Shown in pieces: positions 1 to 64,000 of a stretch of DNA of 64,000 nucleotides. A model generated the notes under the pieces. The model had not been told where the DNA came from. It worked only from the letters and a program-made list of their open reading frames with translations, and ran no database searches. A program made the translations under genes and the position numbers. The DNA is from Streptomyces zhihengii (GTDB lineage Bacteria > Actinomycetota > Actinomycetes > Streptomycetales > Streptomycetaceae): contig NZ_JAFEJA010000002.1 of assembly GCF_016919245.1 (NCBI RefSeq), positions 994,501 to 1,058,500 of the forward strand. Direction: 5' to 3'. Position 1 is the first letter of the stretch; every line of letters starts with the position of its first letter.

Positions 1-992
<992 letters not shown>

Positions 993-1061
993 CTACCCTC
1001 GCCCGGACGGACGCACGCACCCGGGCGAATAGTCATACCGGTGTGGTTCCCGGGCGAGGGG

Positions 1062-1100
1062 GCGGGGTGCCACCGGACCCCCACGGCGGTGGCACCCCGC
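1062..1100 (-). terminator. Hairpin terminator after the amidase gene
   Basis: A perfect 14-bp inverted repeat (1062-1075 pairing with 1087-1100) starts 17 bp past the stop of the minus-strand amidase gene and lies upstream of geoA. No T tract follows, as is usual for Streptomyces terminators. Confidence 0.8.
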
Positions 1101-1116
1101 GGTCATCGGAGGTCCG

Positions 1117-3102
1117 TCACCTGCGCACCACCCGCACATCGGCGGCCTTCACGAACGCCACCCGGTGCCCGAACTGGATCTGGACGTACTCCTCCTGTCC
1201 GCGCACCACCCGGTGGACCGACGTGTCGAACTTCGGTGCGTACAGGTACTCGCCCGGTGTCCGGTCGCCCGCCACGTACCGCTGCCCCGCCCCGAGGGTG
1301 TACGGCAGCGGCGAGACCGCCTGCACCGGCACCCCGGCCGGATACGCCGACGCCTCCGGGTACGCCCGCCCGTACACCGGCACCCGGTCGAGGCCCTCCC
1401 GGGGCGTCACCAGCGTCCCCCGCGAGGGAACCGCGGTCGGCTGGGTGCGCGGATTGTGGAACCACGCCTTCTGCCCCAGGTACCAGACCGCCGTCCAGTC
1501 GCCGCGGCGCTCCGCCACCGCGTACTGCTGGCCCGTCGAGGCCCGCGCCCCCGTGTCGTTCACCCCGTTCGTCGAATCCGCGCCGTCCGGGCGCAGACCG
1601 ACGTCCTTCACCAGCGGGGTGTCCTCACCCGGACCGGTGTGCAGCCGCACCGCGCCGGAGCCGTGCGGCGCGCAGGCCTCGCCGGCCCGCACGCAGCCCG
1701 TGTACAGCGGCTTGTGGGCGTCGTACGCCGGACGCACGGTGACCACGGCGCTGTCCGGACCCGCGGAGGGCGTCAGCGGCCGGCCCAGCAGCCGGAAGTA
1801 GTGCGCCCAGTCCCAGTACGGCCCCGGGTCCGTGTGCATCCCGCGGATCGTGGCGGTCGTGGTGCCCGGCACGTTGTCGTGGCCGATGATGTGCTGCCGG
1901 TCCAGCGGGATGTCGAAGCGGTGCGCGAGATAGCGCACCAGCCGGGCCGACGTCCGGTACATCGCCTCCGTGTACCAGGCGTCCGGGGCCACCAGGAAGC
2001 CCTCGTGCTCCAGGCCCACCGACTTGGCGTTGACGTACCAGTTCCCCGCGTGCCAGGCGACGTCCTTCAGCGGCACGTGCTGCGCGATGTGCCCGTCGGA
2101 CGACCGCAGCGAGTACTGCCACGACACGTACTCCGGGTTCTGCACGAGCTGGAGGGTGGTGTCCCAGGTGGCCTCCGTGTCGTGGACCACGATGTACTCC
2201 ACCGACTGCGACCGCGGCCGGTCCCCCTTGTCGTGGTTGCCGTAGTCGCCCTCCCCGAACTCCTCGTAGGGCGCGGGGATCCACTCGCACGCCACCGTCG
2301 GCGGGCACTCCGTGCGCGAGGCGTCCGCGGTGCGCAGCCCGAGCGCCGCGGCCTGCGTACGGTCGGGGGCCGCGCCGGGGTCGGCCGCGAGCACCATCCG
2401 CTGCCCGTCGTCGGTGGTGCGCGCCTCGCCCGAGCGGATCACGTCGAAGACGTCGTCCGCGTAGACCGTCGCCGTGGCCGTGTCGTCGGCTCCCGAGAAG
2501 CGCGCCACCGCCCCGTACCAGTCGCCCGGGTCCTCGCTCAGCGGCAGCCCCAGCCGCCGCTGGGCGTCGGCCAGCAGCGCCGCTCCGCCGCGCACATTGG
2601 CCGCCACGCTCTCCCGCAGCTCCCCGGCGGGGATCCCCGTCAGGCCGGCGGCCCGCTCCAGGGTCCGCAGCTGCGCCGGCAGCCGGGCCGGGTCGGGCAG
2701 CGCCGCGTCGGTGACGGTCCGCGCCGGGCGGGCCGAGTCGCCGCGCGCGTCCTCCGCGCCGTGGCTGTGGTGCGGGGCCTCGGCCAGCGCGGTCCGGGCG
2801 TCCGTCAGATGCATCGGCCCGTAGCCGCCGGTGACACTGGCGGCGCCGCCGTGCCCGTCCCAGCGGGACTGGAGGTACGACACACCGAGCAGCACGCTCC
2901 CCGGCACGCCGTACTCCTCGGCGGCCCGGTCGAACGCGCGCTGGAGCGCGCTCGGCGAGGCGGCCGGGCCGGCGGTCGCGGCGGGCCCCGAGGACATCAG
3001 CGGCAGCAGCAGGGCACCGACGGCCGCGGCCGCGCCGACGGTCCGTGCGTGCCGGAGGCGGGGGCGGGGGAGGTCGGGACGTGCGGGGGCGGATCCTTGC
3101 AA
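1117..3102 (-). CDS. Secreted PGRP/amidase_2-type N-acetylmuramoyl-L-alanine amidase
   Basis: The 661-residue protein probably cuts the amide bond between muramic acid and the peptide stem of peptidoglycan outside the cell. An N-terminal signal peptide (about residues 20-47) is followed by a helical region (50-260) that vaguely resembles lysozyme-like folds. An amidase_2/PGRP domain spans about 300-440, with likely zinc ligands in VVHDTE (H307) and GMHTDPG (H423). The C-terminal 190 residues look like SH3-type wall-binding repeats. The start is a TTG at 3102; GGAGG lies five bases upstream, which supports it over any internal ATG. It is transcribed alone, and the hairpin at 1062-1100 closes the unit. 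Confidence 0.88.
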   Translation of the reverse strand: MQGSAPARPDLPRPRLRHARTVGAAAAVGALLLPLMSSGPAATAGPAASPSALQRAFDRAAEEYGVPGSVLLGVSYLQSRWDGHGGAASVTGGYGPMHLTDARTALAEAPHHSHGAEDARGDSARPARTVTDAALPDPARLPAQLRTLERAAGLTGIPAGELRESVAANVRGGAALLADAQRRLGLPLSEDPGDWYGAVARFSGADDTATATVYADDVFDVIRSGEARTTDDGQRMVLAADPGAAPDRTQAAALGLRTADASRTECPPTVACEWIPAPYEEFGEGDYGNHDKGDRPRSQSVEYIVVHDTEATWDTTLQLVQNPEYVSWQYSLRSSDGHIAQHVPLKDVAWHAGNWYVNAKSVGLEHEGFLVAPDAWYTEAMYRTSARLVRYLAHRFDIPLDRQHIIGHDNVPGTTTATIRGMHTDPGPYWDWAHYFRLLGRPLTPSAGPDSAVVTVRPAYDAHKPLYTGCVRAGEACAPHGSGAVRLHTGPGEDTPLVKDVGLRPDGADSTNGVNDTGARASTGQQYAVAERRGDWTAVWYLGQKAWFHNPRTQPTAVPSRGTLVTPREGLDRVPVYGRAYPEASAYPAGVPVQAVSPLPYTLGAGQRYVAGDRTPGEYLYAPKFDTSVHRVVRGQEEYVQIQFGHRVAFVKAADVRVVRR

Positions 3103-3310
3103 TGCAGCCTCCAGGGACGGATGGTGCGCGGCCGGACCCGTACAGGGGTAGCGGCTCGCGGACGATCCGTCAATCAGGCTCCACAGCGGGAACTGCGCAC
3201 GTCAGCACCGGTTCGGACGGGGTGTCAGGCGCACTTTCCGGCGGGCGGGCCACCGGCCTGCGGCGCGTCACTGGCATGGACCAATGGCCCCGCCGGGCGG
3301 CCTTTCCCGG

Positions 3311-3465
3311 GCCGCTCGGAAAGCCGGCGGTTCCGAAGGACGCCCCCTCCGAGAGCCGCCCCCTCCGAAGGCCGCCCCCTCCCAGAGCCGCCCGCTCGGA
3401 AAGCCGCCCGCTCCGAAGGCAGCCGGCTCCGAGAGCCGCCCCTCCCTCAGCCGCCCCCTCCGAAA
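3311..3465. repeat. Degenerate 16-bp tandem repeat, about ten copies
   Basis: The unit is close to GCCGCCCCCTCCGAAA. Nine to ten consecutive copies can be aligned with period 16 (one copy is 15 bp), differing at the GC/CC and AAA/AGA/AAG positions. Since 16 is not a multiple of three, no reading frame is preserved across copies, which argues that the array is non-coding. Confidence 0.85.
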
Positions 3466-3545
3466 GCCGTCCGCCCCGCCGCGCCCCCCTCCCGTGCGCG
3501 TCCCGGACCCGGAGAGGCAGCCCGCCCGGACGGGAACACGCCGAC

Positions 3546-3585
3546 GCGCCGTGCGCCCGGTGTGTCGGCACCGGGCGCACGGCGC
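3546..3585 (-). terminator. Perfect 17-bp stem terminator after the APH-like gene
   Basis: Bases 3546-3562 pair perfectly with 3569-3585 around a six-base loop, 18 bp beyond the stop codon of the minus-strand phosphotransferase gene. Confidence 0.9.
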
Positions 3586-3603
3586 GCCTCCCCCTCGTGG
3601 CGG

Positions 3604-4728
3604 TCAGCGGGTCCCGACCGCCGCACGCACCGCCCTGCGGGCGAGGGCGCAGTCGTCGTGCAGCCGGCGCAGCAGCAGCCGCTGCTCCTCACCGGCGGCC
3701 ATCCCGGAGGCCGGGTGCTGCGCGGCGGTCACCGGGGACGCCTCCCGCATGGTGCGCTGCACGGCCGTCTCGTACGTCCGGATCTCCCGCGTCAGCACCA
3801 GCATCAGGTTCACCAGGAACGCGTCCCGCGCGGCGGGGCCCTGCTGCTGGGCGAGCTGGCTGATCTGACGGCGTGCCATCGGCGCGTCCCCGAGGACGGA
3901 CCAGAGCGTCGCCAGGTCGTAGCCGGGCAGGTACCAGCCGGCGTGCTCCCAGTCGACGAGCACCGGGCCGGTGGGGGAGAGGAGGATGTTCGACAGCAGG
4001 GCGTCGCCGTGGCAGAACTGCCCCATCCCCTGGCGTCCGCCCGCCTGGGCCACGCCGTGGAGCAGCTTCTGGAGGTCGCCGAGATCACGGTCCGTGAAGA
4101 GACCGAGCTCGTGATAGCGCGAGATCCGGGAGCCGTAGTCGAGCGGCGCGTCGAACATCCCGGCCGGCGGGCGCCAGGAGTTGAGACGGACGACCGCCCC
4201 CAGCACCGCGCGCAGGTCCGCGCGGGGCGGTGCCTCCATCGGGTGCCGGGTCAGGGCCGCGGGGCGGCCGGGCATACGCTCGATGACCAGGGTGCAGTTC
4301 TCCGGGTCCGCGGCGATCAGCCGCGGGGCCCGGACCGGCGGACGGTGCCGCACGAACGCACGGTAGGAAGCTATTTCGTGCCTCAGCCGCTCGGCCCACG
4401 CCGGCGAGTGGTCCAGTAAGCACTTGGCCACCGCGGTCGTTCGCCCGGTCGTCCCCACGATCAGCACGGACCGTCCGCTCCGGCGCAGCACCTGCACCGG
4501 GTTGAACTCCGGACAGATCCGGTGCACCGACGCGACCGCCTTGCGGAGCTGCGCGCCCTGGGGGCCGGAGAGGTCGATGCGCCCGCTGAGGGGCTGGCCC
4601 ACCACGCCGGCGGGCCTGCGGGCCCGGCCGGTCTGCGCGGGCACGGGATACGGTCCGGAGCCGGCCGGGACGGCGGTGCGCTGCTGGAGCCGGGACGGGG
4701 CGGACACGGAGGACGATGCTGTGTACAT
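3604..4728 (-). CDS. Aminoglycoside-phosphotransferase-fold kinase
   Basis: This 374-residue protein has the APH/choline kinase fold. The catalytic loop HGDALLSN lies at residues 240-247 (Asp242 would be the catalytic base, Asn247 a metal ligand). The second metal motif VDWEHAG starts at 258. The substrate cannot be named; related Streptomyces proteins are usually chromosomal and not proven resistance enzymes. The frame stays open upstream to 4869, but I chose the ATG at 4728 ([10 protein letters not shown]). The upstream extension is Cys-rich and unlike coding sequence, and this opening looks like the conserved one in homologues as I remember them. It is divergent from the NsdA-like gene, so the two may share the 235-bp control region. 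Confidence 0.82.
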
Positions 4729-4874
4729 GGGAGATACAGATCCCTTCGTGCGCCGACAGGTTGCGTGCGCGCCCCGCCCCATATGCCAGAGGCAGCACCC
4801 TGGGGAATGTGCCCCGGCGGACGGGGCGGGGTGGCGCATTCCTACCTGACACCCCGGCGCGGGTGGCACACCAT

Positions 4875-4900
4875 CTGGCGCACCCTGGCGAACCCTGGCG
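4875..4900. promoter_or_regulatory. Three CTGGCG direct repeats spaced 10 bp
   Basis: CTGGCG occurs at 4875, 4885 and 4895, exactly one helical turn apart, in the divergent region between the APH-like kinase and the NsdA-like regulator. Such phased repeats are typical of cooperative binding on one DNA face. The bound protein is unknown. Confidence 0.45.
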
Positions 4901-4963
4901 AATAGTCGCCACCCCCATCACGGGCCGTTACTGTCAACTCAGCCGAGAACCTGGGGGCTTGAC

Positions 4964-6457
4964 GTGAGCGGTGAACCCAACACCCGCCTGAGCGACCTGT
5001 TCGGCCTGGCCGGCTGGTCCAAGGGCGAACTCGCGAGACTCGTGAACCGGCAGGCGGCAGCCATGGGGCATCCGCAGCTGGCGACCGACACCTCGCGTGT
5101 GCGGCGCTGGATCGACATGGGGGAGTCCCCCCGCGATCCGGTGCCCAAGGTGCTGGCGGCACTGTTCACCGAGCGGCTCGGTCGTGTCGTGACCATCGAG
5201 GACCTCGGGTTCGCACGGAGCGGACGAACAGGCAGGCGGCGGGACGTACAGGGCGGCAGTGACAACCCTGACGGACTGCCGTGGGCGCCCGACCGTACGG
5301 CTGCGGTCCTCACCGAATTCACGGGAATGGACCTCATGCTCAACCGACGCGGCCTGGTGGGCGCGGGCGCGGCACTCGCCGCGGGCTCCGCGCTCAGCAG
5401 CGCCATGCACGACTGGCTGGGGAGCGACCCCGCCACCCAGCCCCCCGTCCGCAACTCCGAGCTCCTGCACGCCGACTCCGCCGGGTACGACCGCTACGAG
5501 GCCGCCCCCATCGGGTCGCTGGAGATCGACGCGCTGGAGCGCTCCGTCGAGGTGTTCCGCGCCTGGGACGCCGCCCGCGGGGGCGGACTCCAGCGCAAGG
5601 CGGTGGTCGGCCAGCTCAACGAGGTGGGCGGCATGCTCGCCTACCGCCACCCCGACCACCTCCAGCGGCGCCTGTGGGGCGTCGCCGCCAACCTCGCCGT
5701 GCTCGCCGGCTGGATGTCCCACGACGTCGGCCTCGAACCCACCGCCCAGAAGTACTTCGTCATCGCGGCCCACGCCGCGCGCGAGGGCGGCGACCGTCCG
5801 CGCGCCGGCGAGGCCCTGTCCCGGGCGGCGCGCCAGATGGTCCACCTGGGCCGCCCGGACGACGCCCTGGACCTGATGAAGCTCGCCAGGACCGGCTCGG
5901 GCGAACAGACCCTGCCGCGGACCCAGGCGATGCTGCACACCATCGAGGCGTGGGCGCAGGCGTCCATGGGCCACGGCCAGGCGATGCGCCGGACGCTCGG
6001 CGAGGCGGAGGACCTCTTCGTCTCCGACAAGTCCGACGTGCCGCCGCCGAGTTGGATGCAGCTCTTCGACGAGGCGGACATGCACGGCATGCAGGCGCTG
6101 GCCTACCGCACCCTCGCCGACCACGACCCCTCGGTCGCCGGCATCGCCCAGCGGCACGCCCGGCAGGCGCTGCAACTGCGCGAGGGCGGACGGCAGCGCT
6201 CGAAGATCTTCGACTACATCTCGCTGGCCTCGGCCTGCTTCATCGCGGACGATCCCGAACAGGCGGACCGCTACGCCCGCCTGGCCCTGGTGTCGATGGG
6301 GGAGACCTCCTCGCACCGGACCTGGGACCGGCTGCGCGAGATGTACCGGCTGACCGGGCAGTACGCGGGCTACGCGAAGATCGAGGACCTGCGCGAGGAG
6401 ATCCAGCTGGCGATGCCGCCGCAGGCGGCGTCCAAGCCCCGGCGCACGGACACCTGA
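4964..6457 (+). CDS. NsdA-like TPR-containing regulator
   Basis: The 497-residue protein resembles the NsdA/NsdB group of Streptomyces regulators, in which NsdA represses morphological differentiation and antibiotic production. Residues 1-85 form a helix-turn-helix-like region (RLSDLFGLAGWSKGELARLV through RRWIDMGESPRDPVPKVLAAL). A short hydrophobic, Ala/Gly-rich segment follows (about 128-150), and residues 170-480 contain helical repeats of the TPR type. The GTG start at 4964 has GGGGG nine bases upstream. It stands alone and faces away from the kinase gene. Which member of the family it corresponds to cannot be decided from this window. Confidence 0.8.
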   Translation: MSGEPNTRLSDLFGLAGWSKGELARLVNRQAAAMGHPQLATDTSRVRRWIDMGESPRDPVPKVLAALFTERLGRVVTIEDLGFARSGRTGRRRDVQGGSDNPDGLPWAPDRTAAVLTEFTGMDLMLNRRGLVGAGAALAAGSALSSAMHDWLGSDPATQPPVRNSELLHADSAGYDRYEAAPIGSLEIDALERSVEVFRAWDAARGGGLQRKAVVGQLNEVGGMLAYRHPDHLQRRLWGVAANLAVLAGWMSHDVGLEPTAQKYFVIAAHAAREGGDRPRAGEALSRAARQMVHLGRPDDALDLMKLARTGSGEQTLPRTQAMLHTIEAWAQASMGHGQAMRRTLGEAEDLFVSDKSDVPPPSWMQLFDEADMHGMQALAYRTLADHDPSVAGIAQRHARQALQLREGGRQRSKIFDYISLASACFIADDPEQADRYARLALVSMGETSSHRTWDRLREMYRLTGQYAGYAKIEDLREEIQLAMPPQAASKPRRTDT

Positions 6458-6550
6458 GGGGGCTCTCGGCCCCGGCACGAGGCGAGTTCCGCGCGGCGGC
6501 AACGCCGAGCGGGTGGTTCCGCGGTGCCGTCGGCGAGTGTCCGTCTCCGT

Positions 6551-6638
6551 GCCGTCCGTGCGCGGGTGTGCCTGTCAGCGGGTGCCCTGTGCCCTGCCGT
6601 CCGTGCGCAGGTGTGCCCGTCAGCCGGTGACCCGTGCC
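6551..6638. repeat. Imperfect 43-bp direct repeat at the 3' end of the phosphatase gene
   Basis: Bases 6551-6593 and 6596-6638 match with only a few differences (period 45). The second copy contains the last codons and stop of the minus-strand phosphatase gene, so the first copy looks like a partial duplication of the gene end placed downstream. Confidence 0.8.
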
Positions 6639-8044
6639 ACCAGTACGCAGGCGTCGTCCTCACGAGCGCCCTGACCGAACTCCTCCACCACGACCCTGAC
6701 GCACTCACGGGCGTCCCGGGCCCCGGTGAACCGTGCTGCCAGTGCCGTCAGCCGGTCCGCCGTGTCCCCGGCCACCGCCGCACCCGTCAGCCCGTCCGTG
6801 TACAGGACGAGCAGGTCACCGGGTAGCAGGGTGACGTCGGCCTCCTCGTACGCCGCGGCGCTGGTCGCGCCGAGCAGGGCGCCGTCCGGCGTCGCCAGCG
6901 CGCGCCCCGCCCCGTCGCGGAACAGCAGGGGGGCGGGGTGTCCCGCCTGGGCCCAGCGCAGCACCCGGGTCCCGGGGTCGTAGCGGCAGCAGAGCCCGCT
7001 GCCGAGGGCCGGCTGGCCGGCCGTGTCCAGCAGGTGGTTGAGGTGGGACATGAGCTGCCCCGGCCGTACGCCGGCGACGGCCATCCCGCGCAGGGCGCCC
7101 AGCAGCATCGCCATCGAGGAGGTGGCCGTCACACCGTGGCCGGTGAGGCCGCCGATGCTCAGCAGGGACTCCCCGCCGGGCAGCTGGAGCGCGTCGTACC
7201 AGTCGCCGCCGATCAGCGCGCCGTTCGCGGACGGCAGGTAGTGGGCGGCGACGTCGAGGGAGGTGGGGCCGGTCGGCGGGAACTGGAGGGAGCCGCGCCA
7301 GGGCGGCAGCACGGCCTCCTGCATCTCCACGGCGAGCCGGCGTTCGGTCTGCTCGGCGTGCCGGCGCCGCTGGAAGGAGTCCTGGCTCTCGCGCACCGCC
7401 CGCTGGCTGCGGCGCAGTTCGCTGACGTCGCGCAGGACGGCCCACATCGACGCGGTGCCGCCGTCGCTGTCGAGGACCGGCTCGCCCATCATGTGCACGG
7501 TGCGCAACCGCCCGTCGGGGCGCACCATGCGGAACTCCTCGTCGATGGGCCGCCCGTCGACCAGGCAGTCCGTCACCACGGCCGTCAGCAGCGCCTGGTC
7601 CTCGGCGTACACCAGGGACGGCAGTTCGTCGAGGGACATCGGGCCGCCGGCCGGGTCGCGGCCGAGGATCTGGAACAACTCGTCCGACCAGCTCACCTCG
7701 TCGGTCAGCAGATTCCACTCGGCGCTGCCGACCCGGCTGAGCAGCGAGCCCGAGCGGGCGGCCTCGTCGGCCTCGTACTCCGCGAGTTCGTCGGCCCGTG
7801 CCTCGGTGGCGGGCACGCCCGACCTGAGCTGGTCCAGGTGGCTGCCGAGGTCGTCGAGCTGATGCACCGCCAGGTCGCAGAGCGCCCGCTGCCAGCGGCC
7901 CCGGGCGTCGTCGTCGGCCGTCACCGCGTCCTGGCGCATCGCCTCCATGTCGCCGCGCAGTCTGCGCGTACGTGTGATCAGGGCGTCCATCGCGCCGCGC
8001 TCCGGCGGCTGGGCGGGACGGTCCGCGAACACATGGGACGGCAT
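6620..8044 (-). CDS. PAS-domain PP2C (SpoIIE-type) phosphatase
   Basis: This 474-residue cytoplasmic phosphatase probably dephosphorylates an anti-anti-sigma factor in a partner-switching pathway. An N-terminal helical region (about 1-95) is followed by a PAS domain (about 100-220, WNLLTDEVSWSDELFQILGRDP). The C-terminal SpoIIE domain contains GGDWYDALQLPGG, TGHGVTATSSMAMLLGAL, LYTDGLTG and EDDACVLVARV, the usual metal-binding stretches. I chose the ATG at 8044 because CGGAG lies seven bases upstream. A longer frame runs upstream (a GTG near 8177 reads MAYAQGTTGSSVAKW), and this alternative cannot be excluded. No anti-sigma or STAS gene is adjacent. Confidence 0.87.
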   Translation of the reverse strand: MPSHVFADRPAQPPERGAMDALITRTRRLRGDMEAMRQDAVTADDDARGRWQRALCDLAVHQLDDLGSHLDQLRSGVPATEARADELAEYEADEAARSGSLLSRVGSAEWNLLTDEVSWSDELFQILGRDPAGGPMSLDELPSLVYAEDQALLTAVVTDCLVDGRPIDEEFRMVRPDGRLRTVHMMGEPVLDSDGGTASMWAVLRDVSELRRSQRAVRESQDSFQRRRHAEQTERRLAVEMQEAVLPPWRGSLQFPPTGPTSLDVAAHYLPSANGALIGGDWYDALQLPGGESLLSIGGLTGHGVTATSSMAMLLGALRGMAVAGVRPGQLMSHLNHLLDTAGQPALGSGLCCRYDPGTRVLRWAQAGHPAPLLFRDGAGRALATPDGALLGATSAAAYEEADVTLLPGDLLVLYTDGLTGAAVAGDTADRLTALAARFTGARDARECVRVVVEEFGQGAREDDACVLVARVTG

Positions 8045-8296
8045 CTCGAACTCCGATACAGGGCGCGGCCACGGCCAGGTCTCGAACAGGGACCGGATAC
8101 GACTGTTGCACAGGCGGCGAAGTGCCGTAAGCCATTTGGCAACACTCGATCCGGTGGTGCCTTGGGCATATGCCACGGGCCCTCCGATCGTTCGAGAGCC
8201 CGTTCGCACGGTGATCTGGCGGGCGAGCCGCCGAAGCGGAGCCGCACCCTCCCCGCGTGGCGGAGCACCCCTCGCCGGTCGGGCAGGATGGACGCC

Positions 8297-8830
8297 ATGA
8301 CAGAGATTCGCACCCCCCGCCTGCGGCTGCGCCGCTGGTACGACTCCGACCTCGCCGCCCTGGCGGACCTGCACACCGATCCACGGGTGATGCGGTGGGT
8401 CGACGACGGGGCGCTGCTCGATCTCGACGGGACGGCCGAGGCGATCGAGCGGTGGGAGGAGGAGTGGGACGACGAGGGCTTCGGCGTCTTCGCCGTCGAG
8501 CTGCTCGCCTCCGGGGAACTGGCGGGCGCGGTCGGGCTGTTCGTGCCCGCCTTCCTGCCGGAGACACGCCACGAGGTGGCGATCGGCTGGCGTCTGGGCT
8601 CGCAGTTCTGGGGCCAGGGCTACGCCTCCGAGGCGGCGCAGGCCACCCTGGAGTTCGCGCTCCAGGACCGCGGGCTGGAGCGGGTCGTCGCCGTCATCAG
8701 GGTGGGCGACACCGCGTCGGAGAACGTCGCCCGCAAGCTCGGCATGGCGCTGGAGCGCGAGGTGCAGCACCCGGAGCACGGGTACCCCCTCCAGATCCAC
8801 TCCATCGACCTCACCGAGTACCAGGGCTGA
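8297..8830 (+). CDS. GNAT acetyltransferase, RimJ/RimL type
   Basis: The 177-residue protein is a GNAT-fold acetyltransferase of the RimJ/RimL group (Acetyltransf_3), whose members acetylate protein N-termini or small amines using acetyl-CoA. The start [11 protein letters not shown] and the acetyl-CoA loop [20 protein letters not shown] are characteristic, as is the late motif ENVARKLGM. The substrate is unknown. The ATG at 8297 is preferred over the one at 8288, since AGGATGGA sits at the right distance only from the former. It diverges from the phosphatase gene and is followed 61 bp later by ligA on the same strand. Confidence 0.88.
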
Positions 8831-8891
8831 GCACGCCCCCGCCGGACATCGCGCCGGGGCCGTTGTCAGTGGTGGGCGGCAGGATGGAGCC

Positions 8892-11012
8892 ATGACGACT
8901 TCACCTGCCGTTCCCGCGGCTCCCGCAGCCGGGATCGCCGACGCCGCGGCGTACGCGGAAGCGGTCGCGACCGCCTCCCGGGCCGCCGCCGCGTACTACG
9001 CGACGGGCGAGAGCGCCCTCGACGACGACGCCTACGACCGTCTCGCGCGGGGCATCGCCGCCTGGGAGGAGGCCCATCCGGAGGAGATCGCCGCCGAGTC
9101 GCCGACGGGCAAGGTCGCGGGCGGCGCGGCCGTCGGCGACGTGCCGCACACCGTCCCGATGCTCTCCCTGGACAACGTCTTCTCGGCCGAGCAGCTCACC
9201 GCGTGGACGGCCTCCCTGGAGCGGCGCATCGGGCGGCCGGTCGCCGGCTGGAGTGTCGAGCCCAAGCTCGACGGGCTCGCCGTCGCCGCCCGCTACGAGG
9301 ACGGGCGGCTCACCCGCCTGGTGACCCGGGGCGACGGCACGGCCGGCGAGGACGTCTCGCACGCCGTGGGCACGGTGCTCGGGCTGCCCGACGCGCTGGC
9401 CGAGGCGGCGACGCTGGAGATACGCGGCGAAGTCCTGATGACGCAGGAGCAGTTCGTGCAGGCCAACACGGCCCGCACCGCGCACGGCGGCGCCCCCTTC
9501 GCCAACCCGCGCAACGGCGCGGCCGGCACCCTGCGGGCCAGGGACCGCGCCTACCGGGTGGAGATGACCTTCTTCGGGTACGGGGCGCTCGCCCTGCCCG
9601 GCACCGACCCCGGCCTCGCCGACCGCCTCGCCTCCCTGCCGCACAGCGAGGTCATGGCGGAGGTCGTCCGGCTCGGTGTGCACACCGCCGCGAGCACCGA
9701 GGTCGCCCCGCGGACGGTCCGCGCGGTCGAGGAGATCCAGGCCAGGATCGAGGAGATCGCCGAGGCCCGCGCCGGACTGCCGTTCGGCATCGACGGCATC
9801 GTGGTCAAGGCGGATCCGGCCGCCGACCAGGCCGAGGCCGGCTCGGGAACCCGCGCGCCGCGGTGGGCCGTGGCCTACAAGCTGCCGGCGGTGGAGAAGG
9901 TCACCACCCTGCTCGGCGTCGAGTGGAACGTGGGCCGCACCGGCATCATCGCGCCGCGGGCGGTCCTGGAGCCGGTCGAGATCGACGGATCGACCGTCAC
10001 CTACGCCACCCTCCACAACCCCGCGGACATCACCCGCCGCGACCTGCGCATCGGCGACCGGGTCATGGTCCACAAGGCGGGGGACATCATCCCGCGCATC
10101 GAGGCGCCGGTCGCGCATCTGCGCACGGGCGCGGAGCGGCCCGTCGAGTTCCCGGAGGTCTGCCCGCAGTGCGGCTCGGGCATCGACACCTCCGAGCAGC
10201 GCTGGCGCTGCGAGCGCGGCCGCGACTGCCGGGTGGTGGCCTCCGTCTCCTACGCGGCCGGCCGCGACCAGCTCGACATCGAGGGACTCGGCACCACCCG
10301 GGTCGTCCAGCTCGTGGACGCCGGGCTGGTGAGGGACGTGGCGGATCTGTTCTCGCTCACCCGGGAGCAGTTGCTGTCCCTGGAGCGGATGGGCGCCACC
10401 AGCACCGACAACCTGCTGGCGGCGATCGCGGAGGCGAAGAGGAAGCCGCTGTCGCGGGTCTTCTGCGCCCTGGGCGTGCGCGGCACCGGGCGCTCCATGT
10501 CCCGCCGCATCGCACGCCACTTCGCCGGCATGGAGCACATACGGGCCGCGGGTGCCGAGGAGTTGCAGCAGGTCGAGGGCATCGGTGGGGAGAAGGCCCG
10601 GACGGTCGTCGACGAGCTGGCCGAACTCGCCCCGCTGATCGACCGGCTGGTCGCCGCCGGGGTGAACATGACGGAGCCCGGGGCCACACCGCCGGTGCCC
10701 GCGGCGGCGGACGGGGCGGCGGAGGGCGAGCCCTCGGAGGAGGCCGCCCCCGGGCCGCTGGCCGGTATGACGGTCGTGGTCACGGGCGCGATGACCGGCG
10801 CCCTGGAGAAGCTCTCCCGCAACCAGATGAACGAACTCGTCGAGCGCGCCGGCGGCAAGGCGTCCTCCAGCGTCTCCAAGCGCACCTCGCTCCTGGTCGC
10901 CGGCGAGGGCGCGGGCTCCAAGCGCGAGAAGGCGGAGCAGCTCGGCATCCGGATCACCGCCCCCGACGAGTTCGCGGCGACGGTGGCCGGCTTCCTCCCC
11001 GCCACCGCCTGA
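8892..11012 (+). CDS. ligA: NAD+-dependent DNA ligase
   Basis: This 706-residue enzyme seals nicks in DNA using NAD+. The nucleotidyltransferase domain carries the adenylated lysine in EPKLDGLA (K125). The OB-fold follows ([18 protein letters not shown]). A four-cysteine zinc finger lies near residues 424-446 (CPQC...C...C). The helix-hairpin-helix region includes [16 protein letters not shown], and a BRCT domain ends the protein (about 612-706). All expected parts are present. The neighbours are not those expected of the housekeeping ligA, and some streptomycetes carry a second NAD-dependent ligase, so this may be the extra copy. Start ATG follows AGGATGGAG. Confidence 0.95.
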
Positions 11013-11020
11013 GCCGCCGT

Positions 11021-11058
11021 GGCCCGGGGGCGGCCGGCACGTCCGCCGCCCCCGGGCC
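11021..11058. terminator. Bidirectional terminator between ligA and the acylase fusion gene
   Basis: A perfect 13-bp stem (11021-11033 with 11046-11058) lies in the 50 bp between two convergent genes, so it can stop transcription from both sides. Confidence 0.85.
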
Positions 11059-11062
11059 CCGC

Positions 11063-13684
11063 TCAGGCGCGGCGCTCGTAGACCTCGCGGCCCAGGAAGG
11101 CGAGCTGAGCCCGCTTCTCGGGCTTGTCGATCACGGGCCCGCGGACGAATCCGGAGCGGACCATCCGCTCGATCGCCTTCTCGTTGCGGGCGTCGGGCTC
11201 CACGACGATGCGCAGGTGCTTCTCGTCCGCGAAGCAGTACGCCATGAGCGCCAGCATCAGCGCCCAGGTGAAGCCCGGCCGGTGCCCCCCGGCCGCGGGC
11301 GCCACCAGCAGATGGACGCCGAAGTCCCCGGGCCGGACCTCGTAGCACTCGCCGACCGGGTCGGCGTCCGGCTCGTAGGTCTGGAAGAGCGCGGCCGGCT
11401 CGTCGTCCAGGAGCACCAGGAAGGCGTGGTGGGTGGTCAGGGAGCCGACGTACTCGTAGATCTCCCGCACCTCCTCGCGGGTGTGTCCGTTCATGCCCCA
11501 GAAGCGGGCCCGCTCCTCGGTCACCCAGCCGTGGACGACGTCCAGGTCCGCGACCGGGTCGAGCGGCAGGACGCGCACGGTGCCGAAGCCCTCGATGTGC
11601 TGCTCGTGCACGGCCTCCCGGGGGCGTGCGGCGGGCTCGGTCATCTGCTTCTCCTCGGTGAGGCGGTCCCAGTCGGTGATCACGGGGACGAGTTCTCCGG
11701 CCGCCCAGAGGGGCAGCTGGTCGCGCTGGTGGGGATCGCCCGGGACGCCGGACGCGCCGAGCGGCACGATCCACAGGCTGTCCTCGCGGCGCGCCAGGTC
11801 CCACACGTAGCGGGCCGCGGGGCCGCGTGCGCTGAGGTCGGTGACGCCGGGCACGCTGGAGGTGGACAGCACGCAGTCGACGTCGCCGGACAGGGCGGGC
11901 CAGCCGTCCTCGGGGCTGTCGGGCAGCGCCTGCCAGGGCACCAGCCGGTGGGTGTCGCCCCAGACGCCGGTGTCGAGGCCGGCCGCCTCCTCGGCCGCCT
12001 CCCGCACCACCCGGGCGGTGTCCAGCCCGGGCAGCGCGTCCGGCGCGAGCAGCGTTTCGAGCGCGTGGGCGACGCGCGGGACGGGTGCGAGCCAGGGGTG
12101 GAAGACCTCGGGCAGCGAGGGCGCGTCGGCGAGCGGCGCGAGGGCCGGCAGGCCGGCCACCCGGCGCACCACCGCCGAGCGGAGGGCCGCGAAGGCGGCG
12201 GCGTCCGCGCTGTCCGCGGCCATGTGCCGGTCCCAGGCGAGCAGCCGGGCGCGCAGCCGGCCGGCCGCGGGGGAGAGGCCGTCGGTCCGGGCCAGCAGGG
12301 CGAGCAGGGGTTCGGCGGAGCCCAGCAGGGTGTCGGTGTGGACGCCCGCCATGGCGGGGCCCGTCCAGGCGCCGGAGGCGTCCAGCAGTTCGCGGATCCG
12401 GGCCGCCCGGTGGCGGGGGGCGAACTCGACGCCGAGGGGGGCGGCGATGCCGCGCTGGTTGGCCATGACGGCGACGCCGTCGACGGCCGCGCGCGGCATG
12501 GTCTCGTAGGTGCCGGTCCAGGCGTGGCGCGCCTCCCAGGCGGGGACGACCCGGATCCGGTTGAGGTGATGGCGGCGCGGCACCCGGCCGGCCACCCGGT
12601 GGAGCAGTCCGCCCGCGGTGTCGGCGGCCTGGACGACGTTGACGGGCTCGACCCAGCGGTCCACCGCCCGGTCGACGTCCTCGACGGTCCGGGCGCGCAG
12701 CAGGGCGGGGAGCGCGTCGAAGCCGATGTCGCCGTCGGCGCGGGCGGGGCAGCGCAGGCTGAGCGCCTCGCCGGTGTCGGCGTCCCCGGCGACGACCGGG
12801 CCGCGTTCGGTCTCCACGACCTCGACGGTGACCGGGGCCTGGCCGGCGACCTCGACGACCTCGGTGTGCACGGCGGCGGGGCGCCAGCCGTCGGGGCCGA
12901 GGGCCTCCACGAGCGGGCCGCGTCTTCGCAGGCGCTCCCGGTAGAGGTCCTGGTAGTCGGCCATGGCGTTGGTGATGGCCCAGGCGACCGAGCCGGTGTG
13001 GCCGAAGTGCGCGATGCCGGGGACGCCGGGCACGGCGAGACCGACGACGTCGAACTCGGGGCAGGCCAGCCGGATCTGCTGGTAGATGCCCGGATCCTCG
13101 ATGAAGCGGTGCGGGTCCCCGGCGATCAGCGCGGCGCCGGACGCGGTGCGGTCGCCGGGCACCAGCCAGCCGTTGCTGCCGGCGGTACCGGGGCCGTCGG
13201 CGGCGAACAGGCAGGCGGCGTCCTCGCCGAGGACCCGGGCCACCTCCTCGCGCCACAGCTTGGTGGGGAATCCGGCGAACAGGATGTGGGTCGACAGCCA
13301 GACGGCGATCGGCGTCCACACCTCCCAGCGGCCGGGGGCGAGACCGGTCGCGGCGAACTGCGGCATCCGGGAAGCGCCCGCGGCGAGGCCGTCGTTGACG
13401 CCGTCCACGTAGCGGGCGATCCAGCCCGCGGTCTCCTCGGAGAGGGCGGCGTGGCAGCGCCGGGCGGTGTCCTCGATCCGGGACATCCGGGCGAAGCGGT
13501 CCCAGGGGAGGGCCTCGGCGCCCAGGAACGACGCGGAGGTGCCCTGCGCCCGGTGGCGGTCGACCTCCAGCTGCCAGGCCCGGTCGGCGGCGGCGTTGTG
13601 CCCCTGGGCGTAGGCGAGTTCCCCGGGGCTGCCGGCCCGCAGGTGCGGGATGCCCCACGGGTCCCGGAATAGCGCTCTGTTCAC
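11063..13684 (-). CDS. Penicillin-acylase-family protein fused to siderophore-type N-acyltransferase
   Basis: The 873-residue protein joins two enzymes in one frame. Residues 1 to about 670 are a penicillin amidase-family (Ntn hydrolase) module, with the predicted autocleavage nucleophile Ser170 in AGSNGW. No signal peptide is visible, so it is probably cytoplasmic. Residues 681-873 are an IucB/AlcB-type acyltransferase (GNAT fold; ARFWGMNGHTREEV, LLVAPAAGGHRPGFTWALM) like those that acylate hydroxylamines in hydroxamate siderophores. It diverges from a siderophore-interacting reductase across an iron box, so iron limitation should induce it. Such acylase and reductase genes have been named desG and desH in desferrioxamine work; that match is from memory. 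The start is set at GTG 13684 (GGGA upstream); GTG 13696 is possible. Confidence 0.85.
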   Translation of the reverse strand: MNRALFRDPWGIPHLRAGSPGELAYAQGHNAAADRAWQLEVDRHRAQGTSASFLGAEALPWDRFARMSRIEDTARRCHAALSEETAGWIARYVDGVNDGLAAGASRMPQFAATGLAPGRWEVWTPIAVWLSTHILFAGFPTKLWREEVARVLGEDAACLFAADGPGTAGSNGWLVPGDRTASGAALIAGDPHRFIEDPGIYQQIRLACPEFDVVGLAVPGVPGIAHFGHTGSVAWAITNAMADYQDLYRERLRRRGPLVEALGPDGWRPAAVHTEVVEVAGQAPVTVEVVETERGPVVAGDADTGEALSLRCPARADGDIGFDALPALLRARTVEDVDRAVDRWVEPVNVVQAADTAGGLLHRVAGRVPRRHHLNRIRVVPAWEARHAWTGTYETMPRAAVDGVAVMANQRGIAAPLGVEFAPRHRAARIRELLDASGAWTGPAMAGVHTDTLLGSAEPLLALLARTDGLSPAAGRLRARLLAWDRHMAADSADAAAFAALRSAVVRRVAGLPALAPLADAPSLPEVFHPWLAPVPRVAHALETLLAPDALPGLDTARVVREAAEEAAGLDTGVWGDTHRLVPWQALPDSPEDGWPALSGDVDCVLSTSSVPGVTDLSARGPAARYVWDLARREDSLWIVPLGASGVPGDPHQRDQLPLWAAGELVPVITDWDRLTEEKQMTEPAARPREAVHEQHIEGFGTVRVLPLDPVADLDVVHGWVTEERARFWGMNGHTREEVREIYEYVGSLTTHHAFLVLLDDEPAALFQTYEPDADPVGECYEVRPGDFGVHLLVAPAAGGHRPGFTWALMLALMAYCFADEKHLRIVVEPDARNEKAIERMVRSGFVRGPVIDKPEKRAQLAFLGREVYERRA

Positions 13685-13699
13685 ACTGAATCCCACTCT

Positions 13700-13718
13700 T
13701 TAGGTTAGGCTGACCTAA
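13700..13718. promoter_or_regulatory. DmdR1/IdeR iron box
   Basis: TTAGGTTAGGCTGACCTAA matches the actinomycete iron box (TTAGGTTAGGCTAACCTAA) at 18 of 19 positions. It sits in the divergent region between the acylase fusion and the siderophore-interacting protein and should let the Fe(II)-loaded repressor shut off both. Confidence 0.95.
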
Positions 13719-13825
13719 CTTAAGGCACGGCTGTTCGAGACACAATTCCGGCCATGGCTCTTCGGCCATGGTCGGGCGGCGGCCCGGCATCACACGGAAC
13801 GACACGAGACGACGAGGAGAGCGCA

Positions 13826-14548
13826 GTGGGGCATGGCTGGGAGGGCGTCGTCCTCAGACTGATGCGCGGCAAGGACTTCACGTTCACCGTCACCGGCGCG
13901 GAAGAGGTCACCGACCACTACCGCAGGGTCCACTTCACCGACGGCGGGATGCTCGCGCGGACCGGCGTCCACCCCACCATGTGGGTGCGGGTCTGGTTCG
14001 AGAACGGCGACAAGCCCCACCAGCGGGCCTACACCCTCGTCGACGCCGACCCGGAGGCCGGCACCTTCAGCATGGAGTTCGCCCTGCACGACGGGCGCGC
14101 GAGCGAGTGGGCGCGCGGGGCCGCACCCGGCGACACCGTCGAGGCGACGCTCCAGGGCACCGGATTCACCGTCCCCGACCCGCTGCCCTCGCACCTGTTC
14201 GTCGTCGGCGACCCGGCCTCCCTGCCGGCGATCAACTCCCTGCTCGGCGCGCTGCCCGGGACACCGGCCACCATCTGGTTCGAGACGACCCACGGGAGCG
14301 ACGGCGAACTGCCGCTGCGCAGCGACGCCGCGCACCACGAGGTGCGCCGCGTCCCCCGCCGCGACGACGGCGCCCACCTCGCCGAGGAGGTGCGCACCGC
14401 CCTGCCCGGGCTCGCCGCCGACCGCGACGGCGCCTATCTGTGGATCGCCTGCGACACCGCGACCACCCGCACCCTGAGCACCTTCGCCCGCAAGGAGCTC
14501 GCCCTCCCCAAGGAGCGCGTGCACGCCCTCGGTTACTGGCGCGCCTGA
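13826..14548 (+). CDS. Siderophore-interacting protein (ferric-siderophore reductase)
   Basis: The 240-residue protein belongs to the siderophore-interacting/ViuB family of FAD-binding reductases, which release iron from imported ferric siderophores in the cytoplasm. An FAD-binding domain (HQRAYTLVDADPEAGTFSMEF, about 55-75) precedes a domain with HLFVVGDPASLPAINSLL and WIACDTATTRTL. The end, KERVHALGYWRA, is typical of the family. The GTG start at 13826 has GAGGAG upstream; the upstream extension of the frame is unlike coding sequence. It is divergent from the acylase fusion gene across the iron box. It corresponds in position to what has been called desH, but that name is not certain here. 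Confidence 0.92.
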   Translation: MGHGWEGVVLRLMRGKDFTFTVTGAEEVTDHYRRVHFTDGGMLARTGVHPTMWVRVWFENGDKPHQRAYTLVDADPEAGTFSMEFALHDGRASEWARGAAPGDTVEATLQGTGFTVPDPLPSHLFVVGDPASLPAINSLLGALPGTPATIWFETTHGSDGELPLRSDAAHHEVRRVPRRDDGAHLAEEVRTALPGLAADRDGAYLWIACDTATTRTLSTFARKELALPKERVHALGYWRA

Positions 14549-14556
14549 CGCCCGTC

Positions 14557-14594
14557 GCCGCGGTCCGGGGCCGGCCGCCCCGGCGCCGCGGCGT
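14557..14594 (+). terminator. Probable terminator after the siderophore-interacting gene
   Basis: A GC-rich inverted repeat with one bulge (CCGCGG-T-CCGGGG pairing with CCCCGG-CG-CCGCGG) lies just after the stop codon. The pairing is imperfect, so confidence is moderate. Confidence 0.45.
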
Positions 14595-14626
14595 GCCCCC
14601 GCGGTCCGGTGCGCGACAATCGGACC

Positions 14627-15118
14627 ATGACCCCGCCGCCGCCCCCGCCCGCACGCGTCCGCCACCGCGGCGAGGCCGTGCGGATCCGCAGGGCGACCGC
14701 GCGCGACGCCCGCCGGCTCACCCGGATCGTCCGCGGCTCGCGCGCCTACGAGGGGCACTGGGCGGCGATGGTCGAGGGCTACACCGTCGGACCCGCGTAC
14801 ATCGAGGCGCACGAGGTGTTCGCCGCCGTCGGCGCGGACGAGCGGGTGCTCGGTTTCTACGCCCTGGTGCTGTCACCGCCCGAGCTGGACCTGATGTTCG
14901 TCGCCGACGAGGCCCAGGGCCTCGGCATCGGACGGCTGCTCGCCGCGCACCTCGCCGGGCGGGCCCGGGACGCCGGTCTGACGGCCGTCCGGATCGTCTC
15001 CCACCCTCCCTCCGAAGGCTTCTACCTCGGCCTCGGCGCCCGCAGGACCGGCACCGTGCCCGCCACCCCGCCCGCCGTCCGCTGGGAGCGGCCGGAGCTG
15101 GAACTCCCGGTCGCCTGA
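14627..15118 (+). CDS. GNAT family N-acetyltransferase
   Basis: This 163-residue single-domain protein has the GNAT fold. The core strand and acetyl-CoA loop are seen in LDLMFVADEAQGLGIGRLLAAHLAGRAR, and the late HPPSEGFYLGLGARRTG segment is typical of the family. Residues 1-15 are Pro-rich and probably disordered. The acceptor substrate is unknown. The chosen ATG is at 14627; the frame is open slightly further upstream to 14609. The gene has no obvious partner, and a methyltransferase gene follows 110 bp later on the same strand. Confidence 0.82.
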   Translation: MTPPPPPPARVRHRGEAVRIRRATARDARRLTRIVRGSRAYEGHWAAMVEGYTVGPAYIEAHEVFAAVGADERVLGFYALVLSPPELDLMFVADEAQGLGIGRLLAAHLAGRARDAGLTAVRIVSHPPSEGFYLGLGARRTGTVPATPPAVRWERPELELPVA

Positions 15119-15227
15119 CGGGGAACGGCCGCCCTCGGGGTGGAGTCCGCGATACCGGCGTAGTGTGACAAAAGGAGCGTGCCGGCTCCGCCGGCGCGCG
15201 TCATCCGCCCGGTGGAGAGGAGCAGTC

Positions 15228-16310
15228 ATGTCGAGCCCCGGTACGCAGAGCGGCACGCCGGACCCCGCGAAGCAGGAGGCGTTCGCCGGTGAGGTCGTCG
15301 ATGTCCTCAACAAGGGCGCGCTCGCCCTGCTGACCAGCGTCGGCCACCAGGCGGGGTTGTTCGAGACCATGTCGGCACTGCCGCCGTCCACCTCCGCCGA
15401 CATCGCCAAGGCGGCGGACCTCGACGAACGGTACGTCCGCGAGTGGCTGGGCGGCATGGTCGTCGGCGGCTTCCTGGAGTACGAGCCGCAGGGGCGCACC
15501 TACCGGCTGCCGCCCGAGCACGCGGCCTCCCTCGTCGCGGCGGCCGGACCGGACAACCTCGCCGGGATGATGCAGTACGTCGCGCTGATGGGCGAGGTCG
15601 AGCAGCAGGTCGTCCGCGCCTTCCGGGAGGGCGGCGGCGTGCCCTACTCCGCGTATCCGCGCTTCCAGGCGCTCCAGGCCGAGGAGACCGCGCGCGTCTA
15701 CGACCAGGGGCTCGTCGACACGATCGTGCCCCTCGTCCCCGGACTGACGGAGCGCCTCCGCTCGGGGATCGAGGTCCTCGACGTGGGCACCGGCCAGGGC
15801 CACGCGCCGGTCGTGCTGGGCGAGGCATTCCCCGCCAGCACCTTCACCGGCGTCGACCAGTCGGAGAGCGGCGTCGCGGCGGGCCGCGCCGAGGCCGCGT
15901 CCCGCGGGCTCCGCAACGTCGCCTTCGACCTCCGCGACTCCACCGGCATCACCGGCTCCTACGACCTGATCACGGCCTTCGACGTGATCCACGACCTGGC
16001 GAAGCCCGCCCGCACGCTCGCCGTCATCGCCAAGTCGCTGCGCCGGGGCGGTGTGTTCCTGATGGCCGACATCGAGGCCTCCAGCAATCTGGAGGACAAC
16101 ACGGGCCACCCGTTCGGTCCCGCGCTCTACGGATTCAGCGTCTTCTACTGCATGACGACCTCGCTCGCCACCGGCGGCGCGGGGCTCGGCACCCTCTGGG
16201 GCCGCCAGACCGCCCTGCGGATGCTGGCCGAGGCGGGCTTCGGCCATGTCGACGTGGTCACCGTCGAGGGCGACCCGCTCAACGTCTACTACATCGCCAC
16301 CACCGAGTGA
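15228..16310 (+). CDS. SAM-dependent methyltransferase, Rv2258c-like
   Basis: The 360-residue protein has an N-terminal winged-helix-like region (residues 10-110, with DIAKAADLDERYVREWLGGMVV) and a C-terminal class I methyltransferase domain. The SAM-binding motif is VLDVGTGQGHAPVVLGEAFP (about 183-202), followed by FTGVDQSESGVAAGRA and the post-motif ITAFDVIHDLAKP. The same architecture is found in mycobacterial Rv2258c, whose substrate is not known. The ATG at 15228 follows GGAGAGGAGC. The unit ends at a strong bidirectional hairpin. Confidence 0.85.
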   Translation: MSSPGTQSGTPDPAKQEAFAGEVVDVLNKGALALLTSVGHQAGLFETMSALPPSTSADIAKAADLDERYVREWLGGMVVGGFLEYEPQGRTYRLPPEHAASLVAAAGPDNLAGMMQYVALMGEVEQQVVRAFREGGGVPYSAYPRFQALQAEETARVYDQGLVDTIVPLVPGLTERLRSGIEVLDVGTGQGHAPVVLGEAFPASTFTGVDQSESGVAAGRAEAASRGLRNVAFDLRDSTGITGSYDLITAFDVIHDLAKPARTLAVIAKSLRRGGVFLMADIEASSNLEDNTGHPFGPALYGFSVFYCMTTSLATGGAGLGTLWGRQTALRMLAEAGFGHVDVVTVEGDPLNVYYIATTE

Positions 16311-16323
16311 CCGGCGGCGACGA

Positions 16324-16359
16324 CCCGTTCCCGCCGTGCGCGCGCACGGCGGGAACGGG
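16324..16359. terminator. Bidirectional terminator, 36-bp perfect palindrome
   Basis: Bases 16324-16341 are the exact reverse complement of 16342-16359. The element lies between the convergent methyltransferase and exported-protein genes. Confidence 0.93.
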
Positions 16360-16364
16360 GACCG

Positions 16365-17012
16365 TCACGCGGCCGGCGGCCGGACCGGCTGGCCCAGGTT
16401 CAGCCGGATCGTGTTGCCGTCACCCGGGATGACCAGGTTGATCAACGGCGTGGCCAGCAGGCAGTGCTCGAACTTCGGGATGGTGTACGACCCGACCAGC
16501 ACACCGCCGCGGAGCGCGTTGAAGCCCGGCTCGGACGTCAGGTTCAGCACCGCGGGCACCTCGGTCTGGCAGTGGCTGCCGACCGGCGTCGGGATCCCCG
16601 CCACCTTGAGGTTCTTCAGACGCAGCGTCATCTTGGTGGTGCTGTTCACCGCACCGGTCTTGAGGTCGATCGTGCCCGTGGTGGGCTCCGTCTCGATGAA
16701 CTCCGTGGTGACGCTGACCGGCACGATGCCGATCATGTTGAACTCGCCCGGGGCCGCGGGCAGTTTGGTGTTGGCCGTCATCGTGCCCAGCTTCAGGTCG
16801 GCGTTGACCTCCAGCGTGCCCGGCCCCAGCGCCAGGTCGGAGCCCGTCCCCTCGAGGACCGTCAGGCCGGTGAGCGGGTAGTCGAGCCTGACCGGCGCGG
16901 CGTGCGCCGAACCGGCACTGGTGGCGAGCAGCCCGAGCCCGGCGGCGAGGGCGACACCCGCGCGGGCGGCGGCTCTGCGGCCCCGGGCGGGGAGGAGACT
17001 GGGACGCTTCAT
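16365..17012 (-). CDS. Exported protein of unknown function
   Basis: I do not recognise a named family. The 215-residue protein begins with an Arg-rich signal peptide (RRAAARAGVALAAGLGLLATSAGSAHA, cleavage about residue 30). The mature part is a beta-rich domain with Thr/Val/Leu alternation and two cysteines (in SHCQTE and EHCLLA) that could form a disulphide. Streptomyces carry many such exported proteins of about 200 residues. The ATG at 17012 has GGAG six bases upstream. The long upstream extension of the frame is discarded because it is Arg/Pro-rich and lacks a ribosome binding site. Confidence 0.78.
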   Translation of the reverse strand: MKRPSLLPARGRRAAARAGVALAAGLGLLATSAGSAHAAPVRLDYPLTGLTVLEGTGSDLALGPGTLEVNADLKLGTMTANTKLPAAPGEFNMIGIVPVSVTTEFIETEPTTGTIDLKTGAVNSTTKMTLRLKNLKVAGIPTPVGSHCQTEVPAVLNLTSEPGFNALRGGVLVGSYTIPKFEHCLLATPLINLVIPGDGNTIRLNLGQPVRPPAA

Positions 17013-17411
17013 TTCGGCTCCAGGATGCGGCGGTGCGCCTCGGGGCGCACGGACGGCGGGGATGAACGCGGAAACGGTGCGACGGTCGTGCTTCCGGCCA
17101 GGACGAAGCGGCCGGGAACACGCGGGTGCGTGGTCCGGGAGAGCGGGTTCCGGAGGGCGGCCGGTGCGTGGAACCGCCTCCGGCCTGCGGTGCGCCGATG
17201 ACGTTACGCACGGGTAACCAGGCAGGCAAGAGCGGTCCGCCGGTTTCCGCGCGGGCCCGGTCCGGGGCACCGATTCTTGTCGCCGGGGCAGCAGTCGGCG
17301 TCCCGTTCTTGTCCGCCGGTGAGTGCTCTCGGCCGCCGGCGGACCGCCGAGCACGCCGCGGGCACCACGGGCGGACCGCCGAGGACGCCGCGGGCGCCGG
17401 GCGCGGCGCCG
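17013..17411. other. Gene-free stretch with a small palindrome and a 32-bp repeat
   Basis: I see no gene here. At 17203-17218 there is an inverted repeat GTTAC-N6-GTAAC that could be an operator for the exported-protein gene. At about 17340-17396 a segment of about 25 bp repeats with period 32. Confidence 0.5.
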
Positions 17412-20117
17412 TCAGAGACCGGGGAAGTCGGGCAGCAGCGCCCCCTGCGGGGTGAGCGGCAGCTCCGCCCAGATCACCTTGCCGTTGCCCGTGTACCGGG
17501 TGCCCCACCGCTCGGCGAACTGCGCCACCAGGAACAGTCCGCGACCGCCCTCGTCGGTGCCCGCGGCCTGCCGCAGATGCGGCGAGGTGCTGCTCTGGTC
17601 GGACACCTCGCAGATCAGCGCCCGGTCACGGATCAGCCGCACCCGGATCGGCCCCGCGGCGTAGCGGATCGCGTTGGTGACCAGTTCGCTGAGGATCAGC
17701 TCCGCGGTGAAGACCGCCTCCTGGAGGTCCCACTCGGCCAGCTTGCGGGACACCGCCGCCCGCACCTCGCGCACCGCCGCCGGGTCGGCGGGCACCTCCC
17801 ACCGGGCCACCCGGTCCTGCGCGAGCACCTGGGTACGCCCCACCAGCAGGGCGATGTCGTCCCGCGGGCGCTCCGGCACCAGCCCGGCCAGTACCTGCTC
17901 GCACATCTCCTCCGGAGCCAGCCCGGCGTGGCGCTCCAGCGCGCGCCGCAGCAGCTCCAGCCCCTCGTCGATCTCCCGTGTCCGGTCCTCGACCAGGCCG
18001 TCTGTGTACAGCACCAGACGGCTGCCCTCGGCCAGTTCGAGGTCCAGGGTCTCGAACGGCATGCCCCCGAGGCCCAGGGGCGGGCCGCCCGGCACGTCCG
18101 CGTACTCCGCGCTGCCGTCCGGGTGCACGATCACCGGCTGGAGATGCCCGGCCCGCGCGATGCTGCACCGCCCGGACACCGGGTCGTAGATCGCGTACAC
18201 GCAGGTGGCGCCGGTGACGCCGGCCTCCTCGCGCTCGTCCGTCTCGTCCCGGTCGATGCGCGCCACGAGTTCGTCGAGATGCCACAGCAGTTCGTCCGGC
18301 GGCAGGTCGAGACTGGAGAAGTTGTGCACGGCCGTCCGCAGCCGCCCCATGGTCGCGGCGGCGTGCAGTCCGTGCCCGACCACGTCGCCGACGACGAGCG
18401 CGACCCGCGCCCCGGGCAGCGGGATGATGTCGAACCAGTCGCCGCCCACCCCGCCGAGACCGCCGAGGCCCGCCTGCGCCGGCCGGTACCGGTAGGCGAC
18501 CTCCAGCGCGTCCTGCTCGGGCAGCGTCCGCGGCAGCAGACTGCGTTGGAGCGTCACCGCCATCGTGTGCTCGCGCGAATACCGCCGGGCGTTGTCCACG
18601 CTGACGGCCGCCCTGGCCACCAGCTCCTCCACGAGGGAGAGGTCGTCCTCCTCGAACGGCTCCGCGGTGCCCGAGCGCCACAGCATCGCGACGCCCAGCA
18701 CCACGCCCCGGGCCCGCAGCGGGACCGCGATCATCGAGTGCATCCCGGCGCCCACCAGCAGCGGCGCACGCTCCGGATCCTGGCGCTCCCACCCGGAGAA
18801 CGTCCTCAGGTCCTCCTCCAGCACCGCGTCCCCCCGGCCGAGACCGACGCCCATCGGGGTCCCCGGCAGGAAGCGGATCGGATGCCCCACGGGATACAGG
18901 GCGCTGTCCCCGGGCCCGGCGAACGCCACCCGGCGCATGTCCACGTCCGCACCCGTCGACGTCGGCTCCTCGCCGCGCAGCACCGCCTCCGCCAGATCCA
19001 CGCTCACATGGTCGGCGAGCCGCGCGGCGGCGAAGTCGGCCAGCTCTTCGCAGGTGCGCAGTACATCCAGGGTGGTGCCGATCTCCGTGCCCGCGTCGTA
19101 CAGCAGCCGCAGCCGCTCGCGCGCCACATCGGCCCGGCCGGTAAGGTCCTGGAGCTCCGTGGTGTCCCGCAGCGTCGCCACCGTGCCCGGCGGGCCGCCG
19201 CCCTGGTTCGTCGTGCGCTGGTTGACGGCGAGCACCCGGTCGCCGACCGGCACGATCTCGTCCGTCGCGATCCGGCCGGACCCGAGCAGCCGGGACATCC
19301 GCGGATCGAGCCCCAGCTCCTCGACGGCGAGGCCCTCCGTGTCCTGCGCCAGCCCGAGCAGCCGCCGCGCCTCGTCGTTGGCGAGCACCAGCCGGCGGTC
19401 GCCGCCGAGGATGAGCACGCCCTCGCGGACCGAGTGGAGCACCGCGTCGTGGTGCTCGTACATCCTGGTCATCTCGGCCGGGCCCAGGCCATGGGTCTGG
19501 CGCTGGAGCCTGCGCGTGACCAGGGCGGTGCCGCCCATGGCCAGCAGCAGCACTCCGGCCGCGGCGCCGAACAGCAGCGGGAACTGGTCCTCCGTGACAC
19601 CGCTGACCTTGTCGAGGGTGACGCCCGCCGACACCAGCCCGATGACCCGGCCGCGCGCGTCCTCGACGGGGACCACCGCCTGCACCAGCGGGCCGATCGT
19701 GCCGGTGATCCTCTCGACGAGGACCTCCCCGTCGAGGGCCGGCTGGATGTTCCCGACGAACTGCTTGCCGATCCGGTCGGGGAGGGGATGGGTGTAGCGG
19801 ATCCCGTTCGTGTCGAGGACGACGATGAAGTCGACGTCCGAGCGCTTGCGGGCCTCCTCGGCCTTCGGCTGGAGGATCGCCGAGGGATCCCGGCTCCGCA
19901 GGGCCGCCTCCATACCGGGGGAGTTGGCGAAGGTCTCGGCGACGGCGACCGACCGGTTGCGCGCCTCGCGTTCGCTGCCCGCGCGGGACTGCAGCACCAG
20001 GGCGGCGATCGCGGCGGCGACCAGCAGCACCACGATCGCCACCTGCAGGAGAAAGACCTGGCCTGCGACAGTTCTCATGCGCAGAACCGAGCGCGGGCGG
20101 CCGTAGCGTGCGGCCAT
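17412..20117 (-). CDS. Membrane sensor with Cache, PAS, GAF, PP2C and HATPase domains
   Basis: This 901-residue protein combines sensing with partner-switching output. A transmembrane helix (about 20-45) precedes an extracytoplasmic CitA/DcuS-like sensor domain (RNRSVAVAETFANSPGMEAAL, VLDTNGIRYTHP). A second transmembrane helix (about 180-202) follows. Then come a PAS domain (about 215-325), a GAF domain (about 345-505), a SpoIIE phosphatase (about 520-740, with GGDWFDIIPLPG and LYTDGLVE) and a C-terminal HATPase_c kinase domain (ELILSELVTNAIRYA, GGRGLFLVAQFAERWG). Carrying both a phosphatase and an RsbW-like kinase is common in Streptomyces. The ligand is unknown; the sensor half resembles sensors for small carboxylates. 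It is monocistronic. Confidence 0.92.
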   Translation of the reverse strand: MAARYGRPRSVLRMRTVAGQVFLLQVAIVVLLVAAAIAALVLQSRAGSEREARNRSVAVAETFANSPGMEAALRSRDPSAILQPKAEEARKRSDVDFIVVLDTNGIRYTHPLPDRIGKQFVGNIQPALDGEVLVERITGTIGPLVQAVVPVEDARGRVIGLVSAGVTLDKVSGVTEDQFPLLFGAAAGVLLLAMGGTALVTRRLQRQTHGLGPAEMTRMYEHHDAVLHSVREGVLILGGDRRLVLANDEARRLLGLAQDTEGLAVEELGLDPRMSRLLGSGRIATDEIVPVGDRVLAVNQRTTNQGGGPPGTVATLRDTTELQDLTGRADVARERLRLLYDAGTEIGTTLDVLRTCEELADFAAARLADHVSVDLAEAVLRGEEPTSTGADVDMRRVAFAGPGDSALYPVGHPIRFLPGTPMGVGLGRGDAVLEEDLRTFSGWERQDPERAPLLVGAGMHSMIAVPLRARGVVLGVAMLWRSGTAEPFEEDDLSLVEELVARAAVSVDNARRYSREHTMAVTLQRSLLPRTLPEQDALEVAYRYRPAQAGLGGLGGVGGDWFDIIPLPGARVALVVGDVVGHGLHAAATMGRLRTAVHNFSSLDLPPDELLWHLDELVARIDRDETDEREEAGVTGATCVYAIYDPVSGRCSIARAGHLQPVIVHPDGSAEYADVPGGPPLGLGGMPFETLDLELAEGSRLVLYTDGLVEDRTREIDEGLELLRRALERHAGLAPEEMCEQVLAGLVPERPRDDIALLVGRTQVLAQDRVARWEVPADPAAVREVRAAVSRKLAEWDLQEAVFTAELILSELVTNAIRYAAGPIRVRLIRDRALICEVSDQSSTSPHLRQAAGTDEGGRGLFLVAQFAERWGTRYTGNGKVIWAELPLTPQGALLPDFPGL

Positions 20118-20178
20118 ATGCTCTTTCTACACCTCCCCCACACGGCGGGCGAAACGGTACCGGGCGCGGCCCGGGCCG

Positions 20179-20838
20179 TCACTGAGGCCGCGCCGCCGCC
20201 GCGTCCCGCAGGACCGCGACCACCTCATCGTCCCCGACCTGGGTGAAGTCGTGGTACCACTGGCCGACGGAGTGGAACGGCCACGGCGTGTACAGCGTCA
20301 CCAGTTGGTCGACCTCCGCCCGCAGCGTCCCGGCCGCCTCCCGGGAGCACACCGGCGCCGCCAGCACCACCGCCGCGGGCTCCATGGCCCGCACGGCCCG
20401 CACCGCGGCCCGTGCCGTCACACCGGTGGCCAGCCCGTCGTCGACGAGGACGGCCGTGCGGCCGCCCAGCACCGGCGCCGGGCGGCCCGCGCGGTAGACC
20501 TGCTCGCGGCGGCGCAGCTCCGCGCGCTCGGCCGCGACCAGGTCGCCGAGACCGTCGGCGGACAGCCCGAGCGACTCCAGCGCCCGGGTGTCGAACAGCG
20601 GCGGCGCCTCGCCGGCCAGCGCGCCCACCCCCAGCTCCCGGTTGAACGGGGCGCCGATCTTGCGCACCACGACCACGTCCAGGGGCGCGTCCAGCGCCCG
20701 TGCCACCTCGGCCGCCACCGGCACGCCGCCGCGCGGCAGCGCCAGCACGTACGGGGACCGCAGCTCACCGGCGCGGTGGCGCACCAGTACCGAGGCCGCC
20801 AGCTCCCGGCCCGCCTCCCCCCGGTCGGCGAAGCGCAT
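20179..20838 (-). CDS. Phosphoribosyltransferase-domain protein
   Basis: The 219-residue protein has the type I phosphoribosyltransferase fold, with the PRPP-binding motif AVLVDDGLATGVTARAAVRAVR at about residues 128-149. A long hood (RAELRRREQVYRAGRP) precedes it. This stand-alone family is widespread in actinomycetes; no base substrate is established, so a purine salvage role should not be assumed. It starts 6 bp after the DUF5709 stop codon and so is co-transcribed with it. Confidence 0.87.
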   Translation of the reverse strand: MRFADRGEAGRELAASVLVRHRAGELRSPYVLALPRGGVPVAAEVARALDAPLDVVVVRKIGAPFNRELGVGALAGEAPPLFDTRALESLGLSADGLGDLVAAERAELRRREQVYRAGRPAPVLGGRTAVLVDDGLATGVTARAAVRAVRAMEPAAVVLAAPVCSREAAGTLRAEVDQLVTLYTPWPFHSVGQWYHDFTQVGDDEVVAVLRDAAAARPQ

Positions 20839-20844
20839 CGCCGC

Positions 20845-21357
20845 TCACTCCCACCGGGCGGGAGGGCCGGTGCCGTCGTCCGCGCCGGGTTCCTCCTCGA
20901 TGTGCACGGCCGCCTCCTCGGCGGACGCCGCGCCCCCGTCGATGCCGACGTCCCGCGCGACGGTCCCCGCGGGCCTGCGGGGCGCGGGGTCGTCGGCCGG
21001 GGCGAGCCGTCCCGCCCGGGCGCCCCCGGCGATCTCGCCGGCCGGTTCGCCGTCGCCGCCGGCCAGGTCGCCGATGCCGTCCCCGTCCGGCGGCGTCACG
21101 TCCGGCACCTCCTGCGCCAGCCGTTCGTCCAGCGTCTCGCCCTCCTCGGCCTCGGCGCCCGTGGTGCCGTGCCGGCCCACTCCGAGGGGGCGCTCCGGCG
21201 GCGAGTAGCCCTCCTCCATCACGTCGTCGAGGCTGCGCTCGCCGATCACGTTCTCCGGGTCGAACGCGCCGCTGGGACGGTTGTCCGCGTCGGAGTGCCC
21301 GGGCTGGTAGACGTCGTCGCCCCGTGCCTGGTCCGCGGCGGTGGTGTCGTCCGACAT
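20845..21357 (-). CDS. DUF5709 protein (copy 2)
   Basis: This is a 170-residue acidic, soluble protein of the actinobacterial DUF5709 family, of unknown function. Family landmarks include DDVYQPGHSDADNRPSG, ENVIGERSLDDVMEEGYSPPERP and DVGIDGGAASAEEAAVHI. It is rich in Asp, Glu and Gly and probably partly disordered. It forms an operon with the phosphoribosyltransferase gene 6 bp downstream. A paralogue lies immediately upstream at 21551-22096, sharing all the landmark blocks. Confidence 0.87.
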   Translation of the reverse strand: MSDDTTAADQARGDDVYQPGHSDADNRPSGAFDPENVIGERSLDDVMEEGYSPPERPLGVGRHGTTGAEAEEGETLDERLAQEVPDVTPPDGDGIGDLAGGDGEPAGEIAGGARAGRLAPADDPAPRRPAGTVARDVGIDGGAASAEEAAVHIEEEPGADDGTGPPARWE

Positions 21358-21550
21358 GTCCGCTCCCCTTCATCAGCCGGTCGTGGACCGCGGTCGCGGT
21401 CCCGCTACGGGCCGGGTGCCCACCTCGGCGCCGTTCAACAGCGCGCGCCGGCGCCGGCCGGGAACGCCTGCCGGCCGGCGGCCTCGCGGGGGCGGGCGCA
21501 CAGCGCGGTGCACGGGGACTCCGTGCAGGTGGGCGGGGTACGCGGGAGGT

Positions 21551-22096
21551 TCAGGTGCCCGGGGGCGTCCGCGGCGCGGAGTCGGCGGCGGACGGCACGT
21601 ACTCCTCCGCCTCGCTCTCCTCCTCGCCGTCGATCACGTGCATCGCGGCCTCCTCGGCGGACGCGGCCCCGCCGTCGATGCCGACGTCCCGGGCGACCAC
21701 GTCGTTGTGGCGGCGCGGCGCGATGTCGTCCACCGCGGCCAGCCTGCCCGACCGCGCGCGGCCCGACTCGCCGTCCAGCGGTTCGCCGTCGCCGTCCGCG
21801 AGATCGCCGATGCCGTCCCCGTCCGGGGAGGCCGTGTCCGGCACCTCCTGGGCCAGGCGCTGCTCCAGGCTCTCGCCGCGGGCCAGCTCCTCACCGGTGG
21901 TGCCGTGCCGGCCGACCACCAGGGGACGGTCGAGGGGCGAGTACCCCTCCTCCATCATGTCGTCCAGGCTGCGCTCGCCGATCACGTTCTCCAGGTCGAG
22001 TTCCCCGTCGGGACGGTTGCCCGTGTCGGAGTGCTCGGGCTGGTAGACGTCGTCGCCCCGCCCCTGGTCGTCGTCCCGCCCAGTGTCGTCGGCCAT
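21551..22096 (-). CDS. DUF5709 protein (copy 1)
   Basis: This 181-residue member of DUF5709 is a tandem paralogue of the downstream gene. The blocks GDDVYQPEHSDTGNRP, ENVIGERSLDDMMEEGYSPLDRPLVVGRHGTTG and ARDVGIDGGAASAEEAAMHV are shared almost word for word, while the linkers differ. No function is known. The ATG at 22096 follows GGGAAAGG. The frame upstream (to 22519) overlaps the methyltransferase gene in another frame and is not used. Confidence 0.87.
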   Translation of the reverse strand: MADDTGRDDDQGRGDDVYQPEHSDTGNRPDGELDLENVIGERSLDDMMEEGYSPLDRPLVVGRHGTTGEELARGESLEQRLAQEVPDTASPDGDGIGDLADGDGEPLDGESGRARSGRLAAVDDIAPRRHNDVVARDVGIDGGAASAEEAAMHVIDGEEESEAEEYVPSAADSAPRTPPGT

Positions 22097-22195
22097 GGCC
22101 TTTCCCTTTCCGGCGCGCAGTGGGCCGCAGAAGTGGCCCGGTGCGTCAGGAGCGCCGGAGCACCCGACGCACTTCATCCACGTCTTCATCATCTG

Positions 22196-22250
22196 CCGGG
22201 CGGCGTCCCGCGGCGACCGCACCGGGCGGGCGGCCGGGGACGCCGCCCGG
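22196..22250 (-). terminator. Possible terminator after the methyltransferase gene
   Basis: A 14-bp inverted repeat (22196-22209 with 22237-22250) with a long GC-rich loop lies just past the stop codon of the 22266-22940 gene. Confidence 0.5.
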
Positions 22251-22265
22251 GGCCGGTGCCGGAGG

Positions 22266-22940
22266 TCAGGCCGCCGCGCGGCGCACCCTGAGCACGTTGT
22301 CCCGGCGCAGCCCGGGGCGTCCGTCGGGGCCGTTCTGCGTCCGCTCGAACTCCTCGGCGCGCTCCACCCGCCAGGCGCCGGACGGCAGTTCCAGGGAGAC
22401 GAAGACATCGTCGGGGGTGGGGAAGTACATGTCGTGGTGCGCCTCCGGGTCGAACGGGCCGGGCCCCGCGTGCCCCACGACGAGGAGCACGCCGCCGGGC
22501 GCGACGGCGGCGGCCGCACGGCGCAGGATCTGCTCGCGGGGCATGTCCCCGGGGGTGTGGAGGTAGCTCGCCGACACGAGGTCGAAGCCGCCCTCGGGGC
22601 CCTCGGGGCCCTCGGGGAACGACAGCGCGAGGTCGTGGCGCTGCCAGTCGATCGCGTCCTCGGCCACCCCGGCCTCCCGCGCGTGCAGGGCCGCCCGGTC
22701 CAGCGCGACGCCGGAGATGTCCGTCGCCGTGACCCGCCAGCCGCGGCGCGCCAGCCAGATCGCGTCGCCGCCCTCGCCGCAGCCGAGGTCCAGCGCGCTG
22801 CCCGGCGCCAGGTCCGTCACCTCGGTGACGAGCGCCGCGTTCGGGTTCCCGCTCCAGATCCGGTCGCTCTCCAGGTAGCGGGCGTCCCAGAACTCCTGGC
22901 CCGCCCCGGCGCCGGTCCCGGTGGTGTGGTGCTGGCTCAT
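22266..22940 (-). CDS. Class I SAM-dependent methyltransferase
   Basis: The 224-residue soluble methyltransferase has motif I in ALDLGCGEGGDAIWLARRGW (about 53-72), motif II in VTATDISGVALDRA and a late acceptor region GFDLVSASYLHTP. The opening QEFWDARYLESDRIWSGNPNAAL is typical of the TehB-like/Methyltransf_25 group. The acceptor is unknown. A short in-frame GPE repeat (EGPEGPEGG) reflects a 9-bp microrepeat in the DNA. The ATG at 22940 has GGAG eight bases upstream. Confidence 0.87.
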   Translation of the reverse strand: MSQHHTTGTGAGAGQEFWDARYLESDRIWSGNPNAALVTEVTDLAPGSALDLGCGEGGDAIWLARRGWRVTATDISGVALDRAALHAREAGVAEDAIDWQRHDLALSFPEGPEGPEGGFDLVSASYLHTPGDMPREQILRRAAAAVAPGGVLLVVGHAGPGPFDPEAHHDMYFPTPDDVFVSLELPSGAWRVERAEEFERTQNGPDGRPGLRRDNVLRVRRAAA

Positions 22941-23044
22941 CGATGCGCTCCTCGGGGGCTCGTGGGACGGCGGGTTCCGCCGTCCTGCCCGATGGTGCGC
23001 CCGGGGGGCCACCGCGGGCAAAGAACCTTGCCGGTTCGGCAATT

Positions 23045-24705
23045 TCAGCGGGTGGCCGTGGGAGGGTCGGCGGCCGGGGCCGTGCCGGTGCGGGTGCCGG
23101 GACCGGCTTCGGCCCCGGGACCGGCTTCGGTGCCGGCACCGGGGTCCGCCTCCGTCCCGGCGCCCGCCGCCGTCCAGCCCCGGCTCGTGTAGTCGTAGTC
23201 GTACACGGCGCCGCCCCGCACTCCGGTGGTGCGGAACGGCCGGCCGCCGTCGTCGATCCGCACGGTGCCCGACCGGCCGCCGCTGCTCCAGGCCACGTCG
23301 AGGACCCAGTCGCAGTCGCAGGCGACGGAACGCCCGGAGACGAGCAGGGCCTCGGGGTCCGACGACGAGACCGTGTAGGGGAACGACACCGCGGGGATCG
23401 GCACGCCCGAGTCGCTGCCGGGCACCGGACGCGCCACCGGCCGCGCCCGGTCCAGGTCGACCTCGAAGAGCCGCGGGGTGAGCGAACCGCCGCAGCCGGA
23501 GCTCATGCGGTACGCGGGAAGCTCCCGCGCCGCACGCCGCTGGACGACCCTGACCTGCATCGACTCCAGCACCACCGGCTGCCCGCCGGTGCCCTGCACG
23601 GTGACGCGGACCAGCGTCTCGCCCCCGTGCAGCGCGCCGAGGGCGGAGGCCCAGGACGCCGCGTCCGCCTGCGTGGGCGGCGGCGGCACGGCCGCCGGGC
23701 CGCGCCCGATGACATAGGTGTGCCCGCAGGCCCCCTGCCAGACGTGGTCGTCACCGGTCCAGGCGATCGGCGCGCCCGTCGCGGCGGGGCGGTCACCGGG
23801 GGAGGGCGTCGCGGAGACCGGCGCATCGGTCCCGGCGGCAGCGGCCGACGGCGACGGAGTGGGGGAGGGCGAGGACGCCCCGCGGGGCGGGGCGGTCGCG
23901 GGGGGGGCGCCGTCGCGGCCCGCGCGGGCGGCGCCGGGACGCCGCCTTCCGGGGCGCCGAGCTCCCGGAACCCGGCGACCAGCGCGAACACACTCGTCAC
24001 CCCGGCGACCACCACCCCCGCCACCCACCTCCGCCGCACCCGTGCCGCGGTGCCTCCACGCCGCGTCGCGCCGTCGGCGCGCCCCGCCGGGGCTCCGGGG
24101 ACCTCGGGCCGCCGGGCTGCCCCGCCCGCCGTGTCGGCGGCGGGGGCGCCGGAGCCGGCTTCTCCGCCGGCTCCCGCGCCGGAGGCGGTGCCCTGACGCA
24201 CCGTCGGCCCGGCGGTCCCGGGCGCCTTCGTGTCCGTTACCGCGTGGCGCTCGGCCGCCCCCGCGCCGGAGGCGGCGCCTCCGCCCGGCGTCGCACCCTC
24301 GATGCGGCCTGCCGGGGCTCCGGGGCCCTCGGGCCCCCGGGCCGCCCCGCCCGCCGCAACCCCCGCCGCCCCGGCGGCGCCCCCGCCCGAGGCGACCCCC
24401 TCACCGCCGCCCCCGGCGGCACCCCCCGTCGGGACGGGGCGGGTGCGGCGGGTCGTGTCGGCCGAGAGCCAGAGGCGGTGGAGGTCGGCGAGGTCCTCGG
24501 GGGTGCAGCCGCAGACCCGTGCCAGGCGTTCCACGGGGGCGAACTCCATCGGGACGGTCCGGCCGGAGCAGTAGCGGTGGAGGGTCGCCGCGCCGACGCC
24601 GACGCGGCGGGCCAGGGACTCGTAGGTGCGGCCGGAGGCGGTCCGCAGCGCGTGCAGCCGGGCCGCGAACTCCTCGGTGTCCGTCCGGCGCGGTGTGTCC
24701 GTCAT
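23045..24705 (-). pseudogene. HTH-transmembrane-extracytoplasmic domain protein, split by a frameshift
   Basis: Two overlapping frames look like parts of one gene. The first (from ATG 24705) has an XRE-type helix-turn-helix (residues 10-75, GRTYESLARRVGVGAATLHRY), a long Ala/Gly/Pro linker and a transmembrane helix (WVAGVVVAGVTSVFALVAGF). After the G8 run at 23900-23907 (C8 in the gene) that frame becomes Arg/Pro nonsense. The other frame then continues sensibly: a Ser/Pro/Thr linker, then GDDHVWQGACGHTYVIGRGP and a Cys-containing extracytoplasmic domain, ending at 23045. Adding one C, or slipping back one base on C8, joins the halves. The cause could be mutation, sequencing error, phase variation or programmed slippage. 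It may be a one-component membrane sensor. Confidence 0.72.
23900..23907 (-). other. C8 homopolymer at the frameshift
   Basis: Eight consecutive G on the plus strand are C8 in the minus-strand gene. Reading through in the first frame gives Ala-Pro-Pro-Pro-Arg-Pro-Pro; adding one C gives Ala-Pro-Pro-Pro-Ala-Thr-Ala-Pro-Pro and keeps the downstream domain in frame. Confidence 0.75.
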
Positions 24706-24860
24706 GGCCGTTCCTCTCCCGCGCCCGTTCCCGAGCGCATTTCACCCCTCTGTGAAACCCCCACGTCACCGGGGGTGAAACGGTTCCACCGTTCCTGATG
24801 ACCCGTCGGACATTGCCCGCCGGTCCGGCCGCGCCGACGCTGGTGGACGTCTCGACAGGA

Positions 24861-24890
24861 GACGACCCACCACGACCCACCACGACCCAC
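24861..24890. repeat. Three 10-bp direct repeats upstream of an exported-protein gene
   Basis: CACGACCCAC occurs three times in tandem (the first copy starts with G) just before the ribosome binding site of the gene at 24905. It could be slippage or a binding site. Confidence 0.7.
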
Positions 24891-24904
24891 GGGGAACACC
24901 AGCC

Positions 24905-25564
24905 ATGAACCACACCCGCAGCAACACCCCCGGCAGCACCCGCAGGTTCACCCGCGCCGGCCTCGCCTCGGCCCTCGCCGTGAGCGCCGCGCTGACGGCG
25001 GCGGCCGCCGCGCCCGCGGCCGCCGGCGGCCCCACGGCGTACTCCGCCGCCGTGCCGCGCTTCCTCGCCCCGGGCGACCTGCCCGCGGCGAGCACGCCGT
25101 GGACGGCGGACCCGGTGCGCAAGGGCCTGCCGGCCGACGAGTCGTTCTGCACGGCGGGCACGACGCCCGCGACCGGCACGCGGTACCGGGACTTCAGGAC
25201 CGAGCTCGACACCACCGCCCGCCAGACGACCACGGTCGCCGCCACCCCGGCGAAGGCCGCGCAGCTCGCCGACCGGCTCCGGCTCGCCGTCGAGACCTGC
25301 CTCGACCGGATGAAGGCGGGCTACCCGGGCCTGGAGGGCGAGGCGTTCCACCACGGGCCGGTGGACGTCGAGGAGGGTGCGAACGTCTACAGCATCGACA
25401 CCCACGACCCCGAGGTCGGCTCGACCGACATAGCCCTGTGGTCCGTCGGCCGGGACGGCCGGACCGTGACCGTCGTGCAGTGGGGGCAGCTCGGCGAGCT
25501 GGACGGCGCGCCGCTCGCCGCGTTCCAGCGGACCACGGCGACCGCGGTGGCCCGGCTCCACTGA
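24905..25564 (+). CDS. Exported PknH-sensor-like protein
   Basis: The 219-residue protein carries a signal peptide ([22 protein letters not shown], cleavage about residue 40). The mature part loosely resembles the extracellular PknH-like sensor domain of actinomycetes: two cysteines that could pair (ESFCTAG and VETCLDRMK) and a beta-sheet with DIALWSVGRDGRTVTVVQWGQ. The likeness is weak and no ligand is known. The ATG at 24905 follows GGGGAACACC. It diverges from the frameshifted HTH-membrane protein, and the two may be functionally linked. Confidence 0.75.
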   Translation: MNHTRSNTPGSTRRFTRAGLASALAVSAALTAAAAAPAAAGGPTAYSAAVPRFLAPGDLPAASTPWTADPVRKGLPADESFCTAGTTPATGTRYRDFRTELDTTARQTTTVAATPAKAAQLADRLRLAVETCLDRMKAGYPGLEGEAFHHGPVDVEEGANVYSIDTHDPEVGSTDIALWSVGRDGRTVTVVQWGQLGELDGAPLAAFQRTTATAVARLH

Positions 25565-25569
25565 TCCCG

Positions 25570-25611
25570 CCGGGCCGTTCCGGTGTGCACGGGGATGCCG
25601 GAACGGCCCGG
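25570..25611 (+). terminator. Terminator after the exported-protein gene
   Basis: A perfect 14-bp inverted repeat (25570-25583 with 25598-25611) begins six bases after the stop codon. Confidence 0.85.
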
Positions 25612-25619
25612 CGCGCGGC

Positions 25620-25653
25620 GGCGCGCGTGCGGACGGGGGACCGCACGCGCGCC
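25620..25653 (+). terminator. Second hairpin, 5' side of the ribosomal-protection gene
   Basis: A perfect 13-bp inverted repeat (25620-25632 with 25641-25653) follows the first hairpin by eight bases. It may reinforce termination. If a promoter lies upstream of it, it could act in the leader of the resistance gene. Confidence 0.6.
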
Positions 25654-25762
25654 GCGCCGGGCCCCGCCGCCCCCGAAATCCGGTTGTCCGCGGGGCGGCC
25701 CGTCTGCTGCACTCGCGGGGTGCGCCGGCGAACGACGCCGGACCGAGCCAGGAGGCCAGATC

Positions 25763-25864
25763 ATGCGCGGAACTCTCATGTCCACCCAGGAAGGAAACGC
25801 CCCCCATCTCAAGGACATGACACTTCGTGCACACGCTGAACCTGGGAATCCTGGCGCATGTTGA
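25763..25864 (+). CDS. Possible leader peptide overlapping the ribosomal-protection gene
   Basis: A 33-codon frame starts at ATG 25763, five bases after a near-perfect ribosome binding site (AGGAGGCC), better than that of the resistance gene itself. It reads MRGTLMSTQEGNAPHLKDMT then [13 protein letters not shown] and ends with TGA at 25862-25864, 38 bases inside the next gene in another frame. Ribosomes finishing it would clear or reload at the GTG at 25827, so it could couple or attenuate translation when a ribosome-targeting drug is present. No homologue is recalled; function is inferred from layout only. Confidence 0.55.
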   Translation: MRGTLMSTQEGNAPHLKDMTLRAHAEPGNPGAC

Positions 25865-27833
25865 CGCCGGCAAGACGAGCCTGACCGAGCGGCTCCTGCA
25901 CCGTACGCACGCCATCGACGCGCTCGGCAGCGTCGACGCCGGCAGCACCCGTACGGACACCCTCGCGCTGGAACGCCGGCGCGGCATCACCATCAAGGCG
26001 TCCGTCGCCTCCTTCGACGCGGGCGACACCACCGTCAACCTGATCGACACCCCGGGCCACCCGGACTTCATCGCCGAGGTCGAGCGGGCGCTCGGCGTCC
26101 TCGACGGCGTGGTGCTCGTCGTCTCCGCGGTCGAAGGCGTCCAGGCGCAGACCCGGGTGCTGATGCGGGTGCTCCAGCGGCTGCGCCTGCCCACGCTGAT
26201 CTTCGTCAACAAGATCGACCGGAGCGGGGCCCGCCGCGACGGACTGCTGGCCTCCATCGGCGAGAAGCTGACCCCGGCCCACATCGCCATGAGCCGCACC
26301 GAGGCCCTCGGCACCCGCGCGGCGTCCAGCACCCCCCGCACCGGAGACTCCTTCCGCACCGAACTGACCGCGCTCCTGGCCGACTTCGACGAGGCACTGC
26401 TCGCCTCCTGGGTCGACGGCGCGCTGCCGTCCGGGGAGCGGCTCGGCCGCGCGCTCGCGGCGGCCACCCGTGCGGGGCGTGCGCATCCGGTGTACTTCGG
26501 CTCGGCGATCACCGGCGCCGGTGTCGACGCGCTGATCGACGGCATCACCGGACTGCTGCCCCCGGCCGCCGGGGACCCGGGCGGTCCGCTCTCCGGCACC
26601 GTGTTCGCGGTCGAACGCGGTCCGGACGGCGACAAGTCGGCGTGGGTGCGGCTGTTCTCCGGCACGGCACGGCTGCGCGAGCGGGTACCGGTCGGCGGCG
26701 ACGGCCTCCCGGCCAGGGTCACCGGCATCCGGGTCATCGAACACGGGGTGCCCGTGGAGCGGGACGCCGTGTCGGCGGGCCAGATCGCCGTGGTCCGCGG
26801 CCTCGGCCGGGCGCGTGTCGGCGACACCCTCGGCGCCCCGGGGCCGGAGGCGGTCCACGGCGGCCACTTCGCCCCGCCCAGCCTGGAGACGGTGGTGGAA
26901 CCGGTGCGCCCCGAGGAGCGCGGCGCCCTCCACCAGGCCCTGGCCCGGCTCGCCGAGCAGGACCCGCTGATCGGCCTGCGGCAGGACGAGGTGCGGCACG
27001 AGACCTCGCTGTCGCTCTACGGGGAGGTCCAGAAGGAGGTCGTGGAGGCGACGCTCGCGGAGGAGTACGGGCTCGGTGTGCGGTTCCGCGGGACGACGAC
27101 CGTCCACACCGAGCGGCCCACCGGATCGGGCGCGGCGGCCGAGTTCATCCACACGGACCCCAATCCGTACCTCGCCACCGTGGGCCTGCGCGTCGATCCC
27201 GCGGCGGCCGGATCGGGGTCCTCGTTCCGGCTGGAGGTCGAACTGGGCTCGCTGCCCGCCGCGTTCGTCACCGCGATCGAGGAGACGGTGGCCCGCACCC
27301 TCGAACAGGGGCTGTACGGCTGGCAGGTGCACGACTGCGTCGTCACCCTGACCCACTCCGGCTACGCGGCCCGGCAGAGCCATGCGCACGCCGTCTTCGA
27401 CAAGAGCATGTCGAGCACGGCCGGCGACTTCCGCAACCTCACCCCGCTGGTGCTGATGGACGCCCTGCGCCGGGCGGGCACACGCGTCCACGAACCGGTG
27501 CACCGCTTCCGGCTGGAGGTGCCCGCCGCCCAGTACGGGCAGGTGCTGCCGGTGCTGGCCCGCCACGGCGCGGTCCCGCGCGACACGCTGCCGGGAGCCC
27601 GCTCGTACGTGGTCGAGGGCGACCTGCCGGCCGCCTCCGTGCACGCGCTGGAGCGGCGTGTCCCGTCGCTCACCAGCGGGGAGGGCGTGCTGGAGACCGT
27701 CTTCGACCACTACCGGCCGGTCGCCGGCGCCCCGCCGGTGCGCCCGCGCACCGACGCCGATCCGCTGGACCGCGAGGGCTACCTGAAGCGGGTGGCGCGC
27801 GGTGGGGGCGGCGGGTCAGTGGGAGCGCGGTGA
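25827..27833 (+). CDS. Tetracycline-type ribosomal protection protein (OtrA/TetM family)
   Basis: The 668-residue translational GTPase resembles OtrA of oxytetracycline producers and TetM; these EF-G-like proteins displace tetracyclines from the ribosome. G1 is AHVDAGKTS (residues 10-18), G2 lies in [11 protein letters not shown]3 is DTPGH, and G4 is NKID at about residue 128. EF-G-like domains II-V follow, with the conserved [19 protein letters not shown]. Compared with OtrA the start [24 protein letters not shown] aligns exactly, which fixes the GTG at 25827. Many streptomycetes that make no tetracycline carry such a gene, so the true drug is uncertain. Its 3' end overlaps the convergent YnfA-like gene by 18 bp. 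Confidence 0.92.
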
Positions 27834-28151
27834 GTACATGATGACGGCCATGCCGACGAGGCAGATCAGGGCGCCGGCCACGTCGTACCGGTCGGGTCGG
27901 TACCCGTCGGCGACCATGCCCCAGGCGATCGACCCGGCGACGAAGACCCCTCCGTAGGCGGCGAGGATGCGGCCGAAGTTGTCGTCGCTCTGGAAGGTGG
28001 CCACCACTCCGTAGAGCCCGAGCGCGATCACCCCCGCACCGACCCACACCCAGCCGCGGTGCTCCCGTAGCCCTTGCCAGACGAGCCATGCCCCGCCGAT
28101 CTCGAACAGCGCGGCGACGGCGAACAGGGCGATGGAACGGGCGACGAGCAC
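27816..28151 (-). CDS. YnfA/UPF0060 family small membrane protein
   Basis: This 111-residue integral membrane protein has four predicted helices, as in the YnfA family (typical length 105-112). Recognisable segments are [38 protein letters not shown] and [47 protein letters not shown]. YnfA proteins resemble the small multidrug resistance transporters, but their role is poorly defined. The GTG at 28151 gives the expected length; AGGAA lies about 12 bases upstream. The last 18 bp overlap the convergent ribosomal protection gene. Confidence 0.9.
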
Positions 28152-28389
28152 GGTGAGGGCACTTCCTGGAAGGCGGCGGGGGCGTCCCGGCCGGGACGGC
28201 CCCACGGTAGCCGCCCGGGGCGGCGGTCCGGCCGCCGGATATCCGCTTGCCCCTCGGCGTGGGCGGTGGATCAATGTCCTGCAGGGCCGCCCGGGGAGCG
28301 GCCGCCGTGCCGCACGGAGGCCGCCCCGGGGCCCGGCCGCCGTGCCGTCCGGGCAGGGCGGACGCGTCGTCAGAGGGGGTTACCGTCTC

Positions 28390-29502
28390 GTGAGTACGCC
28401 GTCGAAACCGTCCGGGGCCGTGCGGGCCGGCGGGCCGTCCGTGCGGATCGGGGCGCTCGTCCCGCTGACCAGGCCCGGCTGGGCGGAGGCGGGAGCGCAC
28501 CTGCTCGCCGGTCTCGAACTCGCCGTGCGCGACGTCAACGACGCCGGGGGGATCGGCGGGACCCCGCTCGACCTGGTGGTCCGGGACACGGCGGCCGACC
28601 CGCGGCGGGCCGAGGCGGCCGTGGACGACCTCGCGGCGCTGGGCGTGGCGGCGCTGGCGGGGGAGTACCACAGCGTGGTCGCCCGTGCCGCCGCCGCCCG
28701 CGCCGCCGCCCTCGGCCTGCCGTTCCTCTGCTCGTCGGCGGTGCTCGACGCGCTCACCGACCGGCCGGCGGAAGGGGTGGCACGGATCGCCCCGGCGCAG
28801 TCCCACGGCTGGCGGATCTACGGCGACTTCCTCCTCGGCGCGGGCCACCGGCACATCGCCGTGGCAGCCGACGCGAGCGTCTACTGGGCCGCCGGGACGG
28901 GCATCCTCCGTGAGCGTCTGGCGCCGCACGGTGGCACCGTCACCGCACTGGACATGCCCGCGCTCGGCCCCTCGGGCGTGTGCGACGCGCTCGCAGGCCA
29001 CCGTGCCACGGCCCTGCTGGTGCTGACCGGGTATCCGGAGCCCGCGGTGCCGCTGGTCCGGGCGGTCCGCCGCGATCCGCGCCTCGCCGGCCTCCTGGTC
29101 GGGGCGCCCGCCGGGCAGCCGGAGTTCGCCGGGTGGGCGGCCTCGCTGGGCGCCGACGGCGCGGGCGTCCCGTTCCTGCGCTATCTGCCCGAGCACCCCG
29201 GCCCGCTCGGCGTCCGCGTCGGGGCGGCGCTGCGCGAGCGGCTGGCCGAGGAGCCCTCGTTCGTGGCCTTCGAGGGCTACGACACGGTCACCGTCCTCGC
29301 CGGGGCGCTGCGCGCGCACGGCACGGACCGGGCGGCGATCGCCGCGTCATGGGGGCGGGCCGGGGCCGAGGGGACCCGCGGACCGGTCCGGTTCTCCCGG
29401 ACGCCGGGCAGCGGTGTGTGGCAGTGGGCGTGGGCGCCCGTCCAGGTCGCCGACCGTGACCCGGCGGACCCCGCCCGTTTCCGGGTCCTCCGCACCGGCT
29501 GA
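28390..29502 (+). CDS. Solute-binding-protein-fold protein without a signal peptide
   Basis: The 370-residue protein is a type I periplasmic binding fold of the Leu/Ile/Val or amide-binding kind (Peripla_BP_6): VRIGALVPLTRPGWAEAGAHLLAGLELAVRDVNDAGGIGGTPLDLVVRDTAADPRRAEAAVDDLAALGV is followed by HRHIAVAADASVYWAAG. Members are normally exported and tethered to an ABC transporter. Here no signal peptide or lipobox precedes the fold and no permease gene is near, so it may be a cytoplasmic sensor like AmiC. The GTG at 28390 is the first plausible start; the upstream frame is Arg/Gly-rich nonsense. Confidence 0.8.
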   Translation: MSTPSKPSGAVRAGGPSVRIGALVPLTRPGWAEAGAHLLAGLELAVRDVNDAGGIGGTPLDLVVRDTAADPRRAEAAVDDLAALGVAALAGEYHSVVARAAAARAAALGLPFLCSSAVLDALTDRPAEGVARIAPAQSHGWRIYGDFLLGAGHRHIAVAADASVYWAAGTGILRERLAPHGGTVTALDMPALGPSGVCDALAGHRATALLVLTGYPEPAVPLVRAVRRDPRLAGLLVGAPAGQPEFAGWAASLGADGAGVPFLRYLPEHPGPLGVRVGAALRERLAEEPSFVAFEGYDTVTVLAGALRAHGTDRAAIAASWGRAGAEGTRGPVRFSRTPGSGVWQWAWAPVQVADRDPADPARFRVLRTG

Positions 29503-29537
29503 GCGATCGCGCCGCCCCGGGCCCGGACACGCAGGAG

Positions 29538-29560
29538 ACGCCCGCCGGTGCGGCGGGCGT
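29538..29560. terminator. Bidirectional terminator
   Basis: A 10-bp perfect stem (29538-29547 with 29551-29560) and GTG loop lies between convergent genes. Confidence 0.8.
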
Positions 29561-29596
29561 TCCCTGCCCCGTGGGGGGTCTGTGTCCTCGGGGCGC

Positions 29597-29896
29597 TCAG
29601 TCGATCTCGGCCGACGCCTGCGGCAGCGGGGGCACCGTCGCCGTCGTCGGTCCGCGGACCGCTTCGATCACCGCGTCGTGGAGATCACGGCTCGCCATTT
29701 CGGAGGGGCACGGTGCCGGACTGCCCGACATCGTGAACCAGTCGGCGGCCCCGGTGTACTGCACCGTGACGGCCGCCTCGCCGTCGACCCAGGTGGTATG
29801 CACCGTGAGGTCGCCCGACACGACACCGACCTCTTCGGTCAGGACGCCGCCGTGTCCGGAATACACACCAGGAGTAGTCCAGGATGCCCAGCTCAT
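29597..29896 (-). CDS. Conserved hypothetical small protein
   Basis: This is a 99-residue soluble protein of unknown function beginning MSWASWTTPGVYSGHGGVL. It contains a beta-rich stretch (GDLTVHTTWVDGEAAVTVQYTGAADWFTMSGSP) and a helix (ASRDLHDAVIEAVRG). I recall similar short proteins in other streptomycetes but no characterised member. It begins 33 bp after the lipid kinase gene and is probably in that operon. The frame extends upstream to 29968, overlapping the kinase gene. The ATG at 29896 is chosen, though AGGAG lies about 15 bases away, further than normal. Confidence 0.6.
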   Translation of the reverse strand: MSWASWTTPGVYSGHGGVLTEEVGVVSGDLTVHTTWVDGEAAVTVQYTGAADWFTMSGSPAPCPSEMASRDLHDAVIEAVRGPTTATVPPLPQASAEID

Positions 29897-29928
29897 GCAT
29901 CCAACGTCACACTCCTCCCGCTTGATCG

Positions 29929-30843
29929 CTACCGGCGGGACGAAATTTCCGGAACGGGTTCGGGACACAGCACCCTGAGCGCTCCGGGCTGTACCCGGAC
30001 GGTCACCGGCAGTGCCGCGTCCACTTCCCCGTCCGCCCCGTAGGGCAGCGGGCGTTCGGCCTCGATGCGGATCTCCCTGCCGCTGAGGATCTCCACCTGC
30101 GGGCGGCGCACATGGGCGCCGGTCTTCAGCTCGTTCATCATCGCGAAGAACAGGCGCTTGGGGGCGTCGTGGATGACGACCACGTCCAGACTGCCGTCGT
30201 CCACGCGCGCCCCGGGGGCGATCCGCCGATTGAAGCCGTAGAAGCCGGAGTTGGCGGCGACCACGGTGTAGCCGCGGCGTTCGTGCAGGACGCCGTCGAC
30301 GGTGATCCGGTACGAGGCGGGCCGCCAGGCGGTCACCGCCCGCAGCCCGCCCGCGTAGTAGGAGGCCGCGCCGCGCAGCAGCCGGGAGGTGTTGGCGTGC
30401 CGGTTGGCGACGGCGTCGACGCCCGCGTACACGCTGCCGAGCACCGATATGCCGTCGTGCACCGCGGAGCTGACCTCGATGGTGTCGACGGGCCGGGCCG
30501 TGCCGCGCAGCAGGACGCCGGCGAGCTCACCCGGGTCGGACGGCATCCCCAGCGCGCGGGCGAAGTCGTTGCCGCGGCCCGCGGGCACCAGGCCGAACTC
30601 GGTGCCGGTGCCGCTGAGCGCCCCGCCGACGCAGCCGGCCATCCCGTCGCCGCCGACGGCGAGCACCGCCCTGCCCGCCTCCCCCGCCCGGCGGGCGAGT
30701 TCGCGGGCGTGCTCCAGGCTCCGGCTGTACTGGGTGTCGATCTCGGCGCCCGCCTCGCGCAGCAGCCGGGCGACGGGAAGGAGCGCCGCCGTACCGCTGG
30801 AGCTCCCCGCGGTGGGGTTGACGACGGCGGTGAACTGTCGCAT
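29929..30843 (-). CDS. Diacylglycerol/lipid kinase family protein (DagK/YegS-like)
   Basis: The 304-residue cytoplasmic kinase has the DAGK catalytic domain: VVNPTAGSSSG at the N-terminus, the nucleotide loop VLAVGGDGMAGCVGGAL (about 62-78), and LVPAGRGNDFARALGMP. The C-terminal beta-sandwich includes DDGSLDVVVIHDAPK. Relatives phosphorylate diacylglycerol, sphingoid bases or similar lipids; the substrate here is not fixed. The gene lies 26 bp after the AGPS-like oxidase, suggesting a shared glycerolipid pathway. The ATG at 30843 follows GGAGG. Confidence 0.9.
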   Translation of the reverse strand: MRQFTAVVNPTAGSSSGTAALLPVARLLREAGAEIDTQYSRSLEHARELARRAGEAGRAVLAVGGDGMAGCVGGALSGTGTEFGLVPAGRGNDFARALGMPSDPGELAGVLLRGTARPVDTIEVSSAVHDGISVLGSVYAGVDAVANRHANTSRLLRGAASYYAGGLRAVTAWRPASYRITVDGVLHERRGYTVVAANSGFYGFNRRIAPGARVDDGSLDVVVIHDAPKRLFFAMMNELKTGAHVRRPQVEILSGREIRIEAERPLPYGADGEVDAALPVTVRVQPGALRVLCPEPVPEISSRR

Positions 30844-30869
30844 GGATACGCCTCCGGGCGGCTCGGTGG

Positions 30870-32465
30870 TCAGCGGACGGGGAGCAGGACGCCGGGGCTG
30901 AGGACGCCGGCGGGGTCGGTCTCGGCCTTGACGGCCTGCAGCATACGGACCCCGAGCGGGCCGACCTCCCGGGCGTACCAGTCGCGGTGGTCGGTGCCCA
31001 CCCCGTGGTGGTGGCTGATGGTGCCGCCCGCCGCCAGGATCGCCTCGTTGGCCGCCCGCTTCGCCGTGTCCCAGTGGGCGAGGGCGTCCTCGCCCTGCGC
31101 CGAGACGACGGTGAAGTACAGGGAGGCGCCGTTCTCGTACACGTGGGAGATGTGGCACATGACGAGCGGCGGGGTGCCGCCCTCGGTCAGGGTGTCCGTC
31201 AGCGCGGTGCGCACCGCCGCGTACAGCCCCGGGATCGCCGACCAGAAGGCGGCGGTCTCCAGCGTCTCGGCGAACGCGCCCGCGTCCAGCAGCGCGTCGC
31301 GCAGGTAGGGGGCGTCGTAGCGGCCGTGCGCCCAGCGTTCGCCCGGTTCCGCGCCGGCGAACTCCCCGCCGAGGCCGGCCAGCACGGCGGCCGCGCGCTC
31401 CCGGCGTTCGGCGGTGTCCTCGGCGGTGCCCTCGTACCCGGCGATCGCCATGCAGCCGCCCGCGGCCGGCACGTCGGTGCTGCCGATGGCGTCGGGCTGG
31501 GCCAGCCCGATGAACGTCTCGGTCTCGTCGGACAGGCGCAGCACGGTGGGCCGCGGCCCGTCCTGGGCGAGGGCGCGCAGCGCGGCGGCCCCGGCCTCGA
31601 AGGAGGGGAAGCGCCAGCCCTCGTGGACACGGCGCTCCGGGAGCGGCCGGATGCGCACGGTGACGGCGGTGATCACGCCGAACGCCCCCTCCGACCCGAG
31701 CAGGAGCTGGCGCAGGTCGGGTCCGGCGGCCGAGCGGGGCGCGCGGCCGGTCTCCAGGGTGCCCTCGGGGGTGGCCACGGTCAGTCCGAGGACCATCTCG
31801 TCGAAGCGGCCGTAACCGGCCGACGCCTGGCCGCTGGAGCGGGCCGCGGCGAAACCGCCGACCGTCGCCCACTCGAAGGACTGCGGGAAGTGGCCCAGCG
31901 TCCAGCCCTGTTCGTTGAGGAGCGCCTCGCACCGCGGCCCGCGCAGACCGGGTTCGAGGGTGGCGGTGCGCGAGACGTCGTCGACGCGGACCAGCCGGTC
32001 GAGCCGGCGCAGGTCGAGGGCGACGAACGGGCGCCTTGCGTCCGGCGCGAGACCGCCGACGACGGAGGTCCCGCCCCCGAACGGCACGGCGGACAGGCCC
32101 TGTTCGGCGCAGCACCGCAGCACGGCGAGCACCTCGTCGTGGCTGCCGGGCAGCACGACCGCGGCCGGGGTGTCGGCGGTGTCGCCGGAGCGGATGCGCA
32201 GCAGGTCGGGGGTGGACTTGCCGCGGGTGTGGCGCAGCCGGGCCTCGGCGGCGGTGTCCACGTGCGCGGCGCCGCCGACGCAGTCGGCCAGCGCGGCGAG
32301 CGTCTTCGCGTCGAGGGGCGTGGCCGGGACCTCGACGTCGGCCGGGGACGCGGGGCCCCCGGCGCCGCGGGTGACGCCGAGCAGGTCGCGCAGCAGACCG
32401 GTCACCGCGTCGGGCAGGGGGGCCGCCTTGGCCGGGTCGCCCCAGCCGCTCCACAACATGTCCAC
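30870..32465 (-). CDS. FAD-binding oxidase, alkyl-DHAP-synthase-like
   Basis: The 531-residue flavoprotein belongs to the FAD_binding_4 (VAO) superfamily and most resembles alkyldihydroxyacetonephosphate synthase, the enzyme that makes the ether bond in ether lipids. The FAD-binding half contains PAAVVLPGSHDEVLAVLRCC and VPFGGGTSVVGGL. The C-terminal half has MCHISHVYENGASLYFTVV and the family histidine cluster SHHHGVGTDHRDWYAREVG. Start candidates are GTG 32480, GTG 32465 and ATG 32459; GAGGAAG is best spaced for 32465. It is divergent from a TetR regulator and followed by a lipid kinase. An ether lipid role is inferred, not shown. Confidence 0.85.
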   Translation of the reverse strand: MDMLWSGWGDPAKAAPLPDAVTGLLRDLLGVTRGAGGPASPADVEVPATPLDAKTLAALADCVGGAAHVDTAAEARLRHTRGKSTPDLLRIRSGDTADTPAAVVLPGSHDEVLAVLRCCAEQGLSAVPFGGGTSVVGGLAPDARRPFVALDLRRLDRLVRVDDVSRTATLEPGLRGPRCEALLNEQGWTLGHFPQSFEWATVGGFAAARSSGQASAGYGRFDEMVLGLTVATPEGTLETGRAPRSAAGPDLRQLLLGSEGAFGVITAVTVRIRPLPERRVHEGWRFPSFEAGAAALRALAQDGPRPTVLRLSDETETFIGLAQPDAIGSTDVPAAGGCMAIAGYEGTAEDTAERRERAAAVLAGLGGEFAGAEPGERWAHGRYDAPYLRDALLDAGAFAETLETAAFWSAIPGLYAAVRTALTDTLTEGGTPPLVMCHISHVYENGASLYFTVVSAQGEDALAHWDTAKRAANEAILAAGGTISHHHGVGTDHRDWYAREVGPLGVRMLQAVKAETDPAGVLSPGVLLPVR

Positions 32466-32528
32466 GTCGCTCTTCCTCACCGTCGGTTCGCGGGGTGCAC
32501 TGCCGCGCGGCCCGCCCTGGCATTACAC

Positions 32529-32555
32529 TGTGACAGATGACGCCCATTCGTCACA
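32529..32555. promoter_or_regulatory. Candidate TetR operator overlapping the start codon
   Basis: TGTGAC (32529-32534) and GTCACA (32550-32555) form an inverted repeat across the start of the TetR gene, in the divergent region with the oxidase gene. This fits autoregulation. Confidence 0.4.
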
Positions 32556-33132
32556 ACCAGTCGGACGCAGACGCCGTGCTCGATGCCGCACGCGACTGCG
32601 TCCTCGCCGTCGGCGTACGCCGCACGACCCTCACCGATGTCGCCCGGCGCGCCGGGGTGTCCCGGATGACGCTCTACCGCCGCTGGCCCGACGTGCGCAG
32701 CCTCGTCGGTGACCTGATGACCCGCGAGTGGATCGCGCTGGCCGTCGGCGCCATGCCCGGGCAGCAGCCCGGCGTCCCCACCCGGTCCCGGATCGTCGAC
32801 GGGCTGGTCGCCGGTGTCGAGGCGTTCCGCGGCCATCCGCTGTTCCACAAGATCCTCGACGTCGACCCCGAACTGCTGCTCCCCTACCTCCTCGACCGCC
32901 GCGGCGCGAGCCAGGACGCCCTGCTCGGCCTCATCACCGGCGGATTGGAGGAGGGCCACGCGGACGGATCCGTCCGGCGCGCCCACACCGTCCGGCAGGC
33001 CCGCTCGCTGCTCCTCGTCGTGCAGTCCTTCGCCATGTCCCTGCGCACGATGACCGACGCCGGCGACGAGGAGCTCACCGACGCCGCCTTCCTCGGCGAA
33101 CTGCGCACCCTTCTGGAGAGGACCCTCGCACC

Positions 33133-33136
<4 letters not shown>
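32537..33136 (+). CDS. TetR-family regulator
   Basis: The 199-residue one-component regulator has an N-terminal TetR helix-turn-helix (residues 10-58, GVRRTTLTDVARRAGVSRMTLYRRWPD) and a helical ligand-binding domain of unknown specificity. Its stop codon overlaps the GTG start of the glycerol-3-phosphate dehydrogenase gene by four bases, so the two are translationally coupled. It is divergent from the AGPS-like oxidase, which it probably controls together with its own operon. A fatty acyl or glycerolipid signal would make sense but is not shown. Confidence 0.9.
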
Positions 33137-34683
<1,547 letters not shown>

Positions 34684-34769
34684 CCGGCGCCGGCCGGCCT
34701 TCGAGATGCGTCCGCGCGGCCGCCCTGTTTCGCTGGGTGGTCAGTGCTCGACACGCACGAGGAGTGATC

Positions 34770-34961
34770 ATGAGCGGTATCGAGGAGTCCCGCGGCCGGG
34801 TGCGGCAGATGCGGGACAAGGCGAAGGAGCTGGACGAGGCCGCGAGCCGCAGCAGCGACCCCAAGGAGGCCCAGCGGCTGAAGGACAAGGCCCAGCGCCT
34901 GAAGGCCCAGTCCGATCAGGAGTCCGCGATGGGCACGGGGGACATCTACCCCGACGTGTGA
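34770..34961 (+). CDS. DUF6381-like small charged helical protein
   Basis: This 63-residue, highly charged helical protein (SGIEESRGRVRQMRDKAKEL then EAQRLKDKAQRLKAQSDQES) ends in GTGDIYPDV. I recognise it as one of the short actinobacterial proteins annotated DUF6381, with no known role. The length and composition suggest a small coiled coil. The ATG at 34770 has GAGGAG seven bases upstream. It stands alone between glpD and a strong terminator. Confidence 0.75.
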   Translation: MSGIEESRGRVRQMRDKAKELDEAASRSSDPKEAQRLKDKAQRLKAQSDQESAMGTGDIYPDV

Positions 34962-35015
34962 CCCGCGGCGCGCACGGTCCCGGCACGGCCCGCGGCGCGC
35001 ACGGTCCCGGCACGG
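34962..35015. repeat. Two exact 27-bp tandem repeats
   Basis: Bases 34962-34988 are repeated identically at 34989-35015, immediately before the terminator stem that follows the small protein gene. Confidence 0.9.
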
Positions 35016-35042
35016 CCCGGGGAGCGGAACGCTCCCCGGGCC
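35014..35042 (+). terminator. Strong terminator hairpin
   Basis: A perfect 13-bp stem with a GAA loop (35014-35026 with 35030-35042) closes the transcript of the small protein gene at 34770. Confidence 0.9.
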
Positions 35043-35192
35043 GGCCGCCGTTCCGGGGCGCGGCGGGCGCGCCCGCGTTGCCCCCTGGGGGCGAACCCGG
35101 GCGCTTTCCGGGCATTTCTGCGCGGTGACGGGCCCCGGCCGCCCTAGGGTCGGCCCGGTAGTGGGGGGCCGTCCACCGATCGGAGCCGTTCG

Positions 35193-35576
35193 ATGACCAT
35201 GACCACCATCCGCAGTGTCGGGCCGGCCGGAAGCCTCACCTCCCGTGTCGCCGCCGGTGTGCTCGCCGTCGGTGTGGCCCTGACGGTCGCCGCGCCCGCC
35301 GGTGCCGCGGCCCCGGCCGCCGCGCCGGCCAAGCCGTACGGCACCGTCACCGCCCAGAGCGGCCTGAACCTGCGCGCCTACCCGAGCACCGACTCCTCCG
35401 TGAAGGGCACGCTGGCCTACCGTGCCCAGGTCGGCCTGGTGTGCAAGGTCCGCGCGCAGAACATCGCCGGCAACGACGTCTGGTACCTGGTCCGGGACAG
35501 CCGCAAGGTCTGGGTCCCCGCCCGCTACGTCGTCCCCACCGGCACGGTCAACTACTGCAAGGACGTGCTCCGCTAG
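35193..35576 (+). CDS. Small exported SH3-like protein
   Basis: The 127-residue protein has a signal peptide (VAAGVLAVGVALTVAAPAGA, cleavage about residue 38) and one bacterial SH3 domain: YGTVTAQSGLNLRAYPSTDSSVKGTLAYRAQVGLVCKV then NDVWYLVRDSRKVWVPARYVVP. Two cysteines flank the domain. Such proteins are common in Streptomyces and probably bind cell wall or act as protease inhibitors or decoys; the role here is unknown. The ATG at 35193 follows CGGAG. Confidence 0.87.
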   Translation: MTMTTIRSVGPAGSLTSRVAAGVLAVGVALTVAAPAGAAAPAAAPAKPYGTVTAQSGLNLRAYPSTDSSVKGTLAYRAQVGLVCKVRAQNIAGNDVWYLVRDSRKVWVPARYVVPTGTVNYCKDVLR

Positions 35577-35615
35577 GCCGGGGCGGTGCCACCCCGCCCC
35601 GGCCCGCACCCCGCC

Positions 35616-37094
35616 CTACTCCACGGGCCAGGTGTGGGCCGGGGCGTTGAGGTGCATGTAGTCGAGGTACTGGCGGGTCATCAGGCGCAGCGCCTCCTGC
35701 GGCCCGACCCGGCTGGTGCGGTCGATGTGGTGGAACATCTCAGCCTGCCACACCGCCCCGTTGCGCCCGGTGACGCACCGCTGCTCGATGACGCCGAGCA
35801 GCGGCTCGCGCCAGGGCGCGTCCATCCCGGAGACCTCCAGGCCCCGGTGGGCCAGCGGCAGCAGGCGGCGCAGCACCAGTTCGGCCACCGGCACCTCGCC
35901 CATGCCCGGCCAGTACAGACGGGCGTCGATCCCGTGCCGGGCCGCCGCGTGCAGGTTGTCCTCCGCGGCCTGGAACGACATCCGCGACCACACGGGGCGC
36001 TCCTCGTCCACCAGGGCGCGTGTCAGACCGTAGTAGAAGGCCCCGTTGGCGAGGATGTCGGCCACCGTCGGCCCGGCGGGCAGCACCCGGTTCTCGATCC
36101 GCAGGTGCGGCTTGCCCTGGTCCACGGCGTAGACCGGGCGGTTCCAGCGGTAGATCGTCCCGTTGTGCAGCGTCAGTTCGGCGAGGTGGGGCGTGTCGCC
36201 CCCGTCCAGGGTCTCCTTCGGGTCCTCGTCGTCGCAGAGCGGCAGCAGGGCCGGGAAGTAGCGCAGGTTCTCCTCGAACAGGTCGAAGACGCTGTTGATC
36301 CAGCGCTCGCCGAACCAGACGCGCGGGCGCACGCCCTGCACCTTGAGTTCGTCGGGACGGGTGTCGGTCGCCTGCTCGAAGAGCGGGACACGGGTCTCGC
36401 GCCACAGCTCCTTGCCGAACAGGAACGGCGCGTTGGCCGCGAGCGCCACCTGCACCCCGGCGATCGCCTGCGCCGCGTTCCAGTACGCCGCGAACCGGTC
36501 GGGCGAGACCTGGAGGTGGAACTGGGTGCTGGTGCAGGCCGCCTCGGGCGTGATGGTGTCGGCGTACGTCCGCAGCCGCTCCACCCCGTCGATCTCGATG
36601 CGCAGGTCCTCGCCGCGCGCCGCGAACACCTGCTCGTTCAGCAGGTGGTAGCGGGGGTTCTCGGAGAGGGCGGCGGCGCCGACGTGGTCGCGGCGCAGGG
36701 TCGGCAGGATGCCGACCATCGCCAGGTGCGCGCCGACGTCCGCGGCCCGCCGCTCGGCGTGGTTGAGGGCGTCGCGGATCTCCTGCTCCCAGGAGTCCGG
36801 GCCGCCCGCGGTGAGCTGCCGCGGGGAGATGTTGATCTCCAGGTTGAACCGGCCGAGTTCGCTGTCCCACGCGGGGTCGGCGATGGCCTCCAGCACGTCG
36901 GTGCTCCGCATCGCGGGCTCGCCCGAGCTGTCGACCAGGTTCAGTTCGATCTCCAGGCCCACCTGGGGGCGCTCGAACTCGAAACGGGCTTCGCGCAGCA
37001 TCTGCGCGAAGGTGTCCAGGCACGACTGCATCTTGGTGCGGTAGCGGCGGCGGTCGTCACGGGTGAACACCAGCGCCGGGACGTCACGTCCCAT
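35616..37094 (-). CDS. Glutamate-cysteine-ligase-type enzyme (GCS2 family)
   Basis: The 492-residue protein belongs to the GCS2/YbdK-type carboxylate-amine ligases that make gamma-glutamyl bonds using ATP. Characteristic elements are VGLEIELNLVDSSGEP (about 46-61), FNLEINISPRQL, and the late PHLRIENRVLPAGPTVADILAN. Actinomycetes use mycothiol, not glutathione, so the physiological substrate is open; it need not be cysteine. The ATG at 37094 has GGGAGG upstream. The protein is monocistronic. The MITE-like element lies 124 bp beyond its start. Confidence 0.88.
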   Translation of the reverse strand: MGRDVPALVFTRDDRRRYRTKMQSCLDTFAQMLREARFEFERPQVGLEIELNLVDSSGEPAMRSTDVLEAIADPAWDSELGRFNLEINISPRQLTAGGPDSWEQEIRDALNHAERRAADVGAHLAMVGILPTLRRDHVGAAALSENPRYHLLNEQVFAARGEDLRIEIDGVERLRTYADTITPEAACTSTQFHLQVSPDRFAAYWNAAQAIAGVQVALAANAPFLFGKELWRETRVPLFEQATDTRPDELKVQGVRPRVWFGERWINSVFDLFEENLRYFPALLPLCDDEDPKETLDGGDTPHLAELTLHNGTIYRWNRPVYAVDQGKPHLRIENRVLPAGPTVADILANGAFYYGLTRALVDEERPVWSRMSFQAAEDNLHAAARHGIDARLYWPGMGEVPVAELVLRRLLPLAHRGLEVSGMDAPWREPLLGVIEQRCVTGRNGAVWQAEMFHHIDRTSRVGPQEALRLMTRQYLDYMHLNAPAHTWPVE

Positions 37095-37217
37095 CCGTCC
37101 TCCCGGGTCGTCGGGCAGACACCCCCGTCTCAGCGTGCCACTCACCGGCGGCCGCTACCAGCGAGGGGAGCGGGGGCGACGGTGTGCGCCCGTCCGGTCA
37201 CCCGCCGTCCGGCCCTA

Positions 37218-37419
37218 GGCCTTGTCTGACAAATGGCGCCGTCCGCCCGCAGGGCGGGGCGCGCGGCGTCCGGTGCGTGCAATCGCAAGGCGGAGGATCA
37301 TCCTCGTACTGGGCGTACTCGGATGACTCCGACAACGCGGCATGGGGGTACCTCCCAGCGGTAGCTGGGGGAGTGCGTGCCGGGCGTCGCGCGCCAGGCG
37401 GGATTTGTCAGACACGGCC
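37218..37419. mobile_element. MITE-like element (about 200 bp, no transposase)
   Basis: The ends are inverted repeats: left GGCCTTGTCTGACAAAT and right ATTTGTCAGACACGGCC. Between them lies an internal hairpin, CTCCCAGC-GGTA-GCTGGGGGAG. Very similar sequences occur in many Streptomyces genomes, from memory, as non-autonomous remnants of an IS element. A 66-codon open frame on the minus strand spans it but looks spurious. No clear target-site duplication can be seen. Confidence 0.75.
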
Positions 37420-37434
37420 CAGGCCCGGGCGGGC

Positions 37435-37947
37435 TCACTCGCCGCGGCGCCGGAGGAGGCCGCGGACGAAGGCCGCCTGGCCGGCGTGCTGGAGGTCGTC
37501 CGAGATCACGCTGACCAGGCGGACCCCCAGGGTGACCGGCGGTGTCCAGGAGGCGTCCACGACCCGGTCGAGGGCGTCGGCGTCGAGGGTGCGGAGGTGG
37601 CGCAGGGTGGCGGCGTGCACGGCGTCGTGGTAGCCGAGCAGCTCGCCGGCGCCGGCCCGTACAGCGGCGACGTCCTCGGCCGTGTGCCCGTACCCGGTCG
37701 CCGCCGGCGGGAAGGGCAGCGCGAACCGCTCGGCCCACCCGTCGGCCGTCCACACCTGCTCGGTCCCCGCGGCGCCGGCGAGATGGTCGTCCTGGATCCG
37801 GGTCAGGTGCCAGACGAGCCAGGCGATGGTGTTGCCGCCCGGGTCGGGCCGCGCGGCCAGGTCGTCCGCCGACAGGCCCTCGACGGTGTCGTGCACCACC
37901 TCGCGCACCCGGTCGAAGGCATCCGTCAGCAGGTCGGCGCTGTCCAT
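37435..37947 (-). CDS. DinB/DUF664 family protein
   Basis: This 170-residue four-helix protein belongs to the DinB/DUF664 superfamily, whose actinobacterial members are often mycothiol-dependent hydrolases or transferases. Likely metal or thiol-site histidines are seen in IAWLVWHLTRIQDDHLAG (about 41-58) and in ISDDLQHAGQAAFVRGLL near the C-terminus. The MITE-like element ends 15 bp after the stop codon. The ATG at 37947 starts MDSADLLTDAFDRVREVV. It is divergent from the HTH/Clp-N operon. Confidence 0.88.
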   Translation of the reverse strand: MDSADLLTDAFDRVREVVHDTVEGLSADDLAARPDPGGNTIAWLVWHLTRIQDDHLAGAAGTEQVWTADGWAERFALPFPPAATGYGHTAEDVAAVRAGAGELLGYHDAVHAATLRHLRTLDADALDRVVDASWTPPVTLGVRLVSVISDDLQHAGQAAFVRGLLRRRGE

Positions 37948-38032
37948 GGTCCGCTCCTCGGTCGTGTCCGCCCCATGGTGCCGCCCGGGGGGCCGCCGGG
38001 CGGGCGGACACGCCAGGGCGGGCCTTCACCGT

Positions 38033-38050
38033 TGTCAATGAAGGTTGACG
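38033..38050. promoter_or_regulatory. Palindromic operator, copy 1
   Basis: TGTCAATGAAGGTTGACG is a near-perfect TGTCAA-N6-TTGACA palindrome and matches copy 2, 27 bp downstream, at 15 of 18 positions. It probably binds the HTH protein encoded just after it. Confidence 0.7.
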
Positions 38051-38059
38051 CGTCAGAGG

Positions 38060-38077
38060 TGTCAATGTACGTTGACA
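38060..38077. promoter_or_regulatory. Palindromic operator, copy 2
   Basis: TGTCAATGTACGTTGACA is a perfect TGTCAA-N6-TTGACA palindrome ending two bases before the ATG of the HTH gene. With copy 1 it forms a paired operator and suggests autoregulation. Confidence 0.75.
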
Positions 38078-38079
38078 TC

Positions 38080-38289
38080 ATGACCGAAGCAACCGATCTC
38101 GCCGAGCGGGCGGGCGACCGGGACCCCCGGATCGGGCTGAGGGCCGTCGCCGCGCTGCGCCGGCTGCTGGAGCAGCTCGAGTCCGTCCAGGTCCGCAGCG
38201 CCCGCAACCAGGGCTGGTCCTGGCAGGACATCGCGGCGGAGCTCGGCGTCAGCCGGCAGGCCGTACACAAGAAGCACGGGAGGCAGTGA
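38080..38289 (+). CDS. Small HTH regulator coupled to a Clp-N protein
   Basis: The 69-residue protein has a C-terminal helix-turn-helix (SWQDIAAELGVSRQAVHKKHG) after a helix (RIGLRAVAALRRLLEQLESVQVRSARNQG). The ATG at 38080 lies immediately after the twin palindromes, so the leader is very short or absent. Its TGA overlaps the ATG of the Clp-N gene by one base, meaning the two are made together. It is a plausible autorepressor. Pairs of this kind occur in several actinomycetes, but I know of no experimental study. Confidence 0.85.
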   Translation: MTEATDLAERAGDRDPRIGLRAVAALRRLLEQLESVQVRSARNQGWSWQDIAAELGVSRQAVHKKHGRQ

Positions 38290-38861
38290 TGTTCGAACGC
38301 TTCACCGGGGAGGCCCGGGCCGTGGTGACCGGTGCGGTCGCCCGCTGCCGGCGGACCGGCGAACCCCGCGTCACCGACGAGCATCTGCTGCTCGCCCTGC
38401 TGGACATGACGGAGGGGCGGGCGGCGTTCGTCCTGCGGGCCCTCGGTGCGGCCGACCGGCGCGAGGGGCTGGAGGCCGCGCTGGCCGGGGCCCGGCGCCG
38501 CGGCGGGATGACCGCGGCCGACGAGCGGGCGCTCGCCGGGCTCGGCGTCGACGTGGACCGGATCGTCGCACGGGTCGAGGAGGCGCACGGCGAGGGCGCC
38601 CTCGCCGCCTTCCCGGCCCCCCGCCGCCCGCGCTCCGGGCACCGGCCCTTCACCCGCGAGGCGAAGGGCGTCCTGGAGCGGTCGCTGCGGATCGCCGTCG
38701 GCCGGCGCGACCGGGCCATCGGGTCGGAGCACCTGCTGCTGGCGCTCGCCGCCCGGCCGGGCGTGGTCGCGGAGGTGCTCGCGGACCACGGGGTGACCTA
38801 CGGATCCGTCGAGCGGGTCGCCTTCGGAGCGGGGAACGCCCCGCCGGCTCAGGCGGGTTGA
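38289..38861 (+). CDS. Two-repeat Clp N-domain protein lacking an ATPase
   Basis: The 190-residue protein consists of two Clp N-terminal repeats (about 1-70, FERFTGEARAVVTGAVARCRRTGEPRVTDEHLLLALLD, and 115-180, PFTREAKGVLERSLRIAVGRRDRAIGSEHLLLALAA) without the ATPase modules of ClpA/ClpC. In Clp chaperones this domain binds adaptors and substrates, so the protein could act as a decoy or adaptor for ClpC, or sequester damaged proteins. The ATG at 38289 has GGGAGG upstream and overlaps the previous stop by one base. The frame also contains a GTG three bases earlier. Confidence 0.87.
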   Translation: MFERFTGEARAVVTGAVARCRRTGEPRVTDEHLLLALLDMTEGRAAFVLRALGAADRREGLEAALAGARRRGGMTAADERALAGLGVDVDRIVARVEEAHGEGALAAFPAPRRPRSGHRPFTREAKGVLERSLRIAVGRRDRAIGSEHLLLALAARPGVVAEVLADHGVTYGSVERVAFGAGNAPPAQAG

Positions 38862-39176
38862 CACTTTCCCGGGGCCCCGCCGTTGAGTGGAGTGCGTGCC
38901 GCACACCGCTCGACGACGGGGCCTTTCTTGTGTTTCGCGACTTTTGTCGTGTCATCTGCGTCACGTCATGGCCAAAACTTGAAACCCTCACGGCCTGTGG
39001 TGCGTCTGTCTGGATGGCACCGGCGGGGCATGTCACCGCCGATGCAGATGTTCGGATCCGAAGGTCTTTCCGTGAAGAGCTTTCACAGTGTCACTCTGTG
39101 TGGTGAAACTGTGGCGACCTCGCCACGTACCGTCATGAAGCCCGGGCTGCCGCGCGGGCAGGGGAGGAAACCAGCG
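38862..39176. other. Long leader region before the graspetide precursor gene
   Basis: This 315-bp stretch is AT-richer than its surroundings (CTTTCTTGTGTTTCG, CAAAACTTGAAACCC). It holds a CACAG-N7-CTGTG inverted repeat near 39087-39103 and a TTGAAA hexamer near 38980 that could be a -35 box. Open frames crossing it are not convincing, so it probably contains the promoter and an operator of the tgm operon. Confidence 0.5.
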
Positions 39177-39368
39177 ATGAAACCGTTCGCGTGGAACTAC
39201 GCACGGCCCGCCGAGCAGGCACCGGCCCTGACCGCGTACGCGTACGACGCGGCGCTCCAGCTGAACGTGCTCTCCGACGGCCGTCCCGCGATCGCCGACC
39301 GCGCCCTGATGGCCGCGGCCGGCACGACGACGTCCAAGGCCGGCTCCGCCACCCACTTCGACGACTGA
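39177..39368 (+). CDS. tgmA: Graspetide (ATP-grasp-modified RiPP) precursor
   Basis: This 63-residue peptide has the layout of the GRASP_targ family of precursors. A conserved leader opening (MKPFAWNYARP) precedes a hydrophobic leader helix and a C-terminal core, TTTSKAGSATHFDD (residues 50-63). In graspetides the ATP-grasp enzyme links Thr/Ser/Lys side chains to Asp/Glu side chains, so Thr50-52, Ser53 or Lys54 would be acceptors and Asp62 or Asp63 donors. The precursor gene lies 51 bp before its ATP-grasp partner. The ATG at 39177 follows GGGGAGGAAACC. Upstream extensions of the frame lack any sign of coding. Confidence 0.87.
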   Translation: MKPFAWNYARPAEQAPALTAYAYDAALQLNVLSDGRPAIADRALMAAAGTTTSKAGSATHFDD

Positions 39369-39419
39369 CCGGCCCGCCCCGATGAACGGACAGGCCACCG
39401 GCGGGACGGACCGCACTCC

Positions 39420-40352
39420 GTGACCGTACTGGTGCTGACGAGCGAACAGGACGTCACCGCGGACATGGTGGTGGCGCAACTGCACGAACTGGGCGTCCCG
39501 CTCGTCCGGTTCGACCCCGGCGACCTCCCCGGGGACGTCGCGCTGTCCGCCGAGTACGTACGCGGCGAGTTCCGCGGCTACCTGTCCACCGGCGGCCGGG
39601 TGGCGAGCGTCGAGGCGATGCGCTCGGTCTGGATCCGCAGGCCGGGCGAGGCCGCCGCGCACGCGCCCGATCCGTCCTCCTGGCTGACCGACGAGAGCAG
39701 CCACGCCCTGTACGGGATGCTCGACTCCACCGCCGCCCGCTGGATGAACCACCCCAGCGCGGCGGCCCGGGCACGCCGCAAACCGTGGCAGATGCGCCTC
39801 GCCCACCGCAGCGGCTTCCCCGTGCCCGCGACCCTGGTCACCACGTATCCCGCGATGGCCCGGAAGTTCGCCGAGCAGTACCGCCATGTCGTGGTGAAGT
39901 CCGTGTCCGGCAAGTCGCCCGGCGACCCGCCCATGGCCCTGCCCACGACCCTGGTCCCGCCCGACGCGGACTTCTCCGGGGTCGCCGCCGGCCCCACCCT
40001 GCTGCAGCGCTACATCGCCAAGGCCGCCGACATCCGGCTGACCAGCGTCGGCGGCACCCATCTCGCCGCACGCAAGACCGCCGAGGCCGGGCAGGTCGAC
40101 GGCCGCTTCGGCGACACCGGGCACACCTGGGAGCCCGTCGAGGTCCCCGTGCCCGTCGCCCGGGCCGTGGAGCGCTACACGAAGGAGGCGGAACTGGCCT
40201 ACGGGGCCTTCGACTTCGCCGAGGACGCCACCGGCACCTGGTGGTTCCTGGAGTGCAACCAGGGCGGCCAGTTCGGCTTCGTCGAGCTGGAGACCGGCCA
40301 GCCCATCGCCCGCACCGTCGCCGAGTGGCTCGCGGCCGACCCGACCGCCTGA
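39420..40352 (+). CDS. tgmB: ATP-grasp ribosomal peptide maturase
   Basis: The 310-residue enzyme matches the TgmB group of ATP-grasp ligases (SAV_5884-like), which form ester or amide rings on the precursor encoded just upstream. The N-terminal domain runs from MTVLVLTSEQDVTADMVVAQL through FRGYLSTGGRVASVEAMRSVWIRRPG. The ATP-grasp part contains VVVKSVSGKSPGDPP, LLQRYIAKAADIRLTSVGG, and the metal-binding WWFLECNQGGQFGFVE (Glu and Asn ligands). The GTG start at 39420 is immediately after a short gap. No methyltransferase (TgmC, isoaspartate methyltransferase-like) gene lies nearby, unlike many such clusters. Confidence 0.92.
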   Translation: MTVLVLTSEQDVTADMVVAQLHELGVPLVRFDPGDLPGDVALSAEYVRGEFRGYLSTGGRVASVEAMRSVWIRRPGEAAAHAPDPSSWLTDESSHALYGMLDSTAARWMNHPSAAARARRKPWQMRLAHRSGFPVPATLVTTYPAMARKFAEQYRHVVVKSVSGKSPGDPPMALPTTLVPPDADFSGVAAGPTLLQRYIAKAADIRLTSVGGTHLAARKTAEAGQVDGRFGDTGHTWEPVEVPVPVARAVERYTKEAELAYGAFDFAEDATGTWWFLECNQGGQFGFVELETGQPIARTVAEWLAADPTA

Positions 40353-40376
40353 GGAGCCCGGGCGGACCGCGGGCCG

Positions 40377-40775
40377 CTACCGCCGCCCGCGGCGCCACTC
40401 CTCGACGACCGCGTCGGCGTCGTACGGCTTCAGGCCCAGCGGCGGCCCCGGCGGCGGGCGCAGCATCGCCGGGGTGATCCGCTCGTTGATCCGGGCGACG
40501 ATCCGCCGCACCGCGGCCTCGGAGGGGGCGCGCAGCGCCTCGGCCAGCGCGTCCTCCGCCTCCTTGCGCAGCGCGAGGGCCGGCGGCAGGACCGCCAGAC
40601 CCTCGCGGTGCATCTTGCCCTTGATCCACCACAGTTCGTCGTAGCCGCCCGGGTCCTCGGGCAGCGGCTTGCCGAACCCCGGCAGATCCTCGAACTCGCC
40701 GTTCTCGGTGGCCTGCCGGACCTGGCGGTCGACCCAGGACTCGAAGCTGACGCCGGGCGGTTTCCGTTCGGTCAT
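40377..40775 (-). CDS. DUF1992 (DnaJ-homologue subfamily C) protein
   Basis: This 132-residue soluble protein belongs to DUF1992. The diagnostic stretch is FESWVDRQVRQATENGEFEDLPGFGKPLPEDP (about 11-42), followed by WWIKGKMHREGL and INERITPAMLRPPPGPPLGLKPYD. The family is named DnaJ-like from eukaryotic homologues, but there is no J domain here and the role is unknown. The neighbouring tgm genes face the other way, and no link is obvious. Confidence 0.9.
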   Translation of the reverse strand: MTERKPPGVSFESWVDRQVRQATENGEFEDLPGFGKPLPEDPGGYDELWWIKGKMHREGLAVLPPALALRKEAEDALAEALRAPSEAAVRRIVARINERITPAMLRPPPGPPLGLKPYDADAVVEEWRRGRR

Positions 40776-40809
40776 GCCTCCCAGCGTAGCCCCGGGCCCG
40801 GGCGCCCGG

Positions 40810-42885
40810 TCAGCGCACGGTGAACGCGGCCGTCGACCCGCTGAAGGCGGTCACCCTGCCGAGCAGGCTCTTCCCGTCGCCGTGGTGCACGATCCGGTAC
40901 GTCCCCGGCGGCGTGCCCGGTGCGATCCGCCAGGTCAGGACCGCCTTGGAGGTGCCGAGCAGGCCGTTGATCCGCACCCACCGGTAGACGGTGTCCCAGT
41001 CGCCGTCGTCCAGCACCCGCACCCAGCGGCCGTCGACCTGCCGCTGGACCTCCAGGAAGGTGCCGCCCCGGCGCAGGTTGTTCTTCGGGTGCCCGGTCAC
41101 GAACTCCGCCGTCACCGTCGACCCCCGCGCATAGCTCTGGGCCGGTGCCGTGAGCACGTCGCCGAACGACCTGCCCGCCGGCGGGTTGTCCATCACGACG
41201 CCCGTCTGCAGCGTGATCTGCCCCGCCGAGTGGTCGGCCGGCAGCGGGCCGTGGTCCACCGGCGTGCCGGCGCGCATCGCCGCGGCCAGCGAGGCGAACT
41301 CCTGCTGGTACGCGGGCAGCGTGTGGCGCCCGTAGAGCGTCGAGCCCCCCTCGTACTGCTGGAGGTCGTACTCCTCGGGGGTCGTCACGTACTGGCTGTA
41401 GGCGTTCGCGTACCCCTGCATCAGCACGTTCTCCAGCGGCACGCCCAGCTCCGCCGCGACCGAGCGGCGGATCCGCAGCCCGGCCACCACCGTGTACTCG
41501 GCCGGCCCCGCCACCAGGTAGAACTGGCCGATCCGCATGATCTGCACGGGCAGCACGCTCGGGGTCGCCGGCACTACGGAGGACACCAGCCCGGTGGGCA
41601 CCAGGTTCGCCTTCGGGTACTGGCAGCCCACCAGCCACTCGGGCGGGTCGATGCGCAGCGGCTCCAGCAGCTTCGCCACCGGGCTGTTCATGCCCTCGGT
41701 GAAGCCCGGGATCGCCGGGCCGTCCTCCACACTGCCCGCCAGCGTCGACGCGCCGACCATCGCCGGGCAGGTCCGGTGCTCCCGCCCGTCGGGCGTGAAC
41801 CGGCCGTCGACGGTCACCTGCTCCATGTTCACGTACCGCAGCCGCGCGTCCACCCCGCCGGTCACCGGGACGGTGGCGCGGTCGTGGATCTCCTTGGCGC
41901 GGGTGTACTGCCGGTCGCCGATGATGCGGGTGTTCTCGAACTCGTCCTCGGTGGGCCCCGATCCCGGCTTGAGATTCAGATTCGGCGACATGTCACCGGC
42001 GTTGGTGTTCGGGAACGCGGCGACGAAGCCCTTGGCGTCGTCCAGGTAGCGCACGCCCTTGTCGTCGTGCTCCCACGCGTAGGACGCGTACCCCTTGTTG
42101 TCGGGGCTCAGCAGGGTGTTCTTGTTGGTGAGCGAGGTGTTGTGGGTGGCGAACCAGCTGATCGCGCCGACGTCGCTGCCGCCCTGGCGGAAGCGGAGCA
42201 CCGTCATCGCCGGGTCGATCCCGCCGGGGAACGCGGCCCGGTCCGCCGCCGGGTTCCGGTCGAACGCGGTCTTCGACCGGTTGACGCTGGCGTTCGTCAG
42301 CTCGCCCCGGCCCAGGCTGATGGTGCCCGGCTTCAGGTCCTCGTGCGCCTCGGCGACCGACTCGACGATGCCGTCCACGATGGCCCGGTAGGTGTCCTTC
42401 TGGAAGCCGAGCGACGCCAGGTTGTAGGCGATGTGGTGGGAGTGGCCGCCGGACCCGGCGTGGGTGTGGGTCGCCGACAGCAGCACGTTCCGCTCGCCGT
42501 AGAGCGAGCCGTAGCGCCGCCCCAGCTCGGCCAGGACGCCCTGGCGCACCGACTGGAAGATCATGCCCAGGTCCGCGTTGACGTAGACGACCCGGTTGCC
42601 GGCCGGGTCCGCGACGACGAACGCCCGTGAACGCTGGCGCTGATGGATGCCGGTGGCCTTCTGGTCGAAGCTGGAGTAGCCCATCATGCCGACCTCGGCC
42701 GCCTCGCCGGTCACATCGGCGATGCCGCGGCCGACCAGGTAGGCCGTGCCGTCCGGGGCGGCCTCGGGTGCCGCGGTCGCGGCGCCGGCGGGCGACGCGG
42801 CGGGCACGGCCGACAGGGTCAGGGCGCCGAGCGCCCCGGCGAGCAGCAGGGAGACCGCTCTCGCGCGCGTGGTGGGGGACCGCAT
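40810..42885 (-). CDS. Secreted neutral/alkaline ceramidase
   Basis: The 691-residue exported enzyme belongs to the neutral ceramidase family, which hydrolyses the N-acyl bond of ceramide. A signal peptide (residues 1-36, RAVSLLLAGALGALTLSAVPAASPAGA) precedes the catalytic region: GRGIADVTGEAAEVGMMGYSSFDQ, then the zinc-binding SATHTHAGSGGHSHH, and the active-site segment FPNTNAGDMSPN, which includes the expected catalytic Ser in NAGDMSPN. The C-terminal beta domain is GTFLEVQRQVDGRWVRVLDDGDWDTVYRW. The ATG at 42885 has GGGAG upstream. The gene stands alone and faces away from the AraC regulator. Ceramide here would come from eukaryotic hosts or competitors. Confidence 0.92.
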   Translation of the reverse strand: MRSPTTRARAVSLLLAGALGALTLSAVPAASPAGAATAAPEAAPDGTAYLVGRGIADVTGEAAEVGMMGYSSFDQKATGIHQRQRSRAFVVADPAGNRVVYVNADLGMIFQSVRQGVLAELGRRYGSLYGERNVLLSATHTHAGSGGHSHHIAYNLASLGFQKDTYRAIVDGIVESVAEAHEDLKPGTISLGRGELTNASVNRSKTAFDRNPAADRAAFPGGIDPAMTVLRFRQGGSDVGAISWFATHNTSLTNKNTLLSPDNKGYASYAWEHDDKGVRYLDDAKGFVAAFPNTNAGDMSPNLNLKPGSGPTEDEFENTRIIGDRQYTRAKEIHDRATVPVTGGVDARLRYVNMEQVTVDGRFTPDGREHRTCPAMVGASTLAGSVEDGPAIPGFTEGMNSPVAKLLEPLRIDPPEWLVGCQYPKANLVPTGLVSSVVPATPSVLPVQIMRIGQFYLVAGPAEYTVVAGLRIRRSVAAELGVPLENVLMQGYANAYSQYVTTPEEYDLQQYEGGSTLYGRHTLPAYQQEFASLAAAMRAGTPVDHGPLPADHSAGQITLQTGVVMDNPPAGRSFGDVLTAPAQSYARGSTVTAEFVTGHPKNNLRRGGTFLEVQRQVDGRWVRVLDDGDWDTVYRWVRINGLLGTSKAVLTWRIAPGTPPGTYRIVHHGDGKSLLGRVTAFSGSTAAFTVR

Positions 42886-43050
42886 GCCTGCTCCCTCGCG
42901 ATGCAGTGGGACAACGGGTGTGACCGACGGTAAGGGCGGTTCCCGGGCGGGGGAGAGGACCGGACCGGCCAGTAACGGGACTTCACCGGCCACGCCCCCT
43001 GTCCGCGGCCGTGCCGAATGCCTAAGGTGACGGGCCGGAGGAGAGATCAC

Positions 43051-44181
43051 ATGACCCGACCGTCACCGCCGCCGGCCGGCCTCGCCGATCCCCGGTACGG
43101 ATCGGCCACGATCACTCCGCACCTGCTGCGCTACCTCACCCTGGTCGCCGCCGAACGCGGCCACGACCTCGGGCCCGCGCTGCGCCGCGCCGGACTGAGC
43201 GAGGGCGCGCTGAGCGCGGTCGGCGGGCGGATCTCCTACCGCCAGGGCAGCAGCGTCATCCGGGAGGCGCTCGGCTCGCTCGGCGACCCGGCGCTCGGCC
43301 TCGCCGTCGGCCGCCGCCAACGGGTCACCGCGTGGGGGCTGGTGGGCTTCGGCCTGCTGGCCAGCCCCACCCTCGGCCACGCCCTCGACCTCGGGGTGCG
43401 CCACCACGGCGTGGCCGGCTCGATGCTGGACTACCGGATGGAGCCCGTGCCGGGCGGCGCGGCGGTCCTCGCGCGGGCCCGCTACACCGACTCGGGGCTG
43501 CGGGCCTTCCTGCTGGAGGAGGCGTTCGGCAGCATCGTCGCCCTGGTCCGGGACTCCCTGGACGGGGACTTCGCGCCCCGCGCGGTGGCCGTCCGGCACG
43601 CCCGGCCGTCCTACGGGGGCGCGTACGAGGAGTGGTTCCGCTGCCCGGTGCGCTTCGGCGCGGACGACGACCGGATCGAGTTCGGCGACGACTGGCTGCA
43701 CCGCCCCGTGCCGAGTGCCGACGCCTACGCGCTCGCGCAGGTCGTCCAGCTCCTCGACGCGGCCCGCACCCGGGGCCGGGAACGGCAGGACCTGGTGGAG
43801 GGCTTGGAGGTGTCGGTCGCCCGCGGTCTGCCGAGGGTGCCTCCCCTCGCGCAGCAGGCGCTCGCCCGGGGCATGAGCGAGCGCACGCTGCGCCGGCGGC
43901 TGGCCGGCCACGGCACCACGTACGAGGCCCTGGTCGACTCCGTACGCCTGGTGCGCGCCGAGGAGTTGCTGACCACCGGCGACCTGCCCCTGCATACCGT
44001 CGCAGGACTGCTGGGCTTCAGCGACGCCCGCACCCTGCGCCGCGCGGTGACCCGGTGGTTCGGCACCAGCCCCTCGGCGATCCGCCGGGCGGCCGGTGCC
44101 GCCCGGCCCCGTACCGTGCCCGCCGGCCTCAACGGCGCCGGTGGACCCGCAGATACTCCACGGCGTACGACATCTCCGTGA
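43051..44181 (+). CDS. AraC-family regulator with Arabinose_bd-like N-domain
   Basis: The 376-residue protein has an N-terminal domain of the OruR/ArgR-like AraC group (about 20-210, ITPHLLRYLTLVAAERGHDLGPALRRAGL) and a C-terminal AraC DNA-binding domain (about 240-355, MSERTLRRRLAGHGTTYEALVDSVRLVRAEELL and AGLLGFSDARTLRRAVTRWFGTSPSAIRR). The effector is unknown. It is divergent from the ceramidase and could control it, though nothing in the sequence proves that. The start at 43051 follows GGAGGAG. The final 53 bp overlap the end of the convergent GH16-like gene. Confidence 0.9.
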   Translation: MTRPSPPPAGLADPRYGSATITPHLLRYLTLVAAERGHDLGPALRRAGLSEGALSAVGGRISYRQGSSVIREALGSLGDPALGLAVGRRQRVTAWGLVGFGLLASPTLGHALDLGVRHHGVAGSMLDYRMEPVPGGAAVLARARYTDSGLRAFLLEEAFGSIVALVRDSLDGDFAPRAVAVRHARPSYGGAYEEWFRCPVRFGADDDRIEFGDDWLHRPVPSADAYALAQVVQLLDAARTRGRERQDLVEGLEVSVARGLPRVPPLAQQALARGMSERTLRRRLAGHGTTYEALVDSVRLVRAEELLTTGDLPLHTVAGLLGFSDARTLRRAVTRWFGTSPSAIRRAAGAARPRTVPAGLNGAGGPADTPRRTTSP

Positions 44182-44788
44182 CGTCCTCGTCGGGTGCCGG
44201 GTGGTAACGCCCCGCGCACACCGAGAGGTTCACGATGATGTACGCCCGCCAGCGACGGCCCACACCGCGGCCGTCGGCGAACACGCGTCTGCCGTTGACC
44301 CACCAGACGACCGAGCCCGACCCGAACTCGACCCGCAGGTCCACCTGCGCGCCGGGCCGGATCCGGGGGTCGCTGAAGTACCGCTGGCCGCCCCGTACAT
44401 GGTTGGTCAGCTCCAGCAGGCCGGGGTTGTCCGGGTGGTACTCGAAGACGTCCACCTCGTTGCCCCCGTCGCGCCAGGTCCACACCGCGGGCCAGGCGCC
44501 GGTCTCCTCGGGCAGCCGCACCCGTGTCTCCAGCACGTCGCCGGAGCGCAGGGCGAAGCCCTCCTCGCTCTCCTCGGTGGTCAGCAGTCCGGTGTCCCAG
44601 TAGCCGTCGTCACGCCGGGTGGCGCGGAAGACGCCTTCCCGGCTGTACGCGGGATCGTCGGTGAGATGGTCCAGTTTGTTGTCGGAGCGATTGCGCGGGC
44701 CTCCCTCGGGATAGGCCCATGACCGGCCCGCAACCCACTGGGCGGTCGAAGTGAAGTCGGCGGTGAAGAACGGTGCGTCGCTGCTCAC
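44129..44788 (-). CDS. GH16-like beta-glucanase-fold protein
   Basis: This 219-residue protein has the jelly-roll fold of GH16 laminarinases and agarases. The catalytic motif ExDxxE is intact in NEVDVFEYHPDN (about residue 110), and WVNGRRVFADG and AYIIVNLSVCAG are typical. No signal peptide is visible, so it may be intracellular or use an unusual export route; substrate could be a beta-glucan. The start is GTG 44788 with AGGGGGA upstream. Upstream, CGCGAAAGCGCTGACG at 44801-44816 resembles a LacI-type half operator. The 3' end overlaps the convergent AraC gene by 53 bp. Confidence 0.82.
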   Translation of the reverse strand: MSSDAPFFTADFTSTAQWVAGRSWAYPEGGPRNRSDNKLDHLTDDPAYSREGVFRATRRDDGYWDTGLLTTEESEEGFALRSGDVLETRVRLPEETGAWPAVWTWRDGGNEVDVFEYHPDNPGLLELTNHVRGGQRYFSDPRIRPGAQVDLRVEFGSGSVVWWVNGRRVFADGRGVGRRWRAYIIVNLSVCAGRYHPAPDEDVTEMSYAVEYLRVHRRR

Positions 44789-45121
44789 GTAGGTCCCCCT
44801 CGCGAAAGCGCTGACGACGGACACCCGGTTCAACGCCCGTACCCGCCCCGAGGACACGGCCGGACGGCCCACCCGTGCATCCCGGGCGTGTCGCCGCCCC
44901 GGCGCGACGGGTCGGGGCGGGCGGGGCGGCCGGTTGCGGACGGGCCGGGCGGGCTGCCGGTTGCGGCCGACCGGGCCGGGGGCGGATTCGGACGGACGGC
45001 CGGGGCCGCCGGTTCGGGCCGGCGGTCCGGCAACGTTTCTGCGGTGAACCGCGACACCCGCGCGGGTGATCGTCCGCGCCGTCCGCCCCCGGGCGGGCCC
45101 CGGGCCCGCTATCACCGCCCC
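44789..45121. other. Divergent control region of GH16-like and exported-protein genes
   Basis: The 333 bp hold no gene. An imperfect palindrome (CGCGAAAGCGCTGACG, 44801-44816) of the LacI-operator type lies just upstream of the GH16-like gene. The middle part is a low-complexity GGGC/GGCCG-rich stretch. Confidence 0.45.
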
Positions 45122-45808
45122 ATGACCACACACCGGTTGCGCACGCCGCGCGTGCTCGCCCTCGTCTCCCTCCTCGCCGCCCTCTGCCTGGCCCCGCCCG
45201 CTCCCGCCGGGGCGGCCGAGGTCGTGCCGCTCGCCGACGCCGTCGGCCGGGTCCCCGTCGTGCCCGAGCAGGCGGGGGCCGCCCCCGGCCCGGACGCCTT
45301 CCCGCACTGGAACGCCGGCCTGGTGCCCGACGACGGGTGCGACACCCGCGCCGAGGTCCTGCTCGCCGAGGCCGTCGAGGTACCGGCCGCCGGCCCCGGC
45401 TGCCGCCTCACGGGCGGACGCTGGGCCCCGTACACCGGGGGCGGACAGATCACCGGCGCCGACGCGGCGGTGGTCGCCCACACCGTCCCGCCCGCCGAGG
45501 CGTGGGAGTCCGGCGCCGCCGCCTGGCCCGCCGCGCGCCGCGAGGCGTACGCGAACGACCAGGGCGCGCCCCAGCCCCTCACCGTGCTCACCACCGGGAC
45601 CCACCGGGCCCGGGGCGACCGCGACCCCGCCGACTGGATCCCCGCGGAGCCGTCCGCCCACTGCCGCTACATCGCCGAGTGGGTCGCCACCAAGCTGCGC
45701 TGGGGGCTGGACGCCGACACCGCGGAGATGGAGGCGATGAAGGTCTTCGCCGAAGGGCCGTGCGAGGACACGGTCGTCCACTACACGGTCGTCCCGGCCA
45801 CCGCCTGA
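45122..45808 (+). CDS. Exported HNH/GmrSD-like protein with eroded nuclease motif
   Basis: The 228-residue protein has a signal peptide (about 1-31) and a C-terminal region homologous to the exported HNH (DUF1524) nucleases of Streptomyces: VPPAEAWESGAAAWPAARREAYANDQ (about 124-149) and RARGDRDPADWIPAEPSAHCRYIAEWVATKLRWGL. In active members I expect a DHxVPL motif and a TxxxNxSKG stretch. Here the first reads AHTVPP (Asp lost) and the second TTGTHRARG (Asn replaced). The protein may have lost nuclease activity or changed its role. ATG 45122; no partner gene is adjacent. Confidence 0.82.
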   Translation: MTTHRLRTPRVLALVSLLAALCLAPPAPAGAAEVVPLADAVGRVPVVPEQAGAAPGPDAFPHWNAGLVPDDGCDTRAEVLLAEAVEVPAAGPGCRLTGGRWAPYTGGGQITGADAAVVAHTVPPAEAWESGAAAWPAARREAYANDQGAPQPLTVLTTGTHRARGDRDPADWIPAEPSAHCRYIAEWVATKLRWGLDADTAEMEAMKVFAEGPCEDTVVHYTVVPATA

Positions 45809-45990
45809 GCGGCGCCGGGGCGGGCCCCGGCGGGGTCGGGTCGGCCTCCGGCGGTCCGCCGGGGCCGGGCCGGCCGGCTGAGCGGTCCGCCGGCCCGGTC
45901 CCTGCGCCGGGGCGGGCCCGCCGGGTGCCCGAGGGCGCGGGACGGGCGTCCCGAGCCGGCCCGGGCCCCTTCGGCCCGGCGCGGCACGGC

Positions 45991-46023
45991 CTGCGGCCGT
46001 GTCCTCAAGCGCCGGACGGGCTG
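45991..46023. repeat. Dispersed Streptomyces intergenic repeat
   Basis: The stretch containing GTCCTCAAGCGCCGGACGGG resembles a repeated sequence I recall from the intergenic regions of many Streptomyces genomes. It is present once here. Function unknown. Confidence 0.5.
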
Positions 46024-46190
46024 GCACAGGGCGGCGTCCGGGGCCCGCCGGTCAGGGGCCTGTGCCCTCCGGCACCCGGCGACCCGGCCGCCGGGTGCCG
46101 TTCGGCCCGCCCGGACCTCACCGGCCGACCGGGCCCGGCGCGCCCGCGCCCGGCCCGCCCCCGTGCGAGGTCGGCGGCATGCCGACCATC

Positions 46191-46248
46191 GCCGCCCGTC
46201 GCCCGCCGCCCGTCGCCCGTCGCCCGTCGTCCGTCGCCCGGCGCCCGG
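46191..46248. repeat. Heptamer CGCCCGT array
   Basis: About eight approximate copies of CGCCCGT follow each other just before the end of the FAD monooxygenase gene. Confidence 0.75.
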
Positions 46249-46259
46249 CGCGCGCCGGC

Positions 46260-47681
46260 TCACCCCGTCGGCGCCTCGCGCTCCAGGGGCGGGCCGGAGG
46301 GGGTCTCCGCGACCGGGCCGAAGAGCGCCGCGCGCACCACCTGCGGCGCGAACAGGGCGCTCACCGGGGAGGTCAGGGTGAGCACCGAGCGGAACGCCGG
46401 GCCGATCACCGGGTCCCCCGGGTACCGCTGCTGGACCCGCCCGAGGTACCAGCCCGCCGGCCGGTCGACCACGCGGGTGGCGACCGCGCTGCCCGCCGCG
46501 CCCGGCATCGCGCGGTCCGCGCCCGCCGAGATGTCCCACGCCTGGCGCGACGCCTCGAAGAGGGCGCGCTGCACCCGCCGGGTCGTCGGGACGCGGCGCG
46601 GGTCGGCCAGCGCGTCCCGCAGCGCCACCGCGCTCATCGCCGCCACCGCCATGCCCTGCCCGTAGATCGGGTTGAACGTGCACAGCGCGTCGCCCGTCGC
46701 GAGGAAGCCCGCCGGCCGGCGGCCCGGACGGTCGTAGCGGCGGCGGACGTTGGACGTCCGGCGGAACCCGAACGGCGCCGACTCCGGCACGGCCTCCTTC
46801 ATCCACTCATGGATGAACGGGTGCGGGAAACGGGCCGCGTACGCCGTGAACCCCTCCTCGTCGGTGGGCGGTTCGTCGCCGCGCAGCCCCGCGAGGATCA
46901 CCAGGTGGCGCCCGTCCTCCAGCGGCAGCACCCCGCCGCTGTAGACCTGGTCGGCGCTGGGGTAGACGTAGTAGCCGAGCGCCCCGGTGCCGAGGTGGTC
47001 GCTCGTGTTGCGGTAGAGCCGCGAGGCGTAGGCGAGTCCGGTGTCGATGGTCTCCTCCTCCGGCGGCTCCGCCCCGATCGCCGACAGCCACCGGTCCGCC
47101 CGGGTGCCGCGCCCGGAGGCGTCCACCACCAGGTCCGCCTCCAGCGTGCGGGGCTCGGCGTCCGCGCCGGCACCGCGCTCGCGGACCAGCAGACCGCGCA
47201 CCCGGCGGGCGTCGCCCGCGAGTCCCACGGCCTCGGTCGAGCCGAGCACCGAGATCAGCGGGTTGGCGAGCACCCGCGCCCGCACCAGATGCTCCACCTG
47301 CCCCCGGGACCCGGTGTAGATGTGCGTCGTCGCCTCCGTGCGCCGGAACCACCGGCCGCCCTGCCACTGGACCATGTCCGACGGCATGCCCACCCGCGGC
47401 GCGCCCGCCGCCCGCAGTCCGGCCATGAAGCCCGGCAGCAGCGCGTCGAGCGCCAGCTGCCCGCCCTCCAGCAGCACATGGACGTGCCGGCCCTGCGGGA
47501 CGCCGGGGCGCACACCGGGCTCGTCCGGGAGGCGGTCGCGTTCGACGATCGTCACCCTCTCCGCGTGCTCGGCCAGCACGTGCGCGGCCAGCAGCCCCGC
47601 GAGACTTCCGCCGACGACGACCGCGTGCCGCCGCCCGCCCGCGCCCCGCCGGGCGGAGCCCTTCCCCAGTGCGTCGTCCAT
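46260..47681 (-). CDS. FAD-dependent monooxygenase-like oxidoreductase
   Basis: The 473-residue flavoprotein has a Rossmann motif (HAVVVGGSLAGLLAAHVLAEHAERVTIVERD, residues 19-49), a second motif (LVVDASGRGTRADRWL) and a GDALCTFNPIYGQGMAVAAMSA stretch (about 335), the GD motif that contacts the FAD pyrophosphate. It resembles aromatic-hydroxylase/geranylgeranyl-reductase-type enzymes of actinomycetes; the substrate is unknown. No natural product cluster is visible around it. The ATG at 47681 has GAGAGGCAG upstream, and the frame upstream to 47864 is discarded. Confidence 0.87.
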   Translation of the reverse strand: MDDALGKGSARRGAGGRRHAVVVGGSLAGLLAAHVLAEHAERVTIVERDRLPDEPGVRPGVPQGRHVHVLLEGGQLALDALLPGFMAGLRAAGAPRVGMPSDMVQWQGGRWFRRTEATTHIYTGSRGQVEHLVRARVLANPLISVLGSTEAVGLAGDARRVRGLLVRERGAGADAEPRTLEADLVVDASGRGTRADRWLSAIGAEPPEEETIDTGLAYASRLYRNTSDHLGTGALGYYVYPSADQVYSGGVLPLEDGRHLVILAGLRGDEPPTDEEGFTAYAARFPHPFIHEWMKEAVPESAPFGFRRTSNVRRRYDRPGRRPAGFLATGDALCTFNPIYGQGMAVAAMSAVALRDALADPRRVPTTRRVQRALFEASRQAWDISAGADRAMPGAAGSAVATRVVDRPAGWYLGRVQQRYPGDPVIGPAFRSVLTLTSPVSALFAPQVVRAALFGPVAETPSGPPLEREAPTG

Positions 47682-47897
47682 CCATCTGCCTCTCGTGGTC
47701 GGCGAGTTGTTGCCCGACCGACCAGTATCCCCGCTGGTGGGAACGGCCCCGAACGGTTCCTGCCGCCCCGGGTGTCGCGCCCGCCCCGGCCGTTGCGCCC
47801 ACCGCGTCCCGCCCGCCCCGGCCGTCGCCCCCGCCACGTCCCGCACGTGCACCCGCCCCTTCACCCGGACGGACGACCCGGGCGTCCGGGCCGGCGG

Positions 47898-48254
47898 TCA
47901 CCCGGCCCCGGGGCCGCTCCGGGCGGGGACCCGGTCCGGCGCCGCCCCGGGCCGGACGCGGGCGAGCATACCGGCGCAGCGGGAGGCGGCCGGAGCGATC
48001 CGCAGCGCCGCCGACCGCACGGCCGGCGCCCTGCCCAGCAGCGCGTGCCGGCGGCATCCGGGCAGCCGCGGCTGCCGTGCCGCGGCACGCTGGGCACCGC
48101 CCGTGATCAGCGCGTTCACCGGGGTCAGCGGGTCCGCGCCGACGCTTCGGGCCAGCAGGACGCCCGCCGCGAGGGGCAGCAGCACACCGGCGAGCACGGT
48201 GCCGGTGGAGGTCATCTGCCGCAGGCGCGCGCGGCGGGGGACTTCGGAGGTCAT
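47898..48254 (-). CDS. Hypothetical small membrane protein
   Basis: A 118-residue frame starts with one hydrophobic segment (TGTVLAGVLLPLAAGVLLARSVG, about 15-37) and continues as an Arg/Ala-rich tail. I do not recognise a family. The ATG at 48254 has AGGGGC nearby; ATG 48263 is an alternative. Codon use is GC-rich as expected but the tail is low-complexity, so this could be a chance open frame. Confidence 0.45.
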   Translation of the reverse strand: MTSEVPRRARLRQMTSTGTVLAGVLLPLAAGVLLARSVGADPLTPVNALITGGAQRAAARQPRLPGCRRHALLGRAPAVRSAALRIAPAASRCAGMLARVRPGAAPDRVPARSGPGAG

Positions 48255-48528
48255 GCCCCTCATCCGACCAGTCGGCGGGCTCGCGGAAATCGGCCGGAAT
48301 ACTCAGTCCGCCGTGCCCCGCGTACTCATCCGGCGCCGGGGCGCCCTCCCGCCGGAGGGCCGGAACGCCGCCCGGATGCCCCCGGGCGGCCCGTTTCCGC
48401 CCGCCCGGCGGAACGATGCGGGCGGAAATACACTGGGGTCGGGCTGTGCGAGCCCTGCCGGGCCGGCCCGCCGCGCGAGCGGGCGGAAGCCGGGGCCAGG
48501 AGGAGGTCAAGGTGGCGCGGAGAGTCCC

Positions 48529-49365
48529 ATGACCTGGCGGCGTCATCCGCGGTCGGCCTCCGCCGACGACCTGCTCACCGCCCTCGGCAGGCTCACGGAC
48601 CGGGCGCGCAAGACCGCCGAGATCCAGAAGGCCCGGGTCGAGCTGGCCGAGGTCCTCCAGCGGTCCATGCTCCCCAGCGACCTGCCCGAAGTGGCGGGCC
48701 TGCGGGTGGCCGCCCGCTACGCACCCGCCCGCAACGGGCTCGACATCGGCGGCGACTGGTACGACGGCTTCCTGCTCCCCGACGGCTCGCTGGGCCTGTC
48801 CATCGGCGACGTGCAGGGCCACGACGTCGAGGCGGCCGCCGTGATGGGGCAGATCCGCATCGGTCTGCGCGCCGTCGCGACCGCCACCGTGGACCCCGGC
48901 GAGATCCTGGGCCGGGCCAACGACCTGCTGCTCTCCGTGGACCAGGGCCTCTTCGCCACCTGCAGCTTCCTGCGGTTCGACCCGGCGACCGGCGTGGTGG
49001 AGAGCGCCCGCGCCGGGCACGTGCCGGCCGTCTGGGCGTCCGGTGAGGGGTGCGGGATCGTCGAGGACGAGACCGGGGTCCCGCTGGGCATCGTGCCCGG
49101 CGAGGTCTACCCCGTGGTCCGCCGCAGGCTCACGGAGGGCGATGCCCTCGTCCTGGTGACCGACGGGGTGGTCGAAGGGCCCGCCTTCCCGATCGAGGCG
49201 GGCCTCGGCGCGGTGTCGGAACTGGTCGGCCGGGCGGTCCGTGAGCGCGTGTCCGCCGGCGGCCTCGCGGCCGGGGTGATGGGCCTCACGGCGCTCACCG
49301 ACCACACCGACGACGCCGCCGTCCTGGTGCTCATGGGCGCCGCGGAGGCCGCCGTCCCGGAGTGA
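48529..49365 (+). CDS. SpoIIE-type PP2C phosphatase, minimal
   Basis: This 278-residue protein is little more than a phosphatase. A short N-terminal coiled coil (DRARKTAEIQKARVELAEVLQRSMLP) leads into the SpoIIE domain: GLDIGGDWYDGFLLPDG, IGDVQGHDVEAAAVMGQIR, ARAGHVPAVW and LVLVTDGVVE. No sensor domain is present, so it should be controlled by a partner. The gene is followed 97 bp later by a MASE1 membrane sensor on the same strand, which may be that partner. The ATG at 48529 is preceded by GGAGAG. Confidence 0.9.
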   Translation: MTWRRHPRSASADDLLTALGRLTDRARKTAEIQKARVELAEVLQRSMLPSDLPEVAGLRVAARYAPARNGLDIGGDWYDGFLLPDGSLGLSIGDVQGHDVEAAAVMGQIRIGLRAVATATVDPGEILGRANDLLLSVDQGLFATCSFLRFDPATGVVESARAGHVPAVWASGEGCGIVEDETGVPLGIVPGEVYPVVRRRLTEGDALVLVTDGVVEGPAFPIEAGLGAVSELVGRAVRERVSAGGLAAGVMGLTALTDHTDDAAVLVLMGAAEAAVPE

Positions 49366-49462
49366 GCGCGGCACGGACGGGGGTGGGCACGGGGGTCCGG
49401 ACGGCCCCGGGACGGGCCTCGCAGCGCGTGTCACGGCGACGGAGGGCCGACGGCGTTGTGTG

Positions 49463-50485
49463 ATGACATGCGTGATCCGCAGCGAGCAACTGAGACGTCC
49501 GGCCGCAGCGGCGCTGCGCATCCTCGCCGTCGCCGGCGCCTACTGGCTGGGCGGGCGCATCGGCTTCACCGAGCGGGTGGTCGTCGACGGCTCCGTCGTC
49601 ACACCGCTGTGGCCGCCCACCGGCATCGCGCTGGCCGCGCTGCTGTGGATGGGCCTGTCGGTGTGGCCGGGCATCGTGATCGGGGCGCTCGCCACCATCG
49701 CGACGATCAGCTCGGTGAGCGTCGACGCCCTCGCCATCCTCGCCGGGAACACGCTCGCACCCGTGGCGGCGTACCTGATGCTGCGGATCGCGGACTTCCG
49801 GCCCGCGCTGGACCGGCTGCGGGACGGTGTGGCGCTGGTGTTCCTCGGCGCGCTCGCCGGGATGCTGATCAGCGCCACCGCGGGCGCGGGCACCCTGGTC
49901 ATGAGCGGCTCGCTGGCGCCGGACGACTTCTGGCCCATCTGGGCCGCCTGGTGGGCCGGGGACGCCATGGGCGTCCTCGTGGTCACCCCGATGCTGCTGG
50001 TGCTGCGCAGCGCGGGGCGGCCGGCGGCGAACCGGGACTTCTGGTGGACCGAGGCGGTGGTGCTCGCCCTGGTGACTTTTGCGGTGGCCTGGTTCGCCAC
50101 CCGCACCGAGTCGGCCCTGCTCTTCCTGGTGTTCCCGGTGCTGATCTGGGCGGCGCTGCGCTACCAGCTCGCCGGCTCCGCGCCCTGCACCCTGGTGGTC
50201 TCGGTCCTCGCGGTCACCGCCGCCACCTCCGGACAGGGCCCCTTCGAGGGCCGCTCGATGCTGGAGACGATGGCCCTCCTCCAGGCGCTCAACGGCGCCG
50301 CCGCGCTCACCGGGCTGCTGCTGGGGGCCCTGGTCACCGAGCAGCGGGCGGTGCGCCGGAGGATCGAGGAGGCGTGCGTGGCGCTGGCCGACGTCGTCGA
50401 CCAGCTCGCGCCCGGGGAGACCGCCCACCTGTGGCCGCTGCCCGGCGGCCCGTACCCCGAGCGTGGCGAGGAGCGCCGCCGCTGA
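49463..50485 (+). CDS. MASE1-domain integral membrane protein
   Basis: The 340-residue protein is almost entirely the MASE1 sensor domain, with about eight predicted transmembrane helices (for example TGIALAALLWMGLSVWPGIVIGALATIATI and LLFLVFPVLIWAALRYQLAG). A short cytoplasmic tail (about 50 residues, EQRAVRRRIEEACVALADVV) replaces the usual GGDEF, kinase or phosphatase output, so it may signal through the SpoIIE phosphatase encoded upstream. Starts at GTG 49460, ATG 49463 and GTG 49472 are all possible; no clear ribosome binding site decides. It is convergent with the next phosphatase gene, 15 bp away. Confidence 0.85.
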   Translation: MTCVIRSEQLRRPAAAALRILAVAGAYWLGGRIGFTERVVVDGSVVTPLWPPTGIALAALLWMGLSVWPGIVIGALATIATISSVSVDALAILAGNTLAPVAAYLMLRIADFRPALDRLRDGVALVFLGALAGMLISATAGAGTLVMSGSLAPDDFWPIWAAWWAGDAMGVLVVTPMLLVLRSAGRPAANRDFWWTEAVVLALVTFAVAWFATRTESALLFLVFPVLIWAALRYQLAGSAPCTLVVSVLAVTAATSGQGPFEGRSMLETMALLQALNGAAALTGLLLGALVTEQRAVRRRIEEACVALADVVDQLAPGETAHLWPLPGGPYPERGEERRR

Positions 50486-50500
50486 GCCGCGCGGGCCGCC

Positions 50501-52219
50501 TCAGTCGAAGCGCACCGCCAGCAGGCAGGCGTCGTCGTCGTGCGCGGAGCGCACGTACTCCTCGGCCAGCCGGTCGACTACGCTCCGCGGCGAGACGCCC
50601 CGGCAGTCGGCGAGCGAGGCCGTGAGCTGGTCGATGCCCACCTCGATGTCCTGGCCGCGCCGCTCGACCACGCCGTCCGTGTACAGCAGCAGCACGTCGC
50701 CCGGCAGCATCGGGAACTCGGCGGTCTCGTACGGGTGTCCGGACAGCGCCCCCAGCAGCGGCCCCCGGTGACCGGTCGGCAGGGGGAACGCGCGTTCGCC
50801 GCGCAGCAGCAGGGGAGCGGGGTGACCCGCGCTGGCCCAGCGCAGCACCCGGTCCCGGTCGTAGAGGCAGATCGCCACCGTCGCCGTGTCCACCGCCCAG
50901 TCGCCCGCCACCAGCTCGTTGAGCCAGGTCGTGACGGCCCCGGCGTCGGCCCCGGTCTGCGCGAGGCCGGCCACCGCGTACCGCTGCTGGGCCATCCGCG
51001 CCACGGCGTCCAGACCGTGCCCGCTCGCGTCCCCGATGGCGATCAGTGCCCGCCCGTTCGCCAGCGGCCGGCACTTGAACCAGTCGCCGCCGACCGCCGC
51101 GTCCTGCTCGGCCGGCAGATAGGCGGCGGCCGCCGTCAGCCCGAGACCGGCGAGCCCTTCCGAGTACGACGGCAGCAGCGCCTCGCGCAGCGCACCGGCC
51201 ACATGCCGCTCGGCCGCCGCCTGCTGCCGCAACTGGTCCGCCTCGCCCTGCTTCTCCACCACCCGGCGCCGGCTGCGCATCTGCGGGGTGAGGTCGTGCG
51301 CCAGGATCTGGATGGCCCAGGACCGGCCGTCGGTGTCCGTGACGGGCCGTCCCAGCAGGTCGACCGTGCGCTCCTCGCCGAGCACGGTGAACCGCACCCG
51401 GGTCCAGGCCGGCTCCTCGCCCGCCAGGACGGACGAGAGGAACTCGCCGAACGGCCCGGAGTCGGCGGGGACCAGCGCGTCGCACAGCTCCAGCAGCGTC
51501 CACGGCAGCGCGGGATCGCTGCGGAAGATCCGCTGCATGCCCTCGGACCAGGTGACGGCGCCCGAGAGCAGGTCCCAGCGTCCCCAGCCCATCGAGGCCA
51601 GGTGCTGGGCGTCGATGGTGAGCATCTCGGCCTGGTCGCGCACGGCGTGCCAGGTCGTCAGCACCTGCCCGTCGCAGGAGGCCGCGTAGTGCACGAGCTG
51701 CGCCCGCCGCAGCCCGCCCTCGCGCTCCTCGGTGTAGTCGACGACCCGGCCGGTCAGGGCGCGCCCCGTCTCGACCACCTCGGCCAGCGCGGCGATCAGG
51801 CCGCCCGCCGCGACGCCCGGCCGGGCCTCGGTGAAGAGCCGTCCGACCTGCTGGTCGGGGGAGGGCAGCCATTCGGCCGAGCGCACGTGGTTGCCGGCCC
51901 GGATGAGGAAGTCGGCGATGCCGCCGTCCGGGCCGCGCACGGGGGAGAGCAGCGCGGCGGAGACCGGCACGGCGGGCAGCGTGGCGCACAGGCAGGCCCA
52001 CGGGTCGTGGTCCTCGCCCCCGTCCCGGCAGCTGTGGGAGGGGCCGGTGCCCAGGCCGCAGGCGCACTCCTGCGCGAGGTCCGCGGCGACGGCCCGGTCG
52101 GCTTCCCGGGGGATGGGGGCCGCGGCGGCGCGCCGGCCCACCTCGGTGCGCAGGGTCTCGATCTCGCGCCGCACGAGGGCCTTGAGCGAGGCGACGTCCG
52201 GGGACTGGGGCAGCGTCAT
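50501..52219 (-). CDS. PAS/GAF-like PP2C phosphatase
   Basis: The 572-residue cytoplasmic protein has an N-terminal region with a cysteine cluster (AQECACGLGTGPSHSC, CLCATLP), one or two PAS-like domains (about 95-325, WDLLSGAVTWSEGMQRIFR) and a C-terminal SpoIIE domain (about 350-570, GGDWFKCRPLANG, ASGHGLDAVARMAQQRY, LYTDGVVERRGQ, HDDDACLLAVRF). It should dephosphorylate an anti-anti-sigma factor. The cysteines could bind a metal or cluster, making the protein a redox or metal sensor, but this is guesswork. ATG 52219; the gene is convergent with the MASE1 gene. Confidence 0.89.
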   Translation of the reverse strand: MTLPQSPDVASLKALVRREIETLRTEVGRRAAAAPIPREADRAVAADLAQECACGLGTGPSHSCRDGGEDHDPWACLCATLPAVPVSAALLSPVRGPDGGIADFLIRAGNHVRSAEWLPSPDQQVGRLFTEARPGVAAGGLIAALAEVVETGRALTGRVVDYTEEREGGLRRAQLVHYAASCDGQVLTTWHAVRDQAEMLTIDAQHLASMGWGRWDLLSGAVTWSEGMQRIFRSDPALPWTLLELCDALVPADSGPFGEFLSSVLAGEEPAWTRVRFTVLGEERTVDLLGRPVTDTDGRSWAIQILAHDLTPQMRSRRRVVEKQGEADQLRQQAAAERHVAGALREALLPSYSEGLAGLGLTAAAAYLPAEQDAAVGGDWFKCRPLANGRALIAIGDASGHGLDAVARMAQQRYAVAGLAQTGADAGAVTTWLNELVAGDWAVDTATVAICLYDRDRVLRWASAGHPAPLLLRGERAFPLPTGHRGPLLGALSGHPYETAEFPMLPGDVLLLYTDGVVERRGQDIEVGIDQLTASLADCRGVSPRSVVDRLAEEYVRSAHDDDACLLAVRFD

Positions 52220-52611
52220 GCGGGTTCCCTCACCCCGGCCGGGGTGAAGCCGCTCAGCCCGGCCGGATCATGGTCGCAGGTGCGTCGATCGTAGGCGCGG
52301 GACGACACGGGGCGCGGGCCCGTGCCGCCGTACGGACCAGCGGGAGGGGGCGGGTCCTCCGGGGGCGTCCGCAGCGGGGGACGGGTCCGTCGGCGGGGGC
52401 GCCCGGGTCGGGCGGGCGGGTCACTCCGTGACCACTGGCCGGGTCGGTCCGGTCCGGCGAGTGGGTCCGTCGGCGGGGGCGCGCGGGTTGGGGGCGGGTC
52501 GGTTCCGGTTCGGCGAGTGGGTCCGTCGGCGGGGGCGCCCGGGTCGGGCGGCGGGTCGGTCCGGTCCGGCGCCGGGGTCCGGGGCGGGTCGGTCCGGTGC
52601 GGCGGGACCGG
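52220..52611. other. Gene-free stretch with tandem repeats
   Basis: The first half is low-complexity GC-rich DNA with the upstream region of the phosphatase gene. The second half (52441-52610) is a tandem repeat of about 56 bp. I see no gene. Confidence 0.6.
52441..52610. repeat. Tandem repeat, three copies with about 56-bp period
   Basis: The blocks beginning GGGTCGGTCCGG at 52441, 52496 and 52553 align with period 55-57; the third copy is degenerate. A related block also occurs at 52383. The array lies just beyond the stop of the TetR gene. Confidence 0.8.
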
Positions 52612-53274
52612 TCACCCCGTGCCCGGCGGTGCGGCGGGGCCGCCTTCGCCCGGACCGCCGGCGAGGACGTCCCCGAAGGACGCCGTGAGCGCCCGCGCGA
52701 TCAGGGCGGGCAGCGCGGTCCGTCCGTCGTCCTCGGCCCACTGCGTCAGCGCCGTGTGCATCGCGGCCAGGCAGGCCCCCGTCGCCGCCCGGGCTCCGAA
52801 GGCGGCGTCCTGGTCGGCGGCGTCGTGGCCGAGGGCTTCGACGACGGCCTGCTGGAGCGCGTACTGGCTGTCCAGGTGCCGGGCCCGCAGCGCCGGTGTG
52901 GCGATCATCAGCCGGAGGCAGTCCAGCAGGAACCGCTCGTCCGGCGCCCGTCCGCCCTCCTCGCCGCCGCCGGTCAGCACGCCGGCCGCCTCGACGAGCG
53001 CGCCGGCGACACGGCGGACCACGGGCAGGTCCGGGGGCGACGCGGCGACCTTCTCGGCGACGAGCAGGGCGGGCCGGTCGACGAGGACGAGGTCCTCCTT
53101 GGTGGGGAAGTGCCGGTACACCGTCATCGCCGAGACGCCGGCGGCCTCGGCCACCTCGGCCACCGTCACCGTGTCGTAGCCGCGGTCGGTGAACAGCCGC
53201 ACCGCGTGCGCCTGGATCACGCGCCGGGTCGCGGCCCGCTGCTGGTCCCTCAGGGTCGGCTTTCGCTCCGTCAT
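52612..53274 (-). CDS. TetR-family regulator of the divergent SDR
   Basis: This 220-residue TetR-family repressor has the DNA-binding part GYDTVTVAEVAEAAGVSAMTVYRHFPTKEDLVLVDR (about 32-67). The C-terminal part resembles MftR-type TetR proteins (LRLMIATPALRARHLDSQYALQQAVVEAL). It is divergent from an SDR oxidoreductase, and the intergenic palindrome TGTTAGTGACTAACA is a very likely shared operator. The inducer is presumably the SDR substrate or product. ATG 53274. Confidence 0.9.
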   Translation of the reverse strand: MTERKPTLRDQQRAATRRVIQAHAVRLFTDRGYDTVTVAEVAEAAGVSAMTVYRHFPTKEDLVLVDRPALLVAEKVAASPPDLPVVRRVAGALVEAAGVLTGGGEEGGRAPDERFLLDCLRLMIATPALRARHLDSQYALQQAVVEALGHDAADQDAAFGARAATGACLAAMHTALTQWAEDDGRTALPALIARALTASFGDVLAGGPGEGGPAAPPGTG

Positions 53275-53293
53275 ATGGTAGACACTACTTCCA

Positions 53294-53308
53294 TGTTAGT
53301 GACTAACA
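53294..53308. promoter_or_regulatory. Perfect TGTTAGTGACTAACA palindrome (TetR operator)
   Basis: TGTTAG and CTAACA flank a TGA core. The element lies in the 53 bp between the divergent TetR and SDR genes and overlaps where both promoters must be. Confidence 0.8.
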
Positions 53309-53327
53309 CATGGATGGGGTGGGCGGC

Positions 53328-54092
53328 GTGAACGGTCGAACCGGCAGGACGGCACTGGTGACGGGTGCGTCACGGGGCATCGGGCGGGCGATCGCGGCCC
53401 GGCTCGCGGCGGACGGGGCCGAGGTCGTGGTGCACTACGGCTCGGACGCGGCAGGGGCGGCGGGGACGGTGGAGGCGATAGAGCGGGCGGGCGGCACCGC
53501 CCACGCCGTCCGGGCGGAACTGGGAGTGGACGGGGACGCCGAGACGCTTCTCGCGGGTGTCGCGGAGCGCCTGTCCGGCAGGCCGCTCGACATCCTCGTC
53601 AACAACGCGGCCGCCGCGCCGGCGGGCCCGCTCGGCACGACGAGCCGGGCCGAGTTCGACCGCCTGTTCGCGGTCAACGTGCGGGCGCCGTACTTCATCG
53701 TCGAGCAGGCACTGCCCCTGCTGCCCGACGGCGGCCGGATCATCACGATCTCCTCGGTGGCGACCCGGATGGCCAACCCGGCCCAGACGTCCTTCGCCAT
53801 GACGAAGGCCGCCGTCGAGACGATGAGCAGGACCCTCGCCAACCAGCTCGGGGCCAGGGGGATCACGGTGAACGCCGTCGCCCCCGGAGCCACCAGGACG
53901 GAGGCCAACGGGGACGTCTTCGAGGTGCCGGGCCTCGCCGCACGGATCACCGGCGCGACGGCGCTCGACCGGCTGGGCTCGGCCGACGACGTCGCCGACG
54001 TGGTCGCCTTCCTCGCCTCCGACGCCGCCCGCTGGATCACCGGTCAGGTCGTCGACGCGAGCGGCGGCCTCTTCCTCGGCCCGCGCTCCTGA
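53328..54092 (+). CDS. SDR-family oxidoreductase with Phe in place of the catalytic Tyr
   Basis: The 254-residue protein is a classical short-chain dehydrogenase/reductase. The cofactor motif is TALVTGASRGIGRAIA (about 7-22), with NNAAAAPAG and the catalytic Ser in TISSVATRMANP. The YxxxK motif reads FAMTK, so the usual catalytic Tyr is Phe; Lys is kept. This is seen in a subset of SDRs, some of which work differently or are inactive. The start is taken as GTG 53328 (GGGGTGGG upstream) rather than ATG 53310, which has no ribosome binding site. It is controlled by the divergent TetR. Confidence 0.88.
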   Translation: MNGRTGRTALVTGASRGIGRAIAARLAADGAEVVVHYGSDAAGAAGTVEAIERAGGTAHAVRAELGVDGDAETLLAGVAERLSGRPLDILVNNAAAAPAGPLGTTSRAEFDRLFAVNVRAPYFIVEQALPLLPDGGRIITISSVATRMANPAQTSFAMTKAAVETMSRTLANQLGARGITVNAVAPGATRTEANGDVFEVPGLAARITGATALDRLGSADDVADVVAFLASDAARWITGQVVDASGGLFLGPRS

Positions 54093-54137
54093 CGGACGCG
54101 GACGCGGCCGTCTCCCGCGCCCCGCGGGCGGTGCGCG

Positions 54138-54168
54138 CCGGCCTTCCGGGATCTCCCCGGGAGGCCGG
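54138..54168 (+). terminator. Terminator after the SDR gene
   Basis: A 13-bp stem with one G-U pair (54138-54150 with 54156-54168) lies between the SDR gene and the IclR operon. Confidence 0.75.
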
Positions 54169-54201
54169 TGCGCCGCTACACTGTTCGCCCTGTCGACCAC
54201 C

Positions 54202-54218
54202 TGTTGAAATACCGAACA
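54202..54218. promoter_or_regulatory. Candidate IclR operator in front of the IclR gene
   Basis: TGTTGAAATACCGAACA is an imperfect palindrome (TGTT-N9-AACA) 22 bp before the IclR start codon. Its right half, CGAAC, is shared with two similar sites at 56193 and 61133. Confidence 0.55.
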
Positions 54219-54240
54219 AGCGGAAACAAGGGGGAACATC

Positions 54241-55014
54241 ATGGGACGTCTCGTCCCCGCGGTGACCCGGGCCTTCGACATCCTGGAGCTCTTCCTGGAC
54301 GGCGACGGCACGCTCAGCGCGCCCGACATCGTCCGCAGGCTGCAACTGCCCCGCACCACCGTCCACGAGCTGCTGACCACCCTCGCCGCCCGTTCCTACA
54401 TCGTCCCGGTGGAGGGCCGCCAGGGCCGGTACCGCCTCGGTGTGCGCACCTATCAGCTCGGCAGCCGCTACGCGGAGCAGCTCGACCTCGCGCGGGAGGG
54501 CCAGGAGGTCGCCCGGACGGTCGCCGACACCTGCGGCGAGACGGTCCATCTCGCCGTGCTCGACGGTGTGGACGTCCTGTACATCGCCAAGGCCGACTCC
54601 ACCCACGCCGTGCGCATGGTGTCCGCCGCCGGGCGCAGCCTGCCGGCGCACTGCACCGCCGTGGGCAAGATGCTGCTGGCCTCCCTGCCGGAGGCCGAAC
54701 TCGACGCCCGGATCCCCGAGGGCGGTGAACTCGTGGGCATGACGCCCAACAGCATCACCGACCCCGTCCGGCTGCGGGCCGAGCTCGCGGGCATCAGGGC
54801 CGCCGGCACGGCGCTGGAGAGCATGGAGTCCAACGCCGACGTGAGCTGTGTCGCGGCGCCCGTGCGCGACCGCGCGGGGCGGGTCGTCGCCGCGCTGTCC
54901 GTCTCGGTGCCGATGATCCGCTGGAGCGACGGACGGCGCGCCGAGCTCGCGGAACTGGCGGCCAAGGGCGCCGCCGAGCTGTCCGGCCGGCTCGGCTTCC
55001 GGGGGGCGGTGTGA
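54241..55014 (+). CDS. IclR-family regulator of the sugar locus
   Basis: The 257-residue protein has an N-terminal winged helix (residues 5-66, LVPAVTRAFDILELFLDG and SAPDIVRRLQLPRTTVHELLTTLA) and a C-terminal IclR effector domain (about 80-250, GETVHLAVLDGVDVLYIAK, HCTAVGKMLLA, VSCVAAPVRDRAGRVVAALSVS). IclR proteins usually sense a sugar acid or aromatic acid. Its stop overlaps the lactonase start (GTGA), and similar palindromes upstream of the arabinofuranosidase and the enolase-superfamily gene suggest that it controls the whole locus. The ATG at 54241 follows GGGGGAACATC. Confidence 0.92.
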   Translation: MGRLVPAVTRAFDILELFLDGDGTLSAPDIVRRLQLPRTTVHELLTTLAARSYIVPVEGRQGRYRLGVRTYQLGSRYAEQLDLAREGQEVARTVADTCGETVHLAVLDGVDVLYIAKADSTHAVRMVSAAGRSLPAHCTAVGKMLLASLPEAELDARIPEGGELVGMTPNSITDPVRLRAELAGIRAAGTALESMESNADVSCVAAPVRDRAGRVVAALSVSVPMIRWSDGRRAELAELAAKGAAELSGRLGFRGAV

Positions 55015-55865
55015 GGACGCCGGTCGAGGTGGCGGTCCGCGACGACGCGGCGCTGGGGGAGGGGCCGACCTGGGACGCGGCGGCGCGCCGGCTGATATGG
55101 GTGGACATCCTGCGCTCCCGGGTCCACACCTGGGATCCGGCGGCCGGGCGGCGCACGGTGACCGCCACCGGGCAGCACGTCGGCGCGGCGAAGCCCCGGG
55201 CGGGCGGCGGGCTGGTGGTCAACCTCCGTGACGGCGTGGGGCTCTACGGCCCCGACGGCTCCTTCGGCTGGCTGCACCGCGAGCCGGTCCCCGGGCGGCG
55301 CGGCAACGACGCCGCGATCGCCCCCGACGGGTCCCTGTGGGCCGGCACCATGCGCTACGACGAGGCGCCCGGCGGCGGCACGCTCACCCGGTACGCCGCG
55401 GACGGCGCCGCGACGCCGCTGCTGCCGTCCGTCGCGGTCAGCAACGGCACGGGCTGGAGCCCCGACGGCCGCCTTGTGTACTACATCGACACCCCGACGC
55501 GGCGGATAGACGTCGTCGACCTGGCGTCGGACGTGCCGTTCCCCGAGGCCCGCCGCCCGCTGGCGGTCGTCGAGGACGGTGCCGGCTGGCCCGACGGGCT
55601 CGCCGTGGACGCGGACGGCTGTGTGTGGGTGGCCCTGTGGGGCGGCGGCGCGATCCGCCGTTACACGCCCGACGGCCGGCTGGACCGGGTCCTGGAGCTG
55701 CCGGTGCTCAGGCCCACCGCGTGCGCCTTCGGCGGCGCGGACCTGACGGACCTCTACATCACCTCGGCCCGCACCGGGCTGGACGCGCCCCATCCGCTCT
55801 CCGGCTCCCTGCTGGTGCTCCCCGGCGCGGGCCGCGGGCTGGAACAGCCCGCCTTCGCCGGCTGA
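55011..55865 (+). CDS. SMP-30/gluconolactonase-family lactonase
   Basis: This 284-residue protein has the six-bladed propeller of the SMP-30/regucalcin family, which hydrolyses sugar lactones with a divalent metal. Likely metal ligands are the Glu in LGEGPTWDAAARRLIWVDI (about residue 17), the Asn in SNGTGWSPDGR, and the Asp in AGWPDGLAVDADG. It should act between a sugar dehydrogenase and a sugar acid dehydratase. It is translationally coupled to the IclR gene (GTGA overlap) and ends at a very strong hairpin. Confidence 0.92.
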   Translation: MRTPVEVAVRDDAALGEGPTWDAAARRLIWVDILRSRVHTWDPAAGRRTVTATGQHVGAAKPRAGGGLVVNLRDGVGLYGPDGSFGWLHREPVPGRRGNDAAIAPDGSLWAGTMRYDEAPGGGTLTRYAADGAATPLLPSVAVSNGTGWSPDGRLVYYIDTPTRRIDVVDLASDVPFPEARRPLAVVEDGAGWPDGLAVDADGCVWVALWGGGAIRRYTPDGRLDRVLELPVLRPTACAFGGADLTDLYITSARTGLDAPHPLSGSLLVLPGAGRGLEQPAFAG

Positions 55866-55874
55866 CACGGACCC

Positions 55875-55910
55875 GGCGGCCGGGCGGACACCACTGTCCG
55901 CCCGGCCGCC
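55875..55910 (+). terminator. Perfect 16-bp stem terminator
   Basis: Bases 55875-55890 pair with 55895-55910 around a CCAC loop, just after the lactonase stop codon. Confidence 0.93.
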
Positions 55911-55920
55911 CGGTGTGCGG

Positions 55921-56136
55921 CACCTTCGCCCGCGGGCCGCCCGCGGTCTTCCCGGCCGCTCCGCCCGCGGGCCGCCCGCGGTCTCCCCGGCACCTTCGCC
56001 CGGGGTGCGCGCCCGCGGTCTCCCCGGCACCTTCGCCCGGGGTGCGCGCCCGCGGTCTCCCCGGCACCTTCGCCCGCGGGCCGCCCGCGGTCTCCCCGGC
56101 ACCTTCGCCCGGGGTGCGCGCCCGCGGTCTCCCGGG
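55921..56136. repeat. VNTR-like array: six 35-37-bp tandem repeats
   Basis: Six units follow one another: 55921-55955, 55956-55990, 55991-56027, 56028-56064, 56065-56099 and 56100-56136. Two variants alternate: a 35-bp form with the palindromic CCGCGGGCCGCCCGCGG core, and a 37-bp form with GGGGTGCGCGCCCGCGG (order A, A, B, B, A, B). It fills most of the gap between the lactonase and the arabinofuranosidase. Copy number probably varies between strains. Confidence 0.93.
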
Positions 56137-56192
56137 CCCATTGACGCCCGGCCCGTCCCCGCATACGGTCCGTTCGGAATCACGATCACTGT

Positions 56193-56206
56193 GCGATATA
56201 TCGAAC
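56193..56206. promoter_or_regulatory. IclR-type operator before the arabinofuranosidase gene
   Basis: GCGATATATCGAAC (reverse complement GTTCGATATATCGC) is nearly palindromic and matches the site upstream of the enolase-superfamily gene. It lies 14 bp before the start codon. Confidence 0.65.
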
Positions 56207-56220
56207 GTCGAGAGGACAGT

Positions 56221-57762
56221 ATGTCCGAGGCCACCGCCCTCCCCGCCGCCCGGTTCACACTCGACCGCGCCTTCACCGTCGGCAGGGTCGACCCCCGGCT
56301 CTTCGGCTCCTTCGTCGAGCACCTGGGCCGCTGCGTCTACACCGGCATCCACGAGCCGGACCACCCCGCGGCCGACGAGGACGGACTGCGCACCGACGTC
56401 CTCGAACTCGTCCGCGAACTCGGCGTGACCGCGATCCGCTATCCCGGCGGCAACTTCGTCTCCGCCTACCGCTGGGAGGACTCGGTCGGCCCCGTCGACG
56501 AGCGCCCCCGGCGCCTGGACCCGGCCTGGCGCTCCACCGAGACGAACCGCTTCGGGCTGAGCGAGTTCATCGCCTTCGTCGCCAAGGCGGGCCCGCAGGC
56601 CGAGCCCATGATGGCGGTGAACCTCGGCACCCGGGGGGTCGCCGAGGCCGTCGAGCTCCTGGAGTACGCCAACCACCCCTCCGGGACCGCGCTGTCGGAC
56701 CTGCGGGCGGCGCACGGGGACGCCGAGCCGTACGGCATCCGCCTGTGGTGCCTGGGCAACGAGATGGACGGCCCCTGGCAGACCGGCCACAAGACGGCCC
56801 GGGAGTACGGCCGGCTGGCCGCCGAGACCGCCCGCGCCATGCGCCAGATCGACCCCGGCCTGCAACTCGTCGCCTGCGGCAGCTCCCACCAGTCCATGCC
56901 CACCTTCGCCGCCTGGGAGGCGACGGTGCTGGAGGAGACGTACGACCTCGTCGACCATGTCTCCCTGCACGCCTACTACGAGGAGCACGACGGCGACCGG
57001 GACTCCTTCCTCGCCTCGGCCGTCGACATGGAGTCCTTCATCGAGAACGTCGTCGCGACCTGCGACCACGTGGGCGCCCGGCTGAAGTCGAAGAAGCGGA
57101 TCCAGCTCTCCTTCGACGAGTGGAACGTCTGGTACATGAGCCGCTTCCAGGCCGAGTCCGCGGCCGCGCCGCTCGACTGGCCCGAGGCGCCCCGGCTCCT
57201 GGAGGACAGCTACAGCGTCACCGACGCGGTGGTCGTCGGCTCGCTGCTGATCGCGCTGCTGCGCCACGCCGACCGGGTGACCGTCGCCTGCCTCGCCCAG
57301 CTGGTCAACGTCATCGCGCCGATCATGACCGAGCCCGGCGGCCCCGCGTGGCGGCAGACGACGTTCTTCCCGTTCGCCCAGGCGTCCCGCCACGGCCGGG
57401 GCGAGGTCCTCGACGTGCGCGTGGAGTCGCCCGTCCACGAGACCGCCCGCTACGGCGAGGTGCCGCTGCTGCACGCCACCGCCGTCCGGGACCCGGAGAC
57501 CGGCGGCGTCACGGTCTTCGCCGTCAACCGCGACCTGCGCCGGCCGCTGCCGCTGCGCGTCACGCTGAACGGACTGGGCCTCGACACCGTCGTCGAGCAC
57601 AGCGTGCTGGCCGACGAGGACCCGGACGCCCGCAACACCCTCGCCGACCCCGACCGCGTCGCACCCCGCAAGGGCGAGGGGGCCGTGCTGGCGGCGGGCA
57701 TCCTGGACGTCACCCTCGAACCCCTGTCGTGGAACGTGATCCGCCTGGCCCCCGGCGCCTGA
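56221..57762 (+). CDS. GH51 alpha-L-arabinofuranosidase
   Basis: The 513-residue enzyme removes arabinofuranosyl side chains from xylan, arabinan or arabinogalactan oligosaccharides. It is a GH51 (beta/alpha)8 barrel plus beta-sandwich: FTVGRVDPRLFGSFVEHLGRCVYTGI at the start, the acid/base Glu181 in LGNEMDGPW, and the nucleophile Glu300 in LSFDEWNVWY. There is no signal peptide, so it works inside the cell on imported oligosaccharides. The ATG at 56221 follows GAGAGGA. A palindrome just upstream and its place in the IclR locus suggest co-regulation. Confidence 0.95.
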   Translation: MSEATALPAARFTLDRAFTVGRVDPRLFGSFVEHLGRCVYTGIHEPDHPAADEDGLRTDVLELVRELGVTAIRYPGGNFVSAYRWEDSVGPVDERPRRLDPAWRSTETNRFGLSEFIAFVAKAGPQAEPMMAVNLGTRGVAEAVELLEYANHPSGTALSDLRAAHGDAEPYGIRLWCLGNEMDGPWQTGHKTAREYGRLAAETARAMRQIDPGLQLVACGSSHQSMPTFAAWEATVLEETYDLVDHVSLHAYYEEHDGDRDSFLASAVDMESFIENVVATCDHVGARLKSKKRIQLSFDEWNVWYMSRFQAESAAAPLDWPEAPRLLEDSYSVTDAVVVGSLLIALLRHADRVTVACLAQLVNVIAPIMTEPGGPAWRQTTFFPFAQASRHGRGEVLDVRVESPVHETARYGEVPLLHATAVRDPETGGVTVFAVNRDLRRPLPLRVTLNGLGLDTVVEHSVLADEDPDARNTLADPDRVAPRKGEGAVLAAGILDVTLEPLSWNVIRLAPGA

Positions 57763-57768
57763 GCGCTG

Positions 57769-57809
57769 CCCGCGGGTGCCGGGACCGCACCGGTCCCGGC
57801 ACCCGCGGG
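57769..57809. terminator. Bidirectional terminator
   Basis: A perfect 18-bp stem (57769-57786 with 57792-57809) lies between the convergent arabinofuranosidase and U32-like genes. Confidence 0.93.
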
Positions 57810-58775
57810 TCAGTCCGCCGGGCAGGCGAAGCGGCGCAGCTCGCCCGGCAGCCGGGAGCCGAGCGGCGACATGCCGCCGTCCGCGCCGTGCCGGGCCAGC
57901 AGGTCCAGCACCAGGCGTCCGCGCCGCACCCGTTCCCGGGCGGTGCTCAGCACGGTCTCGCGCAGATGGAGTCCCGAGGGATAGATCGAAGGCGCCTTCG
58001 CCAGGCCGAACTTGAGGTACAGCGGCGCGCCGCGCCGGATCAGCTCGGCCACCTCGTACATCCGCACATAACCGCCGAGGTCGTCCGGGGCCTCCACGTA
58101 CATGTCCATCGGCGCCCCGCTGACCCGGCGGATCTCCGTCAGGTGCTGCAGGGTCAGGTCGCTGGGCACGTTGAGCGAGTCCGCGCCGAGCCCCTCGTGC
58201 ACCGCGTACGCCGCCGGGTTGACCGGCCCGATCAGCGCGGAGACCTTGAGCGTGGTGTCGGCCGGGATGATGCCGCGCGTCCGCGCCCGGTGCAGCGTCC
58301 ACAGCACGCCCTCGTCGGCGACCAGCAGACAGCCGACGCCGAGCGAGGTCGCCCGGACGGCGTCCTCGACGCAGCCGGCGACGGCGTCGTGGCCCCGGGC
58401 GCGCAACCCCGCGCCGCGGGAGTCGGTGCGGGTGGAGGCGCCGGTGTCCCAGGTGCCGCGGGGACCGGTGAACAGGCAGAGCTCGACGTCGCGTTCGGCC
58501 GTGGCGCGGACCATCTCGGTGATCTCCGCGTCGGTGAGCATCCAGACGCCGGAGCCCTGGCTGACGCGGTGCACCGGCACGTCGAGCGCGGCGGCCTCGG
58601 TGAGCACGGCGGTCAGTGCCTCGGGGCCCTCGACGGAGGGGATCTCCACGCGCCAGCGGCCGCCGTCGGGGAAGGTGTGCGGGGAGGCGTCGGCGGGATC
58701 GGGATCCGGGCCGCCCAGTCCGAGCGCGGCGAGCGCCGGCTCGCCGGGGCGGCGTGGTGCGGAGGACGGGGACAT
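57810..58775 (-). CDS. U32-peptidase-like TIM-barrel protein
   Basis: The 321-residue protein resembles proteins annotated as U32 family peptidases: VPVHRVSQGSGVWMLTD, CLLVADEGVLWTLHRARTRG, LKVSALIGPVNPAAYAVHEGLGADSLNVPSDLTLQHLTEIR, APMDMYVEAPDDLGGYVR and APLYLKFGLAKAP are typical blocks. Many members are not proteases at all, and this one sits in a sugar catabolic locus, so a TIM-barrel aldolase or isomerase role is also possible. The ATG at 58775 has GAGGAG upstream. It is transcribed after, but separately from, the zinc dehydrogenase gene. Confidence 0.72.
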   Translation of the reverse strand: MSPSSAPRRPGEPALAALGLGGPDPDPADASPHTFPDGGRWRVEIPSVEGPEALTAVLTEAAALDVPVHRVSQGSGVWMLTDAEITEMVRATAERDVELCLFTGPRGTWDTGASTRTDSRGAGLRARGHDAVAGCVEDAVRATSLGVGCLLVADEGVLWTLHRARTRGIIPADTTLKVSALIGPVNPAAYAVHEGLGADSLNVPSDLTLQHLTEIRRVSGAPMDMYVEAPDDLGGYVRMYEVAELIRRGAPLYLKFGLAKAPSIYPSGLHLRETVLSTARERVRRGRLVLDLLARHGADGGMSPLGSRLPGELRRFACPAD

Positions 58776-58908
58776 GGGGCTCCTCGCGGGCAGTCGTTCG
58801 ACGGGTCGGATGGTGTTCGGGACGTGGAGTGCGGGGTGTCGGGGTGCGTGGGCGCGGCGCGCGGGCGGGGTGGGAGGGGTGAGCCGGGTGTACGGGGTGT
58901 GAGGCGTG

Positions 58909-58936
58909 GGCGGGCCCCCGGTTCCGGGGGCCCGCC
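58909..58936 (-). terminator. Terminator after the zinc dehydrogenase gene
   Basis: A perfect 13-bp stem with a TT loop (58909-58921 with 58924-58936) follows the stop codon of the minus-strand gene. Confidence 0.9.
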
Positions 58937-58941
58937 GTCCG

Positions 58942-59961
58942 TCAGGGGCGCAGCAGGACCTTGCCGACGCCCGGGTCGCCGGACCCCACCAGCGCCATCG
59001 CCTGCTCGAAGCCGTCGAGCGGCAGCTCATGGGTGACCAGCGGCAGCGGTGTCAGCAGCCCGCAGGCGAACGCGCGCACGGCGTGCGCCCACGCCTCGGG
59101 CGTCGCGCCGAAGACCGTCCGCACCTCCAGTTGGCGCACCACGAGATCCGTCGGGTCGAGCCCGTACGCGCCGGGCGCCGGGATCCCCGTGAGCACCAGC
59201 CGGCCGCCGCGCCGCAGCAGCGCGGCACAGGTGCGCGCCGTGGTCGGCGCGCCCGCCGCCTCGACCACCACGTCGAAGGTGCCGTTGTCGGCGGCCGGTT
59301 CGTCCGCCGTGCGGTAGCGGGTGGCGCCGAAGGCGCCGGCGAGCGGGGCCGCGTCCGGGCTCAGGCCCACCATCAGCAGGTCCCCCGGGGAGGAGGCCGC
59401 GAGCAGTTGCGCCGCCAGCATCCCGAGGGCGCCGGTGCCGACGACGGCCACCCGCTGCCCCGGCCGCACCGCGGCCCGCAGGGCGGCGGCCGCCGCGCAG
59501 GCGGCGGGCTCCAGCAGCGCGGCCGCCGTCAGGTCCGCGTCGTCGGGGAGCGGGTGGAGCAGCCGGGCGGGCAGGGTGAGCGTCGGCGCCATCGCGCCGG
59601 GCAGGGTGAATCCCGTCTCCTCGTACCCGGCGTCGCACAGCGTGGTCTCGCCCGCGTGGCAGCGCTCGCACACCTGGCAGTTGCGGAACCCCTCGCCGAC
59701 CGTCTTGCGGCCGACGAGCGAGGACGGCACGCCCTCGCCGACCGCGGTGACCGTGCCCGACCACTCGTGGCCGGGCGTGACGGGGTACCGGACGTAGCCC
59801 GCGGGCCGGCTGCCCTGGTACACCTCGCGGTCGCTGCCGCAGACCCCGACGGCCGCCACCCTGACCTGGGCCTCGCCCGGGCCGGGCGGACGCGGTGCGT
59901 GCTCCGCCAGCCGGAAGGACCCGGGGCGCTCCAGCACCACGCCCCGTGCGCCCGTGCTCAT
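58942..59961 (-). CDS. Zinc-dependent alcohol/sugar dehydrogenase
   Basis: The 339-residue medium-chain dehydrogenase has the catalytic zinc ligands Cys in GVCGSD (about residue 41) and His-Glu in TPGHEWSG, the structural zinc cysteines in NCQVCERCHAGETTLC, and a Rossmann motif (VAVVGTGALGMLAAQLL). It resembles sorbitol, threonine and L-idonate-type dehydrogenases. Its ATG overlaps the enolase-superfamily stop by four bases (ATGA), so the two enzymes are made together. In this locus it should oxidise a pentose or related polyol. The substrate is not determined. Confidence 0.9.
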   Translation of the reverse strand: MSTGARGVVLERPGSFRLAEHAPRPPGPGEAQVRVAAVGVCGSDREVYQGSRPAGYVRYPVTPGHEWSGTVTAVGEGVPSSLVGRKTVGEGFRNCQVCERCHAGETTLCDAGYEETGFTLPGAMAPTLTLPARLLHPLPDDADLTAAALLEPAACAAAAALRAAVRPGQRVAVVGTGALGMLAAQLLAASSPGDLLMVGLSPDAAPLAGAFGATRYRTADEPAADNGTFDVVVEAAGAPTTARTCAALLRRGGRLVLTGIPAPGAYGLDPTDLVVRQLEVRTVFGATPEAWAHAVRAFACGLLTPLPLVTHELPLDGFEQAMALVGSGDPGVGKVLLRP

Positions 59962-61118
59962 GACCGGCCGGCCGTGGGGTCGCGCTTCTCCCAGCCCTCG
60001 GCCCAGAGGTCGAACCGGGCCTGCTGCTGCGGGAACTCGGCCGCCGCCTCCGCGTCGAACTCGACGCCGAGGCCGGGCTCGTGGGACAGCTCGAAGTGGC
60101 CGTCGACCACCTCCGGGGCGCCCTTGACCACCTTCTTGATCTCCGCGTCGGCGAAGTCGTTGAAGTGCTCCAGGATCTTGAAGTTGGGGGTGGAGAAGCC
60201 GACCTGGAGGGAGGCGGCGGTGAGCACGGAGCCGCCGACGTTGTGCGGGGCGACGAGCGTGTAGTGGGTCTCGGCGGTGGCGGCGAGCTTGCGGGTCTCC
60301 AGGATGCCGCCGATGTGGCCGACGTCGGGCTGGATGATGTCGGCGGCCCCCGACTCGAACAGCTCGCGGAACTCGATGCGGTCGTGGATGCGTTCACCGG
60401 TGGCGACGGGCAGGTCCACCTTGCCGGCGACCTTCGCCAGCGCCTTGAGGTTCTCCGGCGGCACCGGCTCCTCCAGCCAGGCCGGGCGGTAGGGCGCGAG
60501 CTCACGGGCGAGGCGCACCGCCGTGGAGGGGGAGAAGCGGCCGTGCATCTCCAGCATCAGTTCGGCGTCCGGCCCGATCGCGTCGCGCACCGCCTCGATC
60601 AGCGAGACCGCGTACAGCGTGTCCTGGTGGGAGAGTTCGTAGTGCCCGGTGCCGAACGGGTCGATCTTCAGGGCCCGGTAGCCGCGCTCCATCACCCCGA
60701 GGGCGGCCCGGTGGTAGGCCTCGGGGGTGCGCTCGGTGGTGTACCAGCCGTTGGCGTACGCCTTGACCCGGTCGGTGACCTTGCCGCCGAGGAGCTGCCA
60801 CACGGGCACGCCGAGCGCCTTGCCCTTGATGTCCCAGCAGGCCATCTCCACACAGGCGATCCCCGACATGACGATCTCGCCCGCCCGCCCGTAGTCGCCG
60901 TACTTCATCCGGCGCACCAGGTCCTCGATCGCGAACGGATCCGATCCGGCGACGTGGTTGGCCTCCGCCTCCCGCAGATACCCGACCAGCGCGTCGGTGC
61001 GCCCCAGCATCCGGGTCTCCCCGACCCCCGTGAGCCCCTCGTCCGTGTGCACCTGGACATAGGTCAGATTCCGCCACGGCGTTCCGATCACATGCGTGCT
61101 GATGCCCGTGATGCGCAC
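59958..61118 (-). CDS. Enolase-superfamily sugar acid dehydratase (mandelate racemase subgroup)
   Basis: The 386-residue protein belongs to the mandelate racemase/galactonate dehydratase group. Metal-binding acids are in LMLEMHGRF (Glu), WLEEPVPPEN (Glu) and VATGERIHD (Glu); the likely general base lies in LKID, and a later His in APHNVGG could be the acid. Opening: MRITGISTHVIGTPWRN. It should dehydrate a sugar acid, producing a 2-keto-3-deoxy acid. The start is GTG 61118. It is coupled to the zinc dehydrogenase downstream, and a clear IclR-type site lies 15 bp upstream. Confidence 0.92.
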   Translation of the reverse strand: MRITGISTHVIGTPWRNLTYVQVHTDEGLTGVGETRMLGRTDALVGYLREAEANHVAGSDPFAIEDLVRRMKYGDYGRAGEIVMSGIACVEMACWDIKGKALGVPVWQLLGGKVTDRVKAYANGWYTTERTPEAYHRAALGVMERGYRALKIDPFGTGHYELSHQDTLYAVSLIEAVRDAIGPDAELMLEMHGRFSPSTAVRLARELAPYRPAWLEEPVPPENLKALAKVAGKVDLPVATGERIHDRIEFRELFESGAADIIQPDVGHIGGILETRKLAATAETHYTLVAPHNVGGSVLTAASLQVGFSTPNFKILEHFNDFADAEIKKVVKGAPEVVDGHFELSHEPGLGVEFDAEAAAEFPQQQARFDLWAEGWEKRDPTAGRS

Positions 61119-61132
61119 GACGCTTCCCTCCG

Positions 61133-61148
61133 TGTTCGATATTTCGAC
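61133..61148. promoter_or_regulatory. IclR-type operator before the dehydratase gene
   Basis: TGTTCGATATTTCGAC is nearly palindromic and matches the reverse complement of the site at 56193-56206. A further GTTCGAAA half site follows at 61153-61160. Confidence 0.65.
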
Positions 61149-61258
61149 TGTCGTTCGAAATGCTGCCGTGACAGTAGGGAGAGCGACGACGGGGTGTCAA
61201 CAGCCCCGCACCGGCCCGCGCCGCCGCGCGCGGACCGGCCCGGGGGCCGCCTCGGCGG

Positions 61259-62296
61259 TCAGCCCCCGGCGACCGGGGGGTCCAGCCGGACCCGCAGACT
61301 GCTGCGGCCCGTCTCCCAGGCGGACATGAGCTGGACGCCGAAGCGGTCCTCCACCCAGCCGGTGGCCGCCACGCCGAAGGCGATGTCCCGGGCCAGCGAG
61401 GGCTCGTCCGCCAGCAGGCCGCCGATCACGTCCCGGCGCACCACCTGTTCGTGCACGGCGTCGGCGGTGACGTGCTCGGCGTAGAAGTGCTCGGCGGCCG
61501 GGCCCGCCTCCAGGCGGCGCATCGCCGCGGCCAGGCGCCGGGAGCCGGGGGAGGAAGTCGTCTCCACGGCGGCGAAGTGGCCGACGAGGGCGCCGCGCAG
61601 CGAGCGGTGCAGGCCGAAGAGCGACATCAGATTGACGGTGACCAGCATCTCGGCCGACGCGGCGTCCGCGTAGCGCCCGTAGGAGGGGTCCAGCCCGAGG
61701 TCGCGCATCAGCGCGGCGAACAGTTCCGCGTGCACCCGTTCGGCGTGCCCGCCGCCGAACTCGTCGTACTCGACCGCGACGAACGCGGCCTTCGCCCTGC
61801 CGCGTAGCCGGGGGATCACCCAGGCGTGCGGGTCGGCCTCCTTGAGGTGGTACAGCGACCGGTGCGCCGCGTACTCGCGCATCTGCGCGAGCGTGCCCCG
61901 GTCGCGCAGGTGGTACGAGACGCCGGTGCCCGCGACGGGCTCGACGAGGATGGCGTCCAGCACCGCCTCCAGGTCCGGGTGCCCGGCCGTTCCCTCGCGC
62001 AGGGCGTCGAGGAAGCGGCGCTCCAGCGCGGCCCGCAGCCGCAGCAGCTCCGGGTCCCACTCCCAGGACGCGTCGACACCGGTGAAGCCCCGGTAGTGGA
62101 GCTCGTAGCAGAGGTACAGGGCGAGTTGCAGGTCGTCGCCGAGCGGGTCGGCGTGCGCGGCGAGGGCCGGCCCGGGCACGGCCCGGCCCGCCGGGGCGCG
62201 CAGGGCGTCGAGCAGACCGGCCGAGATCTCGCCGCGTCCGCCGGGCAGGGGCGCGCTCAGCGTCTTCGGCGCCGTCGTTCCCAGAACGCTGGTCAT
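61259..62296 (-). CDS. Iron-containing redox enzyme, haem-oxygenase-like fold
   Basis: The 345-residue protein belongs to the iron-containing redox (haem-oxygenase-like diiron) family. Relevant metal-ligand stretches are YLCYELHYRGF (Glu, His; about 57-67), AFVAVEYDEFGGGHAERVHAELF (Glu, His) and AEHFYAEHVTADAVHE (His, Glu). Diiron members in other systems oxidise amino acids or fatty acids or make nitro or N-N groups; the substrate here is unknown. The ATG at 62296 overlaps the CDGSH gene stop by four bases, and the whole three-gene set is overlapping. Confidence 0.85.
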   Translation of the reverse strand: MTSVLGTTAPKTLSAPLPGGRGEISAGLLDALRAPAGRAVPGPALAAHADPLGDDLQLALYLCYELHYRGFTGVDASWEWDPELLRLRAALERRFLDALREGTAGHPDLEAVLDAILVEPVAGTGVSYHLRDRGTLAQMREYAAHRSLYHLKEADPHAWVIPRLRGRAKAAFVAVEYDEFGGGHAERVHAELFAALMRDLGLDPSYGRYADAASAEMLVTVNLMSLFGLHRSLRGALVGHFAAVETTSSPGSRRLAAAMRRLEAGPAAEHFYAEHVTADAVHEQVVRRDVIGGLLADEPSLARDIAFGVAATGWVEDRFGVQLMSAWETGRSSLRVRLDPPVAGG

Positions 62297-62502
62297 GAGC
62301 GGCTCCTGCGGCGGTGGCTGGTGTCGCACCACGGATAGGTGCGGCTGCGGCGGCAGGTGCAGATGGCCACCGTGAACCGGTCGGACGTGACGACCGTGCC
62401 GTCGTCGAGGGTGAGTTCCACGGGGCCCTCCACGAGCAGGGGGCCGTCACCGGTCAGCACCATCCGGCGCGGCGGGGTCGGGTCAGCGGGGGCGTTCGGC
62501 AC
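62293..62502 (-). CDS. CDGSH iron-sulphur protein
   Basis: This 69-residue protein is a single CDGSH domain that binds a [2Fe-2S] cluster through three Cys and one His: C48, C50, C59 and H63 in CTCRRSRTYPWCDTSH. It would transfer electrons or clusters, presumably to the iron-dependent oxygenase encoded next. It overlaps the preceding methyltransferase gene by 20 bp and the next gene by four. GTG start at 62502. Confidence 0.93.
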   Translation of the reverse strand: MPNAPADPTPPRRMVLTGDGPLLVEGPVELTLDDGTVVTSDRFTVAICTCRRSRTYPWCDTSHRRRSRS

Positions 62503-63235
62503 GGATGATCACCAGTCCCTCCATGGTCTCGCCGGGGCCGATCAGGCCCCGGCTCTCCAGCCAGGCCGCCCGGGAGCGCAGCACGGGGCCGAACGGCACC
62601 TCCCGGCGGCGGACGACCTCGGTCACGAGGCCCCGCCGCCGCAGCTGGGTGAGGGTCGGCACGGTGCCGGACAGGGCGGAGTGCACCAGCAGCAGCGCGC
62701 CGCCGGGCTTCAGCAGGCGCGGCGCCCCCTCGCAGACCCGGTCGAGGACGGCCCGGCCCTCGGGGCCCGCGTCCCAGGCGACGCTCCGCCCGCCGGACGG
62801 GAGTTTCGCCGACCGGGCGGGCACATAGGGCGGGTTGCACAGGATCAGGTCGAAGCGGCAGCGGGCGACCGGTTCGAAGAGGTCCCCGCGCATCACCCGG
62901 ACGGGCAGCCGGGCGCGGGCGGAGTTGTGCCGTGCGGCCGCCACGGCCTGGTCGGACAGGTCGACCGCGGTCACCCGTGCGCCGTAGGCGGCGGCGATCA
63001 GCGCCAGCGCGCCGCTGCCGGTGCACAGGTCGAGCACGTCCGACCCCGGTGGGGGCGGCGAGGCGTGCAGCGCCTCGGCGAGCAGCTGGGTGTCGGCCTG
63101 CGGGGCGTAGACCTCCGGGCCGTACGCCGGCGGGGAGTGGACCTCCGGGCCGGGGGCGGACGAGGCGTGGGCCTCGGGGCCGTGCGCGGGCCGGCCGCCC
63201 GGCGGACGCGCGGTCCGCGACGAGGTGTCCGTCAT
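62483..63235 (-). CDS. HemK2/MTQ2-like class I methyltransferase
   Basis: The 250-residue protein has the SAM motif VLDLCTGSGALALIAAAYGA (about 66-85) and the NPPY catalytic motif (LILCNPPYVPARSAKL), which mark the HemK/MTQ2 group of glutamine or protein methyltransferases. A disordered N-terminal stretch (RPAHGPEAHASSAPGPEVHS) precedes it. The substrate could be a protein residue such as a release factor Gln, or the partner enzymes. It is the first gene of the overlapping operon with CDGSH and the redox enzyme. ATG 63235. Confidence 0.9.
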   Translation of the reverse strand: MTDTSSRTARPPGGRPAHGPEAHASSAPGPEVHSPPAYGPEVYAPQADTQLLAEALHASPPPPGSDVLDLCTGSGALALIAAAYGARVTAVDLSDQAVAAARHNSARARLPVRVMRGDLFEPVARCRFDLILCNPPYVPARSAKLPSGGRSVAWDAGPEGRAVLDRVCEGAPRLLKPGGALLLVHSALSGTVPTLTQLRRRGLVTEVVRRREVPFGPVLRSRAAWLESRGLIGPGETMEGLVIIRAERPR

Positions 63236-63373
63236 GCTCTCCTGCCTCTCGGGGCGTCGGAAGGGGCGTCGGGCCGGGCCCGGAAAGGGGGTCGGCCGGG
63301 GGCGGGCGGGGGGTCGGGCGGGGCCCGGAACGGGTCGGCCAGGCGTCGGGGCGGGCCCGGACGGGGCGTGTGC

Positions 63374-64000
63374 TCAGGGCTGGAACAGCACCTTCACGGC
63401 GCCGTCCCGCTTCTTCTGGAACATCTCGTAGGCCCCCGGCGCCTCGCTGAGGGGCAGCCGGTGGGTGGCGAAGTCCTCGACCCCCAGGGGGTCGCCGTCG
63501 CCGACGAGGGGCAGCAGGTCGTCGATCCAGCGCCGCACGTTCGCCTGCCCCATCCGCAGCTGGATCTGCTTGTCGAACATCTTGAGCAGCGGCAGCGGGT
63601 CGGCCATGCCGCCGTACACGCCGGAGAGCGAGACGGTCCCGCCCCGGCGGACGAGGTCGATGGCGAGACGGAGGGCGGGCAGCGGGTCGACACCGGCCCG
63701 CTCCATCATCCTGGTGGCCAGCGCGTCGGGCAGCAGGGTCGTGAGCTGCTGGGCGCCCTTCGCCGACGGGCTGCCGTGCGCCTCCATGCCGACCGCGTCG
63801 ATGACGGCGTCCGGCCCGCGCCCGTCCGTGACGTCGCGGATGGCGTCGGCCAGCTTGTCGCCGTAGCTCTCCAGGTCGAAGACCCGCACCCCGCGCGCCT
63901 TGGCGCGCTCCAGCCGCTCCGGCACCAGATCGACGCCGAAGACCTGGCCGGCGCCCCGGTGCAGGGCGATCCGGGCGCACATGTCGCCGATCGGGCCCAG
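63374..64000 (-). CDS. Zinc alcohol dehydrogenase (formaldehyde-dehydrogenase-like), C-terminal part
   Basis: The right edge cuts this gene; 208 codons are visible. The visible part resembles the coenzyme-binding half of glutathione-independent formaldehyde dehydrogenase-like MDR proteins: GAGQVFGVDLVPERLERAKARGVRVFDL, DAVIDAVGMEAHG, LRLAIDLVRRGGTVSLSGVYGG, MFDKQIQLRMGQANVRRWIDDLLP and the typical late DPLGVEDFATHRLPLSEAP. The catalytic zinc half lies outside the window. It is about 140 bp from the methyltransferase gene and may be unrelated to it. Confidence 0.88.
   Translation of the reverse strand: MGPIGDMCARIALHRGAGQVFGVDLVPERLERAKARGVRVFDLESYGDKLADAIRDVTDGRGPDAVIDAVGMEAHGSPSAKGAQQLTTLLPDALATRMMERAGVDPLPALRLAIDLVRRGGTVSLSGVYGGMADPLPLLKMFDKQIQLRMGQANVRRWIDDLLPLVGDGDPLGVEDFATHRLPLSEAPGAYEMFQKKRDGAVKVLFQP

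Follow-up and report, generated by a model that had tools for sequence, protein, structure and literature searches.

The gene pair and its surroundings

Within the window (the whole stretch of 64,000 nucleotides that was analysed), a short precursor gene is followed on the same strand by a gene for an ATP-grasp ligase, with a gap of 51 bases between the two, and the pair is preceded by a ribosome-binding-like stretch and a candidate promoter element. The features are the following:

39105..39129, + strand: putative ECF-sigma-like promoter, GAAAC at 39105-39109, then 16 bp, then CGTA at 39126-39129
39160..39169, + strand: ribosome-binding-like stretch aggggaggaa, 5' of the precursor; aggggagg is present in 10 of 11 aligned relatives
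39177..39368, + strand: graspetide precursor, PF14404 (Strep_pep), 63 residues, ATG start; leader MKPFAWNYARPA...LQLNVLSDGRPA...
39324..39365, + strand: core TTTSKAGSATHFDD, 14 residues; donors predicted at Thr2 and Lys5, acceptors at Asp13 and Asp14
39420..40352, + strand: ATP-grasp graspetide ligase, 310 residues, GTG start; TIGR04187, MvdD pre-ATP-grasp domain PF21068

The precursor matches the Pfam family PF14404 over its entire length (positions 1-63 of 63; 128.2 bits, 1.2e-37, cut-off 25) as well as the NCBIfam model TIGR04186 (53.3 bits, 2.2e-14, cut-off 25), and the ligase matches TIGR04187, the model for ATP-grasp ribosomal peptide maturases (374.2 bits, 4.7e-112, cut-off 350). These scores exclude chance as the source of the family matches. 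In other words, the arrangement that marks graspetide genes, namely a precursor gene adjoining an ATP-grasp ligase of the MvdC/MvdD kind (PF21068, TIGR04187), is found here, and the original prediction of a graspetide cassette with these two genes was correct. An alternative in-frame ATG for the precursor lies at 39135; the ribosome-binding-like site and the start typical of the family favour 39177. The core holds four Thr (positions 1, 2, 3 and 10), two Ser, one Lys and two Asp, so that the composition given earlier was right for the last three residues and one short for Thr.

The ligase also aligns, at 434 bits and over a part that includes the segment FLECNQGGQFGF, with PDB entry 9bou, an MvdD-like pre-ATP grasp domain-containing protein. 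The matched part of 9bou is 64.7% identical to the ligase described here and 99.4% identical to that of locus L026, which is the closest to 9bou in our set of relatives and adjoins a Strep_pep precursor. A literature search on the two terms 9BOU and graspetide found no paper joining them.

Pfam searches of the six flanking open reading frames (35616-44178) gave GCS2, mycothiol-S-transferase/DinB, Clp_N, DnaJ-C28, a (neutral) ceramidase and an AraC-type regulator, and among these six no methyltransferase or transporter adjoins the gene pair, just as had been claimed from the sequence. We considered the GCS2-like, Clp_N, DnaJ-C28, ceramidase and AraC genes as possible parts of the system and rejected them: none of them was found in more than 10 of the 141 sequences, a set that counts the window, and the flanking families recur solely near the closest relatives. 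When neighbour families were counted over 128 related loci with a rough open reading frame filter (at least 80 residues), the ligase was present in 122 and the next commonest family in 32. Since the flanking families recur so rarely, the cassette most likely consists of two genes. No Rfam RNA was found at the gathering threshold in 37500-43200. Taken as a whole, we are highly confident that these two genes form a complete graspetide system of the PF14404 (Strep_pep) family.

Methyltransferases and the extent of the family

Over the cut-offs, TIGR04187 identifies three ligases in the whole genome and TIGR04186 three precursors. The genome also yields 17 matches to the methyltransferase model TIGR04188, none of them within the window. 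Two of these exceed the cut-off of 380 (496 and 427 bits), and each lies directly 3' of a ligase of its own. The suggestion that the rest of the genome be searched for a TgmC homologue was therefore a fruitful one: homologues are present elsewhere, both as these two genes and as weaker matches. The latter include L003, L004, L005 and L006, at 221-261 bits. Two cassettes with the layout of graspimiditides (precursor, ligase, methyltransferase) can be recognised in the same genome, at 2098.7k-2101.0k of contig C2 and 468.2k-470.6k of contig C3.

In 30 of 30 Strep_pep loci with short flanks (approximately 0.5 kb downstream), fetched from a profile search within the same genus, precursor and ligase occur with no methyltransferase. 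In a set of 140 loci whose flanks extend to as much as 6 kb, where the queries were the two proteins of this genome and some loci run out at contig ends, a methyltransferase beside the Strep_pep ligase was found in none; 60 further stretches had been hand-picked from the list of the same profile search. A nearby methyltransferase occurs in one of the 140 (L155, Streptomyces samsunensis), 3' of a second, different ligase. In that locus, a separate ligase-methyltransferase cassette starts some 2 kb beyond the Strep_pep ligase. Among 23 cassettes of other kinds, again with short flanks, a methyltransferase is present in 19 and lacking in four (L217, L227, L229 and L231); for these 23, as for the 30 loci above, the two methyltransferases of this genome were likewise the queries. 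Because no sampled locus carries a methyltransferase beside its Strep_pep ligase, its absence is, as far as these comparisons reach, a property of the family and not a loss at this locus, and what had looked like an oddity becomes the family rule. For the same reason, calling the cassette "minimal", as was done in the original prediction, is misleading: two genes are the standard for this family. The notion of a three-gene cassette that has shed its methyltransferase was rejected on the same grounds.

Two of the rival explanations can be weighed at this point. It could be argued that the locus is a group 13 graspimiditide cassette whose methyltransferase has been lost or acts from elsewhere in the genome. 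In its favour, the two strong methyltransferases and several weaker ones lie in the same genome. Group 13 graspetides and graspimiditides (fuscimiditide, amycolimiditide, SsfA) have a related ATP-grasp ligase and a Pro-Phe or Pro-Trp motif in the leader. However, group 13 graspimiditides carry a PIMT-type methyltransferase together with a loop Asp for it, and the linked enzyme (TIGR04188) appears neither in the window nor beside the ligase at the 140 loci. Action in trans is unlikely as well, since both strong methyltransferases have cassettes of their own, and the ligase studied here is only 33-35% identical to the two ligases linked to them. What is more, a passage in PMC13003496 describes ThfM of fuscimiditide as recognising the bicyclic core. 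We therefore regard this explanation as very improbable. Even less probable, in our view, is that the locus is silent or decaying and yields no product. The system does seem to be broken at times, as in one relative (L126) whose precursor has its leader in one frame and its core in another, but here both frames are open, and the gene pair and the ribosome-binding-like stretch are conserved among relatives.

As to why the enzyme is absent, the two acids of the core, if they serve as ring acceptors, may leave no Asp for an aspartimide; under our proposal that both core Asp act as acceptors, a methyltransferase would be unnecessary. Exactly two acidic residues are found in the 14-residue core at 174 of 176 loci, and the window core has two as well. 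That said, the argument is weak in one respect, since it hinges on the choice of the first core residue, and counts over the last 30 residues of Strep_pep precursors (3-5 acids, with 5 in 104 of 176) lie little below the median of 6 for methyltransferase-linked precursors (n=18, with L235 dropped and L216, perhaps cut short, included).

Of 392 genomes of the same genus, 215 contain a PF14404 match above the cut-off, a number that rises to 219 when E <= 0.001 is the criterion; for a sample of 293 genomes from the order the corresponding figures are 144 and 148, the latter spread over two of nine genera. Such presence in the genus suggests that the peptide matters to these bacteria; the literature searched, in searches not aimed at role, gave no role for Strep_pep peptides. 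Judging by 80 of 438 relatives, the names are all Streptomyces save one Wenjunlia and one Actinacidiphila, and among the same 80 the nearest relative by ligase is Streptomyces sp. t39, at 95% identity. By its sequence, the system is an ordinary member of a known and common family, and it resembles other pairs of PF14404 precursors and TIGR04187 (GRASP_SAV_5884) ligases in its full-length profile match, gene order and form of the core. A passage in Makarova et al. 2022 (PMC8939145) lists Strep_pep among precursor families dating to a 2009 analysis. Four weak PF14404 matches (L202-L205) were taken as chance, for they have no adjoining ligase and three of the four resemble protein kinases.

It had also been stated that the products of such short cassettes are largely unknown. 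This was an overstatement: the structure of a sister ligase has been solved (9bou), and one product can be named as well. Prunipeptin of Streptomyces prunicolor (MIBiG BGC0002725) is made by two genes only, a precursor and a ligase, and is bicyclic, its rings being closed by an ester and an isopeptide bond. The window locus shares this layout without further enzymes, and the two likely belong to the same family, the comparison being one of layout. No S. prunicolor locus occurs among the 80 of 438 relatives, and the literature search gave no prunipeptin sequence. According to an excerpt of PMC11888242, the prunipeptin cluster family has 3,589 members, 99.53% of them in Streptomyces.

Core variation and the proposed rings

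The core was followed through 197 matches, which represent 176 distinct DNA sequences, collected with the pattern AGSxxHxDD, so that positions 6, 7, 8, 11, 13 and 14 are constant by construction; in addition, the counts are not independent, since related species contribute many of the loci and the collections overlap. Most members conform to the consensus GTTTS[TK]AGS[KQA]THFDD. The remaining positions, over the 176 distinct loci, hold the following residues:

Position 1: T 156, A 11, S 7, P 1, L 1
Position 2: T 175, S 1
Position 3: T 168, A 3, V 2, C 2, Q 1
Position 4: S 176
Position 5: T 162, K 13, S 1
Position 9: K 117, A 30, Q 29
Position 10: T 175, V 1 (Val in one divergent member)
Position 12: F 174, D 1, R 1

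Ser at positions 2 and 5 is due to L206 and L200, two divergent precursors found in a single genome. A looser search returned 133 cores, all of them with AGS and THFDD and thus with Ser8 in 133 of 133; it missed eight of 141 sequences, of which seven were recovered by eye with the same AGS and THFDD and the eighth was the frameshifted L126.

The pairings of positions 5 and 9 (n=175) are T/K in 116, T/Q in 26, T/A in 19, K/A in 11, K/Q in 2 and S/K in 1, so a core Lys is found at 5 or at 9, never at both. In 46 of 176 cores there is no Lys at all, and in those members an isopeptide bond from a core Lys is impossible. The window carries the K5/A9 type, a minority of 11 in 176 that sets it apart from most PF14404/TIGR04187 members, and 9bou groups with T5/K9 members, unlike the window copy. 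On a FastTree ligase tree, from which L099 was excluded for its short ligase match, position 5 has changed at least five times, once to Ser, and position 9 at least six times. Well-supported branches alone force fewer changes at position 5, two for K5/Q9 and one for K5/A9; two K5 members are separate on the tree, each inside a T5/Q9 group. Among the codons at position 5 there are 12 AAG for the 13 Lys, and two codons are odd. When ligase columns were compared with K5, 22 had changed in at least two of the four K5 lineages and none in all four, and in columns 23, 156, 187, 246, 252 and 298 the same residue had been reached in two K5 lineages; these comparisons carry no control, and we claim nothing from them.

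The original prediction held that the ring topology of the core could not be guessed, which was too pessimistic. In particular, with only two Asp in the core there can be no more than two side-chain acceptors. As donors, positions 2 and 5 are likelier than the others, since position 5 takes T, K or S only, the three residues able to act as graspetide donors, and position 2 T or S only, while Thr1, Thr3 and Lys9 are dispensable. The neighbouring positions 1 and 3 also take A, P, L, V, Q or C. We propose that the leader (MKPFAWNY... and the LQLNVLxDGRxA segment) would dock the precursor on the ligase, which would use ATP to phosphorylate the side chains of Asp13 and Asp14; two donors would then attack with the loss of two waters (-36 Da). 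With Thr2 as the ester donor and Lys5 as the isopeptide donor, the peptide would become bicyclic through a lactone and a lactam; its leader would be removed, and it would be exported, through unlinked genes. The connectivity, the number of links, leader proteolysis, export and any activity are all inferred, and to the specific assignment of Thr2 and Lys5, linked to Asp13 and Asp14, we would give roughly even weight. A likeness in its favour comes from Gra-4, another graspetide, for which a portion of PMC9576775 describes a Thr and a Lys three apart that are linked to an Asp pair, TxxKxxDD; the spacing of three is that of Thr2 and Lys5, although in Gra-4 the motif is repeated and two residues separate Lys from DD, as opposed to seven in the window core.

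The main alternative keeps the same two-gene graspetide with other donors, for instance Ser8 or Thr10 together with Thr2, Ser4 or Lys5, which would give a dilactone or a different lactam, and we take it seriously, at somewhat less than even weight. Ser4 (176 of 176) and Thr10 (175 of 176) are conserved as strictly as the proposed donors, and Ser8, fixed by the search pattern in the main set, may be so too, given the looser search. Moreover, outside the graspimiditides the loops are usually of 3 or 4 residues, as stated in a passage of PMC12291112, and by this analogy Ser8 or Lys9 to Asp13 would fit better than the loop of seven implied by Thr2 and Lys5. On the other hand, Ser4 and Ser8 are never replaced by Thr or Lys, as opposed to the donor-like exchanges at positions 5 and 2, and Thr10 gives way to Val in the divergent member. 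Where Lys9 is present, in 117 of 176 cores, it may itself be the donor. A third link through the C-terminal carboxylate may also be formed, by analogy with SsfA, which, according to an excerpt of PMC10787088, seems to link in this way.

Returning to the assignment of Thr2 and Lys5, the variation of the core turns ring topology into a prediction that can be tested by mass spectrometry. The C-terminal tryptic peptide ALMAAAGTTTSKAGSATHFDD has a calculated [M+H]+ of 2023.94 when unmodified, 2005.93 after loss of one water and 1987.92 after loss of two. A cut after Lys5 in this peptide would give ALMAAAGTTTSK, with a calculated mass of 1122.58; trypsin does not cleave at a Lys held in an isopeptide bond.

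The upstream element and divergent relatives

The candidate promoter element ends 47 bases before the start codon of the precursor. In its strict form, GAAAC-N16/17-CGTA, the pattern occurs in 76 of 176 upstream regions, its carriers being mostly close relatives, as compared with one occurrence on the reverse strand and a mean of 0.65 in 20 first-order Markov shuffles; it should be noted that the pattern was picked after viewing the sequences. With 36 ligase clusters weighted and one mismatch in GAAAC allowed, the count is 15.1, as against 1.3 in shuffles (maximum 4), and half of the clusters (18 of 36) lack the pattern in every member. A part of a study of sigma-E (PMC6767563) describes spacers of 16 or 17 bp and sites with GGAAC-like and CGTC/CGTA boxes, and by analogy we infer that an ECF sigma factor may read the element. 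In the T5/K9 group, the upstream stretch around CGTTCGATTCGTATAAG hardly varies over 70 sites, and an inverted repeat TTTCAC/GTGAAA is also seen upstream.

A more far-reaching reading, possible but on balance doubtful, is that a family found in more than half of the genomes of the genus makes at least two chemical versions of one scaffold, with Lys at position 5, at position 9 or nowhere, with a lactone and a lactam or lactones throughout, by means of closely similar ligases and under an ECF-sigma promoter. Were this true, the promoter would suggest a function in stress or development more than one as an antibiotic, and the change from Thr to Lys at position 5 would amount to a natural experiment in replacing an ester by an amide.

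Two divergent cases among the relatives deserve mention. In L126 (Streptomyces sp. ISL-100, with the same precursor as L201), a ligase lies alongside the precursor whose leader and core are in different frames, which may be a lesion or a sequencing error. In genome G303, on contig 15, two divergent precursors (L200 and L206) with the cores GPTQSSAGSKTHDDDTD and PLSTSTAGSKVHRDDDDHEYVH stand in tandem before one ligase. This ligase is 49% identical to that of the window, and the locus is possibly an outlying branch with extra Asp.
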